The notes beneath the pieces were generated by a model. That model was given only the letters and a program-made list of their open reading frames with translations. It made no database searches and was not told the origin of the DNA. The position numbers were made by a program, and so were the translations under genes. A stretch of 64,000 nucleotides of DNA, from the NCBI RefSeq assembly GCF_004135385.1, contig NZ_CP035493.1, positions 868,001 through 932,000 on the forward strand, given 5' to 3'. Origin of the DNA: Xylanimonas protaetiae. Its GTDB lineage: Bacteria; Actinomycetota; Actinomycetes; Actinomycetales; Cellulomonadaceae. Shown piece by piece: positions 1 to 64,000 of the stretch (positions are counted from its first letter, which is position 1; every line of letters begins with the position of its first letter).

Positions 1-825
1 GTCACCGACGGCGTCGAACTGGCCGGAGGCGAGGCCGCCGGCGCGGACGCCCGACTCGGGGACGATGGAGAAGTCGATCTCGTCGACGTAGGCGGCGCCC
101 TCGTGGTCGGCGACGCCGGAGGCCCACGCGTAGTCGGCGCGCTTGGTGATCACGGCGCCCTGGTCCTGCGTGTACGACTTCAGGACGAACGGGCCGGAGC
201 CGACGACCTTGCCCTGGAGGCGGGCGGCCGGGTCGGCGGTCGCGGTGGCGTCCGAGAGGATCGCGAGCGTGACGGTCGAGCTGGCCTGGAGGAACTGGGC
301 GTTCGCGGCCGCGAACACGACCGTGACGGTGTGCTCGTCGACGACCTTGGTCTCCTGGTAGCCCGCGAGGTAGCTGGCCGCGAGCGGCGCCGACGCGCCG
401 AGGGGGCCGGTGAGGGCGTCGAAGTTCGCCTTGACCGTCGTCGCCGTCAGCGGCGTGCCGTCCGAGAACGTGACGTCGTCGCGCAGGTGGAACGTGAACT
501 GCGTCAGGTCGTCGCTGACCTCCCAGGAGGTGGCGAGCCAGGGCTTGATCTCGCCCGTCTCCGGGTCCTGGTCGGTCAGCGAGTCGGCGAGCTGGCGGGC
601 GATGTAGATGCTCACGTTCGAGCCCACCTGCTGCGGGTCGACGCCCGACGGCGAGGCGCCGAGCGCGAACCGCAGCGTGCCGCCCTCGACGGGCGTGCCG
701 GCGTCGGCGGAGGGCGCACCCCCGGCGGCGGTGCCCGGTCCGGCGCAGGCCGTGAGGGCCAGCGCGGGGGCGACGACGAGGGCTGCGGCGGCGAGGCGCC
801 AGCGTGCGGGGACGGTTCGAGGCAT
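1..825 (-). CDS. ABC transporter substrate-binding lipoprotein, family 5 (5' part)
   Basis: Solute-binding protein of a peptide/nickel-type ABC importer, anchored outside the membrane. The reading frame runs without a stop from ATG at 825 to the window edge, giving 275 residues; the C-terminus is missing. The N-terminus has a basic start, a hydrophobic stretch and lipobox LTAC (residues 24-27, lipidated C27), then a GGTLRFAL opening and LATSWEVS and [11 protein letters not shown] segments typical of SBP_bac_5. GGAG lies 7 nt before the ATG. The long 5' leader carries a SAM-IV riboswitch, so uptake of a methionine- or sulfur-containing peptide is a reasonable inference. The permease genes would lie beyond the left edge. 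The ligand cannot be read from sequence. Confidence 0.88.
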
Positions 826-1085
826 GGGTGTCTCCAGGAAGGGGGTACGCCAAGGCGCGGCGTAGGCCGAGGGGACCCGTCAGGACGACGACGGGCAGCG
901 GGGTCGAGGGGGACCGCCAGGGGGCGGTGTCGGGAGGTGCTGCGGGGCTGCCGCCCCGGGCCGCAGGTCGCGGCGTCGCGTGTCAGCGACAGCTACGACG
1001 ACACAGGCTCCGGTTCATTGCTTCTCCTCCTGTCCCGCACGGGGCGGGGTTCGCGTGTTGTCTCGCCGACGGTGCCGGCGAACCT

Positions 1086-1162
1086 GGTCCTCACCCGGGG
1101 CACCCACCCACGCGGGGGGTTGCCGTCCGACAAGCCGGGGCTGAACGTCGGAGCTCATGACC
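1086..1162 (-). promoter_or_regulatory. SAM-IV riboswitch
   Basis: Read on the minus strand, this stretch starts GGTCATGAG and ends GGGTGAGGACC, closing a P1 helix. The core CCCCGGCTTGTCGGACGGCAA and the GGTGCCCCGGGTGA segment match the actinobacterial SAM-IV pattern (Rfam family SAM-IV, recalled, not searched). A second copy with the same order of elements lies at 22879-22957. It sits in the leader of the substrate-binding lipoprotein, about 260 nt before its start codon, and should lower expression when S-adenosylmethionine is plentiful. Confidence 0.85.
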
Positions 1163-1191
1163 ACCGGGGCCGTGGGACCCCGGTACGCAGG

Positions 1192-1236
1192 ACTCTACGA
1201 ATCGACATTGTTGAGGGCAACACTCAACATTATCTA
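1192..1236. promoter_or_regulatory. overlapping divergent promoters with shared palindrome
   Basis: Minus strand: TTGCCC (1220-1215), 17 nt, TAGAGT (1197-1192), which would start transcription just upstream of the SAM-IV aptamer. Plus strand: TTGTTG (1208-1213), 17 nt, TATCTA (1231-1236), leading into the isocitrate dehydrogenase gene with a leader of about 135 nt. A perfect inverted repeat TGTTGAG-N7-CTCAACA (1209-1229) lies across both, so one regulator could act on both genes. The regulator is not known. Confidence 0.55.
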
Positions 1237-1377
1237 TTTCACATGGCGAGACGGCGTCCCGCAGAAGGGTCCACCCCGGTCGATGCGAGACGCCCGCGCG
1301 CGCTGAAGTATCTTGATGTCGAGAAAACTCCGCCCCGCTGCACAGCAGCGCCGACGCACCAGGGAGCGACGCCGCCC

Positions 1378-3597
<2,220 letters not shown>

Positions 3598-3613
3598 CGC
3601 ACCCGGCACGCAC

Positions 3614-3656
3614 GGCGAGGCCCGCCGGTCGCACCACGCGACCGGCGGGCCTCGCC
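3614..3656. terminator. bidirectional terminator hairpin
   Basis: Perfect 19-bp stem (3614-3632 with 3638-3656) around a 5-nt loop, between the convergent ends of icd and the GNAT gene. No clear T-run follows, as is usual in high-GC actinobacteria. Confidence 0.75.
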
Positions 3657-3667
3657 GTCGTCGGGCG

Positions 3668-4126
3668 TCAGGCGCCCGGGATCTCCTTGGCGAAGAAGAC
3701 GTCGTCCGCCGTGCGGCGCACCTCGGTGTAGCCGCACGCCGCGTAGAAGGCCTGGGTGCGCCAGTTCCACGGCGGCGTCTCGAGGCCCCAGCGCCGGACG
3801 GCGGGGTACAGCTCCTCCAGGCGCGTCATCACCTGCCGGCCGAGGCCACGGCCCTGGGCCTCGGGCACGAGCCAGACCCGCCCGAGCTCCATGGCGTCCG
3901 CGCCGCGCGGGATGAGGATCGCCCCGCCGACGACGACGCCGTCCTCGGCGATCCGGTACACGTGCCCCCACCGGAAGGCCTGCTCGTGCCAGTCCGGGGA
4001 GTCGTACCCGGGCGGGCCGCCGGGCGGCGGGGGCGCCCCGTAGTTGACGTCGTCCTCGAAGGCGAGCACCGACGTCGCGGAGAGGACGTGGGCGTCGGTG
4101 GGTTCGGCGCGCTCGACACTGATCAT
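3668..4126 (-). CDS. GNAT family N-acetyltransferase
   Basis: Small cytoplasmic acetyltransferase of 152 residues that would move an acetyl group from acetyl-CoA to an amine. The acetyl-CoA pyrophosphate-binding motif QGRGLG is at residues 91-96, following the beta-strand LGRVWLVPEA. The C-terminal YAACGYTEV pattern is also typical of GNAT proteins. The substrate cannot be inferred. It is convergent with icd. No ribosome-binding site precedes the ATG; instead CACACT lies exactly 6 nt upstream, which suggests a leaderless mRNA. Confidence 0.85.
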   Translation of the reverse strand: MISVERAEPTDAHVLSATSVLAFEDDVNYGAPPPPGGPPGYDSPDWHEQAFRWGHVYRIAEDGVVVGGAILIPRGADAMELGRVWLVPEAQGRGLGRQVMTRLEELYPAVRRWGLETPPWNWRTQAFYAACGYTEVRRTADDVFFAKEIPGA

Positions 4127-4187
4127 CGCCGCAGTGTGCCAGCGGCCCTCCGGCCCGGACGGGCACGGGGCGCCATCGGCGCCGGGC

Positions 4188-4577
4188 TCACCAGCTCCAG
4201 CCGCGCGAGGTCAGCTCCAGCTCCTCGCGCAGCCGCTCCGACTCCCGCGAGACCTCCGTCGCCCGCAGCGGCGTGACGACGTCGAGCCCCGCGCGGCGGC
4301 ACGCCTCCGCGAGCAGGGCGTCGTAGGCGGCCTGCGCCGCGCGCGTGTGGTGGGCGGCGGCGAACCCGTGCGACCCGGCCAGCTGCTGGATCTCGGCGGC
4401 CATCTGGCCGAGCCGGAGCTGGAGCACCAGGGTGTCGAGGGGGTCGCCCTCCCGGGAGCGCCGCTCCCGCTCCCGACGTCGGGACCGCTCCCGGAACGCG
4501 GCGCAGGCCAGGGCCGTCGCGACGACCAGCACCCAGATCGTGGCGACGACGACGAGAAGCTCGATCCGCGGCGTCAT
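4188..4577 (-). CDS. small single-pass membrane protein, unknown
   Basis: I do not recognise this 129-residue protein. It has one N-terminal membrane span (about residues 6-28, IELLVVVATIWVLVVATAL). A highly charged Arg/Glu stretch (RERSRRRERERRSREGD) follows, then an alpha-helical cytoplasmic domain ending in SRGWSW. A strong AGGAGG lies 5 nt before the ATG at 4577, which fixes the start although the frame is open upstream. It lies between two genes that do not obviously share a role with it. Confidence 0.7.
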   Translation of the reverse strand: MTPRIELLVVVATIWVLVVATALACAAFRERSRRRERERRSREGDPLDTLVLQLRLGQMAAEIQQLAGSHGFAAAHHTRAAQAAYDALLAEACRRAGLDVVTPLRATEVSRESERLREELELTSRGWSW

Positions 4578-4664
4578 CAGGACCTCCTGGACACCAGGAT
4601 ACGAGCGCGACCGCCGCACGGAAAGGGCTGGCGCACGTGCCCTGACCTGCGTCATCATCGAGAG

Positions 4665-5615
4665 ATGCCGACGACGACGCCGTTGTTCCGCGCTGCCCTG
4701 GCCGCCGTGGCCCTGCTCGCGCTCTCCGCGTGCTCCGGGCCCACCTCGGGCACGGCGGGCGAGGCGACCTCCGGCGCCACGTCGACGCCGGCCGTCGTCG
4801 CGGCCGGCACCTCCGGGCCCATCGCGCTCGGGGACCGGCCCTTCACCCTCACCGTCCCGGCTGGCTACGACGGGAGCACGCCGGTGCCGCTGGTCGTGGG
4901 GCTGCACGGCTACACGTCGGACGGCGGCGAGCTGAGCGGCTACCTCGGCCTGGCCGACCGGTCCGCGCAGGAGGGCTTCCTGCTGGCCACGCCGGAGGGC
5001 ACCACGGACTCGGGCGGCGACCAGTTCTGGAACGCCACGAACGCGTGCTGCGACTTCGACGACAAGGACGTCGACGACTCCGCGTACCTGGCGCAGGTCA
5101 TCACGACCGTGGAGGACCGCTACGCCGTCGACCCGGGCCGCGTCTTCGTCGTCGGGCACTCCAACGGCGGGTTCATGGCCCTGCGCATGGCGTGCGACCA
5201 CGCCGACCTGGTCGCGGCCGTCGTGTCCGTCGCGGGCGAGCAGGCGGAGGACCCGGCGGCGTGCGCGCCCTCCCGGTCCGTCAGCGTGCTCCAGGTGCAG
5301 GGCAGCACCGACGAGACGATCTCCTTCACGGGCGGCAGCAACGGGCCTGGGCGCGGCTACCCGGGTGCGCAGGCGACCGTCGACGCGTGGCGCACCCTCG
5401 ACGGCTGCACGGCGGCGCCGACCACCGGCGCCCCGCTCGACCTCGAGAAGGCCCGCCCGGGCGCGGAGACGACGGTCAGCACGTCGGCGGGGTGCGACGG
5501 CGGCGCCGAGGTCGCCCTGTGGACCGTCGTCGGCGGCTACCACGTGCCCTCCTGGACGCCGGGCGCCAGCACGGCGATCGTCGGCTGGCTGCTCGCGCAC
5601 GGCCGCGCCGCCTGA
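4665..5615 (+). CDS. secreted alpha/beta-hydrolase lipoprotein (PHB depolymerase / LpqC-like esterase)
   Basis: Predicted extracellular esterase of 316 residues. The signal peptide ends in lipobox LSAC (C23), followed by a Ser/Thr/Ala-rich linker. The hydrolase domain has the oxyanion-region motif VVGLHGY, the nucleophile elbow GHSNGG (about residues 165-170) and a late GGYHVPSW segment that would hold the catalytic His. This matches the polyhydroxybutyrate depolymerase/feruloyl esterase (LpqC) family. The natural ester is unknown. CATCAT lies 6 nt before the ATG, consistent with a leaderless mRNA. Confidence 0.83.
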   Translation: MPTTTPLFRAALAAVALLALSACSGPTSGTAGEATSGATSTPAVVAAGTSGPIALGDRPFTLTVPAGYDGSTPVPLVVGLHGYTSDGGELSGYLGLADRSAQEGFLLATPEGTTDSGGDQFWNATNACCDFDDKDVDDSAYLAQVITTVEDRYAVDPGRVFVVGHSNGGFMALRMACDHADLVAAVVSVAGEQAEDPAACAPSRSVSVLQVQGSTDETISFTGGSNGPGRGYPGAQATVDAWRTLDGCTAAPTTGAPLDLEKARPGAETTVSTSAGCDGGAEVALWTVVGGYHVPSWTPGASTAIVGWLLAHGRAA

Positions 5616-5813
5616 ACCCCGGCGCACCACCGGGCAGGGTGGCCCGGGAACGCCCTCGCACAGCCCGTGGCCCGCGCCTCTGCGGCCAACCGCGCGACGC
5701 CGCGGGGTCGCCGCGCCACACTGGCGGTGCGTGCCCGCCGACGTGTCGCCAGGGCTCGCGCCTGTGCGCAAGGCCTTGCTCGTTCCCTCCCAGGCCGTTC
5801 GAAGGGTGTCCCG

Positions 5814-7106
5814 ATGGACCGCACCACGCTCGTCACGCTGGTCGTGATGGTCGCAGCCACCGTGCTGGCGCCGATCCTCTACACCGTGCTCTCCCGCTTC
5901 GTGCGGGTTCCCGTCGCCGTGCTCGAGATGTTCCTCGGCATCCTCATCGGCCCCTCGGTCCTCGGCCTCGCCGTCGTGACCCCGGGCGGGCTGGTCGACT
6001 GGCTGCGCGTCATGGGCGTCGTCGCCCTGTTCTTCCTCGCGGGCCAGGAGACGAACTTCAAGAAGCTCATGGGCCGCCCGCTGCGCACCGCGACGACGTC
6101 GTGGCTGCTGTGCCTGGTCATCGCCGTCGGCGCCATGTTCGCTCTCGCCTCGGTGGTGGACTTCGGCGGCTCGACGTCGGCCTTCGTCACCGCGGTGTTC
6201 ATCGGCGGCGCCGTGGTCTCGACGGCGATCGGCACCATCTACCCGATGATGAACGACGCCCAGGAGATCACCACCAAGGTGGGCCAGGCGACCATCGCCG
6301 CGGGCGTCATCGGCCAGTTCGCGCCGCTCGTGGCCGTCGCGCTCATCGTCGGCGACGTCTCCGGCGATCACAGCCCGCTCTGGGCCACGCTCATGCACCT
6401 GGCGTTCTGCGCGATCATCGCCGTCCTGCTGTGGCTGCTGCGCGGGGGCCTGCCGTTCGTCTTCCGCAGGATCCAGTCGATGACCATGGACGCCTCGGGC
6501 CAGTTCGGCATCCGGCTCCAGGTGCTGGTGGTCGGCGCCGTCGTGCTGCTGGCCGTGGCCATGGGCGTGGACCGCCTCATCGGCGCGTTCGCCGCCGGCA
6601 TCCTGGTCCAGGCGATGAACAAGAAGACCTCGCCGGCCGAGCAGCACATCCTGTTCCGCAAGGCCAAGGCGCTGGGCTACGGCTTCCTCATCCCGCTGTT
6701 CTTCGTGTGGGCGGGCGTGACGTTCGACCTCGCGGGCCTCGTCGCCTCCCCGCAGGCGCTGTGGTTCCTCCCCGTGTTCGTGATCCTCAAGTTCCTGGCC
6801 CGCGGCGTCCCCGGCTCGCTGACCCTGCCCAAGGGCTCCACGCTCCAGGAGCGCACCGCCACCTCGCTGCTCGTCGGCACGGGCCTCGCCGTCGTCGTCG
6901 TCATGGGCCACCTGGGCCTGGAGGCGGGCGCCTTCAGCACGCCGTACGCGGCGGCCATGGTGGGCGGCGCCAAGGTGACGGCCCTGGTGTTCCCGACCAT
7001 CGGCCTCATGCTGGCCAACCGCGCCCGCGGCTTCGACCCCGCCAAGGCCGTGACCGCGGAGACCGCCGTCGACGACGACGGTCCCGTCCCCGCCCCGGAG
7101 CGCTGA
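5814..7106 (+). CDS. Kef-type cation/proton antiporter (CPA2 family)
   Basis: Integral membrane antiporter of 430 residues exchanging K+ or Na+ for H+. Around twelve hydrophobic spans are visible. Near the N-terminus it has the CPA2 pattern LEMFLGILIGPSVLGL, followed by FFLAGQETNF. A C-terminal nucleotide-binding (RCK/TrkA-N) domain, present in full KefB/C proteins, is absent. A universal stress protein gene follows 63 nt downstream, a common pairing for CPA2 antiporters in Actinobacteria, so the two may be expressed together. Ion specificity is not readable. Confidence 0.85.
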   Translation: MDRTTLVTLVVMVAATVLAPILYTVLSRFVRVPVAVLEMFLGILIGPSVLGLAVVTPGGLVDWLRVMGVVALFFLAGQETNFKKLMGRPLRTATTSWLLCLVIAVGAMFALASVVDFGGSTSAFVTAVFIGGAVVSTAIGTIYPMMNDAQEITTKVGQATIAAGVIGQFAPLVAVALIVGDVSGDHSPLWATLMHLAFCAIIAVLLWLLRGGLPFVFRRIQSMTMDASGQFGIRLQVLVVGAVVLLAVAMGVDRLIGAFAAGILVQAMNKKTSPAEQHILFRKAKALGYGFLIPLFFVWAGVTFDLAGLVASPQALWFLPVFVILKFLARGVPGSLTLPKGSTLQERTATSLLVGTGLAVVVVMGHLGLEAGAFSTPYAAAMVGGAKVTALVFPTIGLMLANRARGFDPAKAVTAETAVDDDGPVPAPER

Positions 7107-7169
7107 GACCCGGCTCTTCGACCCGTTCGGCGGTGCTACCCGGCGCCGCCCCCACCCCGGAGGTGAGCG

Positions 7170-8051
7170 ATGCGCGGCATCGTGGTTGGCATCAACGAGA
7201 CCGACGAGGCCCGGGAGGCCCTCGACTGGGCGCTCGCCGAGGCGACGTCGCGCGGCACGACGCTGACCGCCGTCAGCGCGGGCGGCGACGACCCGTCCCA
7301 GGGCCGCACGGTGTGGGCCGAGCAGCTCGTCGGCGAGGCGAAGCGGCGGGTCGGTGCCGCCTGCCCGACGTCGGTCGTGGCCGTCGCCGGGTCCGCACGC
7401 GAGGCGCTGCTGGAGGCCGCGGAGGGCAGCGAGCAGCTGGTGCTCGGCCGGCGCCGCCTGTCGAAGCTCGGGCGCCTGGTGCTCGGCTCCGTGAGCGCCG
7501 AGGTGGTGGAGCGGGCGAGCGTCCCCGTCACCGTGGTGCGTCACGCGGGTGACGCCGCGGTCCCCGCCGTGACGGCCGCCGCGACGTCCGACGGCACCGC
7601 GCTGCTGCCCCGCGACGTGGTCGCGTCGGGCCCGCGCGTCGTCGTGGGCGTCGACTCGTCGCTCGCGTCGGTGCTCGCGGTGCGGCACGCCGCCGAGGTG
7701 GCCCGCCGCACCGGCAGCACGCTGCAGGTCGTGTACGCGTGGCAGACGTCAGGCCTCGCCCCGCTCCCCGGCACCTGGGCCGGGATCCCCTCGGGCGAGG
7801 ACTACGAGCGCCACGCCCGTGAGCTGCTCGACCGGGCCGTCGAGGCCGCGGGCATCGACCTGCCCGCCGGCCGCCTGGAGCGCACCGTCGTCAACGCCGC
7901 CCCCGCCGCCGCGCTGGTCGACGCCTCCGCGACCGCCGGCCGCGTCGTCGTCGGCTCGCGCGGCCTGGGCGGCTTCGGCCGCCTCCTGCTCGGCTCGGTG
8001 AGCCGCCAGGTCCTCGACTACGCGGCCTGCCCGGTCACCGTGGTGCGCTGA
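7170..8051 (+). CDS. universal stress protein, tandem UspA domains
   Basis: Cytoplasmic stress protein of 293 residues made of two UspA domains, roughly residues 1-125 and 155-293. The second domain keeps the ATP-binding pattern G-x2-G-x9-G-[ST] (GSRGLGGFGRLLLGSVS). The first has GRRRLSKLGRLVLGSVS, in which the first loop is changed, so only the second may bind ATP well. GGAGG lies 6 nt upstream of the ATG. It lies directly after the antiporter gene and before a strong hairpin, suggesting a two-gene transcription unit. Confidence 0.9.
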   Translation: MRGIVVGINETDEAREALDWALAEATSRGTTLTAVSAGGDDPSQGRTVWAEQLVGEAKRRVGAACPTSVVAVAGSAREALLEAAEGSEQLVLGRRRLSKLGRLVLGSVSAEVVERASVPVTVVRHAGDAAVPAVTAAATSDGTALLPRDVVASGPRVVVGVDSSLASVLAVRHAAEVARRTGSTLQVVYAWQTSGLAPLPGTWAGIPSGEDYERHARELLDRAVEAAGIDLPAGRLERTVVNAAPAAALVDASATAGRVVVGSRGLGGFGRLLLGSVSRQVLDYAACPVTVVR

Positions 8052-8075
8052 CCGCACTCCCGCACCCGCGGACAC

Positions 8076-8118
8076 GGAAGGGGCCCGGCCCGCCGAGACG
8101 GCGAACCGGGCCCCTTCG
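8076..8118. terminator. bidirectional terminator hairpin
   Basis: Stem GAAGGGGCCCGG (8077-8088) pairs with CCGGGCCCCTTC (8106-8117) between the convergent ends of the stress protein gene and purL. Confidence 0.7.
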
Positions 8119-8127
8119 CCGTCGGGA

Positions 8128-10437
8128 TCAGCCGAAGTACGTCGGCAGCGTGCCCTCGTGGGCCGTGCGGGCCTCGTCGAGCGCGACGGTCACGTCGTCG
8201 ACGACGACGGCGTCGCCGCCCGTCGTGCCGATCGCGAGCACCGGGACGCCCGCCGCGGAGGCCGCGGCGACGAGCTCGGCCTCGCGGGCCCGGTCGACGG
8301 CGACGAGCGCGCGGGCCGTCGTCTCGGAGAACAGCGCGGCGAACGCCGACACGCCGTCGCGCGCCTCGATGCCGGCCGTGGACGCCTGGACGCCCACGCC
8401 GTAGCGCAGCGACGACTCGAGCAGCGCCTGGACCAGGCCGCCCTCGGAGAGGTCGTGCGCGGCGACGGCGAGGCCCGCCTCGCGGGCGCCGACGAGCACC
8501 GAGGCGAGCGCGCGCTCGGCGGCGAGGTCGACGCGCGGCGGCACACCACCGAGGTGCTGGTGGACGACGTCGGCCCACACGGAGCCGTCGAGCTCGTCGG
8601 CGGTGGCGCCGAGCAGCAGGACCCGCAGCCCGGACGTGCGCCAGCCGGACGGGACCGCCGTGCGGACGTCGGAGAGCACGCCGAGCACGCCGACGACGGG
8701 CGTCGGGTGGATGGCCGAGTCGACCAGGCCGGGGGCGCCCGTCTCGTTGTAGAGGGAGACGTTGCCGCCGGTCACGGGGACGGCGAGCTCCTGGCACGCG
8801 TCGGCGAGGCCCTCGATCGCCTCGACGAGCTGCCACATCGAGTCGGGGTTCTCGGGCGAGCCGAAGTTCAGGCAGTCGGTCACGGCCATGGGCACAGCGC
8901 CCGCGGTGGCGACGTTGCGGTACGCCTCGGCGAGCGCGAGCTGGGCGCCCGTGCGCGGGTCGAGCTTGGCGTAGCGGCCGTTGGCGTCGGTGGCCAGCGC
9001 GACGCCGAGGTGCGTCGACTCGTCGACGCGGACCACGCCGCCGTCGTCGGGCTGCGCGAGCGCGGTGTTGCCCTGCACGAACCGGTCGTACTGGTCGGTC
9101 ACCCACGCCTTGGAGGCCAGGTTGGGCGAGGCGAGCAGGCGCAGCGCGGTCGCCTTCAGCTCGTCCGCGGTGACCGGGCGGGGCAGGTCCGCCGTCGTCG
9201 AGGCGACGAGCGCGTCCTGCCACGCCGGGCGGGCGTACGGGCGGTGGTAGGTGGGCCCCTCGTGCGCGACCGTGCGCGGGTCGACGTCGACGATGCGCTG
9301 GCCGTGGTGGTCGATCGTGAGGCGGCCCGAGTCGTTGACCTCGCCGACGATCGACGTCTCGACGTCCCACTTCTTCGTGATCGCCATGAACTCGTCGAGC
9401 CTGGCCGGCGTGACGACGGCCATCATGCGCTCCTGCGACTCCGACATGAGGATCTCGCCCGCGTTGAGCGACGGGTCGCGCAGCAGGACGTCGTCGAGGA
9501 AGACGTGCATGCCGCCCTCGCCGTTGGAGGCGAGCTCGGAGGTGGCGCACGAGATGCCCGCGGCGCCGAGGTCCTGGATGCCCTCGACGACCTTGGCGGC
9601 GTACAGCTCGAGGCAGCACTCGATGAGCACCTTCTCCATGAACGGGTCGCCGACCTGCACCGACGGGCGCTTGGCGGGGACGCCGTCCTCGAACGTCTCG
9701 GACGCGAGGATCGAGGCGCCGCCGATGCCGTCGCCGCCCGTGCGGGCGCCGAACAGGATGACCTTGTTGCCCACACCCGAGGCGTTGGCGAGGTGGATGT
9801 CCTCGTGCCGCAGCACGCCGACGCACAGCGCGTTGACGAGCGGGTTGCCCTGGTAGGAGCCGTCGAACACGAGCTCGCCGCCGATGTTCGGCAGGCCGAG
9901 CGAGTTGCCGTACCCGCCCACGCCGCTGACGACGCCGTGCACGACGCGCGCCGTGTCGGGGTGGTTGACGTCGCCGAAGCGGAGCTGGTCCATCACGGCG
10001 ACAGGACGGGCGCCCATCGAGATGATGTCGCGCACGATGCCGCCGACGCCGGTGGCCGCACCCTGGTACGGCTCCACGAACGACGGGTGGTTGTGCGACT
10101 CGACCTTGAACGTCACGGCCCAGCCGTCACCGATGTCGACGACGCCGGCGTTCTCGCCGATGCCGACGAGCAGGTTCTTGGTCATCTCCGGGGTGACGCG
10201 CTCGCCGAACTTGCGCAGGTGCACCTTGGACGACTTGTAGGAGCAGTGCTCCGACCACATGACCGAGTACATCGCGAGCTCGGCCGCGGTGGGGCGGCGG
10301 CCCAGGATGTCGCGGATCCGCTGGTACTCGTCCGGCTTGAGGCCGAGCTCCGCGTACGGCTGCACCTCGTCAGGGGTGGCGGCGGCGTTCTCGACCGTGT
10401 CCAGCGACGGTTGTTCAGCGCGAGCGGCGGCAGACAT
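8128..10437 (-). CDS. purL: phosphoribosylformylglycinamidine synthase II
   Basis: ATP-dependent FGAM synthase large subunit (small, three-component type) of de novo purine synthesis; works with PurQ and PurS, both encoded at 31.8-32.8 kb. The 769 residues fit the PurL-II family. The N-terminal [14 protein letters not shown] motif carries the conserved His, and the ATP-binding segment [10 protein letters not shown] follows. A TTG lies one codon upstream, but ATG at 10437 has GAGGGAG 5 nt ahead and is chosen. A -10-like TAGACT lies on the minus strand at 10548-10543. Confidence 0.97.
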
Positions 10438-10708
10438 CAAACTCCCTCGGGTTTCGCACGTTGCCAGGGGGCCGGGTGAGCTCCGCGGACGCGGTTCCGG
10501 CGTCGGCCTTGGCGGGTGGGGGTGCGCGACTCGCGCGTGGCCAGTCTAGCCGGGCCCGCCGCCGCGGGTTCCCGCCGTCGGCGGGCGGAGACGCACGCGG
10601 TGCCGCCGATCGTCGAGCGTCAGGGTCGACGTCGGATCGCGCCAGGGCCCATGCTGGGACACCACCCGGGCGGAGGCCCGGGTGTGCTCTCCGAGCGGAG
10701 GTGAGCGC

Positions 10709-11050
10709 ATGACCGTTCCGGACAGCGTGTGCTGGGACGTGGGCGACGAGCCGTCGCGCACGCGCCTCGTGACGCACTGGCACGTACCCGCCCTGCCCTG
10801 GGCCGCGCGGCTGCCGGCCCCGATGCCGGCGAGCTGGGTCGTGTTCGTGCTCCTGGGGATGTTCCTCGTCTGGTTCCTGACGTTCGTCACGACGCTCTCG
10901 TTCGGCGTCAGCGTGCTGCTCGCGCCGCTCCTGGGTGTGGTGCCGGCCTGGCTGCTGGGCCGCGTCGTGGCCCCGTTCGCGAACGTCCGCCTGCGGCGCG
11001 AGGCCTTCTCGGTGCTGCACTGGCTGCGGGAGGACCCGCCCGTCGACTGA
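10709..11050 (+). CDS. small membrane protein, unknown
   Basis: I do not recognise this 113-residue protein. Two hydrophobic spans are visible at about residues 45-65 and 67-90 (WVVFVLLGMFLVWFLTFV and the following VLLAPLLGVVPAWLLG). An acidic N-terminus comes before them and a basic stretch (NVRLRREAF) after. ATG at 10709 follows GGAGG with good spacing; a GTG at 10682 in frame is less likely. It is the first of three small unknown genes on the same strand. A two-span TcpE-like membrane protein is one possibility, but I cannot support that firmly. Confidence 0.65.
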   Translation: MTVPDSVCWDVGDEPSRTRLVTHWHVPALPWAARLPAPMPASWVVFVLLGMFLVWFLTFVTTLSFGVSVLLAPLLGVVPAWLLGRVVAPFANVRLRREAFSVLHWLREDPPVD

Positions 11051-11114
11051 GCCCGGCGTCGTGACCTGCGTGTTCGCCACCGATACCACGAAGTGGTTTG
11101 ATGCGCACGTGCAG

Positions 11115-11714
11115 ATGCTCAGGAGCTTCTCGCCGAGCGCGTTCGCGTTCGGTCTCGCCTCGTGGTCGTGGCTGGGCACGCATGGGAAGACCCCTCGCTT
11201 CACGACGGTGTTCGGCGACGTCTTCCTCGAGTCGCTCGACGGCTGGTGGCTGCTCGACACCATCGAGGGCACGCTCACGCTGCGCTGGACGAACATCGTC
11301 GACCTGTACGCCGAGCTCGACTCCGACGAGGGCCGCGAGGAGATCCTGCTCGAGGACATCCTGGTCGAGGTGCTCGACCGCGGCGTCCTGCTGCGCGACG
11401 ACGAGGTGCTGGCGTTCGTGCCGCACCCGGCGGCCGGCGGCCGGCTCGCGGCGGAGTCCTGCTCGCCCCTGCGGTTCGAGCTCGCGCTGAGCCTCGCCGG
11501 CCAGGTGCACGGCGCGCTGCTCGCCCAGGCGCGGCCCGCGCCGAGCCCCATGCTGTGGGACCCGCAGCCCGAGCCGGCGGCGCAGGCCTGGCCCGCCCCG
11601 TCGGCACCGGCCCTGTCTGCACCGGCCCCGTCTGCACCGGCCCCCTCTGCGCTTGCCCCCGCCGCGGCCGCCCCGGCCACGCCCGCCCCGTTCTGGCACC
11701 CCGTCCAGCGCTGA
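11115..11714 (+). CDS. conserved-looking hypothetical protein, possibly Tdi1/DUF1851-like
   Basis: About 199 residues. The N-terminal 115 residues look like a folded domain with the segments TTVFGDVFLESLDGWWLLDT and LRWTNIVDLYAELDSDE. This loosely recalls the DUF1851/T6SS immunity Tdi1 C-terminal domain (a GD-x-F opening and a LDT pattern), but that is low-confidence memory. The C-terminal third is a Pro/Ala/Ser tail encoded by 15-bp repeats (11596-11655). Start is uncertain: GTG at 11061 or 11109 are in frame. No toxin gene is adjacent. Confidence 0.6.
   Translation: MLRSFSPSAFAFGLASWSWLGTHGKTPRFTTVFGDVFLESLDGWWLLDTIEGTLTLRWTNIVDLYAELDSDEGREEILLEDILVEVLDRGVLLRDDEVLAFVPHPAAGGRLAAESCSPLRFELALSLAGQVHGALLAQARPAPSPMLWDPQPEPAAQAWPAPSAPALSAPAPSAPAPSALAPAAAAPATPAPFWHPVQR
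11596..11655 (+). repeat. four 15-bp tandem repeats in coding sequence
   Basis: Four units resembling CCCCGTCTGCACCGG, in frame, encode the Pro-Ala-Ser tail of the preceding hypothetical protein. Units two and three differ by one base, so the array is young enough to vary in length between strains. Confidence 0.8.
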
Positions 11715-11794
11715 CCGTCTCACCGCAGCACGCTGCGGATGCGAGCACCCCCGGTTCGTCGTCCCATGGTGGAGGGACCTGAGGAGCTGATCGC

Positions 11795-12133
11795 ATGAAG
11801 GCCGTGCTGCTGACCGGAGCGGGGATCGCCGTCGCCGACGGCACGGTGCTCGGGGTGGCCCTCGGGGTCGGCAGCACCTCGGTCGCGGTCGCCGCGCTGG
11901 CGGTCGGCCTGGCGTCGGCGTTCGTGCTGGGCTGGCTCACGCCGGCCGCGTCGGTCCTCGAGCCGCCGCTCGTCACGCTCGGCACGCGCCCGACGCCGGA
12001 ACCCGCCGAGCCGGAGCCTGAGCCCGCGCCGCTCCCCCTCCCGGTGCCCGCCGCCGCGGAGGCCGCCCCGGAGCTCCTGCCGGACCGCGCACCCGTCGCC
12101 CGTCACGCGATGCCGACGCCCGCCGCCGCCTGA
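11795..12133 (+). CDS. small membrane protein with Pro/Glu-rich tail, unknown
   Basis: I do not recognise this 112-residue protein. The N-terminal half is hydrophobic and Gly/Ala/Val-rich, with probably two spans in residues 3-50. The rest is a disordered tail rich in Pro and Glu (TPEPAEPEPEPAPLPLPVP). GAGGAG lies about 9 nt before the ATG. It ends just before a strong hairpin shared with the acyl-CoA oxidase gene. It may form a loose group with the two preceding unknown genes, but each has its own gap and ribosome-binding site. Confidence 0.62.
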   Translation: MKAVLLTGAGIAVADGTVLGVALGVGSTSVAVAALAVGLASAFVLGWLTPAASVLEPPLVTLGTRPTPEPAEPEPEPAPLPLPVPAAAEAAPELLPDRAPVARHAMPTPAAA

Positions 12134-12180
12134 CCCTCCGGCTCGCCGCTCGTTCCCCGCTCGCCCCGGCCGCGAACGCG

Positions 12181-12217
12181 CAGGACGCCGTCCCGGACCT
12201 CCCGGGACGGCGTCCTG
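12181..12217. terminator. bidirectional terminator hairpin
   Basis: Perfect 16-bp stem (12181-12196 with 12202-12217), loop of 5 nt, between convergent genes. Confidence 0.75.
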
Positions 12218-12236
12218 GCGTCGCGGCCGTCGCGGC

Positions 12237-14354
12237 TCAGCGCCGCGGCGCCTTCTCCCGCCGCGGGGCCTCGCCCGCCGCGCGCTGCGCCGCGTAGTAC
12301 GCGCGCGCCTCGTCCTGGCGGACCTTCTCGGCGCCCGTGGCGATCGCGGCGCGCAGGTGGTCGTCCGTCAGGCCCCACGCCGCGACCAGGTCGAGCGCGT
12401 GCGGCCGCAGCCGGCGCAGCAGCGCGTCGAGCTCGCCCTCCACGGCCCGGGCGCGCGATGTCGCCAGGCGGCCGTTCACGACGAACCAGGCCAGGTCGCG
12501 CTCGATCACGGTGAGCGCGTAGACGTCGCGCAGCCAGCCGAGCACGGTCCGCGTGCCGGCGTCGGGCGTCGCGTCGACGGCCTGCGTGAACAGCTCCCAG
12601 CGCACCAGCTCGGCGTGCGAGCGGGCGGCGTCGATGAGCGCGACCTGCTGCCGGTCGAAGATCCGCTGCGCGGCGGCCGGCTCGGCGTGGCGCGCGGGAC
12701 GCAGGGCGAGCGCGACGGCCTCGACCTTCGCGGCGACGCGGTCGGCCAGCAGGACCCGCTGCGCCTCGGCGTCGAACACCGTGCCGGGCCGCGCGACGGC
12801 GTCGGCGACCGTCTGCGCGGCCCGCTTGAGCGGCGTGCGGTGCAGCAGCGTGTCGACGGCACGGTCGGCGACGAACCGGGCCTTGCCCTCGGGCGTGCGC
12901 ACCTGCGCGCCGAGCGCCTTGCCGTAGTCGCCCACGAGCCGCTTGGCGACGAGCTGGAGCAGCACCGTGTTGTCGCCCTCGAACGTCGCGTAGACGTCGA
13001 GGTCGTCGTACAGGGACGTGATGCGGTTCTCGGTGAGGAACCCGGCGCCGCCGCACGCCTCGCGGCACTCCTGGAGGGTGTCGAGCGCGAACGCCGTCGA
13101 CGTCGCCTTCATCGCGGCGGCCATGGTCTCCAGGTCGGCGCGCTTCTCGGGGGTGTCCCCGCGGCCGCTGAAGACGTCGTCGAACAGGTCGAGCAGCCTC
13201 TCGTGCGCGAAGTGCAGCGCGTACGTCTCGGCGATGCGCGGCAGGAGGCGGCGGCGGTGGGTGGCGTAGTCGAGCAGCACCACCTCGTCGTCGGGCGTCG
13301 CGCCCGAGAACTGACGGCGCTCGGCCCCGTACCGGACCGCGATCGCGAGGCCGACGCGGGAGGCGGTGCCGGCGGCGCCGTCGAGCGAGACGCGGCCCTG
13401 CACGAGCGCGCCGAGCATCGTGAAGAAGCGGCGGCCGGGGCTCTCGATCGACGACGTGTAGCTGCCGTCCTCCGCCACCTGGCCGTAGCGGGCCAGCAGG
13501 TTCTCGCGCGGCACGCGCACGTGGTCGAACCAGAGGCGGCCGTTGTCGACGCCGCGCAGACCGCCCTTGAGGCCGTCGTCCTCGCCGCCGACGCCGGGCA
13601 GGAACGCGCCCGTGGCGCCGTCGCGGACGGGCACGTAGAAGCAGTGGACGCCGTAGTCCACGCCGCGCGTGACGAGCCGCGCGAACACCGTGGCGGCCGT
13701 GGCGTGCTCGGCCGCGTTGCCGAGGTAGTCCTTCCACGCGGCCCGGAACGGCGTGTGGACCACGAACTCCTGCGTGTCCGGGTCGTACGTCGCGGTCGTC
13801 CCGACGGCGGCGACGTCGGAGCCGTGGCCCGTCTCCGTCATCGCGAACGCGCCCGGGACGGACAGGTCCATGGCGCTGGGCAGCCAGCGGTCCTGCTGCT
13901 CGGGCGTGCCGAGCTGCCAGATGGCGGACGCGAACAGGCCCCACTGGACCCCGGCCTTGATCTGGAGCGACGGGTCGCCCAGGGCGAGCTCCTCGAAGCC
14001 GGCCAGGTTGGCGCCCGGCTGGTCGCCACCGCCCAGGCGGGCGGGGAACGCGAGCCACACCTGGTGGTCCGGGTCCGCGGCGAGCTCGCGGCACTGGTCG
14101 AGCACGCGGGCGCGGTGCTCCGCCATCGTGAGCGTCTCGTCCTTCCAGAACCGCGGCTCGGCGGCGTGGGCGCGCGCGGCGGCGCGCCACCGCGGCCAGC
14201 GGCCGAGCAGCGTGTCGTGGAGGGCGGCGACGTCGACGCGCGCGTCGGCGGGGTCCGTCCGGGCGGGGGCGGCCGCGGGGACGGCCGCGGGGACGGGGGT
14301 CGCGGGCGGCTCGACCGCCGGGGTCGCCGGCGCGGTCTGGTCCGTGGTGGTCAT
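12237..14354 (-). CDS. acyl-CoA oxidase / acyl-CoA dehydrogenase family flavoenzyme
   Basis: Flavoprotein of 705 residues that introduces the 2,3-double bond into acyl-CoA thioesters. The length and an N-terminal extension before the catalytic core fit acyl-CoA oxidases (which use O2 and make H2O2) better than the 380-residue dehydrogenases. The flavin/substrate motif FAMTETGHGSDV lies near residues 170-181, with a late ECREACGGAGFLTENRI segment and FEGDNTVLLQ typical of oxidases. Residues 1-45 are Pro/Ala-rich and probably disordered. It lies 9 nt after the TetR gene, so it is likely cotranscribed and controlled by it. Confidence 0.87.
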   Translation of the reverse strand: MTTTDQTAPATPAVEPPATPVPAAVPAAAPARTDPADARVDVAALHDTLLGRWPRWRAAARAHAAEPRFWKDETLTMAEHRARVLDQCRELAADPDHQVWLAFPARLGGGDQPGANLAGFEELALGDPSLQIKAGVQWGLFASAIWQLGTPEQQDRWLPSAMDLSVPGAFAMTETGHGSDVAAVGTTATYDPDTQEFVVHTPFRAAWKDYLGNAAEHATAATVFARLVTRGVDYGVHCFYVPVRDGATGAFLPGVGGEDDGLKGGLRGVDNGRLWFDHVRVPRENLLARYGQVAEDGSYTSSIESPGRRFFTMLGALVQGRVSLDGAAGTASRVGLAIAVRYGAERRQFSGATPDDEVVLLDYATHRRRLLPRIAETYALHFAHERLLDLFDDVFSGRGDTPEKRADLETMAAAMKATSTAFALDTLQECREACGGAGFLTENRITSLYDDLDVYATFEGDNTVLLQLVAKRLVGDYGKALGAQVRTPEGKARFVADRAVDTLLHRTPLKRAAQTVADAVARPGTVFDAEAQRVLLADRVAAKVEAVALALRPARHAEPAAAQRIFDRQQVALIDAARSHAELVRWELFTQAVDATPDAGTRTVLGWLRDVYALTVIERDLAWFVVNGRLATSRARAVEGELDALLRRLRPHALDLVAAWGLTDDHLRAAIATGAEKVRQDEARAYYAAQRAAGEAPRREKAPRR

Positions 14355-14363
14355 CGAGGACTC

Positions 14364-15032
14364 CTAGAGCGTGGTCTTCAGGGGCGGCGTGTGCAGCACG
14401 CCGACGGGGCCCTGCCAGAGCCAGGCCGTCACGTGCTCGGTGAGCTCCTCGCGGGTCAGCGTCGTCGTGCCCGCCTCGCGGTGGGCGAGCCACCACTCGC
14501 CGGCGCCGCGCACGTGCCCGACGGCGCCGGCGGCCCAGGCCGCGGCGACGTCGTCGGGAACGCCTGCGAGCTCGGCGAACGGGCGGGCGACGATCTCGAT
14601 CACGGAGTCCAGGTACGCGGACAGGGGTGCGTCCGCGCCGGGGCTCTCCTCGGGCTCCGGCTCGACGCCCGCGATGGAGGTGCGGGTGACGAACCAGTAG
14701 ACGCGCGGCGAGTGCTCGATCATCTCGAGGTAGACCCGCACCATGGCGCGCAGCCCGCCCAGCGGCGTCGGCGCCTCGGCCGCGGCCCGCGAGAGGGCGG
14801 CGTGCATGTCGCCGACGACGGCGGTGGCCACCGCGAGCCGCAGCCCCGCCTTGTCGGCGAAGTAGCGGTACACGATCGACTTCGAGGTGCCGGCGGCCGC
14901 GGCGATGTCGTCCATCGACACGCCGGGGCCCTGCCGGTGGACCACCTTGCGGGCGGCCTTGACCAGCTCGGCGCGGCGGGCGGTGCGGTGGTCGTCCCAG
15001 CGCGTCGATCGCCCGTCCTGGTCACGCGTCAT
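14364..15032 (-). CDS. TetR family transcriptional regulator
   Basis: DNA-binding repressor of 222 residues. The N-terminal HTH covers about residues 20-60, with the typical ISM-like MDDIAAAAGTSKSIVYRYFADK sequence (helix 2-turn-helix 3 plus the YxYF pattern). The C-terminal ligand domain is unspecific, but the setting suggests an acyl-CoA or fatty-acid ligand. AGGAGAA precedes the ATG. It is upstream of the acyl-CoA oxidase in one operon and divergent from the thiolase-reductase-dehydratase operon, so it is the likely local regulator of both through the shared intergenic region. Confidence 0.92.
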   Translation of the reverse strand: MTRDQDGRSTRWDDHRTARRAELVKAARKVVHRQGPGVSMDDIAAAAGTSKSIVYRYFADKAGLRLAVATAVVGDMHAALSRAAAEAPTPLGGLRAMVRVYLEMIEHSPRVYWFVTRTSIAGVEPEPEESPGADAPLSAYLDSVIEIVARPFAELAGVPDDVAAAWAAGAVGHVRGAGEWWLAHREAGTTTLTREELTEHVTAWLWQGPVGVLHTPPLKTTL

Positions 15033-15106
15033 CGCGTTCTCCTGTGATCCGTGAGGAGTGCCGGGGTCGTGGCTGTGACCCGGCTCACGGAACTCACGGT
15101 ATCAGG

Positions 15107-15117
15107 TACTCTGAGTA
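15107..15117. promoter_or_regulatory. candidate TetR operator
   Basis: Perfect 11-bp palindrome TACTC-T-GAGTA in the 170-bp divergent intergenic region between the TetR gene and the thiolase gene. The left half, TACTCT, could also serve as a plus-strand -10 box. A wider imperfect pair TGTGAC (15074-15079) and GTCACA (15122-15127) flanks it. Assignment to this regulator is by position only. Confidence 0.45.
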
Positions 15118-15202
15118 GCACGTCACAGTTTGGCCCCACCACGGGGCAGAGGGACGATCACCGAAGATCGCGCCCCGCACGCACGAGCGAAGGAACGACG
15201 CA

Positions 15203-16534
15203 GTGGCCACACGCTCCACCACCCCGACGCCCACCCCTGCCCGCGACGCCGTCGTCGTCGGCGGCAACCGCCTGCCGTTCGCCCGCGCCGGCAAGGCGTA
15301 CGGCGACGCCTCCAACCAGGAGCTGCTCACCGCGGCGATCGAGGGCCTCGTCGCCCGGTTCGGCCTCCAGGGCGAACGGCTCGGCGAGGTGGTGGGCGGC
15401 GCGGTGCTCAAGCACTCGCGCGACTTCAACCTGGTGCGCGAGTGCGTGCTCGGCTCGTCGCTCTCCCCGCAGACGCCCGCCTACGACGTCCAGCAGGCCT
15501 GCGCGACGGGCCTCGAGGCGGCCATCGCGGTGACCAACAAGATCCGGCTCGGCCAGATCGAGGCGGGCATCGCCGGCGGCACCGACACCATCTCCGACGC
15601 CCCGGTCGCCGTGAGCGAGGGCCTGCGCCGCGTGCTGCTGGAGGCCTCGCACGCCCGGACCGTCCAGGGCCGTCTCAAGGCGCTGGCCCGGCTGCGGCCG
15701 GCCGACCTCAAGCCGCTGACCCCGTCCACCGACGAGCCGCGCACCGGCCTGTCGATGGGCGAGCACCAGGCCGTCACGACGGCCCGCTGGGGCGTCACGC
15801 GCGAGGCGCAGGACGCCGTCGCGCTCGCCTCGCACCAGCACCTCGCCCGAGCCTGGGACGAGGGCTTCTTCGACGACCTGGTCACCCCGTTCCGCGGCCT
15901 GACCCGCGACGACAACCTGCGCACCGACACGTCGCTCGAGAAGCTCGGCGCCCTCGCCCCGGTGTTCGGCAAGGCGCTCGGCACGGCCGAGCCCACGATG
16001 ACGGCGGGCAACTCGACGCCCCTGACCGACGGCGCGTCCGCCGTCCTCCTCGCGTCCCGCGCGTGGGCCGCGGAGCGCGACCTGCCCGTGCTCGCACGCT
16101 TCGTCGACGCCGAGACCGCCGCCGTCGACTACGTCCACGGGCACGAGGGGCTGCTCATGGCCCCCGCCCACGCGGTGCCGCGCCTGCTGGCCCGCAACGG
16201 GCTCACGCTCGCCGACATCGACTTCTTCGAGATCCACGAGGCCTTCGCCTCCACCGTGCTCACGACGCTCGCCGCGTGGGAGGACGACGACTACTGCCGC
16301 ACCGAGCTCGGGCTGCCGGGTGCGCTCGGCACGGTCGACCGGGACCGCATCAACGTCAACGGGTCCTCGCTCGCGGCCGGCCACCCGTTCGCCGCGACGG
16401 GCGGACGCATCCTCGCGACGGCCGCGAAGCTGGTCGCCGCCCGGGCCGCCGAGACCGGGAAGTCGGCGCGCGCGCTCCTGTCCGTCTGCGCGGCCGGCGG
16501 CCTCGGCGCCACCGCCCTGCTCGAGTCGGCCTGA
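15203..16534 (+). CDS. fadA2: acetyl-CoA C-acyltransferase (thiolase)
   Basis: Thiolase of 443 residues that cleaves 3-ketoacyl-CoA with CoA, or the reverse. The nucleophilic Cys is about residue 100 in QQACATGLE, the HEAF motif (catalytic His about 346) is in FFEIHEAFASTV, and the second catalytic Cys is about 429 in CAAGGLGATA. GTG at 15203 follows GAAGGAACG. Gene order thiolase, FabG4-like reductase, MaoC dehydratase mirrors the mycobacterial fadA2-fabG4-htdX locus as I recall it (Rv0243, Rv0242c, Rv0241c), so the symbol is by similarity and context. Confidence 0.92.
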   Translation: MATRSTTPTPTPARDAVVVGGNRLPFARAGKAYGDASNQELLTAAIEGLVARFGLQGERLGEVVGGAVLKHSRDFNLVRECVLGSSLSPQTPAYDVQQACATGLEAAIAVTNKIRLGQIEAGIAGGTDTISDAPVAVSEGLRRVLLEASHARTVQGRLKALARLRPADLKPLTPSTDEPRTGLSMGEHQAVTTARWGVTREAQDAVALASHQHLARAWDEGFFDDLVTPFRGLTRDDNLRTDTSLEKLGALAPVFGKALGTAEPTMTAGNSTPLTDGASAVLLASRAWAAERDLPVLARFVDAETAAVDYVHGHEGLLMAPAHAVPRLLARNGLTLADIDFFEIHEAFASTVLTTLAAWEDDDYCRTELGLPGALGTVDRDRINVNGSSLAAGHPFAATGGRILATAAKLVAARAAETGKSARALLSVCAAGGLGATALLESA

Positions 16535-16544
16535 GGCGGGCACC

Positions 16545-17909
16545 GTGACCGACACGTACACGAAGGCCGTCAACACCGGCATGACGAAGACCCTCGCCAA
16601 GAAGCTCGGCCTGCCGCGCCCGGCCCTCCTGCGCCGCCACCAGCCGGGGGCGCCGCTCACGGTGGGCCCGGTGCTGGTGGTGTCCGACGCCGCGTCGCAG
16701 GAGTCGGCGGCCGCGGTCGCCGCGACGCTGGACGGCTGGGGGCTGACGGTCGCGCGGCAGGACGACGACGCCACCCGCTGGGGCGCCGTCGTCGTCGTGC
16801 TCACCGACGTCGCGCGGCCCGCCGACGCGTCCACCGCCGTGCTCTCCCTGCCCGGCGCGCTCAAGCGGCTCGCGCCGAACGGGCGCGTCGTCACCGTCTC
16901 CCGCGCCGCCGCGCCCGGCGACGCACCCGAGCTCGCCGCCGTGCGGCAGGGCGTCGACGGGTTCCTGCGCTCGCTCGCCAAGGAGCTGCGCGCCGGCGCC
17001 ACCGCCAACGGCATCCAGCTCGCCGACGACGCCGCCGCCGACCACCCCTCGGCCCGTGCGGCGCTGCGGTTCTTCCTCTCCGCGAAGAGCGCCTACGTGG
17101 ACGGGCAGCTCCTGACCGTCAGCGCGGCGAACGGCTGGTTCCTCTACCCCGCCGACGCGTGGGACCGCCCCCTCGAGGGCAAGGTCGCCGTCGTCACGGG
17201 CGCCGCCCGCGGCATCGGCGCCGCCATCGCGAAGACGCTCGCGCGCGACGGCGCCACCGTCGTCTGCGTCGACGTGCCCGCCGCGGGCGAGGGCCTGGCC
17301 CGCACCGCCAACGCCGTGCGCGGCACCGCGCTCCAGCTCGACGTCACGGCGCCCGACGCCGGGGAGAAGATCCTCGCGCACGCGCGGACGCGCCACGGGG
17401 GGCTCGACGTCGTCGTGCACAACGCCGGCATCACGCGCGACAAGCTGCTCGCCAACATGGACGCGGCCCGGTGGGACTCGGTCGTCGCGGTCAACGTCGA
17501 GGCGCAGCTGCGCATCAACGAGACCCTGCTGGCTGCCGCCGCGGCGGGCGACCTCGACGGGCTGCGCATCGTGTCGCTCGCCTCGACGTCGGGCATCGCG
17601 GGCAACCGCGGGCAGACCAACTACGCGTTCACCAAGGCGGGCGTCGTCGGGCACACCGCCGCGACGGCCACGCTGCTCGCCGCGCACGGCGGCACGGCCA
17701 ACGCCGTCGCGCCCGGGTTCATCGAGACGGAGATGACCCAGCACATCCCGTTCGCGACCCGGCAGGTGGCGCGGCGGCTCTCCTCGCTGCTCCAGGGCGG
17801 CGAGCCGGTGGACGTGGCCGAGGCCGTCGCGTTCCTCGCGTCGCCCGGCGCGGTGGGCATCACCGGCCAGACGCTGCGCGTGTGCGGGCAGAACCTGGTG
17901 GGCCGGTGA
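16545..17909 (+). CDS. fabG4: 3-oxoacyl-thioester reductase, high-molecular-weight FabG (FabG4-like)
   Basis: Short-chain dehydrogenase of 454 residues, far longer than ordinary FabG (about 245) and the same length I recall for mycobacterial FabG4. An N-terminal Rossmann-like, flavodoxin-type domain (about residues 1-205) precedes the reductase domain. That domain has the cofactor motif TGAARGIGAA (about 217-227), NAG in VVHNAGITRD, the Ser in LASTSG and the catalytic Tyr-x3-Lys in YAFTK (about 359-363). It reduces 3-ketoacyl-CoA/ACP with NADH or NADPH. GTG at 16545 begins 11 nt after the thiolase; an ATG at 16581 is an alternative. Confidence 0.9.
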   Translation: MTDTYTKAVNTGMTKTLAKKLGLPRPALLRRHQPGAPLTVGPVLVVSDAASQESAAAVAATLDGWGLTVARQDDDATRWGAVVVVLTDVARPADASTAVLSLPGALKRLAPNGRVVTVSRAAAPGDAPELAAVRQGVDGFLRSLAKELRAGATANGIQLADDAAADHPSARAALRFFLSAKSAYVDGQLLTVSAANGWFLYPADAWDRPLEGKVAVVTGAARGIGAAIAKTLARDGATVVCVDVPAAGEGLARTANAVRGTALQLDVTAPDAGEKILAHARTRHGGLDVVVHNAGITRDKLLANMDAARWDSVVAVNVEAQLRINETLLAAAAAGDLDGLRIVSLASTSGIAGNRGQTNYAFTKAGVVGHTAATATLLAAHGGTANAVAPGFIETEMTQHIPFATRQVARRLSSLLQGGEPVDVAEAVAFLASPGAVGITGQTLRVCGQNLVGR

Positions 17910-18886
17910 CCGCCGTCCTCACGACGTCGGACGGCGAGGGCCTCGACGTCGAGACGCTGCCCGCGATGCCCGGCCTGCCCGGCCTGTACGCGCGGGGGGC
18001 CGCGTCGTCGGGCCGCATGGCGGCGGGGCGGGCGCTGCCGGCGCTCCCCGTGCTCGGGTCGGGCGCCGCGGCGTCGGACGACGACGCCCTCACGCTGCCG
18101 CGCGTCGCGCACCGCGTGGCGCACCTGCCCACGGACGGGCTCGGCACGCACCTGCGCGACTACCAGCGGCTCATGCACGAGCCCGGCTCGGAGCTGCTGC
18201 CGTCGGGGTACCTGCACGTGCTGGCGTTCCCGCTGGCCACGTCCGTGATGGTGCGCGGCGACTACCCGCTGCCGCTCATCGGCACGGTGCACCTGGCCAA
18301 CGACGCGTCGCTGCTGCGGCCCGTCCGGGTCGGCGACGCGCTCGAGGTGCGCGCGTGGGCGGAGCGGCTGCGGCCGCACCGCCGCGGCGTGCAGCTCGAC
18401 ATGGTCGCCGAGGTCCGCGTCGGCGACGAGCTCGCGTGGCGGGGCGTCTCGACGTACCTCTCGCGCGGCTTCCACGTGCCCGACGACGCCGCGAGCGCCC
18501 CCGACGAGGGCGAGGACCGCGCACCCGCCGGGACGTGGGCCCCTCCCCTGCCCACGGGGCGCTGGGCGCTGCCCGGCGGGACCGGGCGCGCGTACGGGGC
18601 GATCTCGGGCGACCTCAACCCGATCCACCTGTCGGCGCTGTCCGCGAAGGCGTTCGGGTTCCCGCGCGCGATCGCGCACGGGATGTACACCGCGGCGCGC
18701 GCGCTCGCGGAGGTCGGGCCGCGGCGCGGGCCGGCGTACCGGTGGACGGTGGAGTTCGGGCGGCCCGTGCTGCTGCCGGGCACGGTCGACGTGGCGATCA
18801 CGGCCTCGGACGACGGGTTCGAGTACGTCGGCTGGAACGCCGGGCGGCGGCTGCGGCACTTCCACGGCGAGGTCACGCCCCTCTGA
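17906..18886 (+). CDS. htdX: MaoC-type 3-hydroxyacyl-thioester dehydratase (HtdX-like)
   Basis: Double hot-dog dehydratase/hydratase of 326 residues interconverting (R)-3-hydroxyacyl- and trans-2-enoyl-thioesters. The catalytic hydratase motif is SGDLNPIHL (about residues 234-242, Asp and His), followed by FPRAIAHGMYTA. The N-terminal half is a degenerate first hot-dog. GTG overlaps the reductase stop codon by 4 nt (GTGA), so it is translationally coupled. Together with the thiolase, the reductase and the acyl-CoA oxidase it completes a beta-oxidation-like or acyl-chain-remodelling cycle. Confidence 0.9.
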   Translation: MTAVLTTSDGEGLDVETLPAMPGLPGLYARGAASSGRMAAGRALPALPVLGSGAAASDDDALTLPRVAHRVAHLPTDGLGTHLRDYQRLMHEPGSELLPSGYLHVLAFPLATSVMVRGDYPLPLIGTVHLANDASLLRPVRVGDALEVRAWAERLRPHRRGVQLDMVAEVRVGDELAWRGVSTYLSRGFHVPDDAASAPDEGEDRAPAGTWAPPLPTGRWALPGGTGRAYGAISGDLNPIHLSALSAKAFGFPRAIAHGMYTAARALAEVGPRRGPAYRWTVEFGRPVLLPGTVDVAITASDDGFEYVGWNAGRRLRHFHGEVTPL

Positions 18887-18927
18887 CCGCGTGGTGCGTG
18901 TCGGGGGCGCGGGCTAGCGTCGCGGGC

Positions 18928-19728
18928 ATGGTCACGCTGGGGTGCATCGCGAACCCGGAAGAGCTCTCGCCCGCGCAGCTCCTGGACGTCGCCCGGGCGG
19001 CCGACGCCGCGGGCCTCGAGGAGCTCTGGCTGTGGGAGGACTGCTTCAAGGAGTCGGGCGTCGCGGCCGCCGGGGCGATCCTCGCGGCGACGTCGCGGCT
19101 GCGCGTCGGGCTCGGTGTGCTGCCGGTCCCGCTGCGCAACGTCGCGCTGACGGCGATGGAGCTGGGGACGCTCGCGGGCATGTTCCCCGGGCGGCTCGTG
19201 CCCGGCGTCGGGCACGGGGTGCAGTCGTGGATGGAGCAGGTGGGGGCGCGCGTCGCCTCGCCGCTGACGCTGCTGCGCGAGCACGTGACGGCGCTGCGGG
19301 CGCTGCTGGCCGGCGAGCGGCTCAGCGTCCGCGGGCGCTACGTCACGCTCGACGACGTCGCGCTCGACTGGCCGCCCGCGTCCCCGCCGCCCGTGCTCGC
19401 CGCGGGACAGGGGCCCAGGACGCTACGGCTCGTGGGCGAGGTCGCCGACGGCGTCGTGCTCACGGGCGGCACCATGCCCGACGACGTGCGCCGAGCGCTC
19501 GAGCTCGTCGCGGAGGGGCGGTCCGCCGCCGGGCGCGGCGGGCCCTTCGCGGTGTGCACCTTCGTGGTGCTGCCGCCGCCGGTGCGCGCGCAGGGCGCGC
19601 AGGCGACGGCCGACCACCTGCGGGCCTGGGCGGACGCGGGCACGACGACGGTCGCGGTGCTGCCCGTGGACGGCGACCCGGTCGCGGTGGCCGCCTGGCT
19701 GGGTGAGGAGGTGCGGCCGCTGCTGTGA
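18928..19728 (+). CDS. LLM class flavin-dependent oxidoreductase
   Basis: Luciferase-like monooxygenase family protein of 266 residues, probably using F420 or FMN. Visible family features are the opening LGCIANPEELSP, the repeated alpha/beta pattern of a TIM barrel, a PGVGHGVQSWMEQVG segment and a C-terminal TTTVAVLPV strand. At 266 residues it is shorter than most members (about 300-340). The substrate is unknown. TAGCGT lies 7 nt before the ATG and no Shine-Dalgarno is seen, which suggests a leaderless mRNA and a promoter separate from the lipid operon upstream. Confidence 0.85.
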   Translation: MVTLGCIANPEELSPAQLLDVARAADAAGLEELWLWEDCFKESGVAAAGAILAATSRLRVGLGVLPVPLRNVALTAMELGTLAGMFPGRLVPGVGHGVQSWMEQVGARVASPLTLLREHVTALRALLAGERLSVRGRYVTLDDVALDWPPASPPPVLAAGQGPRTLRLVGEVADGVVLTGGTMPDDVRRALELVAEGRSAAGRGGPFAVCTFVVLPPPVRAQGAQATADHLRAWADAGTTTVAVLPVDGDPVAVAAWLGEEVRPLL

Positions 19729-19821
19729 GCGGCGCGGCCCTCCGCCGCGGGGCGGGGGCCGCGGGCAGGATGTCTGGCCTCGGGCGCCCTGGCCCGCGAC
19801 CCGCGACCTAGGGTGGGGCGC

Positions 19822-21336
19822 ATGACCGAGCTGCACGAGCGGACCGCCGTCGAGCTGCGCGAGCTGCTGCTGGGCGGCTCGCTGTCCCCCGTCGGGCTGA
19901 CGGACCACTACCTGGGGCGGGTCGCCGCGCGCAACGGGCGGCTCGGGGCGTTCGCGACCGTCACCGCCGTCGCCGCCCGCGAGCGCGCCGCCGCGCTCGT
20001 GCGGGACCGCGAGGCGCGGACCGGCCGCACGGACGCGGCGGGCGAGCCGGTCGGCGACGACACCGGAGCGGGCGACGACCTGCTGTGGGGGCTGCCGTCC
20101 GGCGACAAGGACCTGTGGGACCGCGCGGGCGTCCCGACAGGCTTCGGCTCGCGCGCGTTCGCCGGGGACCACGAGTACGTGCCGACCGTGAGCAGCGACA
20201 TCGTCGCCCAGCTCGACGCGGCCGGGACGGTCAGCCTGGGCAAGACGGCCGCGCCCGAGCTCGGCTTCCCCGCCTACACCGAGGGGCTCGCGTTCCCGCC
20301 CGCGCGCAACCCGTGGGACCCGACGCGCACCGCGGGCGGGTCGAGCGGCGGGGCCGCCGTGGCGGTCGCGGCCGGGATGCTGCCGTTCGCGCCGGGGTCC
20401 GACGGCGGCGGGTCGATCCGCATCCCGGCGGCGGCGTGCGGCGTCGTCGGGCTCAAGCCGAGCCGCGGCCTGCTGCCCGACGGCGGCGGCGTGGACTCCG
20501 TGGGCGGGCTCGTGGTGAACGGGCCGATCGCGCGGACGGTCGCGGACGCCGCGCTGCTGCTGGAGGGGATGATCGCGCGGCGGCCCGACGGGAGCGCCGC
20601 GCACCGGTACACGCTGCGGCAGGACGTCGGCCCGCGCTGGTCGTACCTCGAGGCCGCGCAGGGCGAGGGCCGCTTCCGGCTCGCCGTGTCGACGTTCAGC
20701 CCGTGGGAGGGGTTCTACGACATCACGCCCGACCCGGACGCCCTCGCCGCGCACCGGGCCGGGGTCGACGCGCTGGCCGGGCTCGGGCACGACCTCGAGG
20801 AGCTGCACCGCGAGCCGGACGCCTCGTACGCCCCGGCGTTCCGCAGCCTGTGGATGGCCGGCGCGGCGGCGCTGCCCATCGACGACCCGGAGCGGCTCGG
20901 GCTGCTGGAGCCGCTCACCCGGTGGCTCGTGGGCGTGGGCCGCAAGGTCGGCGCGCGGGAGCTCGTCGAGGCGCTGCGGGCGCTGAGCGTGTTCGAGCGC
21001 ACGACGCTCCAGCGCATCGCCCCGTACGACGCCGTCGTGCTGCCCGCCCTGGGGATGGTGCCGCCGCCTCTCGGCTGGTTCGACGCCGAGGACCCGGAGC
21101 GCAACTTCGAGCAGCAGTGCCAGTTCACGCCCTACACGTCGATGATGAACGTGACCGGGCTGCCCGCCATCACGGTGCCCACGCGGTGGACCGCGCCGAC
21201 CCCGACCGCCCCGGCGGGCATGCCGATGGGCGTCCAGCTCGTGGGCCACCCGGGCGGCGAGCGCACGCTGCTGGCCCTCGCGGCCCAGCTCGAGGACGCG
21301 GTACGCGGGCCGGACCGGCGGCCGCCGACCTGGTGA
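19822..21336 (+). CDS. amidase (amidase signature family)
   Basis: Amide hydrolase of 504 residues with the Ser-cisSer-Lys triad. The Lys is about residue 96 in PSGDKDLWD, the cis-Ser about 174 in AGGSSGGAA, and the nucleophilic Ser about 198 in [11 protein letters not shown]. It is related to GatA but no gatB or gatC is present, so it is probably a catabolic amidase. The substrate is not inferable. TAGGGT lies 7 nt before the ATG, fitting a leaderless transcript. The next gene is convergent. Confidence 0.92.
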
Positions 21337-21385
21337 CGGGCGCCCTCATGGCGCCGCCGTCTGGTGACGCCGCCCTCGTGACGCC

Positions 21386-22831
21386 TCAGAGGATCGGCGT
21401 GCAGCCCGTCGGGTCGCCGAGCGCGGCCGTGGCCAGGAGGCCGTCGAGGCCGAGGCCCTCGGGCACCGGGCGCGGGTCGTCGACCACGACCCACAGGCCG
21501 TCGACGACGTCGTACTGCGCCTGCGGGCCGTCCGCGACGAGCGACCGGACCGCCGCGACGAGCCGCTCGACGTCGGCGCCGGGAGTGCCGACGCCCACGG
21601 AGGCGCGCACGGCCCCGGCGTCGAAGCCCAGGCGGCCCAGCAGCGGGTGCGCGCAGAACCGGCCGTCGCGCACGCCGATGCCGTGCTCGGCGGACAGGAA
21701 CGCCGCGACGAGGCCGGGGTCGTAGCCCGCGACCGTGAAGGTCACCACGCCGACAGGGTCGACGGCGTCGGCCCAGCAGCGGACCACCTGGACTCGGTCG
21801 ATCTCGGCGAGGCCCGCGACGAGCCGGTCGCGCAGCGCGGCCTCGTGCACGGCGAGCTCGGCCGGGTCGACGGCGCGCAGCGCCTCGGCCGCGGCCGCGA
21901 GCGCGACGGCACCGATGACGTTGGGCGACCCGGCCTCGTGGCGGGCGGGTCCCTCGTGCCAGGTCGTCTCGGCGACGCGCACGCGGCGCACCGCCCCGCC
22001 GCCGGCGAGGTACGGGGTGCCGGCGTCGAGCCAGTCGCGGCGGCCCACGAGGGCGCCGGCGCCGTAGGGCGCGTAGGTCTTGTGGCCGGAGAACGCGACG
22101 TAGTCGACGCCGGACGCGGCGAGCGAGAACGGGCGGTGCGGCACGAGCTGAGCGCCGTCGAGCACCACGCGGGCGCCCGCGGCGTGCGCGATCTCGACCA
22201 CGGCCGCGACGGACAGGGCCTCGCCCGTGACGTTGGAGGCGCCCGTGATCGCGACGAGGGCGTAGGGGCCGCCGTCGCGGAGCTCCTCGCGGACGGCGTC
22301 GAGCGTCGCGGCGACGGACGGGCCGCCGGCCAGAACGGTCGCGTCGGTGTCCCGCTGCCACGGCAGCAGGTTGGCGTGGTGCTCGATGTCGAGCACCAGC
22401 ACGCGGCCGGGTGCGCCGGTGGCGGGGTCGGCGGGGACGCACCCGGCGAGCAGGTTGAGCGAGTCGGTGGTGTTGCGCGTGACGAGGACGAGGTCGTCCT
22501 CGCGCGCGCCGACGAACGCGCCGATGGTGCGGCGGGCCTGCTCGTACAGCGCGGTGGACACCTGCGAGAGGTACCCCGCGCCGCGGTGCACGGACGCGTA
22601 GAGCGGCAGGACGCGGTCGACGTGGTCGGCCACCGCCTGGAGCGCGGGCGCCGACGCGGCGACGTCGAGGTTGGCGTACGGGACGCGGCGGCCGTCGACG
22701 AGCGGCACGAGCGTGTCCGCGCCGACGACGGGCAGCACGGCGGCGACGCCGTCGACCCGGGCGGGGGTGTAGGTCGGGCTGGCGGCGTGCTCGGCCACGG
22801 CGGTGGGGGCGGCGGCGGCGGTCGCGGTCAT
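21386..22831 (-). CDS. class V aminotransferase, cysteine desulfurase-like
   Basis: PLP enzyme of 481 residues in the SufS/CsdA-like fold-type I family. The Schiff-base Lys is about residue 251 in FSGHKTYAPYGAG, the ALYEQARRTIGAFVGA and RNTTDSLN segments are family-typical, and DIEHHANLLPW carries the conserved His. It would take sulfur (or selenium) from cysteine, or act on a related amino acid. ATG at 22831 follows AAGAGGAG; the frame continues upstream through the riboswitch, which is not coding. A SAM-IV aptamer in the leader and a divergent rhodanese-metZ operon point to a sulfur-assimilation role rather than routine Fe-S assembly. Confidence 0.85.
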   Translation of the reverse strand: MTATAAAAPTAVAEHAASPTYTPARVDGVAAVLPVVGADTLVPLVDGRRVPYANLDVAASAPALQAVADHVDRVLPLYASVHRGAGYLSQVSTALYEQARRTIGAFVGAREDDLVLVTRNTTDSLNLLAGCVPADPATGAPGRVLVLDIEHHANLLPWQRDTDATVLAGGPSVAATLDAVREELRDGGPYALVAITGASNVTGEALSVAAVVEIAHAAGARVVLDGAQLVPHRPFSLAASGVDYVAFSGHKTYAPYGAGALVGRRDWLDAGTPYLAGGGAVRRVRVAETTWHEGPARHEAGSPNVIGAVALAAAAEALRAVDPAELAVHEAALRDRLVAGLAEIDRVQVVRCWADAVDPVGVVTFTVAGYDPGLVAAFLSAEHGIGVRDGRFCAHPLLGRLGFDAGAVRASVGVGTPGADVERLVAAVRSLVADGPQAQYDVVDGLWVVVDDPRPVPEGLGLDGLLATAALGDPTGCTPIL

Positions 22832-22878
22832 GGCGGTCTCCTCTTGGCGCTTGCCGTGCGGGGAGGTGCGCACGGCCT

Positions 22879-22957
22879 GGTCGTCACCCGGGGCACCCCG
22901 CCGCGGAGGGAGGGTTGCCGGCCAGCGAGCCGGGGCTTCGCGCTGGCACTCGTGACC
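22879..22957 (-). promoter_or_regulatory. SAM-IV riboswitch
   Basis: On the minus strand it runs from GGTCACGAGTGCCAGC to CCCCGGGTGACGACC. It contains AAGCCCCGGCTCGCTGGCCG, the CGGCAACCCTCC core and the GGGGTGCCCCGGGTGA pseudoknot-forming segment, a close match to the actinobacterial SAM-IV consensus as I remember it. The aptamer ends about 50 nt before the class V aminotransferase start codon, so it can control transcription or ribosome access of that gene. Confidence 0.92.
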
Positions 22958-23005
22958 GGTCGCCACTCTGGGCGCTCCGTCGTCGCGCGTCAACGGCTCC
23001 TGGCG

Positions 23006-23021
23006 CGAATCTCACGATTCG
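23006..23021. promoter_or_regulatory. inverted repeat between two divergent riboswitch leaders
   Basis: CGAATC-TCAC-GATTCG lies midway between the two SAM aptamers, in the only stretch available for both promoters. I cannot assign convincing -35/-10 pairs here, and no regulator is known for it. Confidence 0.35.
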
Positions 23022-23079
23022 GGACCATCATGCGAGACGTTGCGGACACCGGCGCCGCCGCGTCGTACGATCCCGGCGA

Positions 23080-23161
23080 CCATCCCGAGCGGCCGACTGA
23101 CGTGGCAGGACGACGCCGCAGCAACCCTGCGACAGCAGGGTGCTCCAGCCACGATCGATGG
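23080..23161 (+). promoter_or_regulatory. SAM-I-like (S-box) riboswitch, short form without P4
   Basis: The sequence shows GAGCGGCCGACTGACGTGGC, then GGACGACGCCGCAGCAACC, a small hairpin CTGC-gaca-GCAG, and GGTGCT. These align with the SAM-I core (P2 with kink-turn, GCAACC, GGTGC). P2 is supported by a base-pair change: CTG/CAG replaces the usual GGG/CCC. A P4 arm is missing. The P1 strand GATGG (23157-23161) enters the GGAGG ribosome-binding site (23160-23164) of the rhodanese gene, so control of translation start is likely. The SAM-I/SAM-IV variant class is an alternative name. Confidence 0.7.
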
Positions 23162-23169
23162 AGGCACTC

Positions 23170-23652
23170 ATGAGCGCGATCACCGCCGTTCCCGCCGAGG
23201 GCTACGCGGGCGACCTCACGCCGGAGCAGACGTGGGAGCTGCTCACCACCGACCCGAACGTCGTCCTGGTGGACGTGCGCACGCAGGCCGAGTGGGAGCA
23301 GATCGGCGTGCCCGACGTCGCGAGCACGGGCAAGCAGGCCGTGTTCACGCAGTGGGTGCTCAACAACGGCACGCCCAACCCGGCGTTCCTCGCCGACCTC
23401 AAGGCCGGACTCGCGGCCGCCGGTGCCGGCGACGACGCCTCGCTCGTGTTCCTGTGCCGCTCCGGCCAGCGCTCGGTCGCCGCCGCGCGCGTCGCCACGG
23501 CCGCGGGCCTCGCGCCGTCGTACAACGTGCTCCAGGGCTTCGAGGGCGCGCCGGGGCTCTCCGGCGTCCGCGACGTGGAGGGCTGGAAGGTCGCCCGGCT
23601 GCCCTGGCGCACCAGCTACACCGACGGCGCCCCCGCGGGCGACGCGCGATGA
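23170..23652 (+). CDS. rhodanese-like sulfurtransferase
   Basis: Single-domain rhodanese of 160 residues that carries sulfane sulfur as a persulfide. The active-site loop is CRSGQRS with catalytic C96, and VLVDVRTQAEWEQIG near residues 33-48 is the conserved first part of the fold. ATG at 23170 is 5 nt after GGAGG, which abuts the SAM-I-like aptamer. The stop codon overlaps the metZ start by 4 nt (ATGA). It probably supplies or detoxifies sulfur for O-succinylhomoserine sulfhydrylation. Confidence 0.92.
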   Translation: MSAITAVPAEGYAGDLTPEQTWELLTTDPNVVLVDVRTQAEWEQIGVPDVASTGKQAVFTQWVLNNGTPNPAFLADLKAGLAAAGAGDDASLVFLCRSGQRSVAAARVATAAGLAPSYNVLQGFEGAPGLSGVRDVEGWKVARLPWRTSYTDGAPAGDAR

Positions 23653-24926
23653 CCGCGCCGATCGTCACCGGCCCCGCGGGCGACGCCACGCGGCCCGGCG
23701 GCTCGGGTCGCGGCCCGCTCCCTGCGAGCGCCCGCCCCCGCACGCTCGCGGTGCGCGGCGGCCACCGCCGCTCCGAGTACCAGGAGACGTCGGAGCCGAT
23801 CTACCTCACGCAGGGCTACGTCTACGACTCCGCCGCCGACGCCGAGGCGGCGTTCGCGGGCGACCTGTCGCGCTTCGTCTACTCGCGCTACGGCAACCCG
23901 ACCGTGCACGCCTTCGAGGAGCGCCTGCGCCTCGTCGAGGGCCCCGAGGCCGAGGCCTGCTACGCCACGGCGACGGGCATGAGCGCCGTGTTCACCGCGC
24001 TCGCCGCGCTGGTCAAGGCCGGCTCGCGCATCGTCTCGGCGCGCGCCCTCTTCGGCTCGACGAACGTCATCTACGAGGAGATCTTCGCCAAGTGGGGCGT
24101 GAGCGTCGACTACGTCGACGGGCACGTGCTCTCGCAGTGGGAGGAGGCGCTCTCCCGCCCGGCCGACGTCGTGTTCTTCGAGTCGCCCTCCAACCCCATG
24201 CAGGACCTCGTCGACGTGCGCCGCGTGGCCGAGCTCGGCCACGCGGCCGGTGCTGTCGTCGTCGTCGACAACGTGTTCGCGACGCCCGTGCTCCAGAAGC
24301 CCCTCCAGCTCGGGGCGGACGTCGTCGTGTACTCGGCGACCAAGCACATCGACGGGCAGGGCCGCGTGCTGGGCGGGGCGATCCTGGGCTCGCGCGCGTT
24401 CCTCGAAGGGCCCGTCCAGACCTTCATCCGCAACACCGGGCCGTCGCTCAGCGCGTTTAACGCGTGGGTGCTGCTCAAGGGCCTCGAGACGCTCGACCTG
24501 CGCGTCCGCGCCCAGACGGACGCCGCGCTCGAGGTGGCGACGGCGCTCGAGAGCCTCGACGGGCTCTCGGTCGTGCGCTACCCGTTCCTGACGTCGCACC
24601 CGCAGCACGAGCTCGCGGTGGCGCAGCAGGCCGGCGGCGGCACGGTCGTCACGTTCGACCTCGCCGTGCCCGACGGGCTCGACCCCGTCGAGGCGAAGAA
24701 GCGCACCTTCCAGTTCCTCGACGCGCTCCAGGTCATCGACATCTCGAACAACCTCGGCGACGCCAAGTCGATGGTCACCCACCCGGCGACCACGACGCAC
24801 CGCAAGCTCGGCCCGGCGGGCCGCGCCAAGGTGGGCATCAACGAGACGACGGTCCGCCTGTCGGTGGGCCTGGAGGACCCGGCGGACCTCGTCGACGACG
24901 TGACGCAGGCGCTCGCCGCGCTCTGA
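23649..24926 (+). CDS. metZ: O-succinylhomoserine sulfhydrylase
   Basis: PLP enzyme of the Cys/Met metabolism family, 425 residues, making homocysteine directly from an acylated homoserine and sulfide for methionine synthesis. The Schiff-base Lys is K232 in YSATKHIDGQGRVLGG, a segment typical of MetZ rather than of MetB or MetY, and YSRYGNPT lies near residue 78. It is translationally coupled to the rhodanese and under the same SAM-I-like riboswitch. An inverted repeat follows the gene at 24935-24995. MetY-type activity with O-acetylhomoserine cannot be fully excluded. Confidence 0.92.
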   Translation: MTAPIVTGPAGDATRPGGSGRGPLPASARPRTLAVRGGHRRSEYQETSEPIYLTQGYVYDSAADAEAAFAGDLSRFVYSRYGNPTVHAFEERLRLVEGPEAEACYATATGMSAVFTALAALVKAGSRIVSARALFGSTNVIYEEIFAKWGVSVDYVDGHVLSQWEEALSRPADVVFFESPSNPMQDLVDVRRVAELGHAAGAVVVVDNVFATPVLQKPLQLGADVVVYSATKHIDGQGRVLGGAILGSRAFLEGPVQTFIRNTGPSLSAFNAWVLLKGLETLDLRVRAQTDAALEVATALESLDGLSVVRYPFLTSHPQHELAVAQQAGGGTVVTFDLAVPDGLDPVEAKKRTFQFLDALQVIDISNNLGDAKSMVTHPATTTHRKLGPAGRAKVGINETTVRLSVGLEDPADLVDDVTQALAAL

Positions 24927-24934
24927 CCCCTGCG

Positions 24935-24995
24935 TTTCGATGTAGTACCTCCTTGCGTTCTGAGCCCCCAGACGCAAGGAAGTACTACGCCGAAA
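24935..24995. terminator. long intergenic hairpin, probable bidirectional terminator
   Basis: GTAGTACCTCCTTGCGT (24942-24958) pairs with 24972-24988 at 16 of 17 positions around a 13-nt loop; TTTCG and CGAAA extend the stem after a small bulge. It lies between metZ and the convergent AbiEi-like gene, whose stop codon is inside the right arm. It is AT-richer than the surroundings. Confidence 0.7.
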
Positions 24996-25992
24996 GCGAG
25001 GGACGCAGGACCGCCCGGTCCGGCACCAGGCGGCCGGGCGCCCATCCCGCCCGGCGCAGGATCGGCGTCACCAGCGGGGCGAGAGCGCCCCGCCATACGT
25101 CCTCCGACGTCACGCGGACGAGCTGGACGCCGCCCGTGAGCAGCGCGTTCTGCCGACGACGGTCGCGGAAGAGGGCGTCGGGCAGCGAGTGCGGGTCCGC
25201 ACCGTCGACCTCGACGACGAGCCACCGGTCTTCCCCGAGCCACCACCCGAGATCGCACCGCGCGACGAACCGTCCGCCCACGTCGACCACCTCGACCTGG
25301 AGAGCGTCGGGCGGGACGCCCGCATCGATGCAGCCCAGCCGGGCGACGGACTCCAGCGGAGACTCGGAGCGGGCGTCGGCGAGCGCCCAGACGTCGTGCG
25401 TCCGTTCCACACCCGGCCGGCCCCGGGCTCGCTCGTGCGCGGCCGCGACACCGGCCGCGTCGGTCAGCCGAAGATGGCAGGCGCTGTCCAGCACCGCGAG
25501 CGCCCGCCGGCGTCCGAGGCTGGGGACCGTGTGCACGAGCGCGTTCTCGACCGACGACACCGGCCACCCGTCACGCATGACGACGGAGCAGCCGTCGTAC
25601 CGGCGGACCGTGATGCCGTCGCGCGGACGTCGCGGCCCGCCGTCCCGCACGGCGGCCTCGGGCTCGATGTCGACGGGCAGGCCCTGGACGCCGTGCATCG
25701 CGAGGGCACAGGCGCCGACGGCGAACGCGTTGCCGCCGAGGGCCAGCAGCGCGACGAGCGCGGCCCGGCGCCGCCGATGGTCGAACGCCTCGTGCCCGGT
25801 CCGCTCGCGGGGTGGGACCAGGACGGTGTCGTACACGCCTCGGGTGACCGGGAGGATCCGGCGCTGGCTCGCGAGACGCGCGACCCGCGCGCCGTCCACC
25901 CTGTGCAGGGTGAGCTGGGCGGAGGCGAGCAGACCCTCCTGCTCGGCGGCAAGACGGAGGAGACCAGGAGGCAGGGGCCGGGGCGTGCGCAC
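24985..25992 (-). CDS. AbiEi-like winged-helix / DUF559 nuclease-fold protein
   Basis: About 335 residues in two parts. The N-terminus (RLAAEQEGLLASAQL, then ITR-like RRILPVTRGVYDTV) resembles the AbiEi-type winged-helix domain. The C-terminus (VEVVDVGGRFVARCDLGW, VVEVDGADPHS, FRDRRRQNALL) resembles the Vsr/DUF559 PD-(D/E)xK fold, with Asp and Glu in the expected places. This architecture is widespread in Actinobacteria, usually without a neighbouring toxin, and its function is not known. The start is uncertain: GTG at 25992 fits the family N-terminus, but the frame is open to GTG at 26097 and neither has a good ribosome-binding site. Confidence 0.72.
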   Translation of the reverse strand: MRTPRPLPPGLLRLAAEQEGLLASAQLTLHRVDGARVARLASQRRILPVTRGVYDTVLVPPRERTGHEAFDHRRRRAALVALLALGGNAFAVGACALAMHGVQGLPVDIEPEAAVRDGGPRRPRDGITVRRYDGCSVVMRDGWPVSSVENALVHTVPSLGRRRALAVLDSACHLRLTDAAGVAAAHERARGRPGVERTHDVWALADARSESPLESVARLGCIDAGVPPDALQVEVVDVGGRFVARCDLGWWLGEDRWLVVEVDGADPHSLPDALFRDRRRQNALLTGGVQLVRVTSEDVWRGALAPLVTPILRRAGWAPGRLVPDRAVLRPSLSA

Positions 25993-26160
25993 GGCCCCAT
26001 GCGACCAGCCGGCGCGGCGCCGCCACGCGGCAGAGCGGCGGCCTTGTGCGCAACGAGGCGGAAGGCGCGGCTGTGGACAGGTAGCGGCGGCCGGCACCGC
26101 GGCCGGCCGACCGGCCGGATCAGGGCGGCCCGGGTGCCGGTGGCGTCAGGGCAGGCGGCG

Positions 26161-26832
26161 TCAGGGCAGGCGGAACGCGCGACCCACCGCGAGGCGGGTC
26201 AGGCTGGCGCAGACCGTGTCCGTGAGCAGCGCGCGGATCCGGTAGGTGCCCGTCGTCACGCCTGCCAGCGGCAGGCGGGCGGCCCACTCGCCGTGGCGCC
26301 AGCCGGGCTCCACGAGGCCCGTCGAGACGACGACGGCCTCGTCGTCGTCGCGCACCAGCATGACCACGAGCTCGCGACCCGCCTCGTGCGTGCCGAGCGC
26401 GAGCTCGCCCGAGGCGACGAGCTCGCCGTCCGGCCCGGCCTTGCCCTCGAGGCGGTGGCGGCCGTCGACGTGGACGAACCCGTCGAGGAACTCGTCGATG
26501 GTGACCCACTCGGTGCACTGCGCGGCGTTGAACCAGGAGTCGGTCAGGCGCGCGGTGACCGGGCGGACGCCCGCGTGCCGGTGCGCCAGCGCGCCGGCCT
26601 CGAAGTGCACCGCCCAGGTACCGTCGGTCACGCGGCCCGTGCGGGTGACGCCGGCGACGCTCACCTCGACCTCGACACCGTCGACCTCCGTGCCGTACGC
26701 GCGGCCCGAGACCTCGAAGCGGCAGAACGTCGTCAGTGCGCGCGGGCAGACCGTGAGCTCGACCCGGGGCGCGACATAGACGACGTCGTCGGCGGTGACG
26801 ACGTCAGACTGGTGACGCTCGGTCATCGTCAT
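26161..26832 (-). CDS. hypothetical protein, beta-rich, unknown
   Basis: I do not recognise this 223-residue protein. No signal peptide or membrane span is visible. Alternating hydrophobic strands suggest two similar beta domains: residues about 22-95 (VELTVCPRAL, VSGRAYGTEVDGVEVEV) and 140-215 (VASGELALGTHEAGRELVVM, PLAGVTTGTYRIRALLTD), perhaps Ig-like. A short linker TIDEFLDGFVHVDGRHR lies between them. GAGGAAG precedes the ATG at 26832. It is divergent from the coiled-coil gene pair, and a GTGT-TAG-ACAC palindrome lies between them (26949-26959). Confidence 0.65.
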   Translation of the reverse strand: MTMTERHQSDVVTADDVVYVAPRVELTVCPRALTTFCRFEVSGRAYGTEVDGVEVEVSVAGVTRTGRVTDGTWAVHFEAGALAHRHAGVRPVTARLTDSWFNAAQCTEWVTIDEFLDGFVHVDGRHRLEGKAGPDGELVASGELALGTHEAGRELVVMLVRDDDEAVVVSTGLVEPGWRHGEWAARLPLAGVTTGTYRIRALLTDTVCASLTRLAVGRAFRLP

Positions 26833-27089
26833 GGTGCGGCTTCCTCGGCGGTCGTGTCGGGTGGTGCGGCTATCGTCCCCCGGGATCGGCTCCGACCCGC
26901 GCCAGAGGGGCGCGAAGTGCTTGTTCGTGGACAGGACCCGGGATTGTGGTGTTAGACACATCCGCTGGGCGGCGGGCAGAAGGCGTGCGCGCCAGCCCGC
27001 ACGACAGGCCGCGCGGGGCGTCGTCGCACGGCCGGTAGCGTAGGCACCTGGCGCCGGGAGCCCCCGGCCCGTTCGACTTGGGAGCACGA

Positions 27090-27857
27090 GTGACCGACGG
27101 GTTCATCGCCAGTCCCCCACGGCCCGTCGCCGACCAGACGGCCGCCCACGGGTACGGCGAGCGCATGGAGCGCATGGTGGCCATGGCCGCCGCCGAGGCG
27201 GCCGACGCCGTCGGCGAGGCGCGCGAGAAGGCGGCGCAGCTGCTCACCGACGCGCGCCGCGACGCAGACACGACGGTCACCGAGGCGCAGGTCCACGCGA
27301 CGGCGACGATCGCCGCGGCGCGCGCCGAGTCCGACCGCCTGCTCGCCGAGGGCCGCGACGCCGCCGCCGAGGCGCGCCGCGAGGCCGCCGCCGCGGCCGA
27401 CGCCCTGACCCGCGAGACGTTGCAGGCCGCCGGGGACGAGCGCCGCCGCGCCGAGCACGACGCCCGCACCACGGTTGCCGACGCCCAGGAGAAGGCGCAC
27501 CGCCTGGTCGAGGAGGCCCGCATCGAGGCCGCCCGCATCGAGGCGCGCGCCCAGGCGCTGCGCGACGAGGCCGAGACGGCCCGCACCGAGGCGCTCGCCG
27601 AGGCCGAGGAGATCCGCCGCCAGGCTAAGGCCGACGCCGACGCCGCCACGTCGACCGCCGCCGCGCGCGCCGCGGGCCTCGTCGCCGAGGCGCAGACGGA
27701 GGTCGCGCGCGTGCGCGCCGACGCCGAGCGCTCCACGCGCGAGCTCGTGCAGCGCCGCGACCAGATCGCCGTCCAGCTCGAGACCCTGCGCCGCTCGCTC
27801 GGTCTGGGCGCCGGCCCGGCCCCCGCCCCCGCCCAGCACGACGGAGGCGAGCAGTGA
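27090..27857 (+). CDS. alanine-rich coiled-coil protein (DivIVA/FilP-like)
   Basis: Almost wholly helical protein of 255 residues, dominated by Ala, Glu, Arg and Asp. A short N-terminal tail is followed by GYGERMERMVAMAAAEA and a continuous predicted coiled coil from about residue 25 to 240, ending in a Pro-rich tip. This resembles scaffold proteins around DivIVA, Scy and FilP in Actinobacteria, but no classic DivIVA N-terminal motif is clear. GTG at 27090 follows GGGAGC; a TTG at 27078 is possible. The stop codon overlaps the ATG of the next gene by one base. No membrane span or enzyme motif is seen. Confidence 0.72.
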   Translation: MTDGFIASPPRPVADQTAAHGYGERMERMVAMAAAEAADAVGEAREKAAQLLTDARRDADTTVTEAQVHATATIAAARAESDRLLAEGRDAAAEARREAAAAADALTRETLQAAGDERRRAEHDARTTVADAQEKAHRLVEEARIEAARIEARAQALRDEAETARTEALAEAEEIRRQAKADADAATSTAAARAAGLVAEAQTEVARVRADAERSTRELVQRRDQIAVQLETLRRSLGLGAGPAPAPAQHDGGEQ

Positions 27858-29629
27858 TGCGCTGGTTCCGCAACCACCCGGCCGACGACCCGCAGGCGCC
27901 CGCCCCCGAGGGGTCGCACCCCTGGTGGGCCGAGCCCGCCGATGCGCCCGGCGTCCCGCCGCTCGAGCCCGACTTCGACACGATCGTCGGCGGCGGGCCC
28001 GCCGAGCAGACCGAGGCGTCCGCGCCCGTCCCCGAGCGCCGCACGGTGCTCGGCGGGATCCCGCGCTCGTTCGCGCCGTCGTCGTTCCAGCCGACCGCGC
28101 CCACCGAGTCCTACGTCCCCGTGTTCGGGTTCGGCGACGACGCCCCGCAGGTCGTCGGCGCGCGGCGCGACGAGGTGGGTCCCGACGGCGCTGCGTCCGA
28201 CGACGCCGGGTCCGACGATGCTGCGTCCGACAGCGCTGCGTCCGGTGGCGCTGGGTCCGGTGGCGCTGGGTCCGGTGGCGCCGCGTCCGGTGGCGAGGTC
28301 CGGGACGGTGGAGGGCGGGACGCTGGCTTCCCCGCCGACGTCGCGCCAGAGCAGCACGACGTAGCGCACGACGAGGCCACGTCCGCCCGCGACGACGCGC
28401 CGCAGGTTCCGCTCGCGCCCGACGCGGCGGCCACCGCTGCCGACGAGCGGGCTGGCGGCGTCCTGACGGGCACCCCGGGGACGAGCTACGCACCGACGGA
28501 CTTCGAGCCCACGCAGACAGACCCCGCACACACCGGGTTCGTGCAGACGGAGCCCGCGCAGACCGAGCCCGCCCGGACCGACGGGCTCGACGCCCCCGCC
28601 GGCGTCGCGCCGGAGCAGCACGACGACGCGGGCGCCGAGCCCGCGTCGAGCATCGACCCCGAGGAGTCGCACGTGCCCGTGGGCACCGAGGAGGGCACGT
28701 TCGCCGACGACGTCGCCGCCGAGCCGCTGAACCTGCCCGAGGACGCGGACGCGTTCGACGTCGTCGTCACGGAGGCCGACCTCGACGACGACGAGTACCT
28801 CCCCGCAGCCGTCCTCCCGACCGCGGCGGACGAGGAGATCCCCGTCCCCGTCGCCGAGATCGGGCTGAGCTTCGGCGAGCGCATCGAGCGCCTCATCGCC
28901 GCGGCCGTCACCGAGGCGGAGAACACGCGCGCCGACGCGCAGCACGAGGCCACCCAGCTGGTGCAGTCCGCCCAGCTCGACGCCGAGCACACGGTCGCGG
29001 CCGCCCAGCGACAGTCGGCCGAGATCGTCGCCGCGACGCAGCGCCGGTGCGACGACGAGCTCGCGGCCGCGCAGCGCACGCGCGAGGAGGCCGACCAGGT
29101 GCTGGCGGACGCCCGCGCCGAGGCCGAGCAGCTGCGTCGCCGCGTCCGTGACGAGGTCACGGAGCTGCGCTCGGAGATCGACCTGCACGCGCAGGCCATG
29201 CTCGCGCGCACGCACGCCGACACCAACCGGACGCTCGCGTCCGCCCGCGCGGAGCTCGAGGAGATCACGCTGCGCAAGGCGGAGCTCGAGGAGCAGATGT
29301 CCGCGATCCGCGCGCTGCTCAGCGACGCGGTCGTCGAGCCGCTGCCGCAGGACGTCAGCGGGTTCCTCGGCGCGCCCGCCGCCGAGCCGACGCGCACGGA
29401 GCCGACGGCGTCCGCGGCCGCGTCAGCGTCCTCGGCCGACTTTGCCGGCTCTGCGTCCTCCACCGACTCGGCAGGCTCCGCGTCATCCGCCGACTCCGCG
29501 TCATCCGCCGACTCCGCAGAGCCCACCGCCTCTGGCGACGCTCCCGCCTCCGGCGACGCCGCCGCGTCCGCCGCCTCCCCTGGCTCGGCGTCCTCAGCCG
29601 ACTCCGCCGACCGCGGCAGGCACCTCTAG
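27857..29629 (+). CDS. large disordered plus coiled-coil protein, partner of the preceding gene
   Basis: Protein of 590 residues. Residues 1-330 are acidic and low-complexity with few folded segments; they include seven pentapeptide repeats (about 112-146) and a PTQTDPAHTGFVQTEPAQTE region. From about residue 333 (GLSFGERIERLIAAAVTEA) a coiled coil of about 155 residues begins, whose opening closely resembles that of the upstream protein. The C-terminal 85 residues are a Ser/Ala/Asp tail. The start is either ATG 27857 or GTG 27854 one codon earlier, overlapping the previous stop, so translation is coupled. A structural or polarity role is an inference; I know no named family for the whole protein. 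Confidence 0.7.
   Translation: MRWFRNHPADDPQAPAPEGSHPWWAEPADAPGVPPLEPDFDTIVGGGPAEQTEASAPVPERRTVLGGIPRSFAPSSFQPTAPTESYVPVFGFGDDAPQVVGARRDEVGPDGAASDDAGSDDAASDSAASGGAGSGGAGSGGAASGGEVRDGGGRDAGFPADVAPEQHDVAHDEATSARDDAPQVPLAPDAAATAADERAGGVLTGTPGTSYAPTDFEPTQTDPAHTGFVQTEPAQTEPARTDGLDAPAGVAPEQHDDAGAEPASSIDPEESHVPVGTEEGTFADDVAAEPLNLPEDADAFDVVVTEADLDDDEYLPAAVLPTAADEEIPVPVAEIGLSFGERIERLIAAAVTEAENTRADAQHEATQLVQSAQLDAEHTVAAAQRQSAEIVAATQRRCDDELAAAQRTREEADQVLADARAEAEQLRRRVRDEVTELRSEIDLHAQAMLARTHADTNRTLASARAELEEITLRKAELEEQMSAIRALLSDAVVEPLPQDVSGFLGAPAAEPTRTEPTASAAASASSADFAGSASSTDSAGSASSADSASSADSAEPTASGDAPASGDAAASAASPGSASSADSADRGRHL
28190..28294 (+). repeat. seven 15-bp in-frame tandem repeats
   Basis: Seven consecutive 15-bp units encode A-[AG]-S-[DG]-[DGS]. 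Units five and six are nearly identical, suggesting recent copy-number change. The array lies in the disordered acidic region of the coiled-coil partner protein. Confidence 0.85.
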
Positions 29630-29635
29630 CACCCC

Positions 29636-29671
29636 GGTGTGGCGCCCACAGCATCCTGTGGGCGCCACACC
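29636..29671 (+). terminator. terminator hairpin
   Basis: Perfect 16-bp stem GGTGTGGCGCCCACAG (29636-29651) with 29656-29671 and a 4-nt loop, 7 nt after the stop codon of the coiled-coil operon, followed by CGCACTCTT. Confidence 0.8.
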
Positions 29672-29728
29672 CGCACTCTTCGCGCCCCCGGACAGCGGAG
29701 ATCGCGCCCCTCCCGTCACACTCGTGGT

Positions 29729-30226
29729 ATGCCCACGCCAGCAGCGGTCCGCCTCCACGAGCGGCCCGTTGCTGCCCATCTGCGGCCGCTCCCGGCGCGG
29801 GACCCGTCGCGCGCCGCGCTGCGCGCCCGGGTGCTCGAGGTCATCGCCGCGGAGGCGGCGAACCCGCACCTGACGCCCGCCGACGTCGCCGCGGCGCTGG
29901 GCATCACGGACCGCACGCTCGCCCGGCTCTTCGAGCACGCCCCCCGGAGCGTCGCCGGCCACATCGCCCAGGCCCGGCTGGACCTCGCGCTCGAGCACCT
30001 CGACGACGCCCGCTTCTCCGGGGACCTCGACGTCGTCGCGCGGCGTTCGGGCTACAGCTCGGTCGCAGACCTCGACCGCGCCGTCCTGGCCTCGACCGGC
30101 CTGACGCCCGCGGACCACCAGACGGACGCCGACGACGAGCCGCCCGTCGCAGGCCCGCGGCGGGGCTACCGGCCCACGCTCCCTCGCGGCCGACGCGCCC
30201 GCGACGTCGTCGCACTCTTGCGCTGA
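29729..30226 (+). CDS. AraC-type helix-turn-helix protein
   Basis: DNA-binding protein of 165 residues containing only an AraC-like double HTH, without a sensor domain. The first helix-turn-helix is LTPADVAAALGITDRTLARL (about residues 51-70). The second spans DLDVVARRSGYSSVADLDRAV, with the typical R-x-x-G-Y/F spacing. The C-terminus is basic. CACACT lies 6 nt before the ATG and no ribosome-binding site is seen, which suggests a leaderless transcript. Targets are unknown; neighbours are the coiled-coil pair and a radical SAM gene. Confidence 0.78.
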   Translation: MPTPAAVRLHERPVAAHLRPLPARDPSRAALRARVLEVIAAEAANPHLTPADVAAALGITDRTLARLFEHAPRSVAGHIAQARLDLALEHLDDARFSGDLDVVARRSGYSSVADLDRAVLASTGLTPADHQTDADDEPPVAGPRRGYRPTLPRGRRARDVVALLR

Positions 30227-30579
30227 GCACGCGCCACCCCTGCACCGGCGCCCACCGCGCTCCCGAGCCCCACGGCCGTCCTCAGGCGCTCAACACACGC
30301 CGCCCCTTCGCGCGCCCAGCACACGCCGCGCCCAGCACACGCCACGCCCCACACACACCGCGCCCCCGCACGCGCCGCACCCCGCACACGCCGTCCCGCG
30401 CCGGGCTCCCGGCGCCTCGCAAGAGCCGCACCGGCGACGAACCCGCAGGTCACCGCCGTCGGGCCCCAGCACGCGCCCACGGCGGCACGGTGCCGCAAGC
30501 GCCAGTGACCGCCCTCACGTACCGGCGTCGGACGGCGAGCCGCTAGCGTCGGCGTACCCCTGAACGAAGGAGTCGGTCG
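30227..30579. repeat. gene-free stretch with C/A-rich imperfect repeats
   Basis: This 353-bp gap has no supported gene. From about 30290 to 30400 it is strongly strand-biased (mostly C and A on the plus strand) with repeated GCGCCCAGCACACGCC-like units. The remainder is GC-rich without clear structure until a -10-like TAGCGT (30544-30549) and the AGGAG ribosome-binding site of the radical SAM gene. Antisense reading frames here are compositional artefacts. Confidence 0.6.
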
Positions 30580-31719
30580 ATGACGATGGCCCCGACCCAC
30601 CCCTCGGCCGCCACGGCGATCGGCGCCGTCCGGCACGAGAACTTCGCGTACCAGCGCGCCCCGATGATCGTGTACTGGGAGCTGACGACGGCCTGCGGCC
30701 TCGCGTGCCGCCACTGCCGGGCGGAGGCCGTACGCCAGCCGCTGCCGGGCGAGCTCACGACGCGCCAGGCGCTGGCGGTGCTCGACCAGATCACCGAGTT
30801 CGGCGACCCGCTCCCCCACGTCGTCATGACGGGCGGCGACCCGCTGCGCCGCGCCGACCTGGACGAGCTCATCGCCGCCGCGACGGACCGCGGCATCGGC
30901 GTCTCGCTCGCCCCGGCCGCCACGCCGCTGCTGGGCCGCGACCGGCTGGAGGGCCTGCGGGAGCTGGGGGTGCAGGCCATCTCGTTGAGCCTCGACGGGT
31001 CCACGGCCGCCCTGCACGACGGCGTCCGGCAGGTGCCGGGCACGTTCGAGACGACCCTGGAGCTGCTCGACGTCGCCGCGTCCGTCGGGATGCCGGTCCA
31101 GGTGAACACCCTGGTCACGGCCGACACGCTGCCGGACATGCCCGCCGTCTACGAGCTGCTGCGCACGCGCACGCTCATGACCTGGAGCCTGTTCTTCCTC
31201 ATCTCCACGGGCCGCGGCACGCAGCTCCAGGAGCCGTCGCCGGGCGAGGCCGAGAAGCTCATGCGGTGGCTGCTGAGCATCGCACGCGAGGCCCCGTTCG
31301 TGGTGCGCACCACGGAGGCGACGTCGTACCGCCGCGTCGCGGCGATGCGCCACGAGAAGGCCGGCCGCACGCCCGCCGAGATCGAGGCGCTGCCGATGGC
31401 CCGGTCGTTCGGGATCCGTGACGGCAACGGCATCGTGTTCGTCTCGCACACGGGCGACGTCACGCCGTCGGGCTTCCTGCCGCTCGCCGTCGGCAACGTC
31501 AAGGAACGCTCGCTCGTGGACCTGTACCGCGACGACGCGACGATGCGCGCCCTGCGCGACCCGGCCGGCTTCAAGGGCCGCTGCGGCGACTGCGAGTACC
31601 ACCTGTGGTGCGGCGGCTCGCGCGCCCGCGCCTACGCGCACACGGGCGACCCGCTCGAGTCGGACCCGCTGTGCCCATACCAGCCGGGCACGCGGCACTC
31701 CGTCATCGCGGCGTCGTAG
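30580..31719 (+). CDS. radical SAM/SPASM domain protein (TIGR04053-like)
   Basis: Radical SAM enzyme of 379 residues. The [4Fe-4S] motif C-x3-C-x2-C is at C39, C43 and C46 (ACGLACRHC), and a GGDPLRR motif follows near residue 87. A C-terminal SPASM-like auxiliary cluster is suggested by CGDCEYHLWCGGSR and a later Cys. It resembles the TIGR04053 family, related to NirJ/AhbD haem-synthesis enzymes, as I recall it. No precursor peptide gene and no haem genes are nearby, so its substrate is open. GAAGGAG lies 8 nt before the ATG. It is a single gene with a strong terminator after it. Confidence 0.85.
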   Translation: MTMAPTHPSAATAIGAVRHENFAYQRAPMIVYWELTTACGLACRHCRAEAVRQPLPGELTTRQALAVLDQITEFGDPLPHVVMTGGDPLRRADLDELIAAATDRGIGVSLAPAATPLLGRDRLEGLRELGVQAISLSLDGSTAALHDGVRQVPGTFETTLELLDVAASVGMPVQVNTLVTADTLPDMPAVYELLRTRTLMTWSLFFLISTGRGTQLQEPSPGEAEKLMRWLLSIAREAPFVVRTTEATSYRRVAAMRHEKAGRTPAEIEALPMARSFGIRDGNGIVFVSHTGDVTPSGFLPLAVGNVKERSLVDLYRDDATMRALRDPAGFKGRCGDCEYHLWCGGSRARAYAHTGDPLESDPLCPYQPGTRHSVIAAS

Positions 31720-31771
31720 GGAACGACGTCGTCTCGGCGGTGCAGAGAACGACGTCGTCGCGGCGTCGTAG

Positions 31772-31818
31772 GCACCGCGAAGGGGGCCCGTCACGACGAC
31801 GGGCCCCCTTCGCGGTGC
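31772..31818. terminator. bidirectional terminator hairpin
   Basis: Perfect 21-bp stem (31772-31792 with 31798-31818), 5-nt loop, between the convergent radical SAM gene and purQ. Just upstream (31708-31772) are degenerate direct repeats of GCGGCGTCGTAGG and GAACGACGTCGTC, including a copy of the end of the radical SAM gene. Confidence 0.8.
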
Positions 31819-31821
31819 GGG

Positions 31822-32535
31822 TCAGGCGTTGACGAGCGCCGCGAGCACCGAGGTGAAGAAGCCGAGGCCGTCCGTGCCCTGGCGGGCACCGGCGGCGGCG
31901 TCGGGGCCGAAGCCCGCCTCGACGGCGTGCTCGGGGTGCGGCATGAGCCCGACGACGTTGCCCCGCTCGTTGGTGATGCCCGCGATGTTGCGGCGCGAGC
32001 CGTTGGGGTTCCAGCCGTCGTAGCGGAACACCACGCGGCCCTCGCCCTCGAGCTCGTCGAGCGTGTGCTCGTCGGCGACGTACTGGCCGTCCTGGTTCTT
32101 CAGCGGCACCGTGATGCGCTGGCCGGCCTCGTACTGGTTGGTCCAGGCGGTCGTGGCGTTCTCGACGACCAGCACCTGCTCGCGGCAGATGAAGTGTAGG
32201 TGGTCGTTCTTGACCATCGAGCCGGGCAGCAGGTGCGCCTCGGTGAGGATCTGGAAGCCGTTGCAGATGCCGAGGACGGGCAGGCCGCCCTGCGCGGCGT
32301 CGGCGACCGACGTCATGGCGGCGGCGAAGCGGCTGATCGCGCCCGCGCGCAGGTAGTCGCCGTAGGAGAACCCGCCGGGGATCACGACGGCGTCGACGCC
32401 CTGGAGGTCGGCGTCCGCGTGCCACAGGGCGACGGGGGTGGCGCCGGCGAGGCGGACCGCGCGCTGCGCGTCCCGGTCGTCGAGCGTGCCGGGGAAGGTG
32501 ATGACGCCGATGCGGGCGCCCTCGACGCCCGTCAT
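31822..32535 (-). CDS. purQ: phosphoribosylformylglycinamidine synthase I (glutaminase subunit)
   Basis: Class I glutamine amidotransferase of 237 residues that supplies ammonia to PurL. The nucleophile Cys is in LGICNGFQ and the catalytic His/Glu in MPHPEHAVE near residue 205. [13 protein letters not shown] is the oxyanion region. The ATG shares one base with the purS stop codon, so the two are translationally coupled. A perfect hairpin follows the gene. Confidence 0.97.
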
Positions 32536-32807
32536 CAGGCGTTGACCGCGGTCGCGGCGGGGGTGGCGTCGAAGACGTTGACGACGTCCTCGATGATCGG
32601 GTTGCTCAGCAGCGTCTCGGCGGCCTGCTGCGCGGCGGCGAGGATCTCGGGCGTGACGTCGCCCTCGACCTCGAGCTCGAACCGCTTGCCCTGCCGCACG
32701 CTGGTGAACTGCGTGAACCCGAGGCGCGGCAGCGCCCCGACCACGGCCTTGCCCTGGGGGTCCAGGATCTCGGGCTTGGGCATGACCTCGACGACGACGC
32801 GTCCCAC
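32535..32807 (-). CDS. purS: phosphoribosylformylglycinamidine synthase subunit PurS
   Basis: Small bridging subunit of 90 residues of the PurL-PurQ-PurS complex. Typical features are the opening [20 protein letters not shown] and the central [10 protein letters not shown] strand. GTG at 32807 follows GAGGAG by 5 nt. It is upstream of purQ and overlaps it by one base. Confidence 0.95.
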
Positions 32808-32946
32808 AGGGGCTCCTCGAATGAATCTCTCGCGAGAGGAAGGGGGGTGTGCGGCGTCAGTCTACCGGGCAGCAACGGCGGCCTGATCCCGCGTCTCGAC
32901 GGGACATCGGTCGGCCGTCGCGGGACGGTGGTGCGACCATCGACTC

Positions 32947-33216
32947 ATGACCCACGGCAGCTACGGCTCGTTCTCCGCACCGGCCCCTCGGACCGAGGGC
33001 GTCGACGGCTACGCCATCGCCGCGATCGTCACCTTCCCCCTCGGCCTCGTCCCGATCATCCTCGGCTTCGTCTCCCTGCGGCGGATCCGGCGCACGGGCC
33101 AGGGCGGCCGGGTCCTCGCGTACGTCGCGATCGGGCTGGGCGTCCTCTCGGCGATCTTCGGCATGGCGCTCTTCATGGCGACGATGGCGATCCTGCCGGA
33201 GCTGACGGGCTCCTGA
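32947..33216 (+). CDS. DUF4190-like small membrane protein
   Basis: Protein of 89 residues with two membrane spans (about residues 22-42 and 56-80) joined by a basic loop (RRIRRTGQGGR). The pattern GYAIAAIVTFPLGLVPIILG and the LRRIRRTG-type loop are typical of DUF4190 proteins, which have no assigned function. No ribosome-binding site is seen; GACCAT lies 6 nt before the ATG. It is divergent from purSQ and precedes the RHH-regulated operon, but a regulatory region separates them. Confidence 0.78.
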   Translation: MTHGSYGSFSAPAPRTEGVDGYAIAAIVTFPLGLVPIILGFVSLRRIRRTGQGGRVLAYVAIGLGVLSAIFGMALFMATMAILPELTGS

Positions 33217-33297
33217 CCGGGAGACCCACGACACCACGGCCCGCCTCCCGACACCGGGGGCGGGCCTCTTTCTGCCCGCTGACCTGCTGCATCACGA

Positions 33298-33343
33298 TTG
33301 ACACCACAAAGGTGTTGTCATGACACCACTGTGGTGTCATAGT
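33298..33343 (+). promoter_or_regulatory. RHH operon promoter with two operators
   Basis: Promoter TTGTCA (33315-33320), 17 nt, CATAGT (33338-33343). A perfect 19-bp palindrome TGACACCAC-T-GTGGTGTCA (33321-33339) fills the spacer and the start of the -10. A second, imperfect copy GACACCACAAAGGTGTTGTC (33300-33319) covers the -35. The start codon ATG at 33350 is 6 nt after the -10, so the mRNA should be leaderless. The likely repressor is the ribbon-helix-helix protein encoded first. Confidence 0.75.
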
Positions 33344-33349
33344 TGCGTC

Positions 33350-33868
33350 ATGGACATCACGCGGTACGTCGACGACCTCCAGCAGCGGCTCACCCAGGCG
33401 GCCGAGACCGGGGGGCCCGAGGCCCAGCAGATCGCGCAGCGCCTCACGGGCACGCTCGACGCCGCCGTCCGCCTCGTTCTTCTCGACGCCCTGTCGGCCG
33501 CCGCCGGCGAGATCTCCACGGAGCTCGCCCCCGGGTCCGTCGACGTGCGTCTGCGGGGCGGCGAACCCGAGTTCGTCGTCGCCCTCCCCGAGCCCGACGC
33601 CGGCCGCACCGGCGCCGCACCCGCACCCGCCTCCTTCGCCCCGCCGGCACCCCCGGCCGACGCCGAGGACGGCGCCACCACCCGCACCACGCTCCGCCTG
33701 CCCGACAACCTCAAGGCCCAGGTCGAGGTCTCCGCGGCCCGCGACGGCGTGTCCGTCAACACCTGGCTCGTGCGCGCCGTCTCCGCCGCGCTCGCCCAGG
33801 GCACCCCCGCCGGCACCACCCGCGTCACGCGGGTCGGCGGCACCCACGTCACCGGCTGGGTGCGCTGA
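33350..33868 (+). CDS. ribbon-helix-helix (HicB/Arc-like) repressor
   Basis: Protein of 172 residues. The C-terminal part TRTTLRLPDNLKAQVEVSAA plus RDGVSVNTWLVRAVSAAL (about residues 110-147) is a ribbon-helix-helix DNA-binding motif. The N-terminal 85 residues are helical (DDLQQRLTQAAE) with a short beta part, joined by a Pro/Ala linker, and may bind a ligand or multimerise. Annotation pipelines tend to call such proteins HicB-family antitoxins, but no hicA lies beside it. ATG at 33350 is the leaderless start; GTG 33320 in frame lies inside the operator and is rejected. It probably represses its own operon with DUF4097 and the exporter. Confidence 0.82.
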   Translation: MDITRYVDDLQQRLTQAAETGGPEAQQIAQRLTGTLDAAVRLVLLDALSAAAGEISTELAPGSVDVRLRGGEPEFVVALPEPDAGRTGAAPAPASFAPPAPPADAEDGATTRTTLRLPDNLKAQVEVSAARDGVSVNTWLVRAVSAALAQGTPAGTTRVTRVGGTHVTGWVR

Positions 33869-33929
33869 CGCGCCCACCCGTCACGCACCACCTTCTCCGC
33901 GGCCCCGCCGCACCTTCCTTGGAGCAACC

Positions 33930-34799
33930 ATGCCTACTTTCCCTGCCTCCGGTCCGGTCACCGTCGTCGTCGACCAGGTCGCCGGCACCGTCCAGGTGGT
34001 CGCCGCAGAGCGCGACGACGCCGTCGTCACGATCCTGCCCACCAACCCCGGCAAGGCGGCCGACGCCCGACTCGCCCAGGAGACGACCGCGACCTTCGCC
34101 AACAACGTCCTGACCGTCGGGTCCCCGACGTCGCTGCGGAAGCTCGTGATCGGCCCCAAGGGCACCGTCGAGGTCACGATCGAGGTGCCGCTCGGCTCCG
34201 ACCTGACCGGCAAGCTCGCCTTCGGCCCGCTGTACACGGAGGGGCCGCTCGGCGTCGTCGACGTCGCGCTGTCCGCCGGCAACGGCACGATCGACCAGGC
34301 CACGCGGCTCGACGTGCGCGCAGCGGCCGGCAGCGTCGTCGTCGGGCGCGTGTCCGGGACGGCGACGATCACGTCGGCCGCCGGGTCGGTGCGGGTCCGC
34401 GAGCTGAGCGGCGACGGCACGATCAAGTCCTCGGCGGGCGACGTCACGGTCGGCTCCGTCGCGGGCTCGCTCGAGGTCGCGGGCGCCCACGGCGAGATCG
34501 TCGTCGGGCGCGTGCGCGGCACCGTCGGGGCCAAGACGTCGTCGGGCGGCATCCGCATCGACTCGCTCGACGAGGGCGTCGCGACCCTCCACACGTCCTA
34601 CGGGTCGGTCGAGGTGGGCGTGCCGGAGGGCACGGCCGCCTGGCTCGACGCGTCCACCAAGTTCGGCCAGGTGCGCAACCGGCTCACGCCGTCCGGCGCG
34701 CCCGACGGCGGCCCCACCGCCGAGATCCACGCCACCACCTCCTACGGCGACGTCGTCGTGCGCCGCCCGGAGTCCACCTCCCCGTTCACCGGGGTCTGA
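33930..34799 (+). CDS. DUF4097 beta-strand repeat protein
   Basis: Protein of 289 residues made of short beta strands with recurring Gly-[ST]-[VI]-x-[VI] steps (AAGSVVVGRVSGTATITSAA, SAGDVTVGSVAGSLEVAG), predicted to form a right-handed beta-helix/adhesin-like fold. It has no signal peptide or anchor, so it is probably cytoplasmic despite the adhesin label often given to DUF4097. CTTGGAG precedes the ATG. It lies between the RHH regulator and the ABC exporter in one operon, an arrangement I recall from other Actinobacteria, with no known function. Confidence 0.85.
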   Translation: MPTFPASGPVTVVVDQVAGTVQVVAAERDDAVVTILPTNPGKAADARLAQETTATFANNVLTVGSPTSLRKLVIGPKGTVEVTIEVPLGSDLTGKLAFGPLYTEGPLGVVDVALSAGNGTIDQATRLDVRAAAGSVVVGRVSGTATITSAAGSVRVRELSGDGTIKSSAGDVTVGSVAGSLEVAGAHGEIVVGRVRGTVGAKTSSGGIRIDSLDEGVATLHTSYGSVEVGVPEGTAAWLDASTKFGQVRNRLTPSGAPDGGPTAEIHATTSYGDVVVRRPESTSPFTGV

Positions 34800-34820
34800 G
34801 AGCACCGAGGAGAAGCGATC

Positions 34821-35636
34821 ATGACTGCCACGATCCAGGTCACCGACCTGCGCAAGTCCTTCGGCGACAACGCCGTGCTCCAGGGCGTCACCTTCGAGGT
34901 GCGGCGGGGCGAGATCTTCGCCCTGCTCGGCTCGAACGGCGCCGGCAAGACCACCACCATCAACATCCTGTCGACGCTCCTGGCCGCCGACAGCGGCAGC
35001 GCCGCGCTCGCGGGGCACGACGTCGCCGCCGAGGCCGGCAAGGTCCGCCAGGCCATCTCGCTCACGGGCCAGTTCGCGGCCGTCGACGAGATCCTCACGG
35101 GCCGCGAGAACCTCGAGCTCATCGCGGTGCTGCGCCGCGAGCGGGCGCCGAAGCAGGTCGCCACGGACCTGCTGGCCCGCTTCGGGCTCACGGAGGCGGC
35201 CGACCGCCGCGCCGGCACCTACTCCGGCGGCATGAAGCGGCGGCTCGACATCGCCATGAGCCTGGTCGGCACGCCCGAGATCATCTTCCTGGACGAGCCC
35301 ACCACAGGCCTCGACCCCGAGGGGCGCCTCGAGGTGTGGAAGACCGTCAAGGAGCTCGCCGACGGCGGCACCACGATCCTGCTCACCACGCAGTACCTCG
35401 ACGAGGCGGAGGCGCTGGCCGGCCGCATCGCGATCCTGCACGGCGGCACGATCATCGCGAACGGCACGCTCGCCGAGCTCAAGGCGATGTTCCCGCCCGC
35501 CACGGTCGAGTACGTCGAGAAGCAGCCGACGCTCGAGGAGATCTTCCTCGCCATCACCGGCTCGACGTCGTCGGCCGCCACGACCGGCACCACGACCGGC
35601 ACCAAGACCGGCACCACGACCGGCAAGGAGGCCTGA
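34821..35636 (+). CDS. ABC exporter ATPase, daunorubicin-resistance (DrrA) type
   Basis: ATP-binding subunit of 271 residues for a two-component exporter. It has Walker A GSNGAGKTT (about residues 38-46), signature YSGGMKRR (about 134), Walker B IIFLDEPTTGLD and a D-loop. The signature starts with Tyr instead of the usual Leu. The C-terminal tail is a Thr/Gly/Lys low-complexity stretch coded by four 12-bp repeats (about 35580-35627). The permease gene starts 2 nt after its stop. Substrate is unknown; drug efflux is only one possibility. Confidence 0.93.
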   Translation: MTATIQVTDLRKSFGDNAVLQGVTFEVRRGEIFALLGSNGAGKTTTINILSTLLAADSGSAALAGHDVAAEAGKVRQAISLTGQFAAVDEILTGRENLELIAVLRRERAPKQVATDLLARFGLTEAADRRAGTYSGGMKRRLDIAMSLVGTPEIIFLDEPTTGLDPEGRLEVWKTVKELADGGTTILLTTQYLDEAEALAGRIAILHGGTIIANGTLAELKAMFPPATVEYVEKQPTLEEIFLAITGSTSSAATTGTTTGTKTGTTTGKEA

Positions 35637-35638
35637 CC

Positions 35639-36385
35639 ATGTTCCGCGACACCACCGCCCTCACGGGCCGCCTCATGAAGCAGATCCTGCGGTCCCCGGA
35701 CACCATCATCACGGTGGCCGTCACGCCGCTCGCTCTGTTCCTGCTGTTCCGCTACGTCTTCGGCGGGGCCATCCAGGGCACGGGCAACTACACGAACTAC
35801 CTGCTGCCGGGCATCCTGCTCATCACGGTCGCCTCGGGCGTCGCGTACACGGCGTTCCGCCTGTGGGGCGACAAGCAGAAGGGCATCAACGCCCGGTTCC
35901 AGACCATGCCGATCGCCCGCTCGGCGGTCCTGTGGTCGCACGTGCTGACGTCGGTGTTCTCGAACCTCGTCACGGCCGCGATCATCATCGGGGTCGGGTT
36001 CGCGATGGGCTTCCGCCCGCAGGCGTCGTTCGCCGGCTGGCTCGGGTTCCTCGGCCTGCTGGTGCTGTTCACGCTCGCCCTGACGTGGCTGGCCGTCGTC
36101 CCGGGCCTCACGGCCTCGACCATGGAGGGCGCGTCGGCCTTCAGCTACCCGCTGATCTTCCTGCCGTTCCTGTCGTCGGCCTTCGTGCCGACGGCGACCA
36201 TGCCGGGCCCGGTCCGGTGGTTCGCGGAGAACCAGCCGGTCACGTCGATCGTCGAGTCCATGCGGGCCCTGATCGACCACCGCCCGGTGGGAACGGACAT
36301 CTGGGTCGCGCTCGCGTGGCTGGTGGGCCTGGGTCTGCTGGCCTACGCGCTGGCGGTCCGCACCTACGGCCGAACCCGCACCTGA
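35639..36385 (+). CDS. ABC-2 type exporter permease, DrrB type
   Basis: Membrane subunit of 248 residues with six predicted spans. The ABC-2 family pattern is visible: short N-terminal TGRLMKQILRSPDTI coupling helix, LLPGILLITVASG, and near the C-terminus PFLSSAFVPTATMPGPVRWF followed by NQPVTSIVESMRAL. It pairs with the ATPase directly upstream and ends the RHH operon. A long perfect hairpin follows at 36429-36480. Confidence 0.92.
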   Translation: MFRDTTALTGRLMKQILRSPDTIITVAVTPLALFLLFRYVFGGAIQGTGNYTNYLLPGILLITVASGVAYTAFRLWGDKQKGINARFQTMPIARSAVLWSHVLTSVFSNLVTAAIIIGVGFAMGFRPQASFAGWLGFLGLLVLFTLALTWLAVVPGLTASTMEGASAFSYPLIFLPFLSSAFVPTATMPGPVRWFAENQPVTSIVESMRALIDHRPVGTDIWVALAWLVGLGLLAYALAVRTYGRTRT

Positions 36386-36428
36386 CCCGCCCACCCGACC
36401 CGGCCCACCCGGCCCACCCGGCTCGCGG

Positions 36429-36480
36429 GCGACTCTGAAGGTCCGCGTATGGGCTCCCATACGCGGACCTTCAGGGTCGC
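36429..36480. terminator. long intergenic hairpin, probable bidirectional terminator
   Basis: Two 25-nt arms (36429-36453 and 36456-36480) pair with a single T-G wobble and only 2 nt between them, centred on GGTCCGCGTATGGG. It lies between the convergent exporter operon and purC. Confidence 0.75.
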
Positions 36481-36493
36481 TCGACCGTCGTGG

Positions 36494-37441
36494 TCAGGTG
36501 AGGGGGGCGCCCGTCAGGCGTTCGTAGGCCTCCAGGTAGCGGGCGCGGGTTCTAGCCACGATGTCGGCCGGGAGAGGCGGGGGCGGCGTGTCCGTCGCGC
36601 GGTCCCAGCCCGACGCCGGGGACGTCAGCCAGTCGCGGACGTACTGCTTGTCGTAGCTCGGCTGGGCGTGGCCGGGCTCCCACGCGTCGGCGGGCCAGAA
36701 GCGCGACGAGTCCGGGGTGAGCACCTCGTCGCCCAGGACGACGACGCCGGTGGCCGGGTCGACGCCGAACTCCAGCTTGGTGTCCGCCAGGATGATGCCC
36801 CGCTCGCGCGCGATCTGCTCGGCCCGTGCATACACGGCCAGCGTGAGGTCGCGCAGCGTCGTCGCCGGACCCTCGCCGAGCGCCTCGACGACGGCGGAGA
36901 ACGGCACGTTCTCGTCGTGCTCGCCCACCTCGGCCTTGGTGGCCGGGGTGAAGATCGGCTCGGGCAGCCGCGACCCGTCGACCAGCCCGGGCGGCAGGGC
37001 GATCCCCGTGACCGACCCGGACGCGCGGTACTCCGCGAGGCCCGAGCCCGTCAGGTACCCGCGCACCACGCACTCGACGGGGTACATCTGCAGGCGCCGG
37101 CAGATCATCGCGCGGCCCGCGACGACGTCGGGCACCAGGCCGTCGAACGGCTCCGCGCTGGCCTCGGTCGACACCACGTGGTTGGGCACGACGTCGGCAA
37201 GCTGCTCGAACCACCACAGGCTGAGCTGGGTCAGCACCACGCCCTTGTCGGGGATGCCGGGGCTGAGCACGTGGTCGTACGCCGACACGCGGTCCGAGGC
37301 GACGACGAGCACGACGTCGCCCAGCGGGTGCGCGCCGCCCAGCGCGGGCAGGTCGGGCTCGTACAGGTCACGGACCTTGCCGGAGTAGACGTGCCGCCAG
37401 CCGGGCAGGTCGAGGGCGCCGCCGCCGAACGCTTCAGTCAC
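36494..37441 (-). CDS. purC: phosphoribosylaminoimidazole-succinocarboxamide synthase
   Basis: SAICAR synthetase of 315 residues: joins CAIR and aspartate with ATP in purine synthesis. The opening GWRHVYSGKVRDLYE (phosphate loop) and VASDRVSAYDHVLSPGIPDKG match the family, as does VVRGYLTGSG. The length fits the about 300-residue actinobacterial form. Start is GTG at 37441. It is followed, on the same strand, by nothing close; purD lies 75 nt upstream, so purD-purC may be one transcript. Confidence 0.96.
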   Translation of the reverse strand: MTEAFGGGALDLPGWRHVYSGKVRDLYEPDLPALGGAHPLGDVVLVVASDRVSAYDHVLSPGIPDKGVVLTQLSLWWFEQLADVVPNHVVSTEASAEPFDGLVPDVVAGRAMICRRLQMYPVECVVRGYLTGSGLAEYRASGSVTGIALPPGLVDGSRLPEPIFTPATKAEVGEHDENVPFSAVVEALGEGPATTLRDLTLAVYARAEQIARERGIILADTKLEFGVDPATGVVVLGDEVLTPDSSRFWPADAWEPGHAQPSYDKQYVRDWLTSPASGWDRATDTPPPPLPADIVARTRARYLEAYERLTGAPLT

Positions 37442-37516
37442 GATCGTGACCTCTCGTGTGTAGGAGTGATGGTCCGCGAACCCGCCCTGCGACGTCGCGC
37501 AGGATGACGGGTGCGG

Positions 37517-38815
37517 TCAGAGGGACGGAACGGTGATCTCGCCGCGGCCGGCCTTGAGGCCGATGTCCGTGCGGTGGTGCGAGCCCTCCAGGCCGATGCG
37601 GGCGACGCCCTCGTAGGCGCGGGCGCGGGCCTCGTCGAACGTCGCGCCCTCGGCGACGACCGAGAGCACGCGGCCGCCGGCGGAGACCAGCGTGCCGTCC
37701 ACGGTCACCGAGGTGCCGGCGTGCAGCACGTGCACGCCGTCGAGCGCCTCGGCGTCGTCGATGCCCGTGACGGGGTCGCCGGTGCGGTTCGCCCCCGGGT
37801 AGCCCTGCGAGGCGACGACGACGTTGACCACCGGCGACGACGACCAGCGCAGCGCGGGCAGCTCGTCGATCGCGCCCGTGGCCGAGGCGAGCAGCAGCGT
37901 GGACAGCGGGGACTGCAGGCGGGCGAGGACGACCTGCGTCTCGGGGTCGCCGAAGCGGGCGTTGAACTCGACGACGCGCGTGCCGCGCGACGTGAGCGCG
38001 AGCCCCACGTAGAGCACGCCCGCGAAGGGGGTGCCGCGGCGGGCCATCTCGTCGATCGTCGGCTGCGCGATGCGCTCGACGACCTCGTCGACCAGGCCGG
38101 CGGGGGCCCAGTCGAGCGGCGAGTAGGCGCCCATGCCGCCCGTGTTGGGCCCGGCGTCGTCGTCGCCCACGCGCTTGAAGTCCTGCGCGGGCTGGAGCGG
38201 CACCACGTGGGTGCCGTCGGAGATGACGAAGAGCGAGACCTCCGGGCCGTCGAGGTACTCCTCGACGACCACCCGGGCATCGCCCGGAGACGATGCCCCC
38301 CGGGCTGCCAGCGCCTCGGCCCCGTGGGCCAGCGCCTCCTCCCGGGAGGACGTCACGACGACGCCCTTGCCCGCGGCCAGCCCGTCGTCCTTGACGACGT
38401 ACGGCGCGCCGAACGCGTCGAGCGCGGCCGCGACCTCCTCGACCGTGGTGCACACGTGCGCCATCGCCGTCGGCACGCCGGCCGCGGCCATGACGTCCTT
38501 GGCGAACGACTTCGAGCCCTCGAGCTGCGCGGCGGCGGCCGTCGGGCCGAAGACCGGGAAGCCCGCCGCGGCGACGGCGTCCGCGACGCCCGCGACCAGC
38601 GGCGCCTCGGGCCCGACGACGACGAGGTCCGCCCCGAGCGACGCGGCGAGCGCAGCGACGGCGGCGCCGTCGTTCGCGTCGACGGCGTGGAGCGTCGCCT
38701 CGCGCGCGATGCCCGGGTTGCCGGGAGCGGCGTGCAGCTCGTGGACGCCCTCGGCGGCCAGGGAGTGAACGATGGCGTGCTCGCGGGCGCCGGGCCCGAC
38801 GACGAGGATCTTCAC
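37517..38815 (-). CDS. purD: phosphoribosylamine-glycine ligase
   Basis: GAR synthetase of 432 residues with ATP-grasp fold, the second step of purine synthesis. The opening MKILVVGPGAREHA, the ATP-grasp segments GSKSFAKDVM and VVKDDGLAAGKGV and the metal-binding FNARFGDPETQ motif are all present. GTG at 38815 gives the canonical MKILVVG start; a TTG three codons upstream is possible. TACACT lies 8 nt before the GTG on the minus strand, suggesting a very short or absent leader. Confidence 0.96.
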   Translation of the reverse strand: MKILVVGPGAREHAIVHSLAAEGVHELHAAPGNPGIAREATLHAVDANDGAAVAALAASLGADLVVVGPEAPLVAGVADAVAAAGFPVFGPTAAAAQLEGSKSFAKDVMAAAGVPTAMAHVCTTVEEVAAALDAFGAPYVVKDDGLAAGKGVVVTSSREEALAHGAEALAARGASSPGDARVVVEEYLDGPEVSLFVISDGTHVVPLQPAQDFKRVGDDDAGPNTGGMGAYSPLDWAPAGLVDEVVERIAQPTIDEMARRGTPFAGVLYVGLALTSRGTRVVEFNARFGDPETQVVLARLQSPLSTLLLASATGAIDELPALRWSSSPVVNVVVASQGYPGANRTGDPVTGIDDAEALDGVHVLHAGTSVTVDGTLVSAGGRVLSVVAEGATFDEARARAYEGVARIGLEGSHHRTDIGLKAGRGEITVPSL

Positions 38816-38907
38816 GGGCGCCAAGTGTAGGCAGCCGCGTCGCCTCGCGGCGCGGCCGCCCGCTCCGCGGCGCCTGCCGATCCCCGGGGTTGGGGGCAGG
38901 CCCCGGT

Positions 38908-38973
38908 CGGGTCGGCGGTTCTGCTTCGGGTCGGCGGATGTATCAGCCGACCCGAAACAGAACCGCCGACCCG
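38908..38973. terminator. long intergenic hairpin after purA
   Basis: Arms 38908-38935 and 38946-38973 pair at 27 of 28 positions around a 10-nt AT-containing loop. Each arm contains GGGTCGGCGG/GGGTCGGC twice, so the element could have arisen by repeat duplication. It lies between the purA stop codon and purD on the same strand and would separate their transcripts. Confidence 0.7.
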
Positions 38974-38989
38974 GCCGCGCGGGCCCGCG

Positions 38990-40282
38990 TCAGCGCGCGT
39001 GGATCAGGTCGTGCACCGGGATGATCTCGTCGCGGCGCGGGCCGACGCCCACCGCGGAGATGCGGCAGCCCGAGATGTCCTCGATGTAGCGGAGGTACGC
39101 CTGGGCGTTGGCGGGCAGGTCCGAGATCTCGCGCGCACCCGAGATGTCCTCCCACCAGCCAGGGAGCTCCTCGTAGACCGGCTTCGCGTGGTGGAAGTCG
39201 CTCTGGTTGTCGGGCATCTCGTCGAAGCGCGTGCCGTCGACGTCGTAGCCCACGCACACCGGCACCTTGTCGAGGCCGGTGAGCACGTCGAGCTTGGTGA
39301 CCACGAGGTCCGTCAGGCCGTTGACGCGCGAGGCGTAGCGCGCGATGACGGCGTCGTACCAGCCGGTGCGGCGCGCGCGGCCGGTGGTCACGCCGTACTC
39401 GCCACCCGTCTTGCGCAGGTACTCGCCCTTGTCGTCGAACAGCTCGGTGGGGAACGGGCCCTCGCCGACGCGCGTCGTGTACGCCTTGATGACGCCGATG
39501 ACGGAGTCGACGCGGGTCGGCCCGATGCCCGAGCCCGTCACCGCACCGCCCGCGGTGGCCGACGACGACGTCACGAACGGGTAGGTGCCGTGGTCGATGT
39601 CGAGCATCGTCGCCTGGCCGGCCTCGAAGAGCAGCGTCTTGCCCTCGTCGAGCGCGTTGTTGAGCACCAGGGGCGTGTTCGCGACCATCGGCTTGAGCCG
39701 GTCCGCGTACGCCAGCAGCTCCTCGGTGACGGCGTCGACGTCGACCGCGCGGCGGTTGTACATCTTCACCAGCAGGTGGTTCTTCTGGTTGAGCGAGCCC
39801 TCGATCTTGTCGTGCAGGATCTTCGGGTCGAACAGGTCCGCGATGCGGATGCCCAGGCGGTTGATCTTGTCCGCGTAGGCCGGGCCGATGCCGCGGCCCG
39901 TCGTCCCGATGCGGCGCGAGCCGAGGAACCGCTCGGTCACCTTGTCCAGCGTCCGGTGGAACGAGGTGATGACGTGCGCCTGCGACGAGACCAGCAGGCG
40001 CGAGACGTCTACGCCGCGCGACTCGAGCGCCTCGAGCTCCTCGAACAGCACCTCGATGTCGACGACGACGCCGTTGCCGATCACCGGCACGACGCCCTCG
40101 GACAGGATGCCCGACGGCAGCAGGTGCAGGGCGTACTTCTCGTCACCGATGACGACGGTGTGCCCGGCGTTGTTGCCGCCGTTGAACTTGACGACGTAGT
40201 CGACGCGCGACCCGAGCAGGTCCGTCGCCTTGCCCTTGCCCTCATCGCCCCACTGGGCACCGACGAGCACGACTGCAGGCAT
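38990..40282 (-). CDS. purA: adenylosuccinate synthetase
   Basis: GTP-dependent ligase of 430 residues that joins IMP and aspartate in AMP synthesis. The P-loop [11 protein letters not shown] is at residues 8-18 with the catalytic Asp, followed by [11 protein letters not shown] and the IMP-binding [10 protein letters not shown] segment. The GTP base-contact region TKLDVLTGL is near residue 330. AAGGA precedes the ATG. It is divergent from a STAS-domain gene. Confidence 0.98.
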
Positions 40283-40406
40283 GGGGATCCTTCCCTTGGA
40301 TGGCTTGTTGCCCCGGTGGTCACGTGACGACGCGACAACCTGGACCGCAGCGCAGTTTACCGGTCGTTGACCATCTCACCCGGGTGTTGTCGCGTACTCT
40401 CGCAGC

Positions 40407-40814
40407 ATGATCGAGATCGCGACGTCGCCGACGACGACGACCCTCGTGATCACCGGCGACCTCGACCTCGCCGAACGCGACCAGTTCCCGGAGATCGCCT
40501 CCCGCGTGGTCGGCCTGCGCCGCCAGCTGCTCGTCATCGACATGTGCCGCGTGACGTTCATGGACTCCACGGGCGCGGCGTTCCTCATCTCGCTGGCGGA
40601 CTCGGGCCGCAAGCGCGGCGGCGCCACCGTGCTGCGCGGCGCCGACGAGCGCGACCTGTTCGTGCTCGAGGTGTGCGGCGCGCTCGACATGTTCCGCGTG
40701 GACCGCGACCACGACTGCGAGGACTCGGCAGCCGACACGGCGTTCACGCGTCCAGGCGCGGCCGGGAGCCCCGCGGCCGACCCGCTCCCGCACCGGCCGC
40801 GACCGACCGCCTGA
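40407..40814 (+). CDS. STAS-domain anti-sigma factor antagonist
   Basis: Protein of 135 residues of the SpoIIAA/RsbV type. The phosphorylation-site region is VTFMDSTGAAFL with Ser 54. Residues 1-100 form the STAS domain; the C-terminal 35 residues are a disordered tail. TACTCT lies 6 nt before the ATG, so a leaderless mRNA is likely. It is convergent with a large phosphatase/kinase-like protein and a second STAS gene lies on that protein's other side, so the three probably form a partner-switching set. Confidence 0.88.
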   Translation: MIEIATSPTTTTLVITGDLDLAERDQFPEIASRVVGLRRQLLVIDMCRVTFMDSTGAAFLISLADSGRKRGGATVLRGADERDLFVLEVCGALDMFRVDRDHDCEDSAADTAFTRPGAAGSPAADPLPHRPRPTA

Positions 40815-40846
40815 CCCGCGCCCGCCCAGCGTGCGGTGGCCGCCCC

Positions 40847-43066
40847 TCAGTGCACGGCGAGCGACGCCGCCGGCTGCTTGAGCTTCGCCCACACGAGCTT
40901 GCCCGAGCGCGAGGGGCGCCAGCCCCAGTCCGCCAGGCGTTCGACGATCTGCATGCCGAAGCCGCCCACGCGGTTCGGGTGGCCGTCGGTGGTGACGGGC
41001 GGTGCCGGGTTGGCGTCCTCGACCTCGATGCGCAGCCCGTCGCCCGTGTCGAACAGCCGCAGCCCGATGTTGCCCCACCCGTGCAGCACGCCGTTGGCGA
41101 CGAGCTCGGAGACCACGAGCTCCGCCGACGCCGAGTCCGGCAGCCCCCACGCCTCGCACGAGCGCAGCACCGCGTGCCGCGCTCGCCCGATCGACGCCGG
41201 CTCGCTCGGCAGCAGCCAGCGCCGCGACCGCGGCGACAGCGCGGGCGTCACGGCGTCCGCCACCGGGTCCGGCAGCCGCACGACGACGATGGCGACGTCG
41301 TCCTCGGGCGCGTCGGCCAGCCGGCTCAGCAGCTCCTCGCCCACGCCCGCGGCGTCGCGCGCCGTGATGCGCGCCGACGTCTCGGTGAGCGCGTCGAGGC
41401 CCACCTTGAGCGAGCGGTCGCGGCGCTCGATGAGGCCGTCCGTGTAGAGCAGCAGGACGTCGCCCGGCCGCAGCGTCTCGCGGGCCGTGCGGCGCTCGAT
41501 GAACCCGAAGCCCACGAGGGAGCCGCCGCCCTCGTCGAGCTGGCGCACCTCGCCGTCGCGCAGCAGCAGCGGCGGCAGGTGGCCCGCCCGCGTGTACTCC
41601 ATGTCCCAGCGCTCCTCGCCCGGCCCGGCGGCGTCGTCGCGCTTGCGCAGCGTCGCGTACACGAGGCTCGCCGACCGGGGGATGCGCATGCCCTGCACGA
41701 GCGTGTCGACGCGGTCGAGCACCACGCCGGGCGTCGTCAGCTCGTACGCGTACGACCGCACCACGGACCGCAGCTGGCCCATCGCGGCAGCGGCCTCGAC
41801 GTCGTGCCCGACGACGTCGCCGATCACGAGGCCGACCGTCGAGCCGTCGATGTCGAGCACGTCGTACCAGTCGCCGCCCACCTGGGCGTGCTCCGCGTTG
41901 GGCGCGTAGTACGTCCACACGTCGAGGCCCGTGACGTCGGCCTGCTCGGGCAGCATCGCGCGCTGGAGCGCCTCGGCGAGCCGGTGCTCGCGCGCGTAGA
42001 GGCGCGCGTTGTCGATGGCCGTGCCGGCGCGGCGGGCGATGACCTCGACGACCGTACGGACGTCGTCGGGCTCGCTGAGCACCGCGACGCCGTCACCCGG
42101 GACGGCGACGCCCGCCTGGTCCCCGTTCCACGTGACCAGCAGGCCCAGCACCTGGCGGCGTCCGCCCATGGCGTGCACGACGACCGACGCGGGCCGCACG
42201 CCCGTCTCGTCGACGACGCGCGTCACCAGGTCGCGGCGCAGCCACCCGGACGCGCTGAAGGGCGGGTACTCGACGTCGAGACGCACCAGCACGGGGCCGT
42301 CGACGAGCCCGTCGAGCAGGTCCTGGACGGCGTCGACGGTCTCCAGGCCGGGGCGGGGCGTGCCCGCCTCCAGCGGGCGCTCCGGGTCGCCCGCGACGAC
42401 GTGGCGCGCATGCCGGCGGCCGCGGCCGCCCGGCGGGGCGGCGACGTCGATGCCCTCGGCGAACAGCAGCCCGTCGTCGTGGAGGTAGAACGCCGCCCAC
42501 GGCACCACGGTGCGCAGCAGCTCGGCGATGTCGCGCAGCGCGAACGGGTACTCGAGGTCGCCGAGCAGCTCGGTGGTCTGTGCGACCAGGTCCAGGTCGG
42601 CGCGCCGCCGGCGCTCGACGGCGAGGGTCTGGAGCTGCGCGGACCGCTCGTCGACGTACTCCGAGACGTCCACGCTCACGCCGAGGTAGTGCGTCACGCG
42701 ACCCGTCGCGTCCCGCCGGGGCGTGAACGTCACGTGGCTCCAGTAGGTGCCGCCCGACGCCTTGCGGCACTCCAGGGTGAACGTCCCGGCCTCGCCCGAG
42801 GCGAGCGTGGGCACCGCGAGCACGCCGCTCGACGGGTCGGCCAGCACGAGCTCGAGGGGTCCCAGCGACGCTCGCCCGGGGGCCGGGGGCGGGGGCTGCG
42901 CACCCGCCGGGACGCCCGTCTTGCGCAGGAACGCGTCGTTGACCCACAGCAGCGGCAGACCGTCGTCGTACGACCCGGTCAGGAACATGCAGAGGCCCGT
43001 CCCCTCGGCCAGCTCCGCGAAGAGGTCAGGGGACGGCTGTGCGTCACGCGTCGGGGACTCTGCCAT
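40847..43066 (-). CDS. PAS-GAF-PP2C(SpoIIE)-HATPase signalling protein
   Basis: Cytoplasmic multidomain protein of 739 residues. A PAS-like region lies at about 15-145 (ending YLGVSVDVSEYVDERS) and a GAF-like region at about 155-355. A PP2C/SpoIIE phosphatase domain follows (about 365-590; metal-binding QVGGDWYDV and LVIGDVVGHDVEAA, late LLLYTDGLIERRD). A C-terminal RsbW-like HATPase starts near 600 (ELVVSELVANGVLHG, then GGFGMQIVE). It would dephosphorylate STAS antagonists and also bind or phosphorylate them in response to a sensed signal. ATG at 43066 follows GGAGG. No sigma factor gene is adjacent. Confidence 0.92.
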   Translation of the reverse strand: MAESPTRDAQPSPDLFAELAEGTGLCMFLTGSYDDGLPLLWVNDAFLRKTGVPAGAQPPPPAPGRASLGPLELVLADPSSGVLAVPTLASGEAGTFTLECRKASGGTYWSHVTFTPRRDATGRVTHYLGVSVDVSEYVDERSAQLQTLAVERRRRADLDLVAQTTELLGDLEYPFALRDIAELLRTVVPWAAFYLHDDGLLFAEGIDVAAPPGGRGRRHARHVVAGDPERPLEAGTPRPGLETVDAVQDLLDGLVDGPVLVRLDVEYPPFSASGWLRRDLVTRVVDETGVRPASVVVHAMGGRRQVLGLLVTWNGDQAGVAVPGDGVAVLSEPDDVRTVVEVIARRAGTAIDNARLYAREHRLAEALQRAMLPEQADVTGLDVWTYYAPNAEHAQVGGDWYDVLDIDGSTVGLVIGDVVGHDVEAAAAMGQLRSVVRSYAYELTTPGVVLDRVDTLVQGMRIPRSASLVYATLRKRDDAAGPGEERWDMEYTRAGHLPPLLLRDGEVRQLDEGGGSLVGFGFIERRTARETLRPGDVLLLYTDGLIERRDRSLKVGLDALTETSARITARDAAGVGEELLSRLADAPEDDVAIVVVRLPDPVADAVTPALSPRSRRWLLPSEPASIGRARHAVLRSCEAWGLPDSASAELVVSELVANGVLHGWGNIGLRLFDTGDGLRIEVEDANPAPPVTTDGHPNRVGGFGMQIVERLADWGWRPSRSGKLVWAKLKQPAASLAVH

Positions 43067-43173
43067 GCAACCTCCACCCTCGGGCACGTCGGGACAAGTG
43101 GTGTTCCTGCTGGTCACTTCACCGTAGTGTGGTCCCGGGAAGCACGCGAGGCCGGGACTGCGAAAGGAGCATC

Positions 43174-43554
43174 GTGCGCGACATTTCCGACGCCGTCTCA
43201 GGGACGGGTACGCACGACGGAGCGCCCGAGATCGGTGACCCCGCGAGCGTCCACCTCATCGTGGGGGCCACGCGCGCCCGCATCGTGCTCTCCGGAGAGA
43301 TCGACGCCGACATCGGCGCAGAGCTCAGCGAGGCGACCGCCGAGGCCGAGGCGACGGGCCTGCCCGTCGAGATCGACGCGCACCACATCACGTTCATGGA
43401 CTCGTCGGGCGTCGCGTTCCTCGCCCGCGTCGCCTCCCGCATGCCCCAGAAGGTCCGCATCCTGCGCGCCCCGCCGACGGTGAAGTTCCTCCTCGAGGTC
43501 ACCCGCATCGGCGAGCTCCTGGAGATCGTCGACGACGTCGAAGGCCTCGACTAG
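43174..43554 (+). CDS. STAS-domain anti-sigma factor antagonist
   Basis: Protein of 126 residues with a STAS domain; the phosphorylation site is HHITFMDSSGVAFLARV with Ser 77/78. The segment VHLIVGATRARIVLSGEID opens the domain. GTG at 43174 follows AAAGGAG. It is divergent from the large PP2C/HATPase protein, which is its likely phosphatase or kinase partner. A strong hairpin follows. Confidence 0.9.
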   Translation: MRDISDAVSGTGTHDGAPEIGDPASVHLIVGATRARIVLSGEIDADIGAELSEATAEAEATGLPVEIDAHHITFMDSSGVAFLARVASRMPQKVRILRAPPTVKFLLEVTRIGELLEIVDDVEGLD

Positions 43555-43563
43555 CGCAAAGAC

Positions 43564-43599
43564 ACGGAGCCTCCCACCCTGTCGGGTGGGAGGCTCCGT
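43564..43599. terminator. bidirectional terminator hairpin
   Basis: Perfect 16-bp stem (43564-43579 with 43584-43599) around TGTC, between the convergent STAS and fba genes. Confidence 0.82.
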
Positions 43600-43625
43600 C
43601 GTGCTGCGAGAGCGTCAGCTCACGG

Positions 43626-44648
<1,023 letters not shown>

Positions 44649-44760
44649 CGTTGATACTCCAAAAGACGAGTGGATGAGCCATCGAGCATCCTCCCACGCC
44701 TGTGGCCTGACCGTCATTCCGGCCGTCGCGCGGACCGCCTGCCAGGCGCGATGTCGCCCG

Positions 44761-45450
44761 TCAGGGCGTCGCGTGCTGGAGCGCCCAGGCGAACATGGCG
44801 ATCGCGCCGGCCGCTGACGCGTTGAGCGAGCGCGTCGAGCCGTGCTGCGTGACGTGGACGACGACGTCGCACGCCGCCTGCGCCTGCGGGGTCAGCCCGG
44901 TGGACTCCTGGCCGAGCACGAGCACGGCCCGCGACGGGAGCGCGCGGCCCTCGATCGGGACCGAGCCCGCGACATTGTCGACGCCGACGAGCGTCAGCCC
45001 GCGCTCCGCCGCCCACGACGCGAGGTGGTCGGCGTCGGGGTGGTGGTGGACGTGCAGGTAGCGGTCGGTGACCATGGCGCCGCGCTTGTTCCACCGGCGC
45101 CGGCCGACGATGTGGACGCCTGCGACGTTGTACGCGTTCGCGGTGCGGACCACGGAGCCGATGTTGAGGTCGTGCGCCCAGTTCTCGATGGCGACGTGCA
45201 GCTCGCGGGCGGGGTCCCGGCGGGCGTCGAGCGCGGCGACGATGGCGTCGACGGTCCAGTAGCGGAACTCGTCGGCGACGTTGCGCCGGTCGCCGTGGGC
45301 GAGCAGGTCGGTGTCCCACCGCGCGCCGGACGGCCACTCCCCCTCCCAGGGCCCGACGCCGACCTCCGCCCGGTGGTCCGCCGTGGCGAGAGCGCCCGGC
45401 GCGGCCGTGCTCGCGGTGGCCTCCTCGACCTCCGGGAGCCGCTCAGGCAA
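44761..45450 (-). CDS. SpoU/TrmH family RNA 2'-O-methyltransferase
   Basis: SPOUT-fold methyltransferase of 229 residues that uses SAM to methylate ribose in tRNA or rRNA. The three family motifs are [30 protein letters not shown] and [17 protein letters not shown] (knot). The first 70 residues are an extra N-terminal part. The only start that keeps the frame is TTG at 45450, which overlaps the end of purT by 8 nt, with AAGG upstream. The precise RNA target is not known. Confidence 0.9.
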
Positions 45451-46714
45451 GGCGGACCTTCAGCGCCGCTGCCGCGTCGCGGGCCCGCGACCGCGCCTGC
45501 TCGACGTCGGCGCCCCGGGCGAGCGCGACCGCGACCCGCCGGCGGCCGCCCTCGACGCGCGGCTTGCCGAAGAGGCGCACCTGCGCCGTCGGGACCGCGA
45601 GCGCGGCGGCGACGTCGTCGAACACCGGGACGCCCGTGCCCTCGGCGAGCACCGCGCACGACGCCGCGGCCTGCTGGCCGGGGCCGCCGACGGGGGCGGG
45701 CGCGGCGACGGGCAGGCCGAGGATCGCACGGGCGTGCAGCCCGAACTCGCTGACGTCCTGGCTCACCAGGGTGACGAGGCCGGTGTCGTGCGGGCGCGGG
45801 CTGACCTCGGAGAACAGCACCTCGTCGCCGACGACGAACAGCTCGACGCCGAACAGGCCCCAGCCGCACCCGCTTGAACTGCACAGCGCCTCCGTCACGC
45901 GGGCGGCCATGGCCTCAGCGGCAGCGAGTGCCTTGTCGCTCATGGGTGCGGGCTGCCACGACTCGCGGTAGTCGCCGTCGACCTGCACGTGCCCGACGGG
46001 CGGGCAGAAGGTCGTGCCCGCGACCGAGCGGACGGTCAGCATGGTGATCTCGTAGTCGAAGGTCACGAAGCCCTCGACGATGACGCGGACCCCGGCCTCG
46101 CCGGACGCCGTCGCGCGGCCGCCCGTCTGCGCGTACGCCCACGCGCCCTCGACGTCGTCGGCGGTGCGGACGACGGACTGGCCCTTGCCGGACGACGACA
46201 TGACCGGCTTGACGACGCACGGCAGACCGACCTCCGCGACCGCCGACCGGAACGCGTCGAACGTGTCGACGAAGCGGTACGGCGACGTCGGCAGGCCGAG
46301 CTCCTCGGCCGCGAGACGGCGGATGCCCTCGCGGTCCATGGTGAGCCGCGTCGCGCGGGCCGTGGGGACCACGCGGACGCCGGACGCCTCGACCTCGGCG
46401 AGCACCTGCGTGGCGATCGCCTCGATCTCGGGGACCACGACGTGCGGGCGCTCCGCGTCCAGCACCGCGCGCAGGGCAGCGGCGTCGAGCATGTCGACGA
46501 CGTGCGCGCGGTGCGCCACCTGCATGGCGGGGGCGTCGGCGTAGCGGTCCACGGCCACCACCTCGGCGCCGAGGCGCTGCAGCTCGATCGCGACCTCCTT
46601 GCCGAGCTCGCCCGAGCCGAGCAGCAGGACGCGCGTGGCGTGCGGGGACAGCGGGGTCCCCAGGGCGCCAGGGGTGGGGGTGACGGTCGTGCTCGCGGGC
46701 CGGGCTTCGGTCAT
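45443..46714 (-). CDS. purT: formate-dependent phosphoribosylglycinamide formyltransferase
   Basis: ATP-grasp enzyme of 423 residues converting GAR, formate and ATP to FGAR, the folate-independent version of the PurN step. Family features are [49 protein letters not shown] and [12 protein letters not shown]. Two in-frame ATGs exist; 46714 has GGGAGG about 9 nt ahead and is preferred to 46723. It is in one operon with the RNA methyltransferase downstream. No purN is in this window. Confidence 0.95.
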
Positions 46715-46746
46715 GGGCCCCATCCTCCCCCGTCTACGCTGCGCGC

Positions 46747-47511
46747 ATGCAGACACTTGCGCTCGCGAGCACGGTCCACGCGCTCGGGCCGGGCTGGATG
46801 GACCCGTCGAGCCTCATCACCGGGTTCCTCACGTCGTACGGGACGTGGGCCGTCGTCGCGATCGCGGTCGTCGTCTTTGTCGAGACCGGTCTGCTGTTCC
46901 CGATCCTGCCGGGCGACTCGCTGCTGTTCATGGCCGGGGCGTTCACCGCGCAGCACGCCATGCGGCTGCCGCTGCCCGTCGTGGTGCTCGTGCTGTTCGG
47001 CGCGGCCGTGCTGGGCAACTCGACCGGCTACGGCATCGGACGCGCCGTGGGGCCGCGTCTCTTCGACCGGCCCGACGCGCGCATCTTCAAGCGCACGTAC
47101 ATCGACCAGACCCAGAAGTACTTCGACAGGTACGGCGGGCGCACCATCACCATCGCCCAGTTCGTGCCCATCGTGCGCACGTACGCCCCGGTGGCCTCCG
47201 GCGTCGGGCGCATGCCGTTCCGGCACTTCATCGCCTACAACGCGCTCGGCGCGGCGCTGTGGGCGGCCGGCATCACGGTGATCGGCTACCTGCTGGGCAA
47301 CATCGCGTTCGTCAAAGACCACGTCGAGGCGCTCGTGCTGATGATCGTCGCGGTGTCCGTGGTGCCGATGGTGGTCGAGGTGCTCCGCGAGCGCCGCAAG
47401 GCCGCCCGGGCGACCGCGACCATGGCGGCGGGTGCCGCGCGTGCTGCGGCACCCGCGCAGGCCGGTACCGTCGTGGACGACGGCGTGCACCCGCCCCGTC
47501 ACGCGCGCTAG
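46747..47511 (+). CDS. DedA family membrane protein
   Basis: Integral membrane protein of 254 residues with five to six spans, of the DedA/VTT (SNARE-associated) family. Family members are linked to lipid flipping and membrane homeostasis. The motifs [19 protein letters not shown] (re-entrant region) and [19 protein letters not shown] are clear. The C-terminal tail is Ala/Arg-rich. TACGCT lies 6 nt before the ATG, which is only 33 bp from the divergent purT start, so the mRNA is likely leaderless. Confidence 0.92.
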
Positions 47512-47541
47512 CAGCGCGCCCACCCTTTCGGAAGGACGCCG

Positions 47542-48315
47542 ATGACCCGCCCGATCGCAGCCTGGCTCACCGACATGGACGGCGTCCTGGTGCACGAGGG
47601 GCACGCCATCCCCGGCGCACCCGAGTTCATCGCGGCGCTGCGCGACGCGGGCCGGCCCTTCCTGGTGCTGACGAACAACTCGATCTTCACGCCGCGCGAC
47701 CTGCGCGCCCGCCTGGCAACCTCCGGCATCGAGCTGCCCGAGGAGAACATCTGGACGTCCGCGCTGGCCACGGCCCAGTTCCTGCACGACCAGATCCCGG
47801 GCGGCTCGGCCTACGCGATCGGCGAGGCGGGCCTGACGACGGCGCTACACGAGGCCGGGTACACGCTCACCGAGTCGGACCCCGACTACGTGGTGCTCGG
47901 CGAGACGCGCACCTACTCGTTCGAGCAGATCACCAAGGCGATCCGCCTCATCAAGGGCGGCTCCCGGTTCATCGCGACGAACCCCGACACCACCGGGCCG
48001 TCGCTGGAGGGGCCGCTGCCCGCCACGGGCGCCGTCGCCGCGCTCATCCAGTCGGCCACCGGGCGGGCGCCCTACTACGTGGGCAAGCCCAACCCGATCC
48101 TGTTCCGCTCGGCGCTCAACCGGATCGGCGCGCACTCCGAGGACACCGCGATGGTCGGCGACCGCATGGACACCGACGTCGTCGGCGGCATCGAGGCGGG
48201 CCTGACGACGTTCCTGGTGATGACCGGGTCGACGCGCCCGCAGGACGTGGAGAAGTACCCGTTCCGCCCGAGCCACGTGAAGGACTCGATCGCGGACCTC
48301 GTCGCGCTCGTCTGA
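47542..48315 (+). CDS. HAD-IIA family phosphatase (NagD-like)
   Basis: Haloacid-dehalogenase phosphatase of 257 residues, cytoplasmic. Motif I is TDMDGVLVHEG with nucleophile D11, motif II FLVLTNNS, and motif IV MVGDRMDTDVVGG. A class IIA cap lies between. Likely substrates are small phosphorylated metabolites such as nucleotides or sugar phosphates, but this is not readable. GGAAGGA precedes the ATG. It follows the DedA gene by 30 nt and is convergent with pyrE. Confidence 0.92.
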   Translation: MTRPIAAWLTDMDGVLVHEGHAIPGAPEFIAALRDAGRPFLVLTNNSIFTPRDLRARLATSGIELPEENIWTSALATAQFLHDQIPGGSAYAIGEAGLTTALHEAGYTLTESDPDYVVLGETRTYSFEQITKAIRLIKGGSRFIATNPDTTGPSLEGPLPATGAVAALIQSATGRAPYYVGKPNPILFRSALNRIGAHSEDTAMVGDRMDTDVVGGIEAGLTTFLVMTGSTRPQDVEKYPFRPSHVKDSIADLVALV

Positions 48316-48326
48316 CGGCCGGGGCG

Positions 48327-48905
48327 TCAGGCCAGGCCGACGTCCTCCAGCGAGAACAGCGGGTGGTACGGGACGCCCAGGGCCTCGATCTTCGCGCCCG
48401 CGCCCGTGGCGCGGTCGACGATCGTCGCGACCGCGACGACCTCGCCGCCCGCGGCGCGCACTGCCTCGATGGCCGTGATGGGCGAGCCGCCCGTGGTGGT
48501 CGTGTCCTCGACGACGACGACGCGGCGCCCGGCGACGTCGGGCCCCTCGATCTGGCGCTGCATGCCGTGCGCCTTCGCCTCCTTGCGGACCACGAACGCG
48601 TCCAGGTCCTGGCCGCGCGACGCCGCGGCGTGCAGCAGCGCGTCGGCGATCGGGTCGGCGCCCAGCGTCAGGCCGCCGACGGCGTCGACGTCCGCCGTGC
48701 CGAAGCCGAGCTCCTCGAGGTGGTCCAGCATGACGTGGCCCACGAGCGGGGCCGCGCGGTGGTGCAGCGTGATGCGGCGCAGGTCGACGTAGTAGTCGGC
48801 CTCCTTGCCGGAGGACAGCGTCACCTTGCCGTGGACGATCGCGAGCTCCTTGATGAGCTCGAGGAGCTGCTCGCGGGGGGTCGGGGAGAAGTCAGCGTGG
48901 GTCAC
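48327..48905 (-). CDS. pyrE: orotate phosphoribosyltransferase
   Basis: Transfers the phosphoribosyl group of PRPP to orotate to make OMP in pyrimidine synthesis; 192 residues. The PRPP motif VVVVEDTTTTGGSP is at about residues 127-140, and FVVRKEAKAHG is the catalytic loop. Start is GTG at 48905. TAACCT lies 6 nt before it on the minus strand, so the mRNA is probably leaderless. The start is only 38 bp from the divergent CorA start. No other pyr genes are in the window. Confidence 0.96.
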   Translation of the reverse strand: MTHADFSPTPREQLLELIKELAIVHGKVTLSSGKEADYYVDLRRITLHHRAAPLVGHVMLDHLEELGFGTADVDAVGGLTLGADPIADALLHAAASRGQDLDAFVVRKEAKAHGMQRQIEGPDVAGRRVVVVEDTTTTGGSPITAIEAVRAAGGEVVAVATIVDRATGAGAKIEALGVPYHPLFSLEDVGLA

Positions 48906-48943
48906 GGGACAAGGTTACGGGCGGTGCAGGTCATGATGAGCGC

Positions 48944-50005
48944 GTGAGCATCACCGACAACGCCGTCTACGTCGACGGGCACCGCACGGACAACCCGCCG
49001 AGCCTCGAGCTGACGCTCGAGACGATGCAGGCCTGCGACGGCATCGGCTGGATCGACCTGCTCCAGCCGAGCGCCGCCGAGATCCGGGCGGTGGCCGACG
49101 AGCTGGGGCTGCACGAGCTCGCCGTGGACGACGCCGTCAACGCCCACCAGCGCAGCAAGCTCGAGCGGTACGACGACGTGCTCTTCGTGGTGCTGCACCC
49201 GGCCCGCTACCTCGACAGCCCCGAGCAGGTGGAGTTCTCCGAGCTGCACGTGTTCGTCGGGCCCCGGTTCGTGGTGTCCGTGCGGCGCGACGAGTTCCCG
49301 CACGTCAGCCCCGTGCGCCGGGCGCTCGAGGCCCGGCCGGACCGGCTGCGGCTCGGGCCGCTGGCCATCCTGCACGCCCTGCTCGACCGGGTCGTGGACG
49401 AGTACGCCCCCGTCGTCGCCGGGCTCGAGAACGACATCGACGAGATCGAGGACCAGCTCTTCAGCCGGGACCCCGAGGTGTCGCGGCGCATGTACGAGCT
49501 GTCGCGCGAGGTCATCCGGCTCCAGCGGGCCACGCGCCCGCTCGTCCAGATCGTGCGGACGCTCGAGACGGGCCGCGTGTTCGACCTGGCGCCCGGCGCC
49601 GGGGCCGCCGTCACGGAGGACGGCGGGGCGGGCATGGACGTCGAGCTCGAGCGGGCGTTCCGCGACGTGCTCGACCACGCCATCCGCTACGCCGAGCGCG
49701 CCGACGAGTTCCGCGCCGTGCTCGACAACGCGCTCACCGTGCACGCCACCCTCGTCGCGCAGGAGCAGAACGAGGAGGTGCGGCACATGACGGAGGCGTC
49801 GCTCAAGCAGGCGGAGGCCGCGAAGAAGATCTCGTCGTGGGCGGCCATCTTCTTCGCGCCCACCCTGGTGGCCGGGATCTACGGCATGAACTTCACGCAC
49901 ATGCCCGAGCTGCACTGGCTGTTCGGGTACCCGTTCGCGCTGCTGCTCATGGTGGTCGCCGCGTTCGGGCTCTACTCGATCTTCAAGCGCGTCGACTGGC
50001 TCTGA
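48944..50005 (+). CDS. corA: CorA family magnesium/cobalt transporter
   Basis: Pentameric inner-membrane Mg2+ channel subunit of 353 residues. A long cytoplasmic funnel domain is followed by two C-terminal spans, with the signature IYGMNF at the end of the first and a short acidic loop (MPELHW). The C-terminus ends in basic residues (FKRVDWL). GTG start with CATGAT 6 nt upstream and no ribosome-binding site. It shares a tiny divergent promoter region with pyrE. Confidence 0.94.
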   Translation: MSITDNAVYVDGHRTDNPPSLELTLETMQACDGIGWIDLLQPSAAEIRAVADELGLHELAVDDAVNAHQRSKLERYDDVLFVVLHPARYLDSPEQVEFSELHVFVGPRFVVSVRRDEFPHVSPVRRALEARPDRLRLGPLAILHALLDRVVDEYAPVVAGLENDIDEIEDQLFSRDPEVSRRMYELSREVIRLQRATRPLVQIVRTLETGRVFDLAPGAGAAVTEDGGAGMDVELERAFRDVLDHAIRYAERADEFRAVLDNALTVHATLVAQEQNEEVRHMTEASLKQAEAAKKISSWAAIFFAPTLVAGIYGMNFTHMPELHWLFGYPFALLLMVVAAFGLYSIFKRVDWL

Positions 50006-50011
50006 CCGGCG

Positions 50012-50791
50012 TCAGAGGCGGCGCTTCTTGCCGAACCACCGCACCGTCGGACGTGGCGCGACGCGCAGCGCCGCGGACGCCGCCTTGTAGCGCAGCGACG
50101 GCGTCGACAGGACGACGCCGCGGCGGACGTCGGCGAGCGCGTCGGCGACCACGCGGGGCGCGTCGAGCCATGCGATCTCCGGCAGGCCGGACGTGTCCGC
50201 GTGCATGCGCGCGTGGAACTCGGTGTGCGTGAGCCCCGGCGCGACGACGGTCGCGGTGACGCCCGTGCCCTTGAGCTCGGCGGCGAGACCCTCGGTGAAC
50301 GTCCGCACCCACGCCTTGTGCGCGGAGTACGTGCCGGTGGCCGTGAGCGCGGCGACCGAGCCGACGTTGAGGATCGCACCCCGGCCGCGGTGCTTCATCT
50401 GGCCGGCGGCCGCGTGGCTGAGGACCAGCACGGCACGCACCATGACGTCGAGGGCCCGGAGCTCGGAGTCGAGGTCGTCCTTGGTGAACCTGTGCCGCAT
50501 GCCGAACCCGGCGTTGTTGACCAGCAGCCCGACGGGGCGGCGGGTCTCGCCGTCCTCCTCGCCCGTGACGCGCAGCCGCTCGGCGACGCGCGCGACGTCG
50601 TCGGGCACGGACAGGTCCGCGCGGACCACCTCGACGTCGACGCCGGCGGCGGCGCGCAGCTGCCCGGCGACCTCCTCCAGGCGGGCCTCGTCGCGCGCGA
50701 CGAGCACGAGGTGGTGACGCGCCGTGGCGAGCTGCCAGGCGAACTCCAGACCGAGACCGGCGGTGGCGCCGGTGACGAGCGCGGTACCCAT
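50012..50791 (-). CDS. SDR family NAD(P)-dependent oxidoreductase
   Basis: Classical short-chain dehydrogenase of 259 residues. The cofactor motif TGATAGLG is at about residues 7-14, NNAG follows near 91, and the catalytic Tyr-x3-Lys is YSAHK with a Ser upstream in VGSVAA. A basic C-terminal tail (WFGKKRRL) is present. Substrate unknown. TAGGGT lies 6 nt before the ATG on the minus strand, which suggests a leaderless mRNA. It lies downstream of the dipeptide ABC operon, on the same strand. Confidence 0.9.
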   Translation of the reverse strand: MGTALVTGATAGLGLEFAWQLATARHHLVLVARDEARLEEVAGQLRAAAGVDVEVVRADLSVPDDVARVAERLRVTGEEDGETRRPVGLLVNNAGFGMRHRFTKDDLDSELRALDVMVRAVLVLSHAAAGQMKHRGRGAILNVGSVAALTATGTYSAHKAWVRTFTEGLAAELKGTGVTATVVAPGLTHTEFHARMHADTSGLPEIAWLDAPRVVADALADVRRGVVLSTPSLRYKAASAALRVAPRPTVRWFGKKRRL

Positions 50792-50816
50792 GGGGCCACC
50801 CTACGCAGGCGGCGGG

Positions 50817-52586
50817 CTACCTCGCCGACGCGAGGACCGGCGTCGCCGCCTGGAGGGCGCGCGTGTACGCGTGCCGCGGCGCGGACCACACCCGTTCGGT
50901 CGGGCCCTGCTCCACGATCTCGCCGGAGCGCATGACGGCGACGCGGTCGCACAGGTGGCGCACGACGGCGAGGTCGTGGGAGACGAGCACCAGCGTCAGG
51001 TCGCGCTCGTCGGCGAGCCGCGCCAGGAGGTCGAGCACCTGCGCGCGCACCGACACGTCGAGCGCGCTGACAGGCTCGTCCGCGACGAGCACCCGGGGGC
51101 GGCAGACGAGCGCGCGGGCGATCGAGACGCGCTGCCGCTGGCCGCCGCTGAACTGGTGCGGGTAGCGGGTCGCGGCGTCGTCGGGCAGGCCGACGGCCGC
51201 GAGGATCTCGCGGACCAGGCCCGCGCGGCCCGCGCGCGTGGCTGCCTCGGGGAGGTCGCGGCGGTTGGCCGGGTTGAGGAGCGGTTCCGCGACGATGTCG
51301 GCGACGGCCATGCGCGGGTCGAGCGAGCCCCTCGGGTCCTGGAACACCATCTGGAGGTCGCTGCGCACGCGCGCGACGTCGCGGGCGCTCGCCACTCCCG
51401 CGGGGCCGGCGAGCGTGACGCCCGCGACCTCGACCGTGCCCGACATCGGGGCGTCCAGGCCGGCGAGCAGGCGCAGCGTCGTCGTCTTGCCGGAGCCGGA
51501 CTCGCCGACCAGGCCGAACCGCTCCCCCGCGGCGACCTCGAGCGAGATCCCCCGCAGGGCGTCGACGACGACGCCACCCGAGCGGTGGTACCGCTTGGTG
51601 ACGTCGACGAGCCGGACGGCCGGCGCCCTGCCGGCTCGCCCGGCCACGTCGTCCCCGGCGGGCGGCTCGGCCTCCCGCAGGACCGTCGCGCGCGGCGGCA
51701 GCGTCGACGCGGCCAGGAGCCGGCGCGTGTACGCGTGCTGCGGGTCCGCGAAGACGTCCGCGACCGGCCCCTCCTCGACGACGACGCCGTCCTTCATCAC
51801 GACGACGCGCTCGCACACCGTCGACACCACGGCGAGGTCGTGCGTGATGAACAGCAGGCCCGTGCCGCGGCGGGCCACCAGGCGGCCCATGAGCTCGAGC
51901 ACCTGGGCCTGGACGGTGACGTCGAGCGCCGTCGTCGGCTCGTCGGCGACGAGCAGCGCGGGGTCGTTGGCCAGCGCCATCGCGATCATCACGCGCTGCC
52001 GCTGGCCGCCGCTGAGCTGGTGCGGGTAGGCGTGCGCGGCGGCGGCCGGGTCGGGCAGGCCGACCTCCGCGAGCAGCTCCACGGCCCGCGCCCGGGCGGC
52101 GGCCCTGCGCCCGCCGCGACGCCCCGCGGCCCGCGCCGCCCCGCCGCCGGGACCCGCGGGACCCCGGTGCAGCGTGATCACCTCGGCGACCTGCCTGCCG
52201 ACGCGCACCAGCGGGTCCAGGGCCGTCATCGGCTCCTGGAACACCATCGACACGAGCGACCCGCGCAGGGGCGCGAGGCGGCGGTCGGAGCGCGCGAGCA
52301 GGTCGTGCTCGCCCGCGACGTCGACCTGGCCGGTGGCCGTGAGGTTGTCCGCGAGCAGGCCGAGCACGGCGAGCGCCGTGAGCGACTTCCCGGAGCCGGA
52401 CTCGCCGATGAGGCCGACGCGCTCCCCGGCGGCGACCGTGAGGGACACGCCCGAGAGCAGTGTGTGATCCGACGCCGTGCAGATCGTGAGGTCTCGGACC
52501 CGGAGCGCCGGGGGCGCGGCGCCCGGGTCCTGCGGCGTCGCGCGGGGCGGCGGCTCCGCGCGGGGCGGCGAGGGAGGCGTCGTCAT
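50817..52586 (-). CDS. dipeptide/nickel ABC transporter, fused two-domain ATPase (DppD-DppF type)
   Basis: Cytoplasmic ATPase of 589 residues made of two complete nucleotide-binding domains. Domain 1 has Walker A GESGSGKSL, signature LSGGQRQRV and Walker B LLVADEPTTALD. Domain 2 has GESGSGKTTT, FSGGQRQRV and VLVADEPVSALD. In most bacteria these are separate DppD and DppF proteins. Oligopeptide-type C-terminal tails (PQHAYTRRLLAA, PRHAYTRALQAA) follow both. The ATG overlaps the permease stop by 4 nt. It is the last gene of the operon. Confidence 0.95.
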   Translation of the reverse strand: MTTPPSPPRAEPPPRATPQDPGAAPPALRVRDLTICTASDHTLLSGVSLTVAAGERVGLIGESGSGKSLTALAVLGLLADNLTATGQVDVAGEHDLLARSDRRLAPLRGSLVSMVFQEPMTALDPLVRVGRQVAEVITLHRGPAGPGGGAARAAGRRGGRRAAARARAVELLAEVGLPDPAAAAHAYPHQLSGGQRQRVMIAMALANDPALLVADEPTTALDVTVQAQVLELMGRLVARRGTGLLFITHDLAVVSTVCERVVVMKDGVVVEEGPVADVFADPQHAYTRRLLAASTLPPRATVLREAEPPAGDDVAGRAGRAPAVRLVDVTKRYHRSGGVVVDALRGISLEVAAGERFGLVGESGSGKTTTLRLLAGLDAPMSGTVEVAGVTLAGPAGVASARDVARVRSDLQMVFQDPRGSLDPRMAVADIVAEPLLNPANRRDLPEAATRAGRAGLVREILAAVGLPDDAATRYPHQFSGGQRQRVSIARALVCRPRVLVADEPVSALDVSVRAQVLDLLARLADERDLTLVLVSHDLAVVRHLCDRVAVMRSGEIVEQGPTERVWSAPRHAYTRALQAATPVLASAR

Positions 52587-53443
52587 CGCATCCCCTTGAG
52601 GCGGGGGTCCATGACGTCGCGCAGGCCGTCGCCCAGCAGGTTGAAGCCCAGCACGGCGACGGCGATGGCGACGCCGGGCGCGATCGCGAGGTGGTCGTAG
52701 ACGCCGAGGAACTGCTGGGACTCCTGGAGCATGCGGCCCCACGACGGCGTGGGCGGGGCGGTGCCGAGCCCCAGGAAGCTCAGGGCGGCCTCGGCCAGGA
52801 CGGCGAGCCCGTAGGTGACGGAGCCCTGCACGACGAGGATCCCGGCGATGTTCGGCAGCACGTGCCGCCACGCGATCGCCCACGCCGACCGGTTCGCGGC
52901 GCGCGCGGCGAGCACGTAGTCGGTGTGCACCACCTGGAGCGTGCCCGACCGCGCGACGCGAGCGAACGCCGGGACGGCGCCGATGCCGAGCGCGACCATC
53001 GCCGTCGTCGTCCCGGCGCCCAGCGCGGCGCCCAGGATGATCGCGAGCAGCAGGCCGGGGAACGCGAGCAGCACGTCGGCGCCGCGCATGAGCAGCGTGC
53101 CCGGCACGCCGCCGCGCATGCCGGCGACGATGCCGACGGGCACCCCGACCAGCGCGGCGATGCCCACGGCGACCACGCCGACGTAGAGCGTGAGGCGTGC
53201 GCCGACCATGACCTGGGAGAGCACGTCGCGCCCGAACCGGTCGGTGCCGAACCAGTGTGCCGCGCTGGGGCCCTGGAGGCGGTTGGCGGGGACGGCGTGG
53301 ATGGGGTCGTACGGCGTCCAGACGAGCGAGACGAGCGCGACGACCACGACGAGCGCGACGAGCACCGCGCCGATGACGAGCTGCGGGTGCACGCCCGGCC
53401 GCCGCTCGGGGCCGACGACGTACCCGGCGGACGGGGCGCTCAC
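52583..53443 (-). CDS. dipeptide/nickel ABC transporter permease, DppC type
   Basis: Inner-membrane permease of 286 residues with about six spans. Family features are the early HWFGTDRFGRDVLSQVMVGAR and the EAALSFLGLG cytoplasmic loop near residue 225 that contacts the ATPase, with an ARVARSGTLQVVHTDYVLAA segment before it. GTG at 53443 overlaps the preceding permease stop (GTGA). The gene is central in the SBP-DppB-DppC-ATPase operon. Confidence 0.95.
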   Translation of the reverse strand: MSAPSAGYVVGPERRPGVHPQLVIGAVLVALVVVVALVSLVWTPYDPIHAVPANRLQGPSAAHWFGTDRFGRDVLSQVMVGARLTLYVGVVAVGIAALVGVPVGIVAGMRGGVPGTLLMRGADVLLAFPGLLLAIILGAALGAGTTTAMVALGIGAVPAFARVARSGTLQVVHTDYVLAARAANRSAWAIAWRHVLPNIAGILVVQGSVTYGLAVLAEAALSFLGLGTAPPTPSWGRMLQESQQFLGVYDHLAIAPGVAIAVAVLGFNLLGDGLRDVMDPRLKGMR

Positions 53444-54390
53444 CGGCCCACCACCCGCAGGCGGGGGTCCAGCACGGTGTAGAGCAGGTCGACGACGAAG
53501 TTGACCGCCACCACGAGCACGACCAGCACCATGACCATCGACTGCACGGCCTGGAGGTCGCGCTGCTGCACGGCGTCGACGAGCAGGGACCCGAGGCCCG
53601 GCACGACGAACACGCGCTCGACGACGACGGCGCCCACGAGCATCGCGGCGAGCTGCACGCCCACGACGGTCACGATGGGCACGCCCGCGTTGCGCAGGCC
53701 GTGGCGCACCAGGGCGGAGCCGCGCGTGTGCCCCGCCGCGCGGGCGGTGCGCAGGAAGTCCTCGCGCATCACCTCGAGCACGGCGGAGCGGACGTAGCGC
53801 GTGATGATCGCCGCCTGCACCGTGCCGAGCGCGACCGACGGCAGGACGACGTGCCGCCAGAACTCGGCCATGTCGACCGCGGGCGGCACCCAGCCGCCGG
53901 CGGGCAGCCAGCGGGCGCGCACCGCGACGAACGACACGAGCAGCACGCCCACCAGGAAGTTCGGGACGGCGACGCCCACCTGCGAGGCCCCTGCGATGAG
54001 CGTCCCCGTCGCCGAGCGGTGCGTGACCGCCGCGAGCGTCCCGAGCGGGACCGCGACCAGCAGCGCGAGGAGCATGCCCAGCCCGACGATGATGAGCGTG
54101 ACCTGCACCCGGTCCAGGATCAGCGGGGTCAGCTCGCGGCCCGTGACGAACGACGTGCCGAAGTCGGCCCGCAGCAGCCCGCCCATCCAGGACGCGTACT
54201 GCGCGATCAGCGGGCGGTCGGTGCCGTGGTCGGCCCGCCACTGCGCGAGCGCGTCCGGGGTGGCGTTGACCCCCAGCGCGACGACGGCGGCGTCGCCCGG
54301 CAGCACCCGCAGCACGAGGAACACGAGCACGCTGGCGACGGCCAGGGTGGCGGCGACCTGCCCCACCAGCCACGCGACGCGAGTCCTCAC
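53440..54390 (-). CDS. dipeptide/nickel ABC transporter permease, DppB type
   Basis: Inner-membrane permease of 316 residues with six spans. The N-terminus (FLVLRVLPGDAAV, GTDRPLIAQYASW) and the RYVRSAVLEVMREDFLRTA coupling loop match the DppB/OppB family. GTG at 54390 begins 17 nt after the substrate-binding protein stop, and the gene overlaps dppC by 4 nt. Confidence 0.95.
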   Translation of the reverse strand: MRTRVAWLVGQVAATLAVASVLVFLVLRVLPGDAAVVALGVNATPDALAQWRADHGTDRPLIAQYASWMGGLLRADFGTSFVTGRELTPLILDRVQVTLIIVGLGMLLALLVAVPLGTLAAVTHRSATGTLIAGASQVGVAVPNFLVGVLLVSFVAVRARWLPAGGWVPPAVDMAEFWRHVVLPSVALGTVQAAIITRYVRSAVLEVMREDFLRTARAAGHTRGSALVRHGLRNAGVPIVTVVGVQLAAMLVGAVVVERVFVVPGLGSLLVDAVQQRDLQAVQSMVMVLVVLVVAVNFVVDLLYTVLDPRLRVVGR

Positions 54391-54407
54391 GGTCCCATCC
54401 TGCCGGG

Positions 54408-55949
54408 TCAGCGCCACGCGAGCCGCGTCAGGTCCATCGACTCCGTGACCGCGTTCGGCTGGATGCCCGTCAGGGCCGGGTCGGCCACGATCAGCGTCGG
54501 GGCCAGGTAGAGCACGATGCCGCCCGCGTCGTCGACGATCTGGCGGGCCACGCGCCGCATCCCGTCGACGTACTCCTGCGGGCTGCCGGCGTCGGCGGCC
54601 GCCGCGAGAGGGGCGACGACGGAGTCGTCGTAGCCGAGGTAGTAGTCGTGGGAGAACACCGTGAGCAGGTCGCGGGCCTCGGAGTGCTGGATCACCGACA
54701 TCTGGAAGTCGTGGCGGGTGAACACCTTGTCGAGCCACACGGCGGGGAACTCGTCGGTGACGATCCGCACCCGCACCCCCACGTCGGCGAGCTGCGACGC
54801 GACGAGCTCGGCTGCCGTCGTCGCGTAGGCGAGGTTGGGGACGTCGAACGTGACCTGGAGGTCCTGCTGCCCGGCCTCCGCGAGCAGCGCGCGAGCCCGG
54901 GCCGGGTCGAACGGGTACACGCCCGTGAGGTCCTCGCAGTACGGGTCCTGCGGCGTGACCATCGCGACCACCTGCGTGCCGTACCCGGCCGACGCCGTGT
55001 CCATGACCGCCTGCCGGTCGACGGCGTAGGCGAACGCACGGCGCACGCGGACGTCGTCGAAGGGCGGCACGCGGTTGTTGAAGGACAGCAGGACGTCGCC
55101 CGTCGACGTGCCCTCGACGACCTGGAACGTGCCCAGGGCGTCGAGCTGGCGCACCTGGTCGCCCGACGCCGCGTTGAACAGCATGTCGACGTCGCCGGCA
55201 CGCAGCGCGTTGACGGCCGCCGTCGGGTCCGACAGGTAGCGGACCGTGATCGTGGTCAGGGGTGCCGGGCCGCCCCAGTACTCCGGGCGGCCGGCCAGGA
55301 CGATGCGGTCGCCCGGGCGGACGCTGAGGATCGTGTACGGGCCCGTGCCGATCGCCGTCGTCCGGAGGTCGACGCCGTCCAGGTCGCTGGGGAAGATCGC
55401 GCCCACCGACGTGCCGAGGTTCGCCAGCCACGCGTTCGACGGGCGGTCCAGCGTGACCCGCACGGTGTGGTCGTCGACCTTCTCGGTGCGCGCGACGACG
55501 TCCATCTTGCCCTTGATGGCGTTGAGCCAGTCCGTGCGGACCCGGTCGAACGAGGCGACGACGTCGGCGGCGTCGAACGCCGACCCGTCCGAGAACGTGA
55601 CGCCCTCGCGCAGGTGGAACGTGTACCGCGTGCGGTCCTCGGAGACGTCCCAGCTCGTCGCGAGCAGCGGCACGACCGCGCCGTCCTGGTCGATCTTGAC
55701 GAGCGTCTCGTAGACGTTGTTCATGAGGAGCTGCGGGATCGCGGCACCCGACGTCGTGGTGAAGTCGAGGTTCACGGGCTCGGCCGCGACGGCGACCGTG
55801 ACATCCGTGCGGACCCCGCCGCCCGGGCCGGGGCTCGGGTCGACGGCGGTGCTGCCCGCGGTGCACGCCGCGAGCGCGAGGGCGACGACGGCCGCGGCGG
55901 CCGCGGACAGGGCGCGGCGTGCCCGCCGCCGTCGCTGCGCAGTGACCAT
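54408..55949 (-). CDS. ABC transporter substrate-binding lipoprotein, family 5
   Basis: Peptide-type solute receptor of 513 residues, first gene of a complete ABC importer operon. Arg-rich N-terminus, hydrophobic core and lipobox LAAC (C29), then the family-5 patterns LLATSWDVSEDRTRYTFHLR and VTFSDGSAFDAADV. The ligand could be dipeptides, nickel chelates or a glutathione-like compound; nothing in the sequence decides. TACGCT lies 6 nt before the ATG on the minus strand, suggesting a leaderless start. Unlike the family-5 gene at the left edge, I see no SAM riboswitch here. Confidence 0.93.
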   Translation of the reverse strand: MVTAQRRRRARRALSAAAAAVVALALAACTAGSTAVDPSPGPGGGVRTDVTVAVAAEPVNLDFTTTSGAAIPQLLMNNVYETLVKIDQDGAVVPLLATSWDVSEDRTRYTFHLREGVTFSDGSAFDAADVVASFDRVRTDWLNAIKGKMDVVARTEKVDDHTVRVTLDRPSNAWLANLGTSVGAIFPSDLDGVDLRTTAIGTGPYTILSVRPGDRIVLAGRPEYWGGPAPLTTITVRYLSDPTAAVNALRAGDVDMLFNAASGDQVRQLDALGTFQVVEGTSTGDVLLSFNNRVPPFDDVRVRRAFAYAVDRQAVMDTASAGYGTQVVAMVTPQDPYCEDLTGVYPFDPARARALLAEAGQQDLQVTFDVPNLAYATTAAELVASQLADVGVRVRIVTDEFPAVWLDKVFTRHDFQMSVIQHSEARDLLTVFSHDYYLGYDDSVVAPLAAAADAGSPQEYVDGMRRVARQIVDDAGGIVLYLAPTLIVADPALTGIQPNAVTESMDLTRLAWR

Positions 55950-56039
55950 GGCGCCAGCGTAGGCGCGCCGCCTCGCCGAGGACGCCGCGGCGGCGCCGGG
56001 CCGTCCCGCGGGGGCCGGCGGCCTCCGTAGGGTGGGCGC

Positions 56040-56966
56040 ATGCGCCTCGCCACCTGGAACGTCAACTCGATCCGTGCCCGCGTCGACCGGGTGGTCGGGT
56101 TCCTCGACCGGTGGGACGTCGACGTCCTCGCGATCCAGGAGACCAAGTGCAAGGACGAGCAGTTCCCGTACGAGGCGTTCGACGCCGCCGGGTACCAGGT
56201 GGAGCACGTCGGGTTCTCGCAGTGGAACGGCGTGGCGGTCGTGTCGCGCGTCGGGATCGAGGACGTCGCGCTCGCCTTCTCGGGGCAGCCGGGGTTCAGC
56301 AAGCCCGCCGCCCCGGCCGTCGTCACGCCCGACGACGGCGCCCTGTTCGACCTCGCGTCGCCGGCCGCCCTCGCGTCGCCGGCCGCCCTCGCGTCGCCGG
56401 CCGCCCTCGCGTCGCCGGACGCGGCGCCCGGGGACGCCCCCGACGCGCTCCACGAGGCCCGCGCGCTGGGCGCGACGTGCGGGGGCGTGCGCGTCTGGTC
56501 GCTCTACGTCCCCAACGGCCGCGCCGTCGGCGACCCGCACTACGCCTACAAGCTCGCCTGGCTCGAGGCGCTGCGCACCCAGGCGGCGGGCTGGCTCGAC
56601 GCCGACCCCGACGCCCAGGTCGCCCTCGTCGGCGACTGGAACGTCATCCCGCTCGACACCGACGTGTATGACCCGGCCGCGTTCGTCGGCTCGACGCACG
56701 TGACCCCGGCCGAGCGGGCCGCCTTCCACGCGTTCGCCGACGCCGGGTACCGCGAGGTGTCCCGCGAGCACCTGCCCGCCGAGCACACGTACACCTACTG
56801 GGACTACAAGCAGCTCGCCTTCCCCAAGAACCGGGGCATGCGCATCGACTTCACGTGGACGACCCCGGCCCTCGCGGACCGGGTCGCGGCCGTGACGGTC
56901 GACCGCGAGGAGCGCAAGGGCAAGGGCGCGTCCGACCACGTCCCGGTGATCCTCGACCTGCGCTGA
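56040..56966 (+). CDS. xth: exodeoxyribonuclease III
   Basis: AP endonuclease/3'-5' exonuclease of 308 residues for base-excision repair. Family features are ATWNVNSIRARV, IQETKCKDEQFP (catalytic Glu), YVPNGRAVGDPHY, VGDWNVIPLDTDVYDP and the C-terminal RIDFTW and SDHVPV (catalytic His). A low-complexity insertion of about 35 residues near 105-135 is coded partly by an 18-bp tandem repeat and explains the excess over the usual 265-270 residues. TAGGGT lies 6 nt before the ATG, so the mRNA is probably leaderless. Confidence 0.95.
   Translation: MRLATWNVNSIRARVDRVVGFLDRWDVDVLAIQETKCKDEQFPYEAFDAAGYQVEHVGFSQWNGVAVVSRVGIEDVALAFSGQPGFSKPAAPAVVTPDDGALFDLASPAALASPAALASPAALASPDAAPGDAPDALHEARALGATCGGVRVWSLYVPNGRAVGDPHYAYKLAWLEALRTQAAGWLDADPDAQVALVGDWNVIPLDTDVYDPAAFVGSTHVTPAERAAFHAFADAGYREVSREHLPAEHTYTYWDYKQLAFPKNRGMRIDFTWTTPALADRVAAVTVDREERKGKGASDHVPVILDLR
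56352..56420 (+). repeat. 18-bp tandem repeat inside xth
   Basis: Three exact copies and one partial copy of an 18-bp unit (CTCGCGTCGCCGGCCGCC) encode L-A-S-P-A-A repeats. Exact identity at the DNA level indicates recent expansion. Because 18 is divisible by 3, changes in copy number keep the frame. Confidence 0.95.
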
Positions 56967-56980
56967 CGCCTCGTCGCCCG

Positions 56981-57044
56981 GGCCGAGCGCTGCGGTTCGT
57001 CATGCCATCGGGCCGGATGGCGTGACGAACCGCGGCGCTCGGCC
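56981..57044. terminator. long intergenic hairpin, probable bidirectional terminator
   Basis: Arms 56981-57009 and 57016-57044 (29 nt each) pair fully except for two T-G wobbles, with a 6-nt loop. It lies between the convergent xth and clpB genes. Confidence 0.78.
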
Positions 57045-57057
57045 GCCGGGGAGGCAG

Positions 57058-59670
57058 TCAGCCGGCCGACAACGTCAGGCCCTCCCGCGTCAGGTCGTCC
57101 GGACGGTCCACGACGACGGTGGTGCCGTCGTGCACCTCGCCCGCGAGGAGCATGCGAGCCAGCCTGTCACCGATCTCGCGCTGCACGAGGCGGCGCAGCG
57201 GGCGGGCGCCGTACGCCGGGTCGAAGCCTTCCAGGGCGAGCCACTCGCGCGCCGCGGGCGTGACATCGAGCGTGATCCGGCGGTCCGCGAGCCGGCCCGC
57301 GAAGGCGCGCACCTGGAGGTCCACGATCTGGCCGAGCTCGTCGAGCGAGAGCGCGTCGAAGACGACGACGTCGTCGAGCCGGTTGAGGAACTCCGGCTTG
57401 AACGACGCGCGGACCGTGGTCATCACGGCCTCGCGCTTCGCCTCGTCGGACAGCGTGGGGTCCACGAGGAACTGCGAGCCGAGGTTCGACGTCAGCACGA
57501 GGATGACGTTGCGGAAGTCGACCGTGCGGCCCTGGCCGTCGGTGAGGCGACCGTCGTCGAGCACCTGGAGCAGGATGTCGAACACCTCCGGGTGCGCCTT
57601 CTCCACCTCGTCGAGCAGGACGACGGAGTACGGCCGGCGGCGGACGGCCTCCGTGAGCTGGCCGCCCTCCTCGTAGCCGACGTACCCGGGGGGCGCGCCG
57701 ACCAGGCGGGCCACGGAGTGCTTCTCGCCGTACTCGGACATGTCGATGCGCACCATGGCGCGCTCGTCGTCGAACAGGAAGTCCGCGAGCGCCTTGGCGA
57801 GCTCCGTCTTGCCGACGCCGGTGGGGCCGAGAAAGAGGAACGAGCCGGTGGGCCGGTCGGGGTCGGCGACGCCCGCGCGGGCGCGGCGGACGGCGTCGGA
57901 CACGGCCTGGACGGCGGCGACCTGGCCGATGAGCCGGGCGCCGATGACGGACTCCATGGACAGGAGCTTCTCGGTCTCGCCCTGGAGCAGGCGGCCGGCG
58001 GGGATGCCCGTCCAGGCGGCGACGACCTCCGCGATCTCGTCGGCGCCCACCTTGTCGGCGATCATGGGCGCCGCGGCGGGCACCGCGTCGTCGGCGGCCT
58101 CCTCGGCGCGCTCGGCCTCGCCGAGCTCCTTCTCCACGGCCGGGATCTCGCCGTACTGGATGCGGGCCGCGCCCTCGAGGTCGCCCTCGCGCAGCTTGCG
58201 CTCGGCCTCGACGCGCAGCTCGTCGAGGCGTGCGCGCAGGTCGCCGACGCGGTTGTGGCCGGCCTTCTCGGCCTCCCAGCGGGCGGTGAGCGCGGCGAGC
58301 GCCTCGCGCTTGTCGGCGAGCTCGGCGCGCAGGCGCTCGAGCCGGTCCAGCGAGGGCGGGTCCGTGGACTCGGACAGCACGACCTCCTCCATCTCGAGGC
58401 GCGTGACGGCGCGCTGGAGCTCGTCGATCTCGATGGGGGACGAGTCGAGCTCCATGCGCAGGCGGGAGGCGGCCTCGTCGACCAGGTCGATGGCCTTGTC
58501 GGGCAGCTGCCGCCCCGAGATGTACCGGTCGCTCAGGGTCGCGGCGGCCACGAGCGCGGAGTCGGCGATGGTGACCTTGTGGTGCGCCTCGTAGCGCTCC
58601 TTGAGGCCGCGCAGGATGGCGACGGTGTCCTCGACGGACGGCTCGCCGACGAACACCTGCTGGAAGCGGCGCTCCAGGGCGGGGTCCTTCTCGATGTGCT
58701 CGCGGTACTCGTCGAGCGTCGTCGCGCCGACCAGGCGCAGCTCGCCGCGGGCGAGCATGGGCTTGAGCATGTTGCCGGCGTCCAGTGATGACCCAGTGCC
58801 GTCACCTCCACCTGCCCCGACGACGGTGTGGAGCTCGTCGATGAACGTGACGACCTCGCCGTCGGAGGACTGAATCTCTTCCAGCACCGCCTTGAGGCGC
58901 TCCTCGAACTCGCCGCGGTACTTGGCGCCGGCGACCATGCTCGCGAGGTCGAGCGACACGAGCCGCTTGCCGCGCAGGGAGTCGGGCACGTCGCCCGCGA
59001 CGATGCGCTGCGCGAGGCCCTCGACGACGGCCGTCTTGCCGACGCCGGGCTCGCCGATGAGCACGGGGTTGTTCTTCGTGCGCCGCGAGAGCACCTGCAC
59101 GACGCGCCGGATCTCGGCGTCGCGGCCGATCACGGGGTCGAGCTTGCCGTCGCGGGCGCGCTGGGTCAGGTCGGTGCCGTACTGCTCGAGGGCCTTGTAG
59201 GTGCCCTCCGGGTTCGGGCTGGTCACGCGCGAGGACCCGCGCACGGCGGGCAGCGCGGCGCGCAGGGCGTCGGCGGTCGCCCCGGCGGCCTGCAGCGCCT
59301 GGGCCGCCGTCGACGTGCCCGCGGCGATGCCGAGGAGCAGGTGCTCGGTGGAGACGTACTCGTCCCCGAGCGCCTGCGCCTCCTTCTGCGCGTTCTCCAG
59401 CACGACGGCGGTGGCGCGGCTCGCGGACGGCTGCGCGCCGGTCGTGCCGCTCAGGGTGGGCAGCGCGACGAGGCCCGCGCGCACGGCACGGCCGACCTCC
59501 TGCACGTTCGCGCCGACGGCGTCGAGCAGGCCGACGGCGACGCCGCCCTGCTGCGCGAGCAGCGAGGCGAGCAGGTGCGCGGGCTCGACCTGGGGGTTGC
59601 CGGCCGCGGACGCCGACTGGACGGCGTCGCCGAGGGCCTGCTGCGACATGGTGGTGAGCTTGGTGTCCAT
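57058..59670 (-). CDS. clpB: ATP-dependent disaggregase ClpB
   Basis: Hexameric Hsp100 chaperone of 870 residues that works with DnaK to dissolve protein aggregates. A Clp N-domain is followed by NBD1 (Walker A GEPGVGKT near 205, Walker [10 protein letters not shown]), a ClpB-type coiled-coil middle domain (about 405-530) and NBD2 (Walker [10 protein letters not shown] near 613). The NBD1 [14 protein letters not shown] loop is slightly longer than usual. It has no ClpP-binding loop. The upstream region carries a HAIR operator for HspR. ATG at 59670; in-frame upstream codons lie within the operator region and are not coding. Confidence 0.97.
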
Positions 59671-59719
59671 GGGTACTCCGGGGCGTTCAGGGATGGGTCC
59701 TGACCTGGGAACGTGAGCC

Positions 59720-59744
59720 AAGTTGAGTCTATTCCGCTCAACTT
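59720..59744. promoter_or_regulatory. HAIR element (HspR operator) upstream of clpB
   Basis: Perfect inverted repeat AAGTTGAG-N9-CTCAACTT. It matches the actinobacterial HAIR consensus CTTGAGT-N7-ACTCAAG in spacing, with TTGAGT on the left and GCTCAA on the right. A minus-strand -10-like TAGACT (59731-59726) lies inside it, so HspR binding would block the clpB promoter. hspR itself is not in the window. Confidence 0.85.
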
Positions 59745-59776
59745 GCGTCGGCATCCGCGACTGGCACCATGAACGC

Positions 59777-60847
59777 ATGCAGAGCAGCGAGTGGCACGAG
59801 GACGTGCTGGGAGCCGACTTCGAGCAGCGCACCCTCCCCCTGCCGGGGTCCGAGGCGACACTGGTGCGCCACGTGCCGTCCACGCGCGACGCGACCCCGA
59901 GGCGGGTGGCCGTGCTGTACGTCCACGGGTTCGTCGACTACTTCTTCCACCCCCATGTCGCCCGCGCGCTGGCCTCCCCGGAGTCCCTGCGAGTCCCCGG
60001 AGCGGAGCGAGGAGACTCGCGGGGTGGGGGCGCCGGGTACGCGTTCTACGCCGTCGACCTGCGCGGGTTCGGGCGGTCGCTCGCCGCGCACACCGCGGCG
60101 GGCAAGGACCCCAACCTGGCCCCCGACCTCGCCCTGCACGCCCAGGACCTCGACGCCGCCGCGGCGGCGGTCCGGGGCGCGGGGCACGAGCGGCTCGTCG
60201 TCCTCGGGCACTCGATGGGCGGCCTCGTGACCACCCTGTGGGCCGCCGGGCGTCCCGGGCGCGCCGACGCGCTCGTGCTCAACTCCCCCTGGTTCGACCT
60301 CAACGAGAGCTGGCTGATGCGCGGGCCCGTCACGCGCGCGCTCGCCGCGGTCGGGCGCGTGGCGCCGCGCCTCGTGGTCGGCGGGCTCCACGAGCACTAC
60401 GGCCGGGCGCTGCACGCGGACAGCGGCGGCGAGTGGGACTTCGACCCCGCCTGGAAGCCGCACGAGGGCTTCCCCGTGCGGGCCGGGTGGATCAGCACGG
60501 TGCGCGCCGCGCAACGGCGGCTCGGCACCGGGGCGCTCGACGTCGGCGTGCCCACGCTCGTTGTCGCGTCGGCACGCTCCGGCCCGCACAAGACCGCGCA
60601 CCCGGAGGTGCTCACGACCGACTCGGTGCTGTCGGTCGACCACATCCGCGCCGGGGCGCAGCGCATCGGCTCCGACATCACGTTCGAGCAGGTCGACGGC
60701 GGGGCGCACGACCTGGCGCTGTCGCCGTCGCCGGCGCGCGAGGAGTACCTGCGCGTGGTCACGACCTGGCTGGCGAAGCGCGTCCCCCGACCGCCTGACC
60801 GGGCCGTGCGCGGTCAGGCGGCAGGGAACAGGAGCGCCGCCCGGTAG
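59777..60847 (+). CDS. alpha/beta hydrolase (lysophospholipase-like)
   Basis: Serine hydrolase of 356 residues in the alpha/beta fold. The nucleophile elbow is GHSMGG (about residues 140-145), VLYVHGF is the oxyanion region, DLRGFGRS follows, and a late GGAHDLALS carries the likely catalytic His. It has no signal peptide. An unusual Gly/Arg-rich stretch near residues 70-84 is coded by a palindromic insertion (59989-60020). CACCAT lies 6 nt before the ATG. It is divergent from clpB across the HAIR element, so it may also feel HspR. Confidence 0.87.
59989..60020. repeat. palindromic REP-like insertion inside hydrolase gene
   Basis: GCGAGTC (59989-59995) and GACTCGC (60014-60020) enclose CCCGGAGCGGAGCGAGGA; the flanks CCCT and GGGGTG extend the pairing. 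It sits between the oxyanion strand and the DLRGFGRS motif, where alpha/beta hydrolases usually have a short loop. Confidence 0.6.
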
Positions 60848-62061
60848 AAGGGCTCGCCCCACGCCGCGATGCGGTCCAGCGTCGCGGCCGGCAGCGGGAG
60901 GTCGGCGGCGTCGAGCCACGACTCGCCCAGGTGCGCGTCGGTCCACGGGTCGTGCACGACGACGACGTCGCCGCGCACCGCGTGCACCGTCACCCAGTGC
61001 GGGTACGGCTCGGCGAGCAGGGGGTGCTGGTCGATGAGCACGAGCGCGGTGCCGCCGGCCGCCACGTGGGCGACGACCTCGGCGATGCCGAACTCGCGCG
61101 TCTCCACCGCGAGGCCCGCCGCGAGAGCCCGCGCGCGGAAGTCGCGCTGGATGAAGGCGCGCACGTCGCGGTCCCAGTCGGCCGTGACGCCCTCGAGCAG
61201 GATGGGCTCCGGCGTCGTGATGAGCACGCGGGGCCGCGCGCCGCGGGCGGCCGCGGCGACGGCCAGCCCGAACGGGTCGCAGCCCGAGATCATGTTGACC
61301 TCGCGGTACAGGTCGAGCTCCTCGCGGCGCCCGAGCAGCGAGGCGTCGCCGCCCGCCGCGAGCGCCGTCGCGAGCGCGACCGCGCCGCCCGTCAGCTCCG
61401 TCGTCTGGCGGTAGTAGGGCACGGCGGCGTGGGGCCGCGCGCCGTCGAGCCAGAGCGCGAGACCCGACGGGACGCCGTCGGGGCCGGGCGGGATGGGGGC
61501 GCCGCTGACGGGCGCGGGCAGCTCCTCGAAGCCGGCCGCGAGCGCGGTGGCCAGGAGCGCGGCCGGGTCCGCGACGGACCGCTCGTCGACCTCCACCTTG
61601 ACGACGGCGGCGCCGCCCGCCCGGGCGTGCTCGACGACGGCGTCGAGCAGCTCGGGCCCCGCGGCGGGGTCGGCGAGCCACCAGCCGGCGACCTTCTCGT
61701 ACGCCGCGCACGGTCGGTGCACGGTGTAGGCGACGCCGAGCACCGTCTGGCCCTCGCGGACGAGGTGCAGGGTGCGCACCTGGAAGCCGCTCGCCAGGTC
61801 CCAGCGCGCGGCGAGCGCGGCGGGGACGCCCAGCGGGACCGCGCCGCGCGCGGTCGAGCCGGTGACGGCGCGCTGCTCGGTGGCGAGCCCGCGGGGACGC
61901 GACGCGGAGACGGGACGCGGCGTAGAGCCGAGACGCGGCGTAGAGCCGGGACGTGCTGCGGTCGCGGTGGCGAGGCCGGCGGCCGCCCGCGCGGCCGCGG
62001 CCAGCGCCGCCGGCACCCCGGCCGGCTCGACGCGGGCCGGAGGGCGTTCGGTGAGGGTCAT
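60814..62061 (-). CDS. peptidase C39-like protein with missing nucleophile
   Basis: Protein of 415 residues. The N-terminal 70 residues are a low-complexity Arg/Pro/Ser/Thr stretch partly coded by repeats. A middle alpha/beta part (about 80-215) follows. The C-terminal part from VPYYRQTTELTGGAVAL to HWVTVHAVRGD and HDPW resembles peptidase C39-like (DUF3335-type) proteins. In that family the Q-x5-T-C-G-[PA]-A motif holds the catalytic Cys; here Gly 225 stands in its place. It is therefore probably not a protease, if the family call is right. GGAGG precedes the ATG at 62061. Confidence 0.72.
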   Translation of the reverse strand: MTLTERPPARVEPAGVPAALAAAARAAAGLATATAARPGSTPRLGSTPRPVSASRPRGLATEQRAVTGSTARGAVPLGVPAALAARWDLASGFQVRTLHLVREGQTVLGVAYTVHRPCAAYEKVAGWWLADPAAGPELLDAVVEHARAGGAAVVKVEVDERSVADPAALLATALAAGFEELPAPVSGAPIPPGPDGVPSGLALWLDGARPHAAVPYYRQTTELTGGAVALATALAAGGDASLLGRREELDLYREVNMISGCDPFGLAVAAAARGARPRVLITTPEPILLEGVTADWDRDVRAFIQRDFRARALAAGLAVETREFGIAEVVAHVAAGGTALVLIDQHPLLAEPYPHWVTVHAVRGDVVVVHDPWTDAHLGESWLDAADLPLPAATLDRIAAWGEPFYRAALLFPAA

Positions 62062-62262
62062 GTCGGGGCCTCCAGGATCGTGCGGTGGTGGCGGACTCTA
62101 GGCCTCCCTCACGCGCTCACATCGATGACGCGATCCTTGTTCCGCATGGTGGGCATCGGGCCGACATGCCCTGAACCGGCGGTGACGGACGCGTGAACTC
62201 CGCGCGCCGCCACGTCCGATTCCCGCTAGCCGGGCCGCCGGCGGGCGAGGGAGGATGCCTGC

Positions 62263-63909
62263 ATGGCCGACCTGTTCACCGAGCGCTACCGCGCCATCGC
62301 GGCCCGCGACCGCCGGTTCGACGGGCAGTTCTTCACCGCCGTGCACACCACCGGCATCTACTGCCGCCCGTCGTGCCCGGCCCGCACCCCGCGCGCCGAG
62401 AACGTGACGTTCTACCTGACGTCGGCCGCCGCCCACGAGGCCGGCTTCCGGGCCTGCAAGCGCTGCCTGCCCGAGGCGGCGCCCGGCACGCCGGCGTGGA
62501 ACCTGCGCCGTGACCTGGCCGGACGCGCGATGCGGCTCGTCGCGGACGGCGTCGTGGACCGCGAGGGGGTGCCCGGGCTCGCCGCGCGCCTCGGGTACAC
62601 GCCGCGGCACGTGCACCGGCTCCTCGTCGCGGAGCTCGGCGCCGGGCCGCTGGCCCTCGCCCGCGCCCAGCGCGCCCAGACGGCGCGAGCGCTCCTCGTC
62701 GGCACGCCGCTCCGGCTCGCCGACGTCGCGTTCGCGGCCGGGTTCGGCTCGATCCGCCAGTTCAACGACACCGTGCAGGAGGTGTTCGGCGTCGCGCCGA
62801 GCACGCTGCGCGCGACCGCCCGCCGCGCCGACGCGCCCGGGCCGCGCGGTCCCGCGCCGTCCGGTCTCGTGCCGTCCGGCGCCGTACCGCCAGGCGCCGG
62901 CGCCGAGCCCGTGCGCCTCGAGCTCCGCCTGCCGGTCCGCGAGCCGTTCGACGCCCCCGGCGTCTTCGGCTTCCTCGCCGTGCGTGCCGTCCCCGGCGTC
63001 GAGACGGCGTCGACCGACGACGACGGCACGCTGCGCTACGCGCGCACGCTCGCCCTCCCCCACGGCCCGGCCGCGTGCGAGGTGACCGCGACCCCGGCGC
63101 GGGGCTCGTGGGTGGTGCGCGTGCGCGTCGAGCTCGCCTCCCTCGCGGACGTCGCCACCGCCGTCGCGCGCGTGCGGCGCCTGCTCGACCTCGACGCCGA
63201 CCCCGTGGCCGTCGACGCCGCCCTCGGCGCCGACCCCGCCCTCGCACCCCTCGTCGCCGCGACGCCCGGCATCCGCGTGCCCGGGGCCGTCGACCCGCAC
63301 GAGCTCGTGGTGCGCGCGATCGTCGGCCAGCAGATCTCGGTCGCGGCGGCGCGCACGCACCTCGGCAGGCTCGCGGCCCGGCTCGGGACGCCGACCGCGT
63401 CGTCGTTCGCCGGGCTCACGACGCTCTTCCCCACCGCCGCCGCGATCGCCGAGGGGGTGCCCGTCGCGGCCCCGGGCACCCCCGAGGCCTCCGACCCGGG
63501 GCGGCCGCTGCGGCTGCCCGCGCGCGGCGTGGCCGCCCTCGTCGGCGCCGCGCGGGCGCTCGCCGACGGCGACCTGACCGTCGACGTCGGCGCCGACCCG
63601 GACGCCCTGCGCGCCGCGCTCGTGGCCCGGCCGGGCGTCGGGGCGTGGACCGCCGCCTACGTGGCGATGCGTGTGCTCGGCGACCCCGACGCCTGGCTCG
63701 AGGGCGACGTCGCACTGCTCGCGGGCGCCACGGCGGCGGGCGTCGGCGACTCCCGCCCGACGCCGCCCGGGCGCCGCCACCGCGACCTCGCCGCGCGCGC
63801 CGCCGCCTGGGCACCCTGGCGCTCCTACGCCGCGATGCACCTGTGGCGCGCCGCGTCCCCCCAGAACGCCGCCGCACGAGAGACCCCCGCACGAGAGGTA
63901 GTCCGATGA
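62263..63909 (+). CDS. Ada-AlkA fusion: methylphosphotriester-sensing regulator and 3-methyladenine DNA glycosylase
   Basis: Adaptive-response protein of 548 residues. The N-terminal AdaA zinc domain has C34, C38, C65 and C68 (CRPSC, CKRC), with C34 the expected methyl acceptor. An AraC-type HTH covers about 85-185 ([32 protein letters not shown]). The rest is an AlkA-type glycosylase: [14 protein letters not shown], then Hh[16 protein letters not shown] and the catalytic Asp region [11 protein letters not shown]. It would sense DNA methylation, activate repair genes and excise alkylated bases. Its stop overlaps the ogt start by 4 nt. Confidence 0.95.
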
Positions 63910-64000
63910 CCATCGCCCGCAGCGCCACCGTCGTCACGCCCGACGGCCCGTTCACCGTCGTCGCCGACGACGCCGCCGTGCTCGCCTCCGGGTGGACCGA
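63906..64000 (+). CDS. ogt: methylated-DNA-protein cysteine methyltransferase (5' end only)
   Basis: Only 31 codons are present before the window ends. The opening [20 protein letters not shown] resembles the N-terminus of Ogt-type O6-alkylguanine transferases. ATG at 63906 overlaps the Ada-AlkA stop codon (ATGA), so the two are translationally coupled. The active-site PCHR motif would lie beyond the edge, so the call rests on this short match and on context. Confidence 0.75.

What the first reader, a model, noticed from the sequence alone, without database searches (positions are those of the whole stretch)
22832..23169. Two different SAM riboswitch classes back to back on divergent sulfur genes
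A SAM-IV aptamer (minus, 22879-22957) and a SAM-I-like aptamer (plus, 23080-23161) are about 120 bp apart, controlling a cysteine-desulfurase-like gene and rhodanese-metZ. Both sides of the locus would answer the same metabolite through two unrelated or distantly related RNA folds, perhaps with different affinity or mechanism. This joint layout is worth reporting.
Basis: partly seen in the sequence, partly recalled or inferred. Interest (0 to 1): 0.72.

Follow-up and report, generated by a model that had tools for sequence, protein, structure and literature searches.

The report
Head-to-head SAM-IV and SAM-I riboswitches
Two different RNA sensors for the same metabolite, S-adenosylmethionine, sit back to back in front of two divergent sulfur operons, the layout is kept across many related genera, and one of the two sensors is a trimmed form of the textbook SAM-I riboswitch.

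Summary
Rfam places a SAM-IV aptamer at 22957-22842 (-), 100.4 bits (cut-off 38), and a SAM-I aptamer at 23077-23164 (+), 44.6 bits (cut-off 44.4), 119 nt apart and divergent. They lead a SufS-like cysteine desulfurase and rhodanese-metZ. Of 50 desulfurase loci from one family, 37 (18 of 21 genera) have the aptamers head to head within 86-188 nt; nine keep the orientation at 0.3-3.4 kb. SAM-I scores low because it has no P4 helix, not because it is decayed: P4 is missing in 56 of 56 aptamers measured from this order and readable in 30 of 30 from other orders of the class. P1, P2, P3 and PK-1 are kept, P2 and PK-1 with compensatory changes. Most likely SAM closes P1 over the ribosome site, so excess SAM shuts both operons independently. 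SAM-I control through P1, and SAM-IV before a cysteine desulfurase, are already in print. My searches, in an open-licence library only, showed neither this conserved two-class pair nor the P4-less form. New variant of a known kind; binding was not tested.

The parts
22842..22957 (-). SAM-IV aptamer (P1 22957-22954/22882-22879; PK-1 22934-22930/22891-22887; PK-2 shortened to GCG 22904-22902 / CGC 22849-22847)
   Evidence: RF00634 100.4 bits; pair positions read from the alignment and checked
22838..22842 (-). AGGAG ribosome-binding site of the desulfurase gene, 4 nt after the PK-2 strand
   Evidence: sequence
21386..22831 (-). SufS-like cysteine desulfurase, 481 aa, with GIGVRDGRFCAH
   Evidence: Pfam Aminotran_5 269 bits; NCBIfam sufS 278 bits, below its 475 cut-off; motif in 30 of 30 stored loci, this one included
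22965..22993 (-). likely promoter of the SAM-IV transcript: TTGACG (22993-22988), 17 nt, CAGAGT (22970-22965)
   Evidence: sequence; a TTGAC in the last 60 nt before SAM-IV in 45 of 50 loci, in four of which the script took a copy too close to the aptamer
23009..23038 (.). two overlapping copies of a dyad of the form GTCYCGCAT..ATGCGAGAC (23009-23025 and 23023-23038), upstream of the SAM-IV -35; candidate operator
   Evidence: YGAGAY within 40 nt upstream of TTGAC in 38 of 50 loci against a shuffled mean of 1.4
23066..23071 (+). likely -10 box TACGAT of the SAM-I transcript
   Evidence: sequence; TACGAT or TAGCAT at the same place in many relatives, by eye
23077..23164 (+). P4-less SAM-I aptamer: P1 23080-23084/23157-23161, P2a 23089-23093/23115-23119, P2b 23097-23099/23106-23108, P3 23120-23126/23139-23144, PK-1 23102-23105/23149-23152
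   Evidence: RF00162 44.6 bits; covariation; P4 absent
23160..23164 (+). GGAGG ribosome-binding site; its first GG is the 3' end of P1
   Evidence: sequence; GGAGG at this place in 34 of 42 family loci
23170..23652 (+). rhodanese-domain protein, 160 aa
   Evidence: Pfam PF00581 35 bits
23649..24926 (+). metZ, O-succinylhomoserine sulfhydrylase, 425 aa, overlapping the end of the rhodanese gene by 4 nt
   Evidence: NCBIfam NF005870 706 bits and TIGR01325 568 bits, both over cut-off

Best explanation
The intergenic stretch carries two divergent promoters, each followed at once by its own SAM-sensing leader. On the plus side a SAM-I aptamer without P4 uses its own P1 helix as the switch: bound SAM stabilises P1 (CCAUC/GAUGG), whose last two bases are the first two of the GGAGG site of the rhodanese gene, so translation of rhodanese-metZ falls. 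On the minus side SAM-IV, whose PK-2 strand ends 4 nt before the SD in this genome, does the same for the desulfurase. Both units are negative-feedback outputs of the same metabolite: desulfurase, rhodanese and MetZ plausibly form one sulfur-transfer route towards homocysteine, the precursor of methionine and SAM. The two RNAs are on different transcripts, so no RNA-RNA coupling is needed; coordination comes from the shared ligand and perhaps from a protein that binds the dyads between them. Shown: the aptamers, their conservation, P4 loss, covariation in P2 and PK-1, SD overlap, gene identities, layout conservation. Inferred: promoters, SAM binding, repression, translation level, the sulfur-relay function, the operator.
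For: Rfam matches. Divergent tight pair in 37 of 50 loci, 18 of 21 genera; in 42 of 42 loci with SAM-I a rhodanese relative lies on the same strand downstream, in 38 directly and in 4 about 230-320 nt on. Changes on both sides in P2a, P2b and PK-1: 76 cells against a shuffled mean of 26; slid controls reach 15 at most. The 29 aptamers of A1 are invariant in P1 and the P3 core. GGAGG directly overlapping P1 in 34 of 42. Other P4-less copies precede MTHFR (metF) and an ABC transporter ATPase (3 copies examined). [quoted passage not shown]
Against: No binding or expression data. Ligand-free folding without pseudoknots shows no clean switch: P1 forms with probability above 0.5 in 13 of 42 leaders, and the SD region is more unpaired than paired in only 5 of 42; in the window leader P1 is at 0.004 and three of five SD bases are in other pairs. 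P1 varies only by two U-G cells, so its pairing has no covariation support. In 8 of 42 loci the bases are not GGAGG: GGGAG 5, GGGGC 2, GGACG 1. The window SAM-IV keeps only 3 of 5 PK-2 pairs. Three loci of one genus (g5) have no SAM-I in the fetched stretch, and the single R1 match of each of these genomes has no rhodanese, metZ or desulfurase beside it; in G001 the SAM-I lies about 23 kb away.
Confidence: 0.8

Rival explanations
1. The head-to-head layout has no function of its own: two sulfur operons happen to be neighbours, each kept its own riboswitch, and the pair is conserved only because the gene neighbourhood is.
For: Nine loci keep the orientation with 0.3-3.4 kb between the aptamers, one has them about 23 kb apart, so tight spacing is not essential. 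I saw no sequence feature that ties the two RNAs to each other.
Against: Tight spacing survives in 18 of 21 genera, and other divergent SAM pairs exist: SAM-I/SAM-IV in two genomes of another family and SAM-IV/SAM-IV on a monooxygenase and a flavin reductase in this genome.
Confidence: 0.5
2. A transcription factor that binds the dyads between the promoters is the real coordinator, and the riboswitches only fine-tune.
For: A YGAGAY half-site within 40 nt upstream of the SAM-IV -35 in 38 of 50 loci, at 14 or 15 nt in 27 of the 38, against 1.4 by shuffling; by eye, similar sites before two or three other SAM-IV leaders of the same genome. A fixed place upstream of -35 is typical of activators (recalled). 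A strict form of the motif gave 35 sites in 121 genomes against 5 for the pattern read backwards.
Against: The factor is unknown. The 35 strict sites lie in 30 of 121 genomes and by coordinates only some (at least four) are at this locus. In the own genome a strict palindrome gave three places, against one for the control; one is between the two SAM-IV leaders, the other two were not examined.
Confidence: 0.25
3. The plus-strand element is a decayed, non-functional SAM-I relic that just reaches the Rfam threshold.
For: 44.6 against 44.4 bits; P4 gone.
Against: The same P4-less form is conserved with compensatory changes across families, and the model built from it matches 97 of 198 genomes of the order, with up to 13 matches in one genome.
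Confidence: 0.05
4. The plus-strand element is a SAM-I/IV (RF01725) member.
For: Same clan; the search keeps only the best model of a clan, so a weaker RF01725 match would not be printed.
Against: SAM-I/IV is described as lacking the internal loop of P2 (PMC2864571, passage) and PK-1 (PMC6890682, passage); here both are present, and no 3' strand for PK-2 is apparent because the SD and start codon follow P1 at once.
Confidence: 0.03

Closest known systems
SAM-I riboswitch (S box, RF00162)
   Same: P1, P2 split by an internal loop (k-turn type by position, recalled), P3, PK-1; RBS inside the 3' strand of P1 as reported for SAM-I (PMC2258182, passages)
   Different: No P4: 12-14 nt link P3 to P1, against 24-35 nt with a hairpin in 28 of 30 aptamers from other orders; the script misread the other two, where P4 is readable by eye
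SAM-IV riboswitch (RF00634)
   Same: Full-length match with P1, PK-1, P5; SAM-IV before a cysteine desulfurase is reported in Streptomyces lividans (PMC8079986, passages)
   Different: PK-2 keeps 3 of 5 pairs in the window and 4 of 5 in the other three sequences of its genus in A2; the divergent partner is another SAM-clan RNA
SAM-I/IV variant (RF01725)
   Same: Same clan; common ligand pocket according to PMC6890682 (passages)
   Different: Described without P2 internal loop and PK-1, with PK-2; the element here has the first two and no apparent PK-2
Tandem SAM riboswitches (SAM-II/SAM-V, double SAM-I, SAM-II with SAM-I/IV)
   Same: Two SAM sensors in one control region
   Different: Those are in series on one transcript (PMC9481103, passages); here the two are on opposite strands and different mRNAs

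Membership tests
SAM-I (RF00162) | Score over the Rfam gathering cut-off | tested here: met
   44.6 against 44.4 bits
SAM-I (RF00162) | P2 split by an internal loop and PK-1 between P2 loop and the strand after P3 | tested here: met
   P2b and PK-1 with compensatory changes; PK-1 was not in the search model
SAM-I (RF00162) | P4 helix between P3 and P1 | tested here: not met
   12-14 nt in 42 of 42 family loci and 13 nt in 14 of 14 from elsewhere in the order
SAM-I (RF00162) | SAM binding | not testable with these tools
   Core columns are invariant in A1; which of them touch SAM is recalled, not from a call
SAM-IV (RF00634) | Score over the gathering cut-off; P1, PK-1, P5 | tested here: met
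   100.4 bits over the full model, P5 with several non-standard pairs marked; P1 and PK-1 letters complementary
SAM-IV (RF00634) | PK-2 between P3 loop and 3' end | tested here: inconclusive
   93.8% of cells pair over 16 sequences, 16 of 500 shuffles as high; the window keeps 3 of 5 pairs
SAM-I/IV (RF01725) | P2 without internal loop, no PK-1, PK-2 present | tested here: not met
   P2 loop and PK-1 present, no PK-2 strand apparent downstream
Tandem (same-transcript) riboswitch pair | Both aptamers on one transcript | tested here: not met
   Opposite strands

The most novel reading that the evidence does not exclude
The P4-less SAM-I is a distinct structural subclass of the SAM clan, typical of one actinobacterial order, that has only the parts SAM-I and SAM-IV share (P1, turned P2, P3, PK-1). 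It would be the smallest natural SAM-clan architecture and a possible bridge from SAM-I (P4) to SAM-IV (no P4, added PK-2/P5); the head-to-head locus then places the putative intermediate and the derived class side by side under the same ligand.
Probability: 0.3. Interest if true: 0.6.

Novelty: new variant of a known kind. Interest (0 to 1): 0.42.

Why it matters
It gives a natural side-by-side test of two SAM-clan architectures under identical cellular SAM, conserved over at least 18 genera, and shows that P4, readable in all 30 SAM-I aptamers of other orders of the class that I read, can be missing across families of one order while the core stays fixed. That makes the question of what the peripheral domains of SAM-I, SAM-I/IV and SAM-IV contribute directly testable with natural RNAs. 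It also links a desulfurase, a rhodanese and MetZ into one unit that is probably controlled by SAM.

Tried and rejected
Decayed relic, SAM-I/IV membership and same-transcript tandem were considered and rejected (see rivals and membership rows). A thermodynamic on/off switch could not be shown: nested folding of the leaders was mixed and cannot hold the pseudoknot. The candidate operator was followed with two pattern searches that neither named a factor nor defined a regulon; I left it as a lead. Literature: I looked at the listings (25 of 305 papers; 14 of 14; 12 of 19; 12 of 24; 12 of 21; 3 of 3; 8 of 44) and at passages of six papers plus PMC4239095 and PMC3766115; none that I saw describes a head-to-head SAM-I/SAM-IV pair or a P4-less SAM-I. 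Only open-licence PMC papers are held, and two papers I asked for (the SAM-I/IV structure and the first SAM-IV description) were not, so 'not in print' is not established.

My own error: I gave the rhodanese gene two bases out of frame. therefore show no family for it (repeated in frame), and spent the only genome-contig scan on a wrong reading; its two loci (L001, L002) do hold relatives of the locus and were used only as extra examples, except that L001 is one of the 16 rows of A2. In one search two of the 30 lengths for other orders (15 and 19) come from a GATG inside P4; by eye all 30 carry P4. In one search four loci were counted as misses only because the model match reaches the start codon; I count them as direct.

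Full report
The observation. cmscan over the whole window gives three matches above cut-off, from two families: SAM-IV at 22957-22842 (-) with 100.4 bits, a second SAM-IV at 1162-1050 (-) with 84.8 bits, and SAM (SAM-I) at 23077-23164 (+) with 44.6 bits against a gathering score of 44.4. The SAM-I is the only RF00162 match at E<=10 in the genome (150 of 183 candidates scored); the genome has six SAM-IV matches.

Genes. The minus-strand gene (22831-21386, 481 aa) is an aminotransferase class V protein (269 bits) closest to the SufS family but below its curated cut-off (278 against 475). The region GIGVRDGRFCAH, where I recall the catalytic cysteine of SufS-type enzymes to lie, is kept in form in 30 of 30 loci (the 30 stored out of 50 matches, the window's own among them). 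The plus-strand genes are a rhodanese-domain protein at 23170-23652 (35 bits) and metZ at 23649-24926 (706 bits against a cut-off of 618). A loose rhodanese active-site pattern was found in 23 of the 30 stored loci; I did not look into the other seven.

Conservation of the pair. I searched 61 genomes of the window's family for the desulfurase: 50 have it at E<=1e-80, in 21 of 25 genera. For these 50 loci I built two covariance models, R1 from 29 SAM-I and R2 from 16 SAM-IV sequences, and searched the stored stretches. SAM-IV was found in 50 of 50 and SAM-I in 42 of 50, in all 42 on the opposite strand and divergent. In 37 of 50 the two ends are 86-188 nt apart (median 118), in 18 of the 21 genera. 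In five the gap is 318-1064 nt. A rhodanese relative follows the SAM-I on the same strand in 42 of 42: directly in 38, after about 230-320 nt in four (with the four boundary cases counted as direct). A whole-genome R1 search of the eight genomes whose stretch lacked SAM-I gave, from the coordinates, four with the same orientation at about 2.3-3.4 kb (G016, G030, G040, G043), each followed by rhodanese and metZ, one at about 23 kb, also before rhodanese and metZ (G001), and, in the three genomes of genus g5, one match each that has none of the three genes beside it.

Some of these sequences are in the training sets of R1 and R2, so their scores lean towards them. The Rfam models, which were not made here, were run on 37 unnamed-genome SAM-I loci: 14 show the tight pair (in one of them, L007, the SAM-I scores 44.4 and is listed but not), and seven of one genus (g23) show SAM-IV about 0.3-1.1 kb away. 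Those 37 are one best SAM-I per genome, often another copy than the one beside the desulfurase, so the rest are not counter-examples. The locus in G027 (g18) is letter-identical between the aptamers to L001, Xylanimonas oleitrophica, so the window's family is that of Xylanimonas, Promicromonosporaceae in the NCBI taxonomy.

P4 is missing. In the 29-sequence alignment the stretch from the P3 core (GGUGC) to the P1 3' strand (GAUGG) is short. Measured by script it is 12-14 nt in 42 of 42 family loci and 13 nt in 14 of 14 aptamers from other families of the order. The 14 are those outside the family among the 20 loci stored from the best R1 matches, and R1 is itself P4-less, which favours such forms; but the family-level search that fed most of the alignment used the Rfam model, whose P4 should favour P4-bearing forms. 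In 30 of 30 stored RF00162 matches from other orders of the class a P4 hairpin can be read by eye, with 24-35 nt in 28 of them by script; the other two readings are artefacts. These 30 are the best-scoring of the class search, which favours P4-bearing forms in turn. Two short class-level matches that I fetched also seem to have a short P4, by eye. R1 matched 97 of 198 genomes of the order, 45 of 73 genera, family members included, with up to 13 matches in one genome.

Structure support. On 77 distinct sequences (alignment A3) the structure with P1, P2a, P2b, P3 lower stem and PK-1 is paired in 99.4% of cells; eight pairs have changes on both sides, 76 such cells against a shuffled mean of 26 with none of 500 shuffles as high, and the slid controls reach 15 at most. 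PK-1 was not part of the search model and at its most variable position shows C-G 45, G-C 21, U-G 2, G-U 1 and 8 unpaired. P1 has only two U-G cells and the P3 lower stem no change, so they get no covariation support. A3 is fitted to the nested part of the structure, which leans those counts; the plain MAFFT alignment A1 gives the same picture with 25 cells against 7, but there pairs with a change on both sides (4 against 2.8) and further pair types (6 against 5.8) do not stand out from the shuffles.

Mechanism. The 3' strand of P1, GAUGG, runs into GGAGG, the ribosome site of the rhodanese gene, five bases before the start codon; GGAGG at that place is kept in 34 of 42 loci. [quoted passage not shown] I therefore take translation control through P1 as the most likely mode. 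Ligand-free folding was not a clean support. For SAM-IV the 3' strand of PK-2 (22849-22847) ends 4 nt before the AGGAG site in the window; of five PK-2 pairs the window keeps three and the other three sequences of its genus in A2 keep four. How SAM-IV acts in the genera with a longer leader was not studied.

A third element. Upstream of the SAM-IV -35 a half-site YGAGAY lies within 40 nt in 38 of 50 loci, at 14 or 15 nt in 27 of the 38, against a mean of 1.4 and a maximum of 6 in 500 mononucleotide shuffles. Of the 12 misses, five have no TTGAC in the range used and in four the script took a later TTGAC. It is found also where the SAM-I is far away (L077, L078, L085), so it seems to belong to the desulfurase promoter. 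By eye, similar sites precede other SAM-IV leaders of the genome. It may bind an activator; no factor was identified.

What is known. SAM-I and SAM-IV share the pocket and differ in the periphery; SAM-IV lacks P4 and has PK-2 and P5, and SAM-I/IV lacks the split P2 and PK-1 (PMC6890682, passages; PMC2864571, passages). S. lividans has SAM-IV before a cysteine desulfurase and SAM-I before threonine genes (PMC8079986, passages). SAM sensors in series on one transcript are described (PMC9481103 and PMC12452182, passages). I found no mention of a head-to-head SAM-I/SAM-IV pair or of a P4-less SAM-I in the listings or in the passages read, within an open-licence library.

Verdict. The pair is real and conserved, most simply read as two independent SAM feedback switches on one sulfur-transfer module. 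The unusual parts are the conserved two-class head-to-head layout and the P4-less SAM-I of this order. Both are variants of known kinds.

Noticed in passing
window 1162-1050 (-): A second SAM-IV (84.8 bits) leads a short Cys-containing reading frame, [11 protein letters not shown], and then what looks by eye like a solute-binding lipoprotein gene: possibly a SAM riboswitch stacked on a cysteine leader peptide.
   Followed up: no
own genome G000:C1:849258-849370 (-) and 849559-849686 (+), locus L170: A divergent pair of two SAM-IV aptamers, 188 nt apart, before a luciferase-like monooxygenase and a flavin reductase.
   Followed up: partly
L152, L161, L173 (two genomes of another family of the order): Another divergent SAM-I/SAM-IV pair about 100 nt apart; in L173 the SAM-IV side leads a solute-binding protein (SBP_bac_5), the SAM-I side a short frame VDRTSHVAILRRVVDFCLTGSSGCR; the frame I tried for the next gene there had no Pfam match.
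   Followed up: partly
order-wide: The 11 listed genomes of one genus (g38) hold 5 to 13 matches each to the P4-less SAM-I model, an unusual expansion.
   Followed up: no
window 23009-23038: Conserved dyad between the two promoters, candidate operator of an unknown regulator.
   Followed up: partly
L002 (Pseudarthrobacter albicanus): A SAM-IV (83.2 bits) lies upstream of the rhodanese-metZ pair itself, where the window's family uses SAM-I.
   Followed up: no
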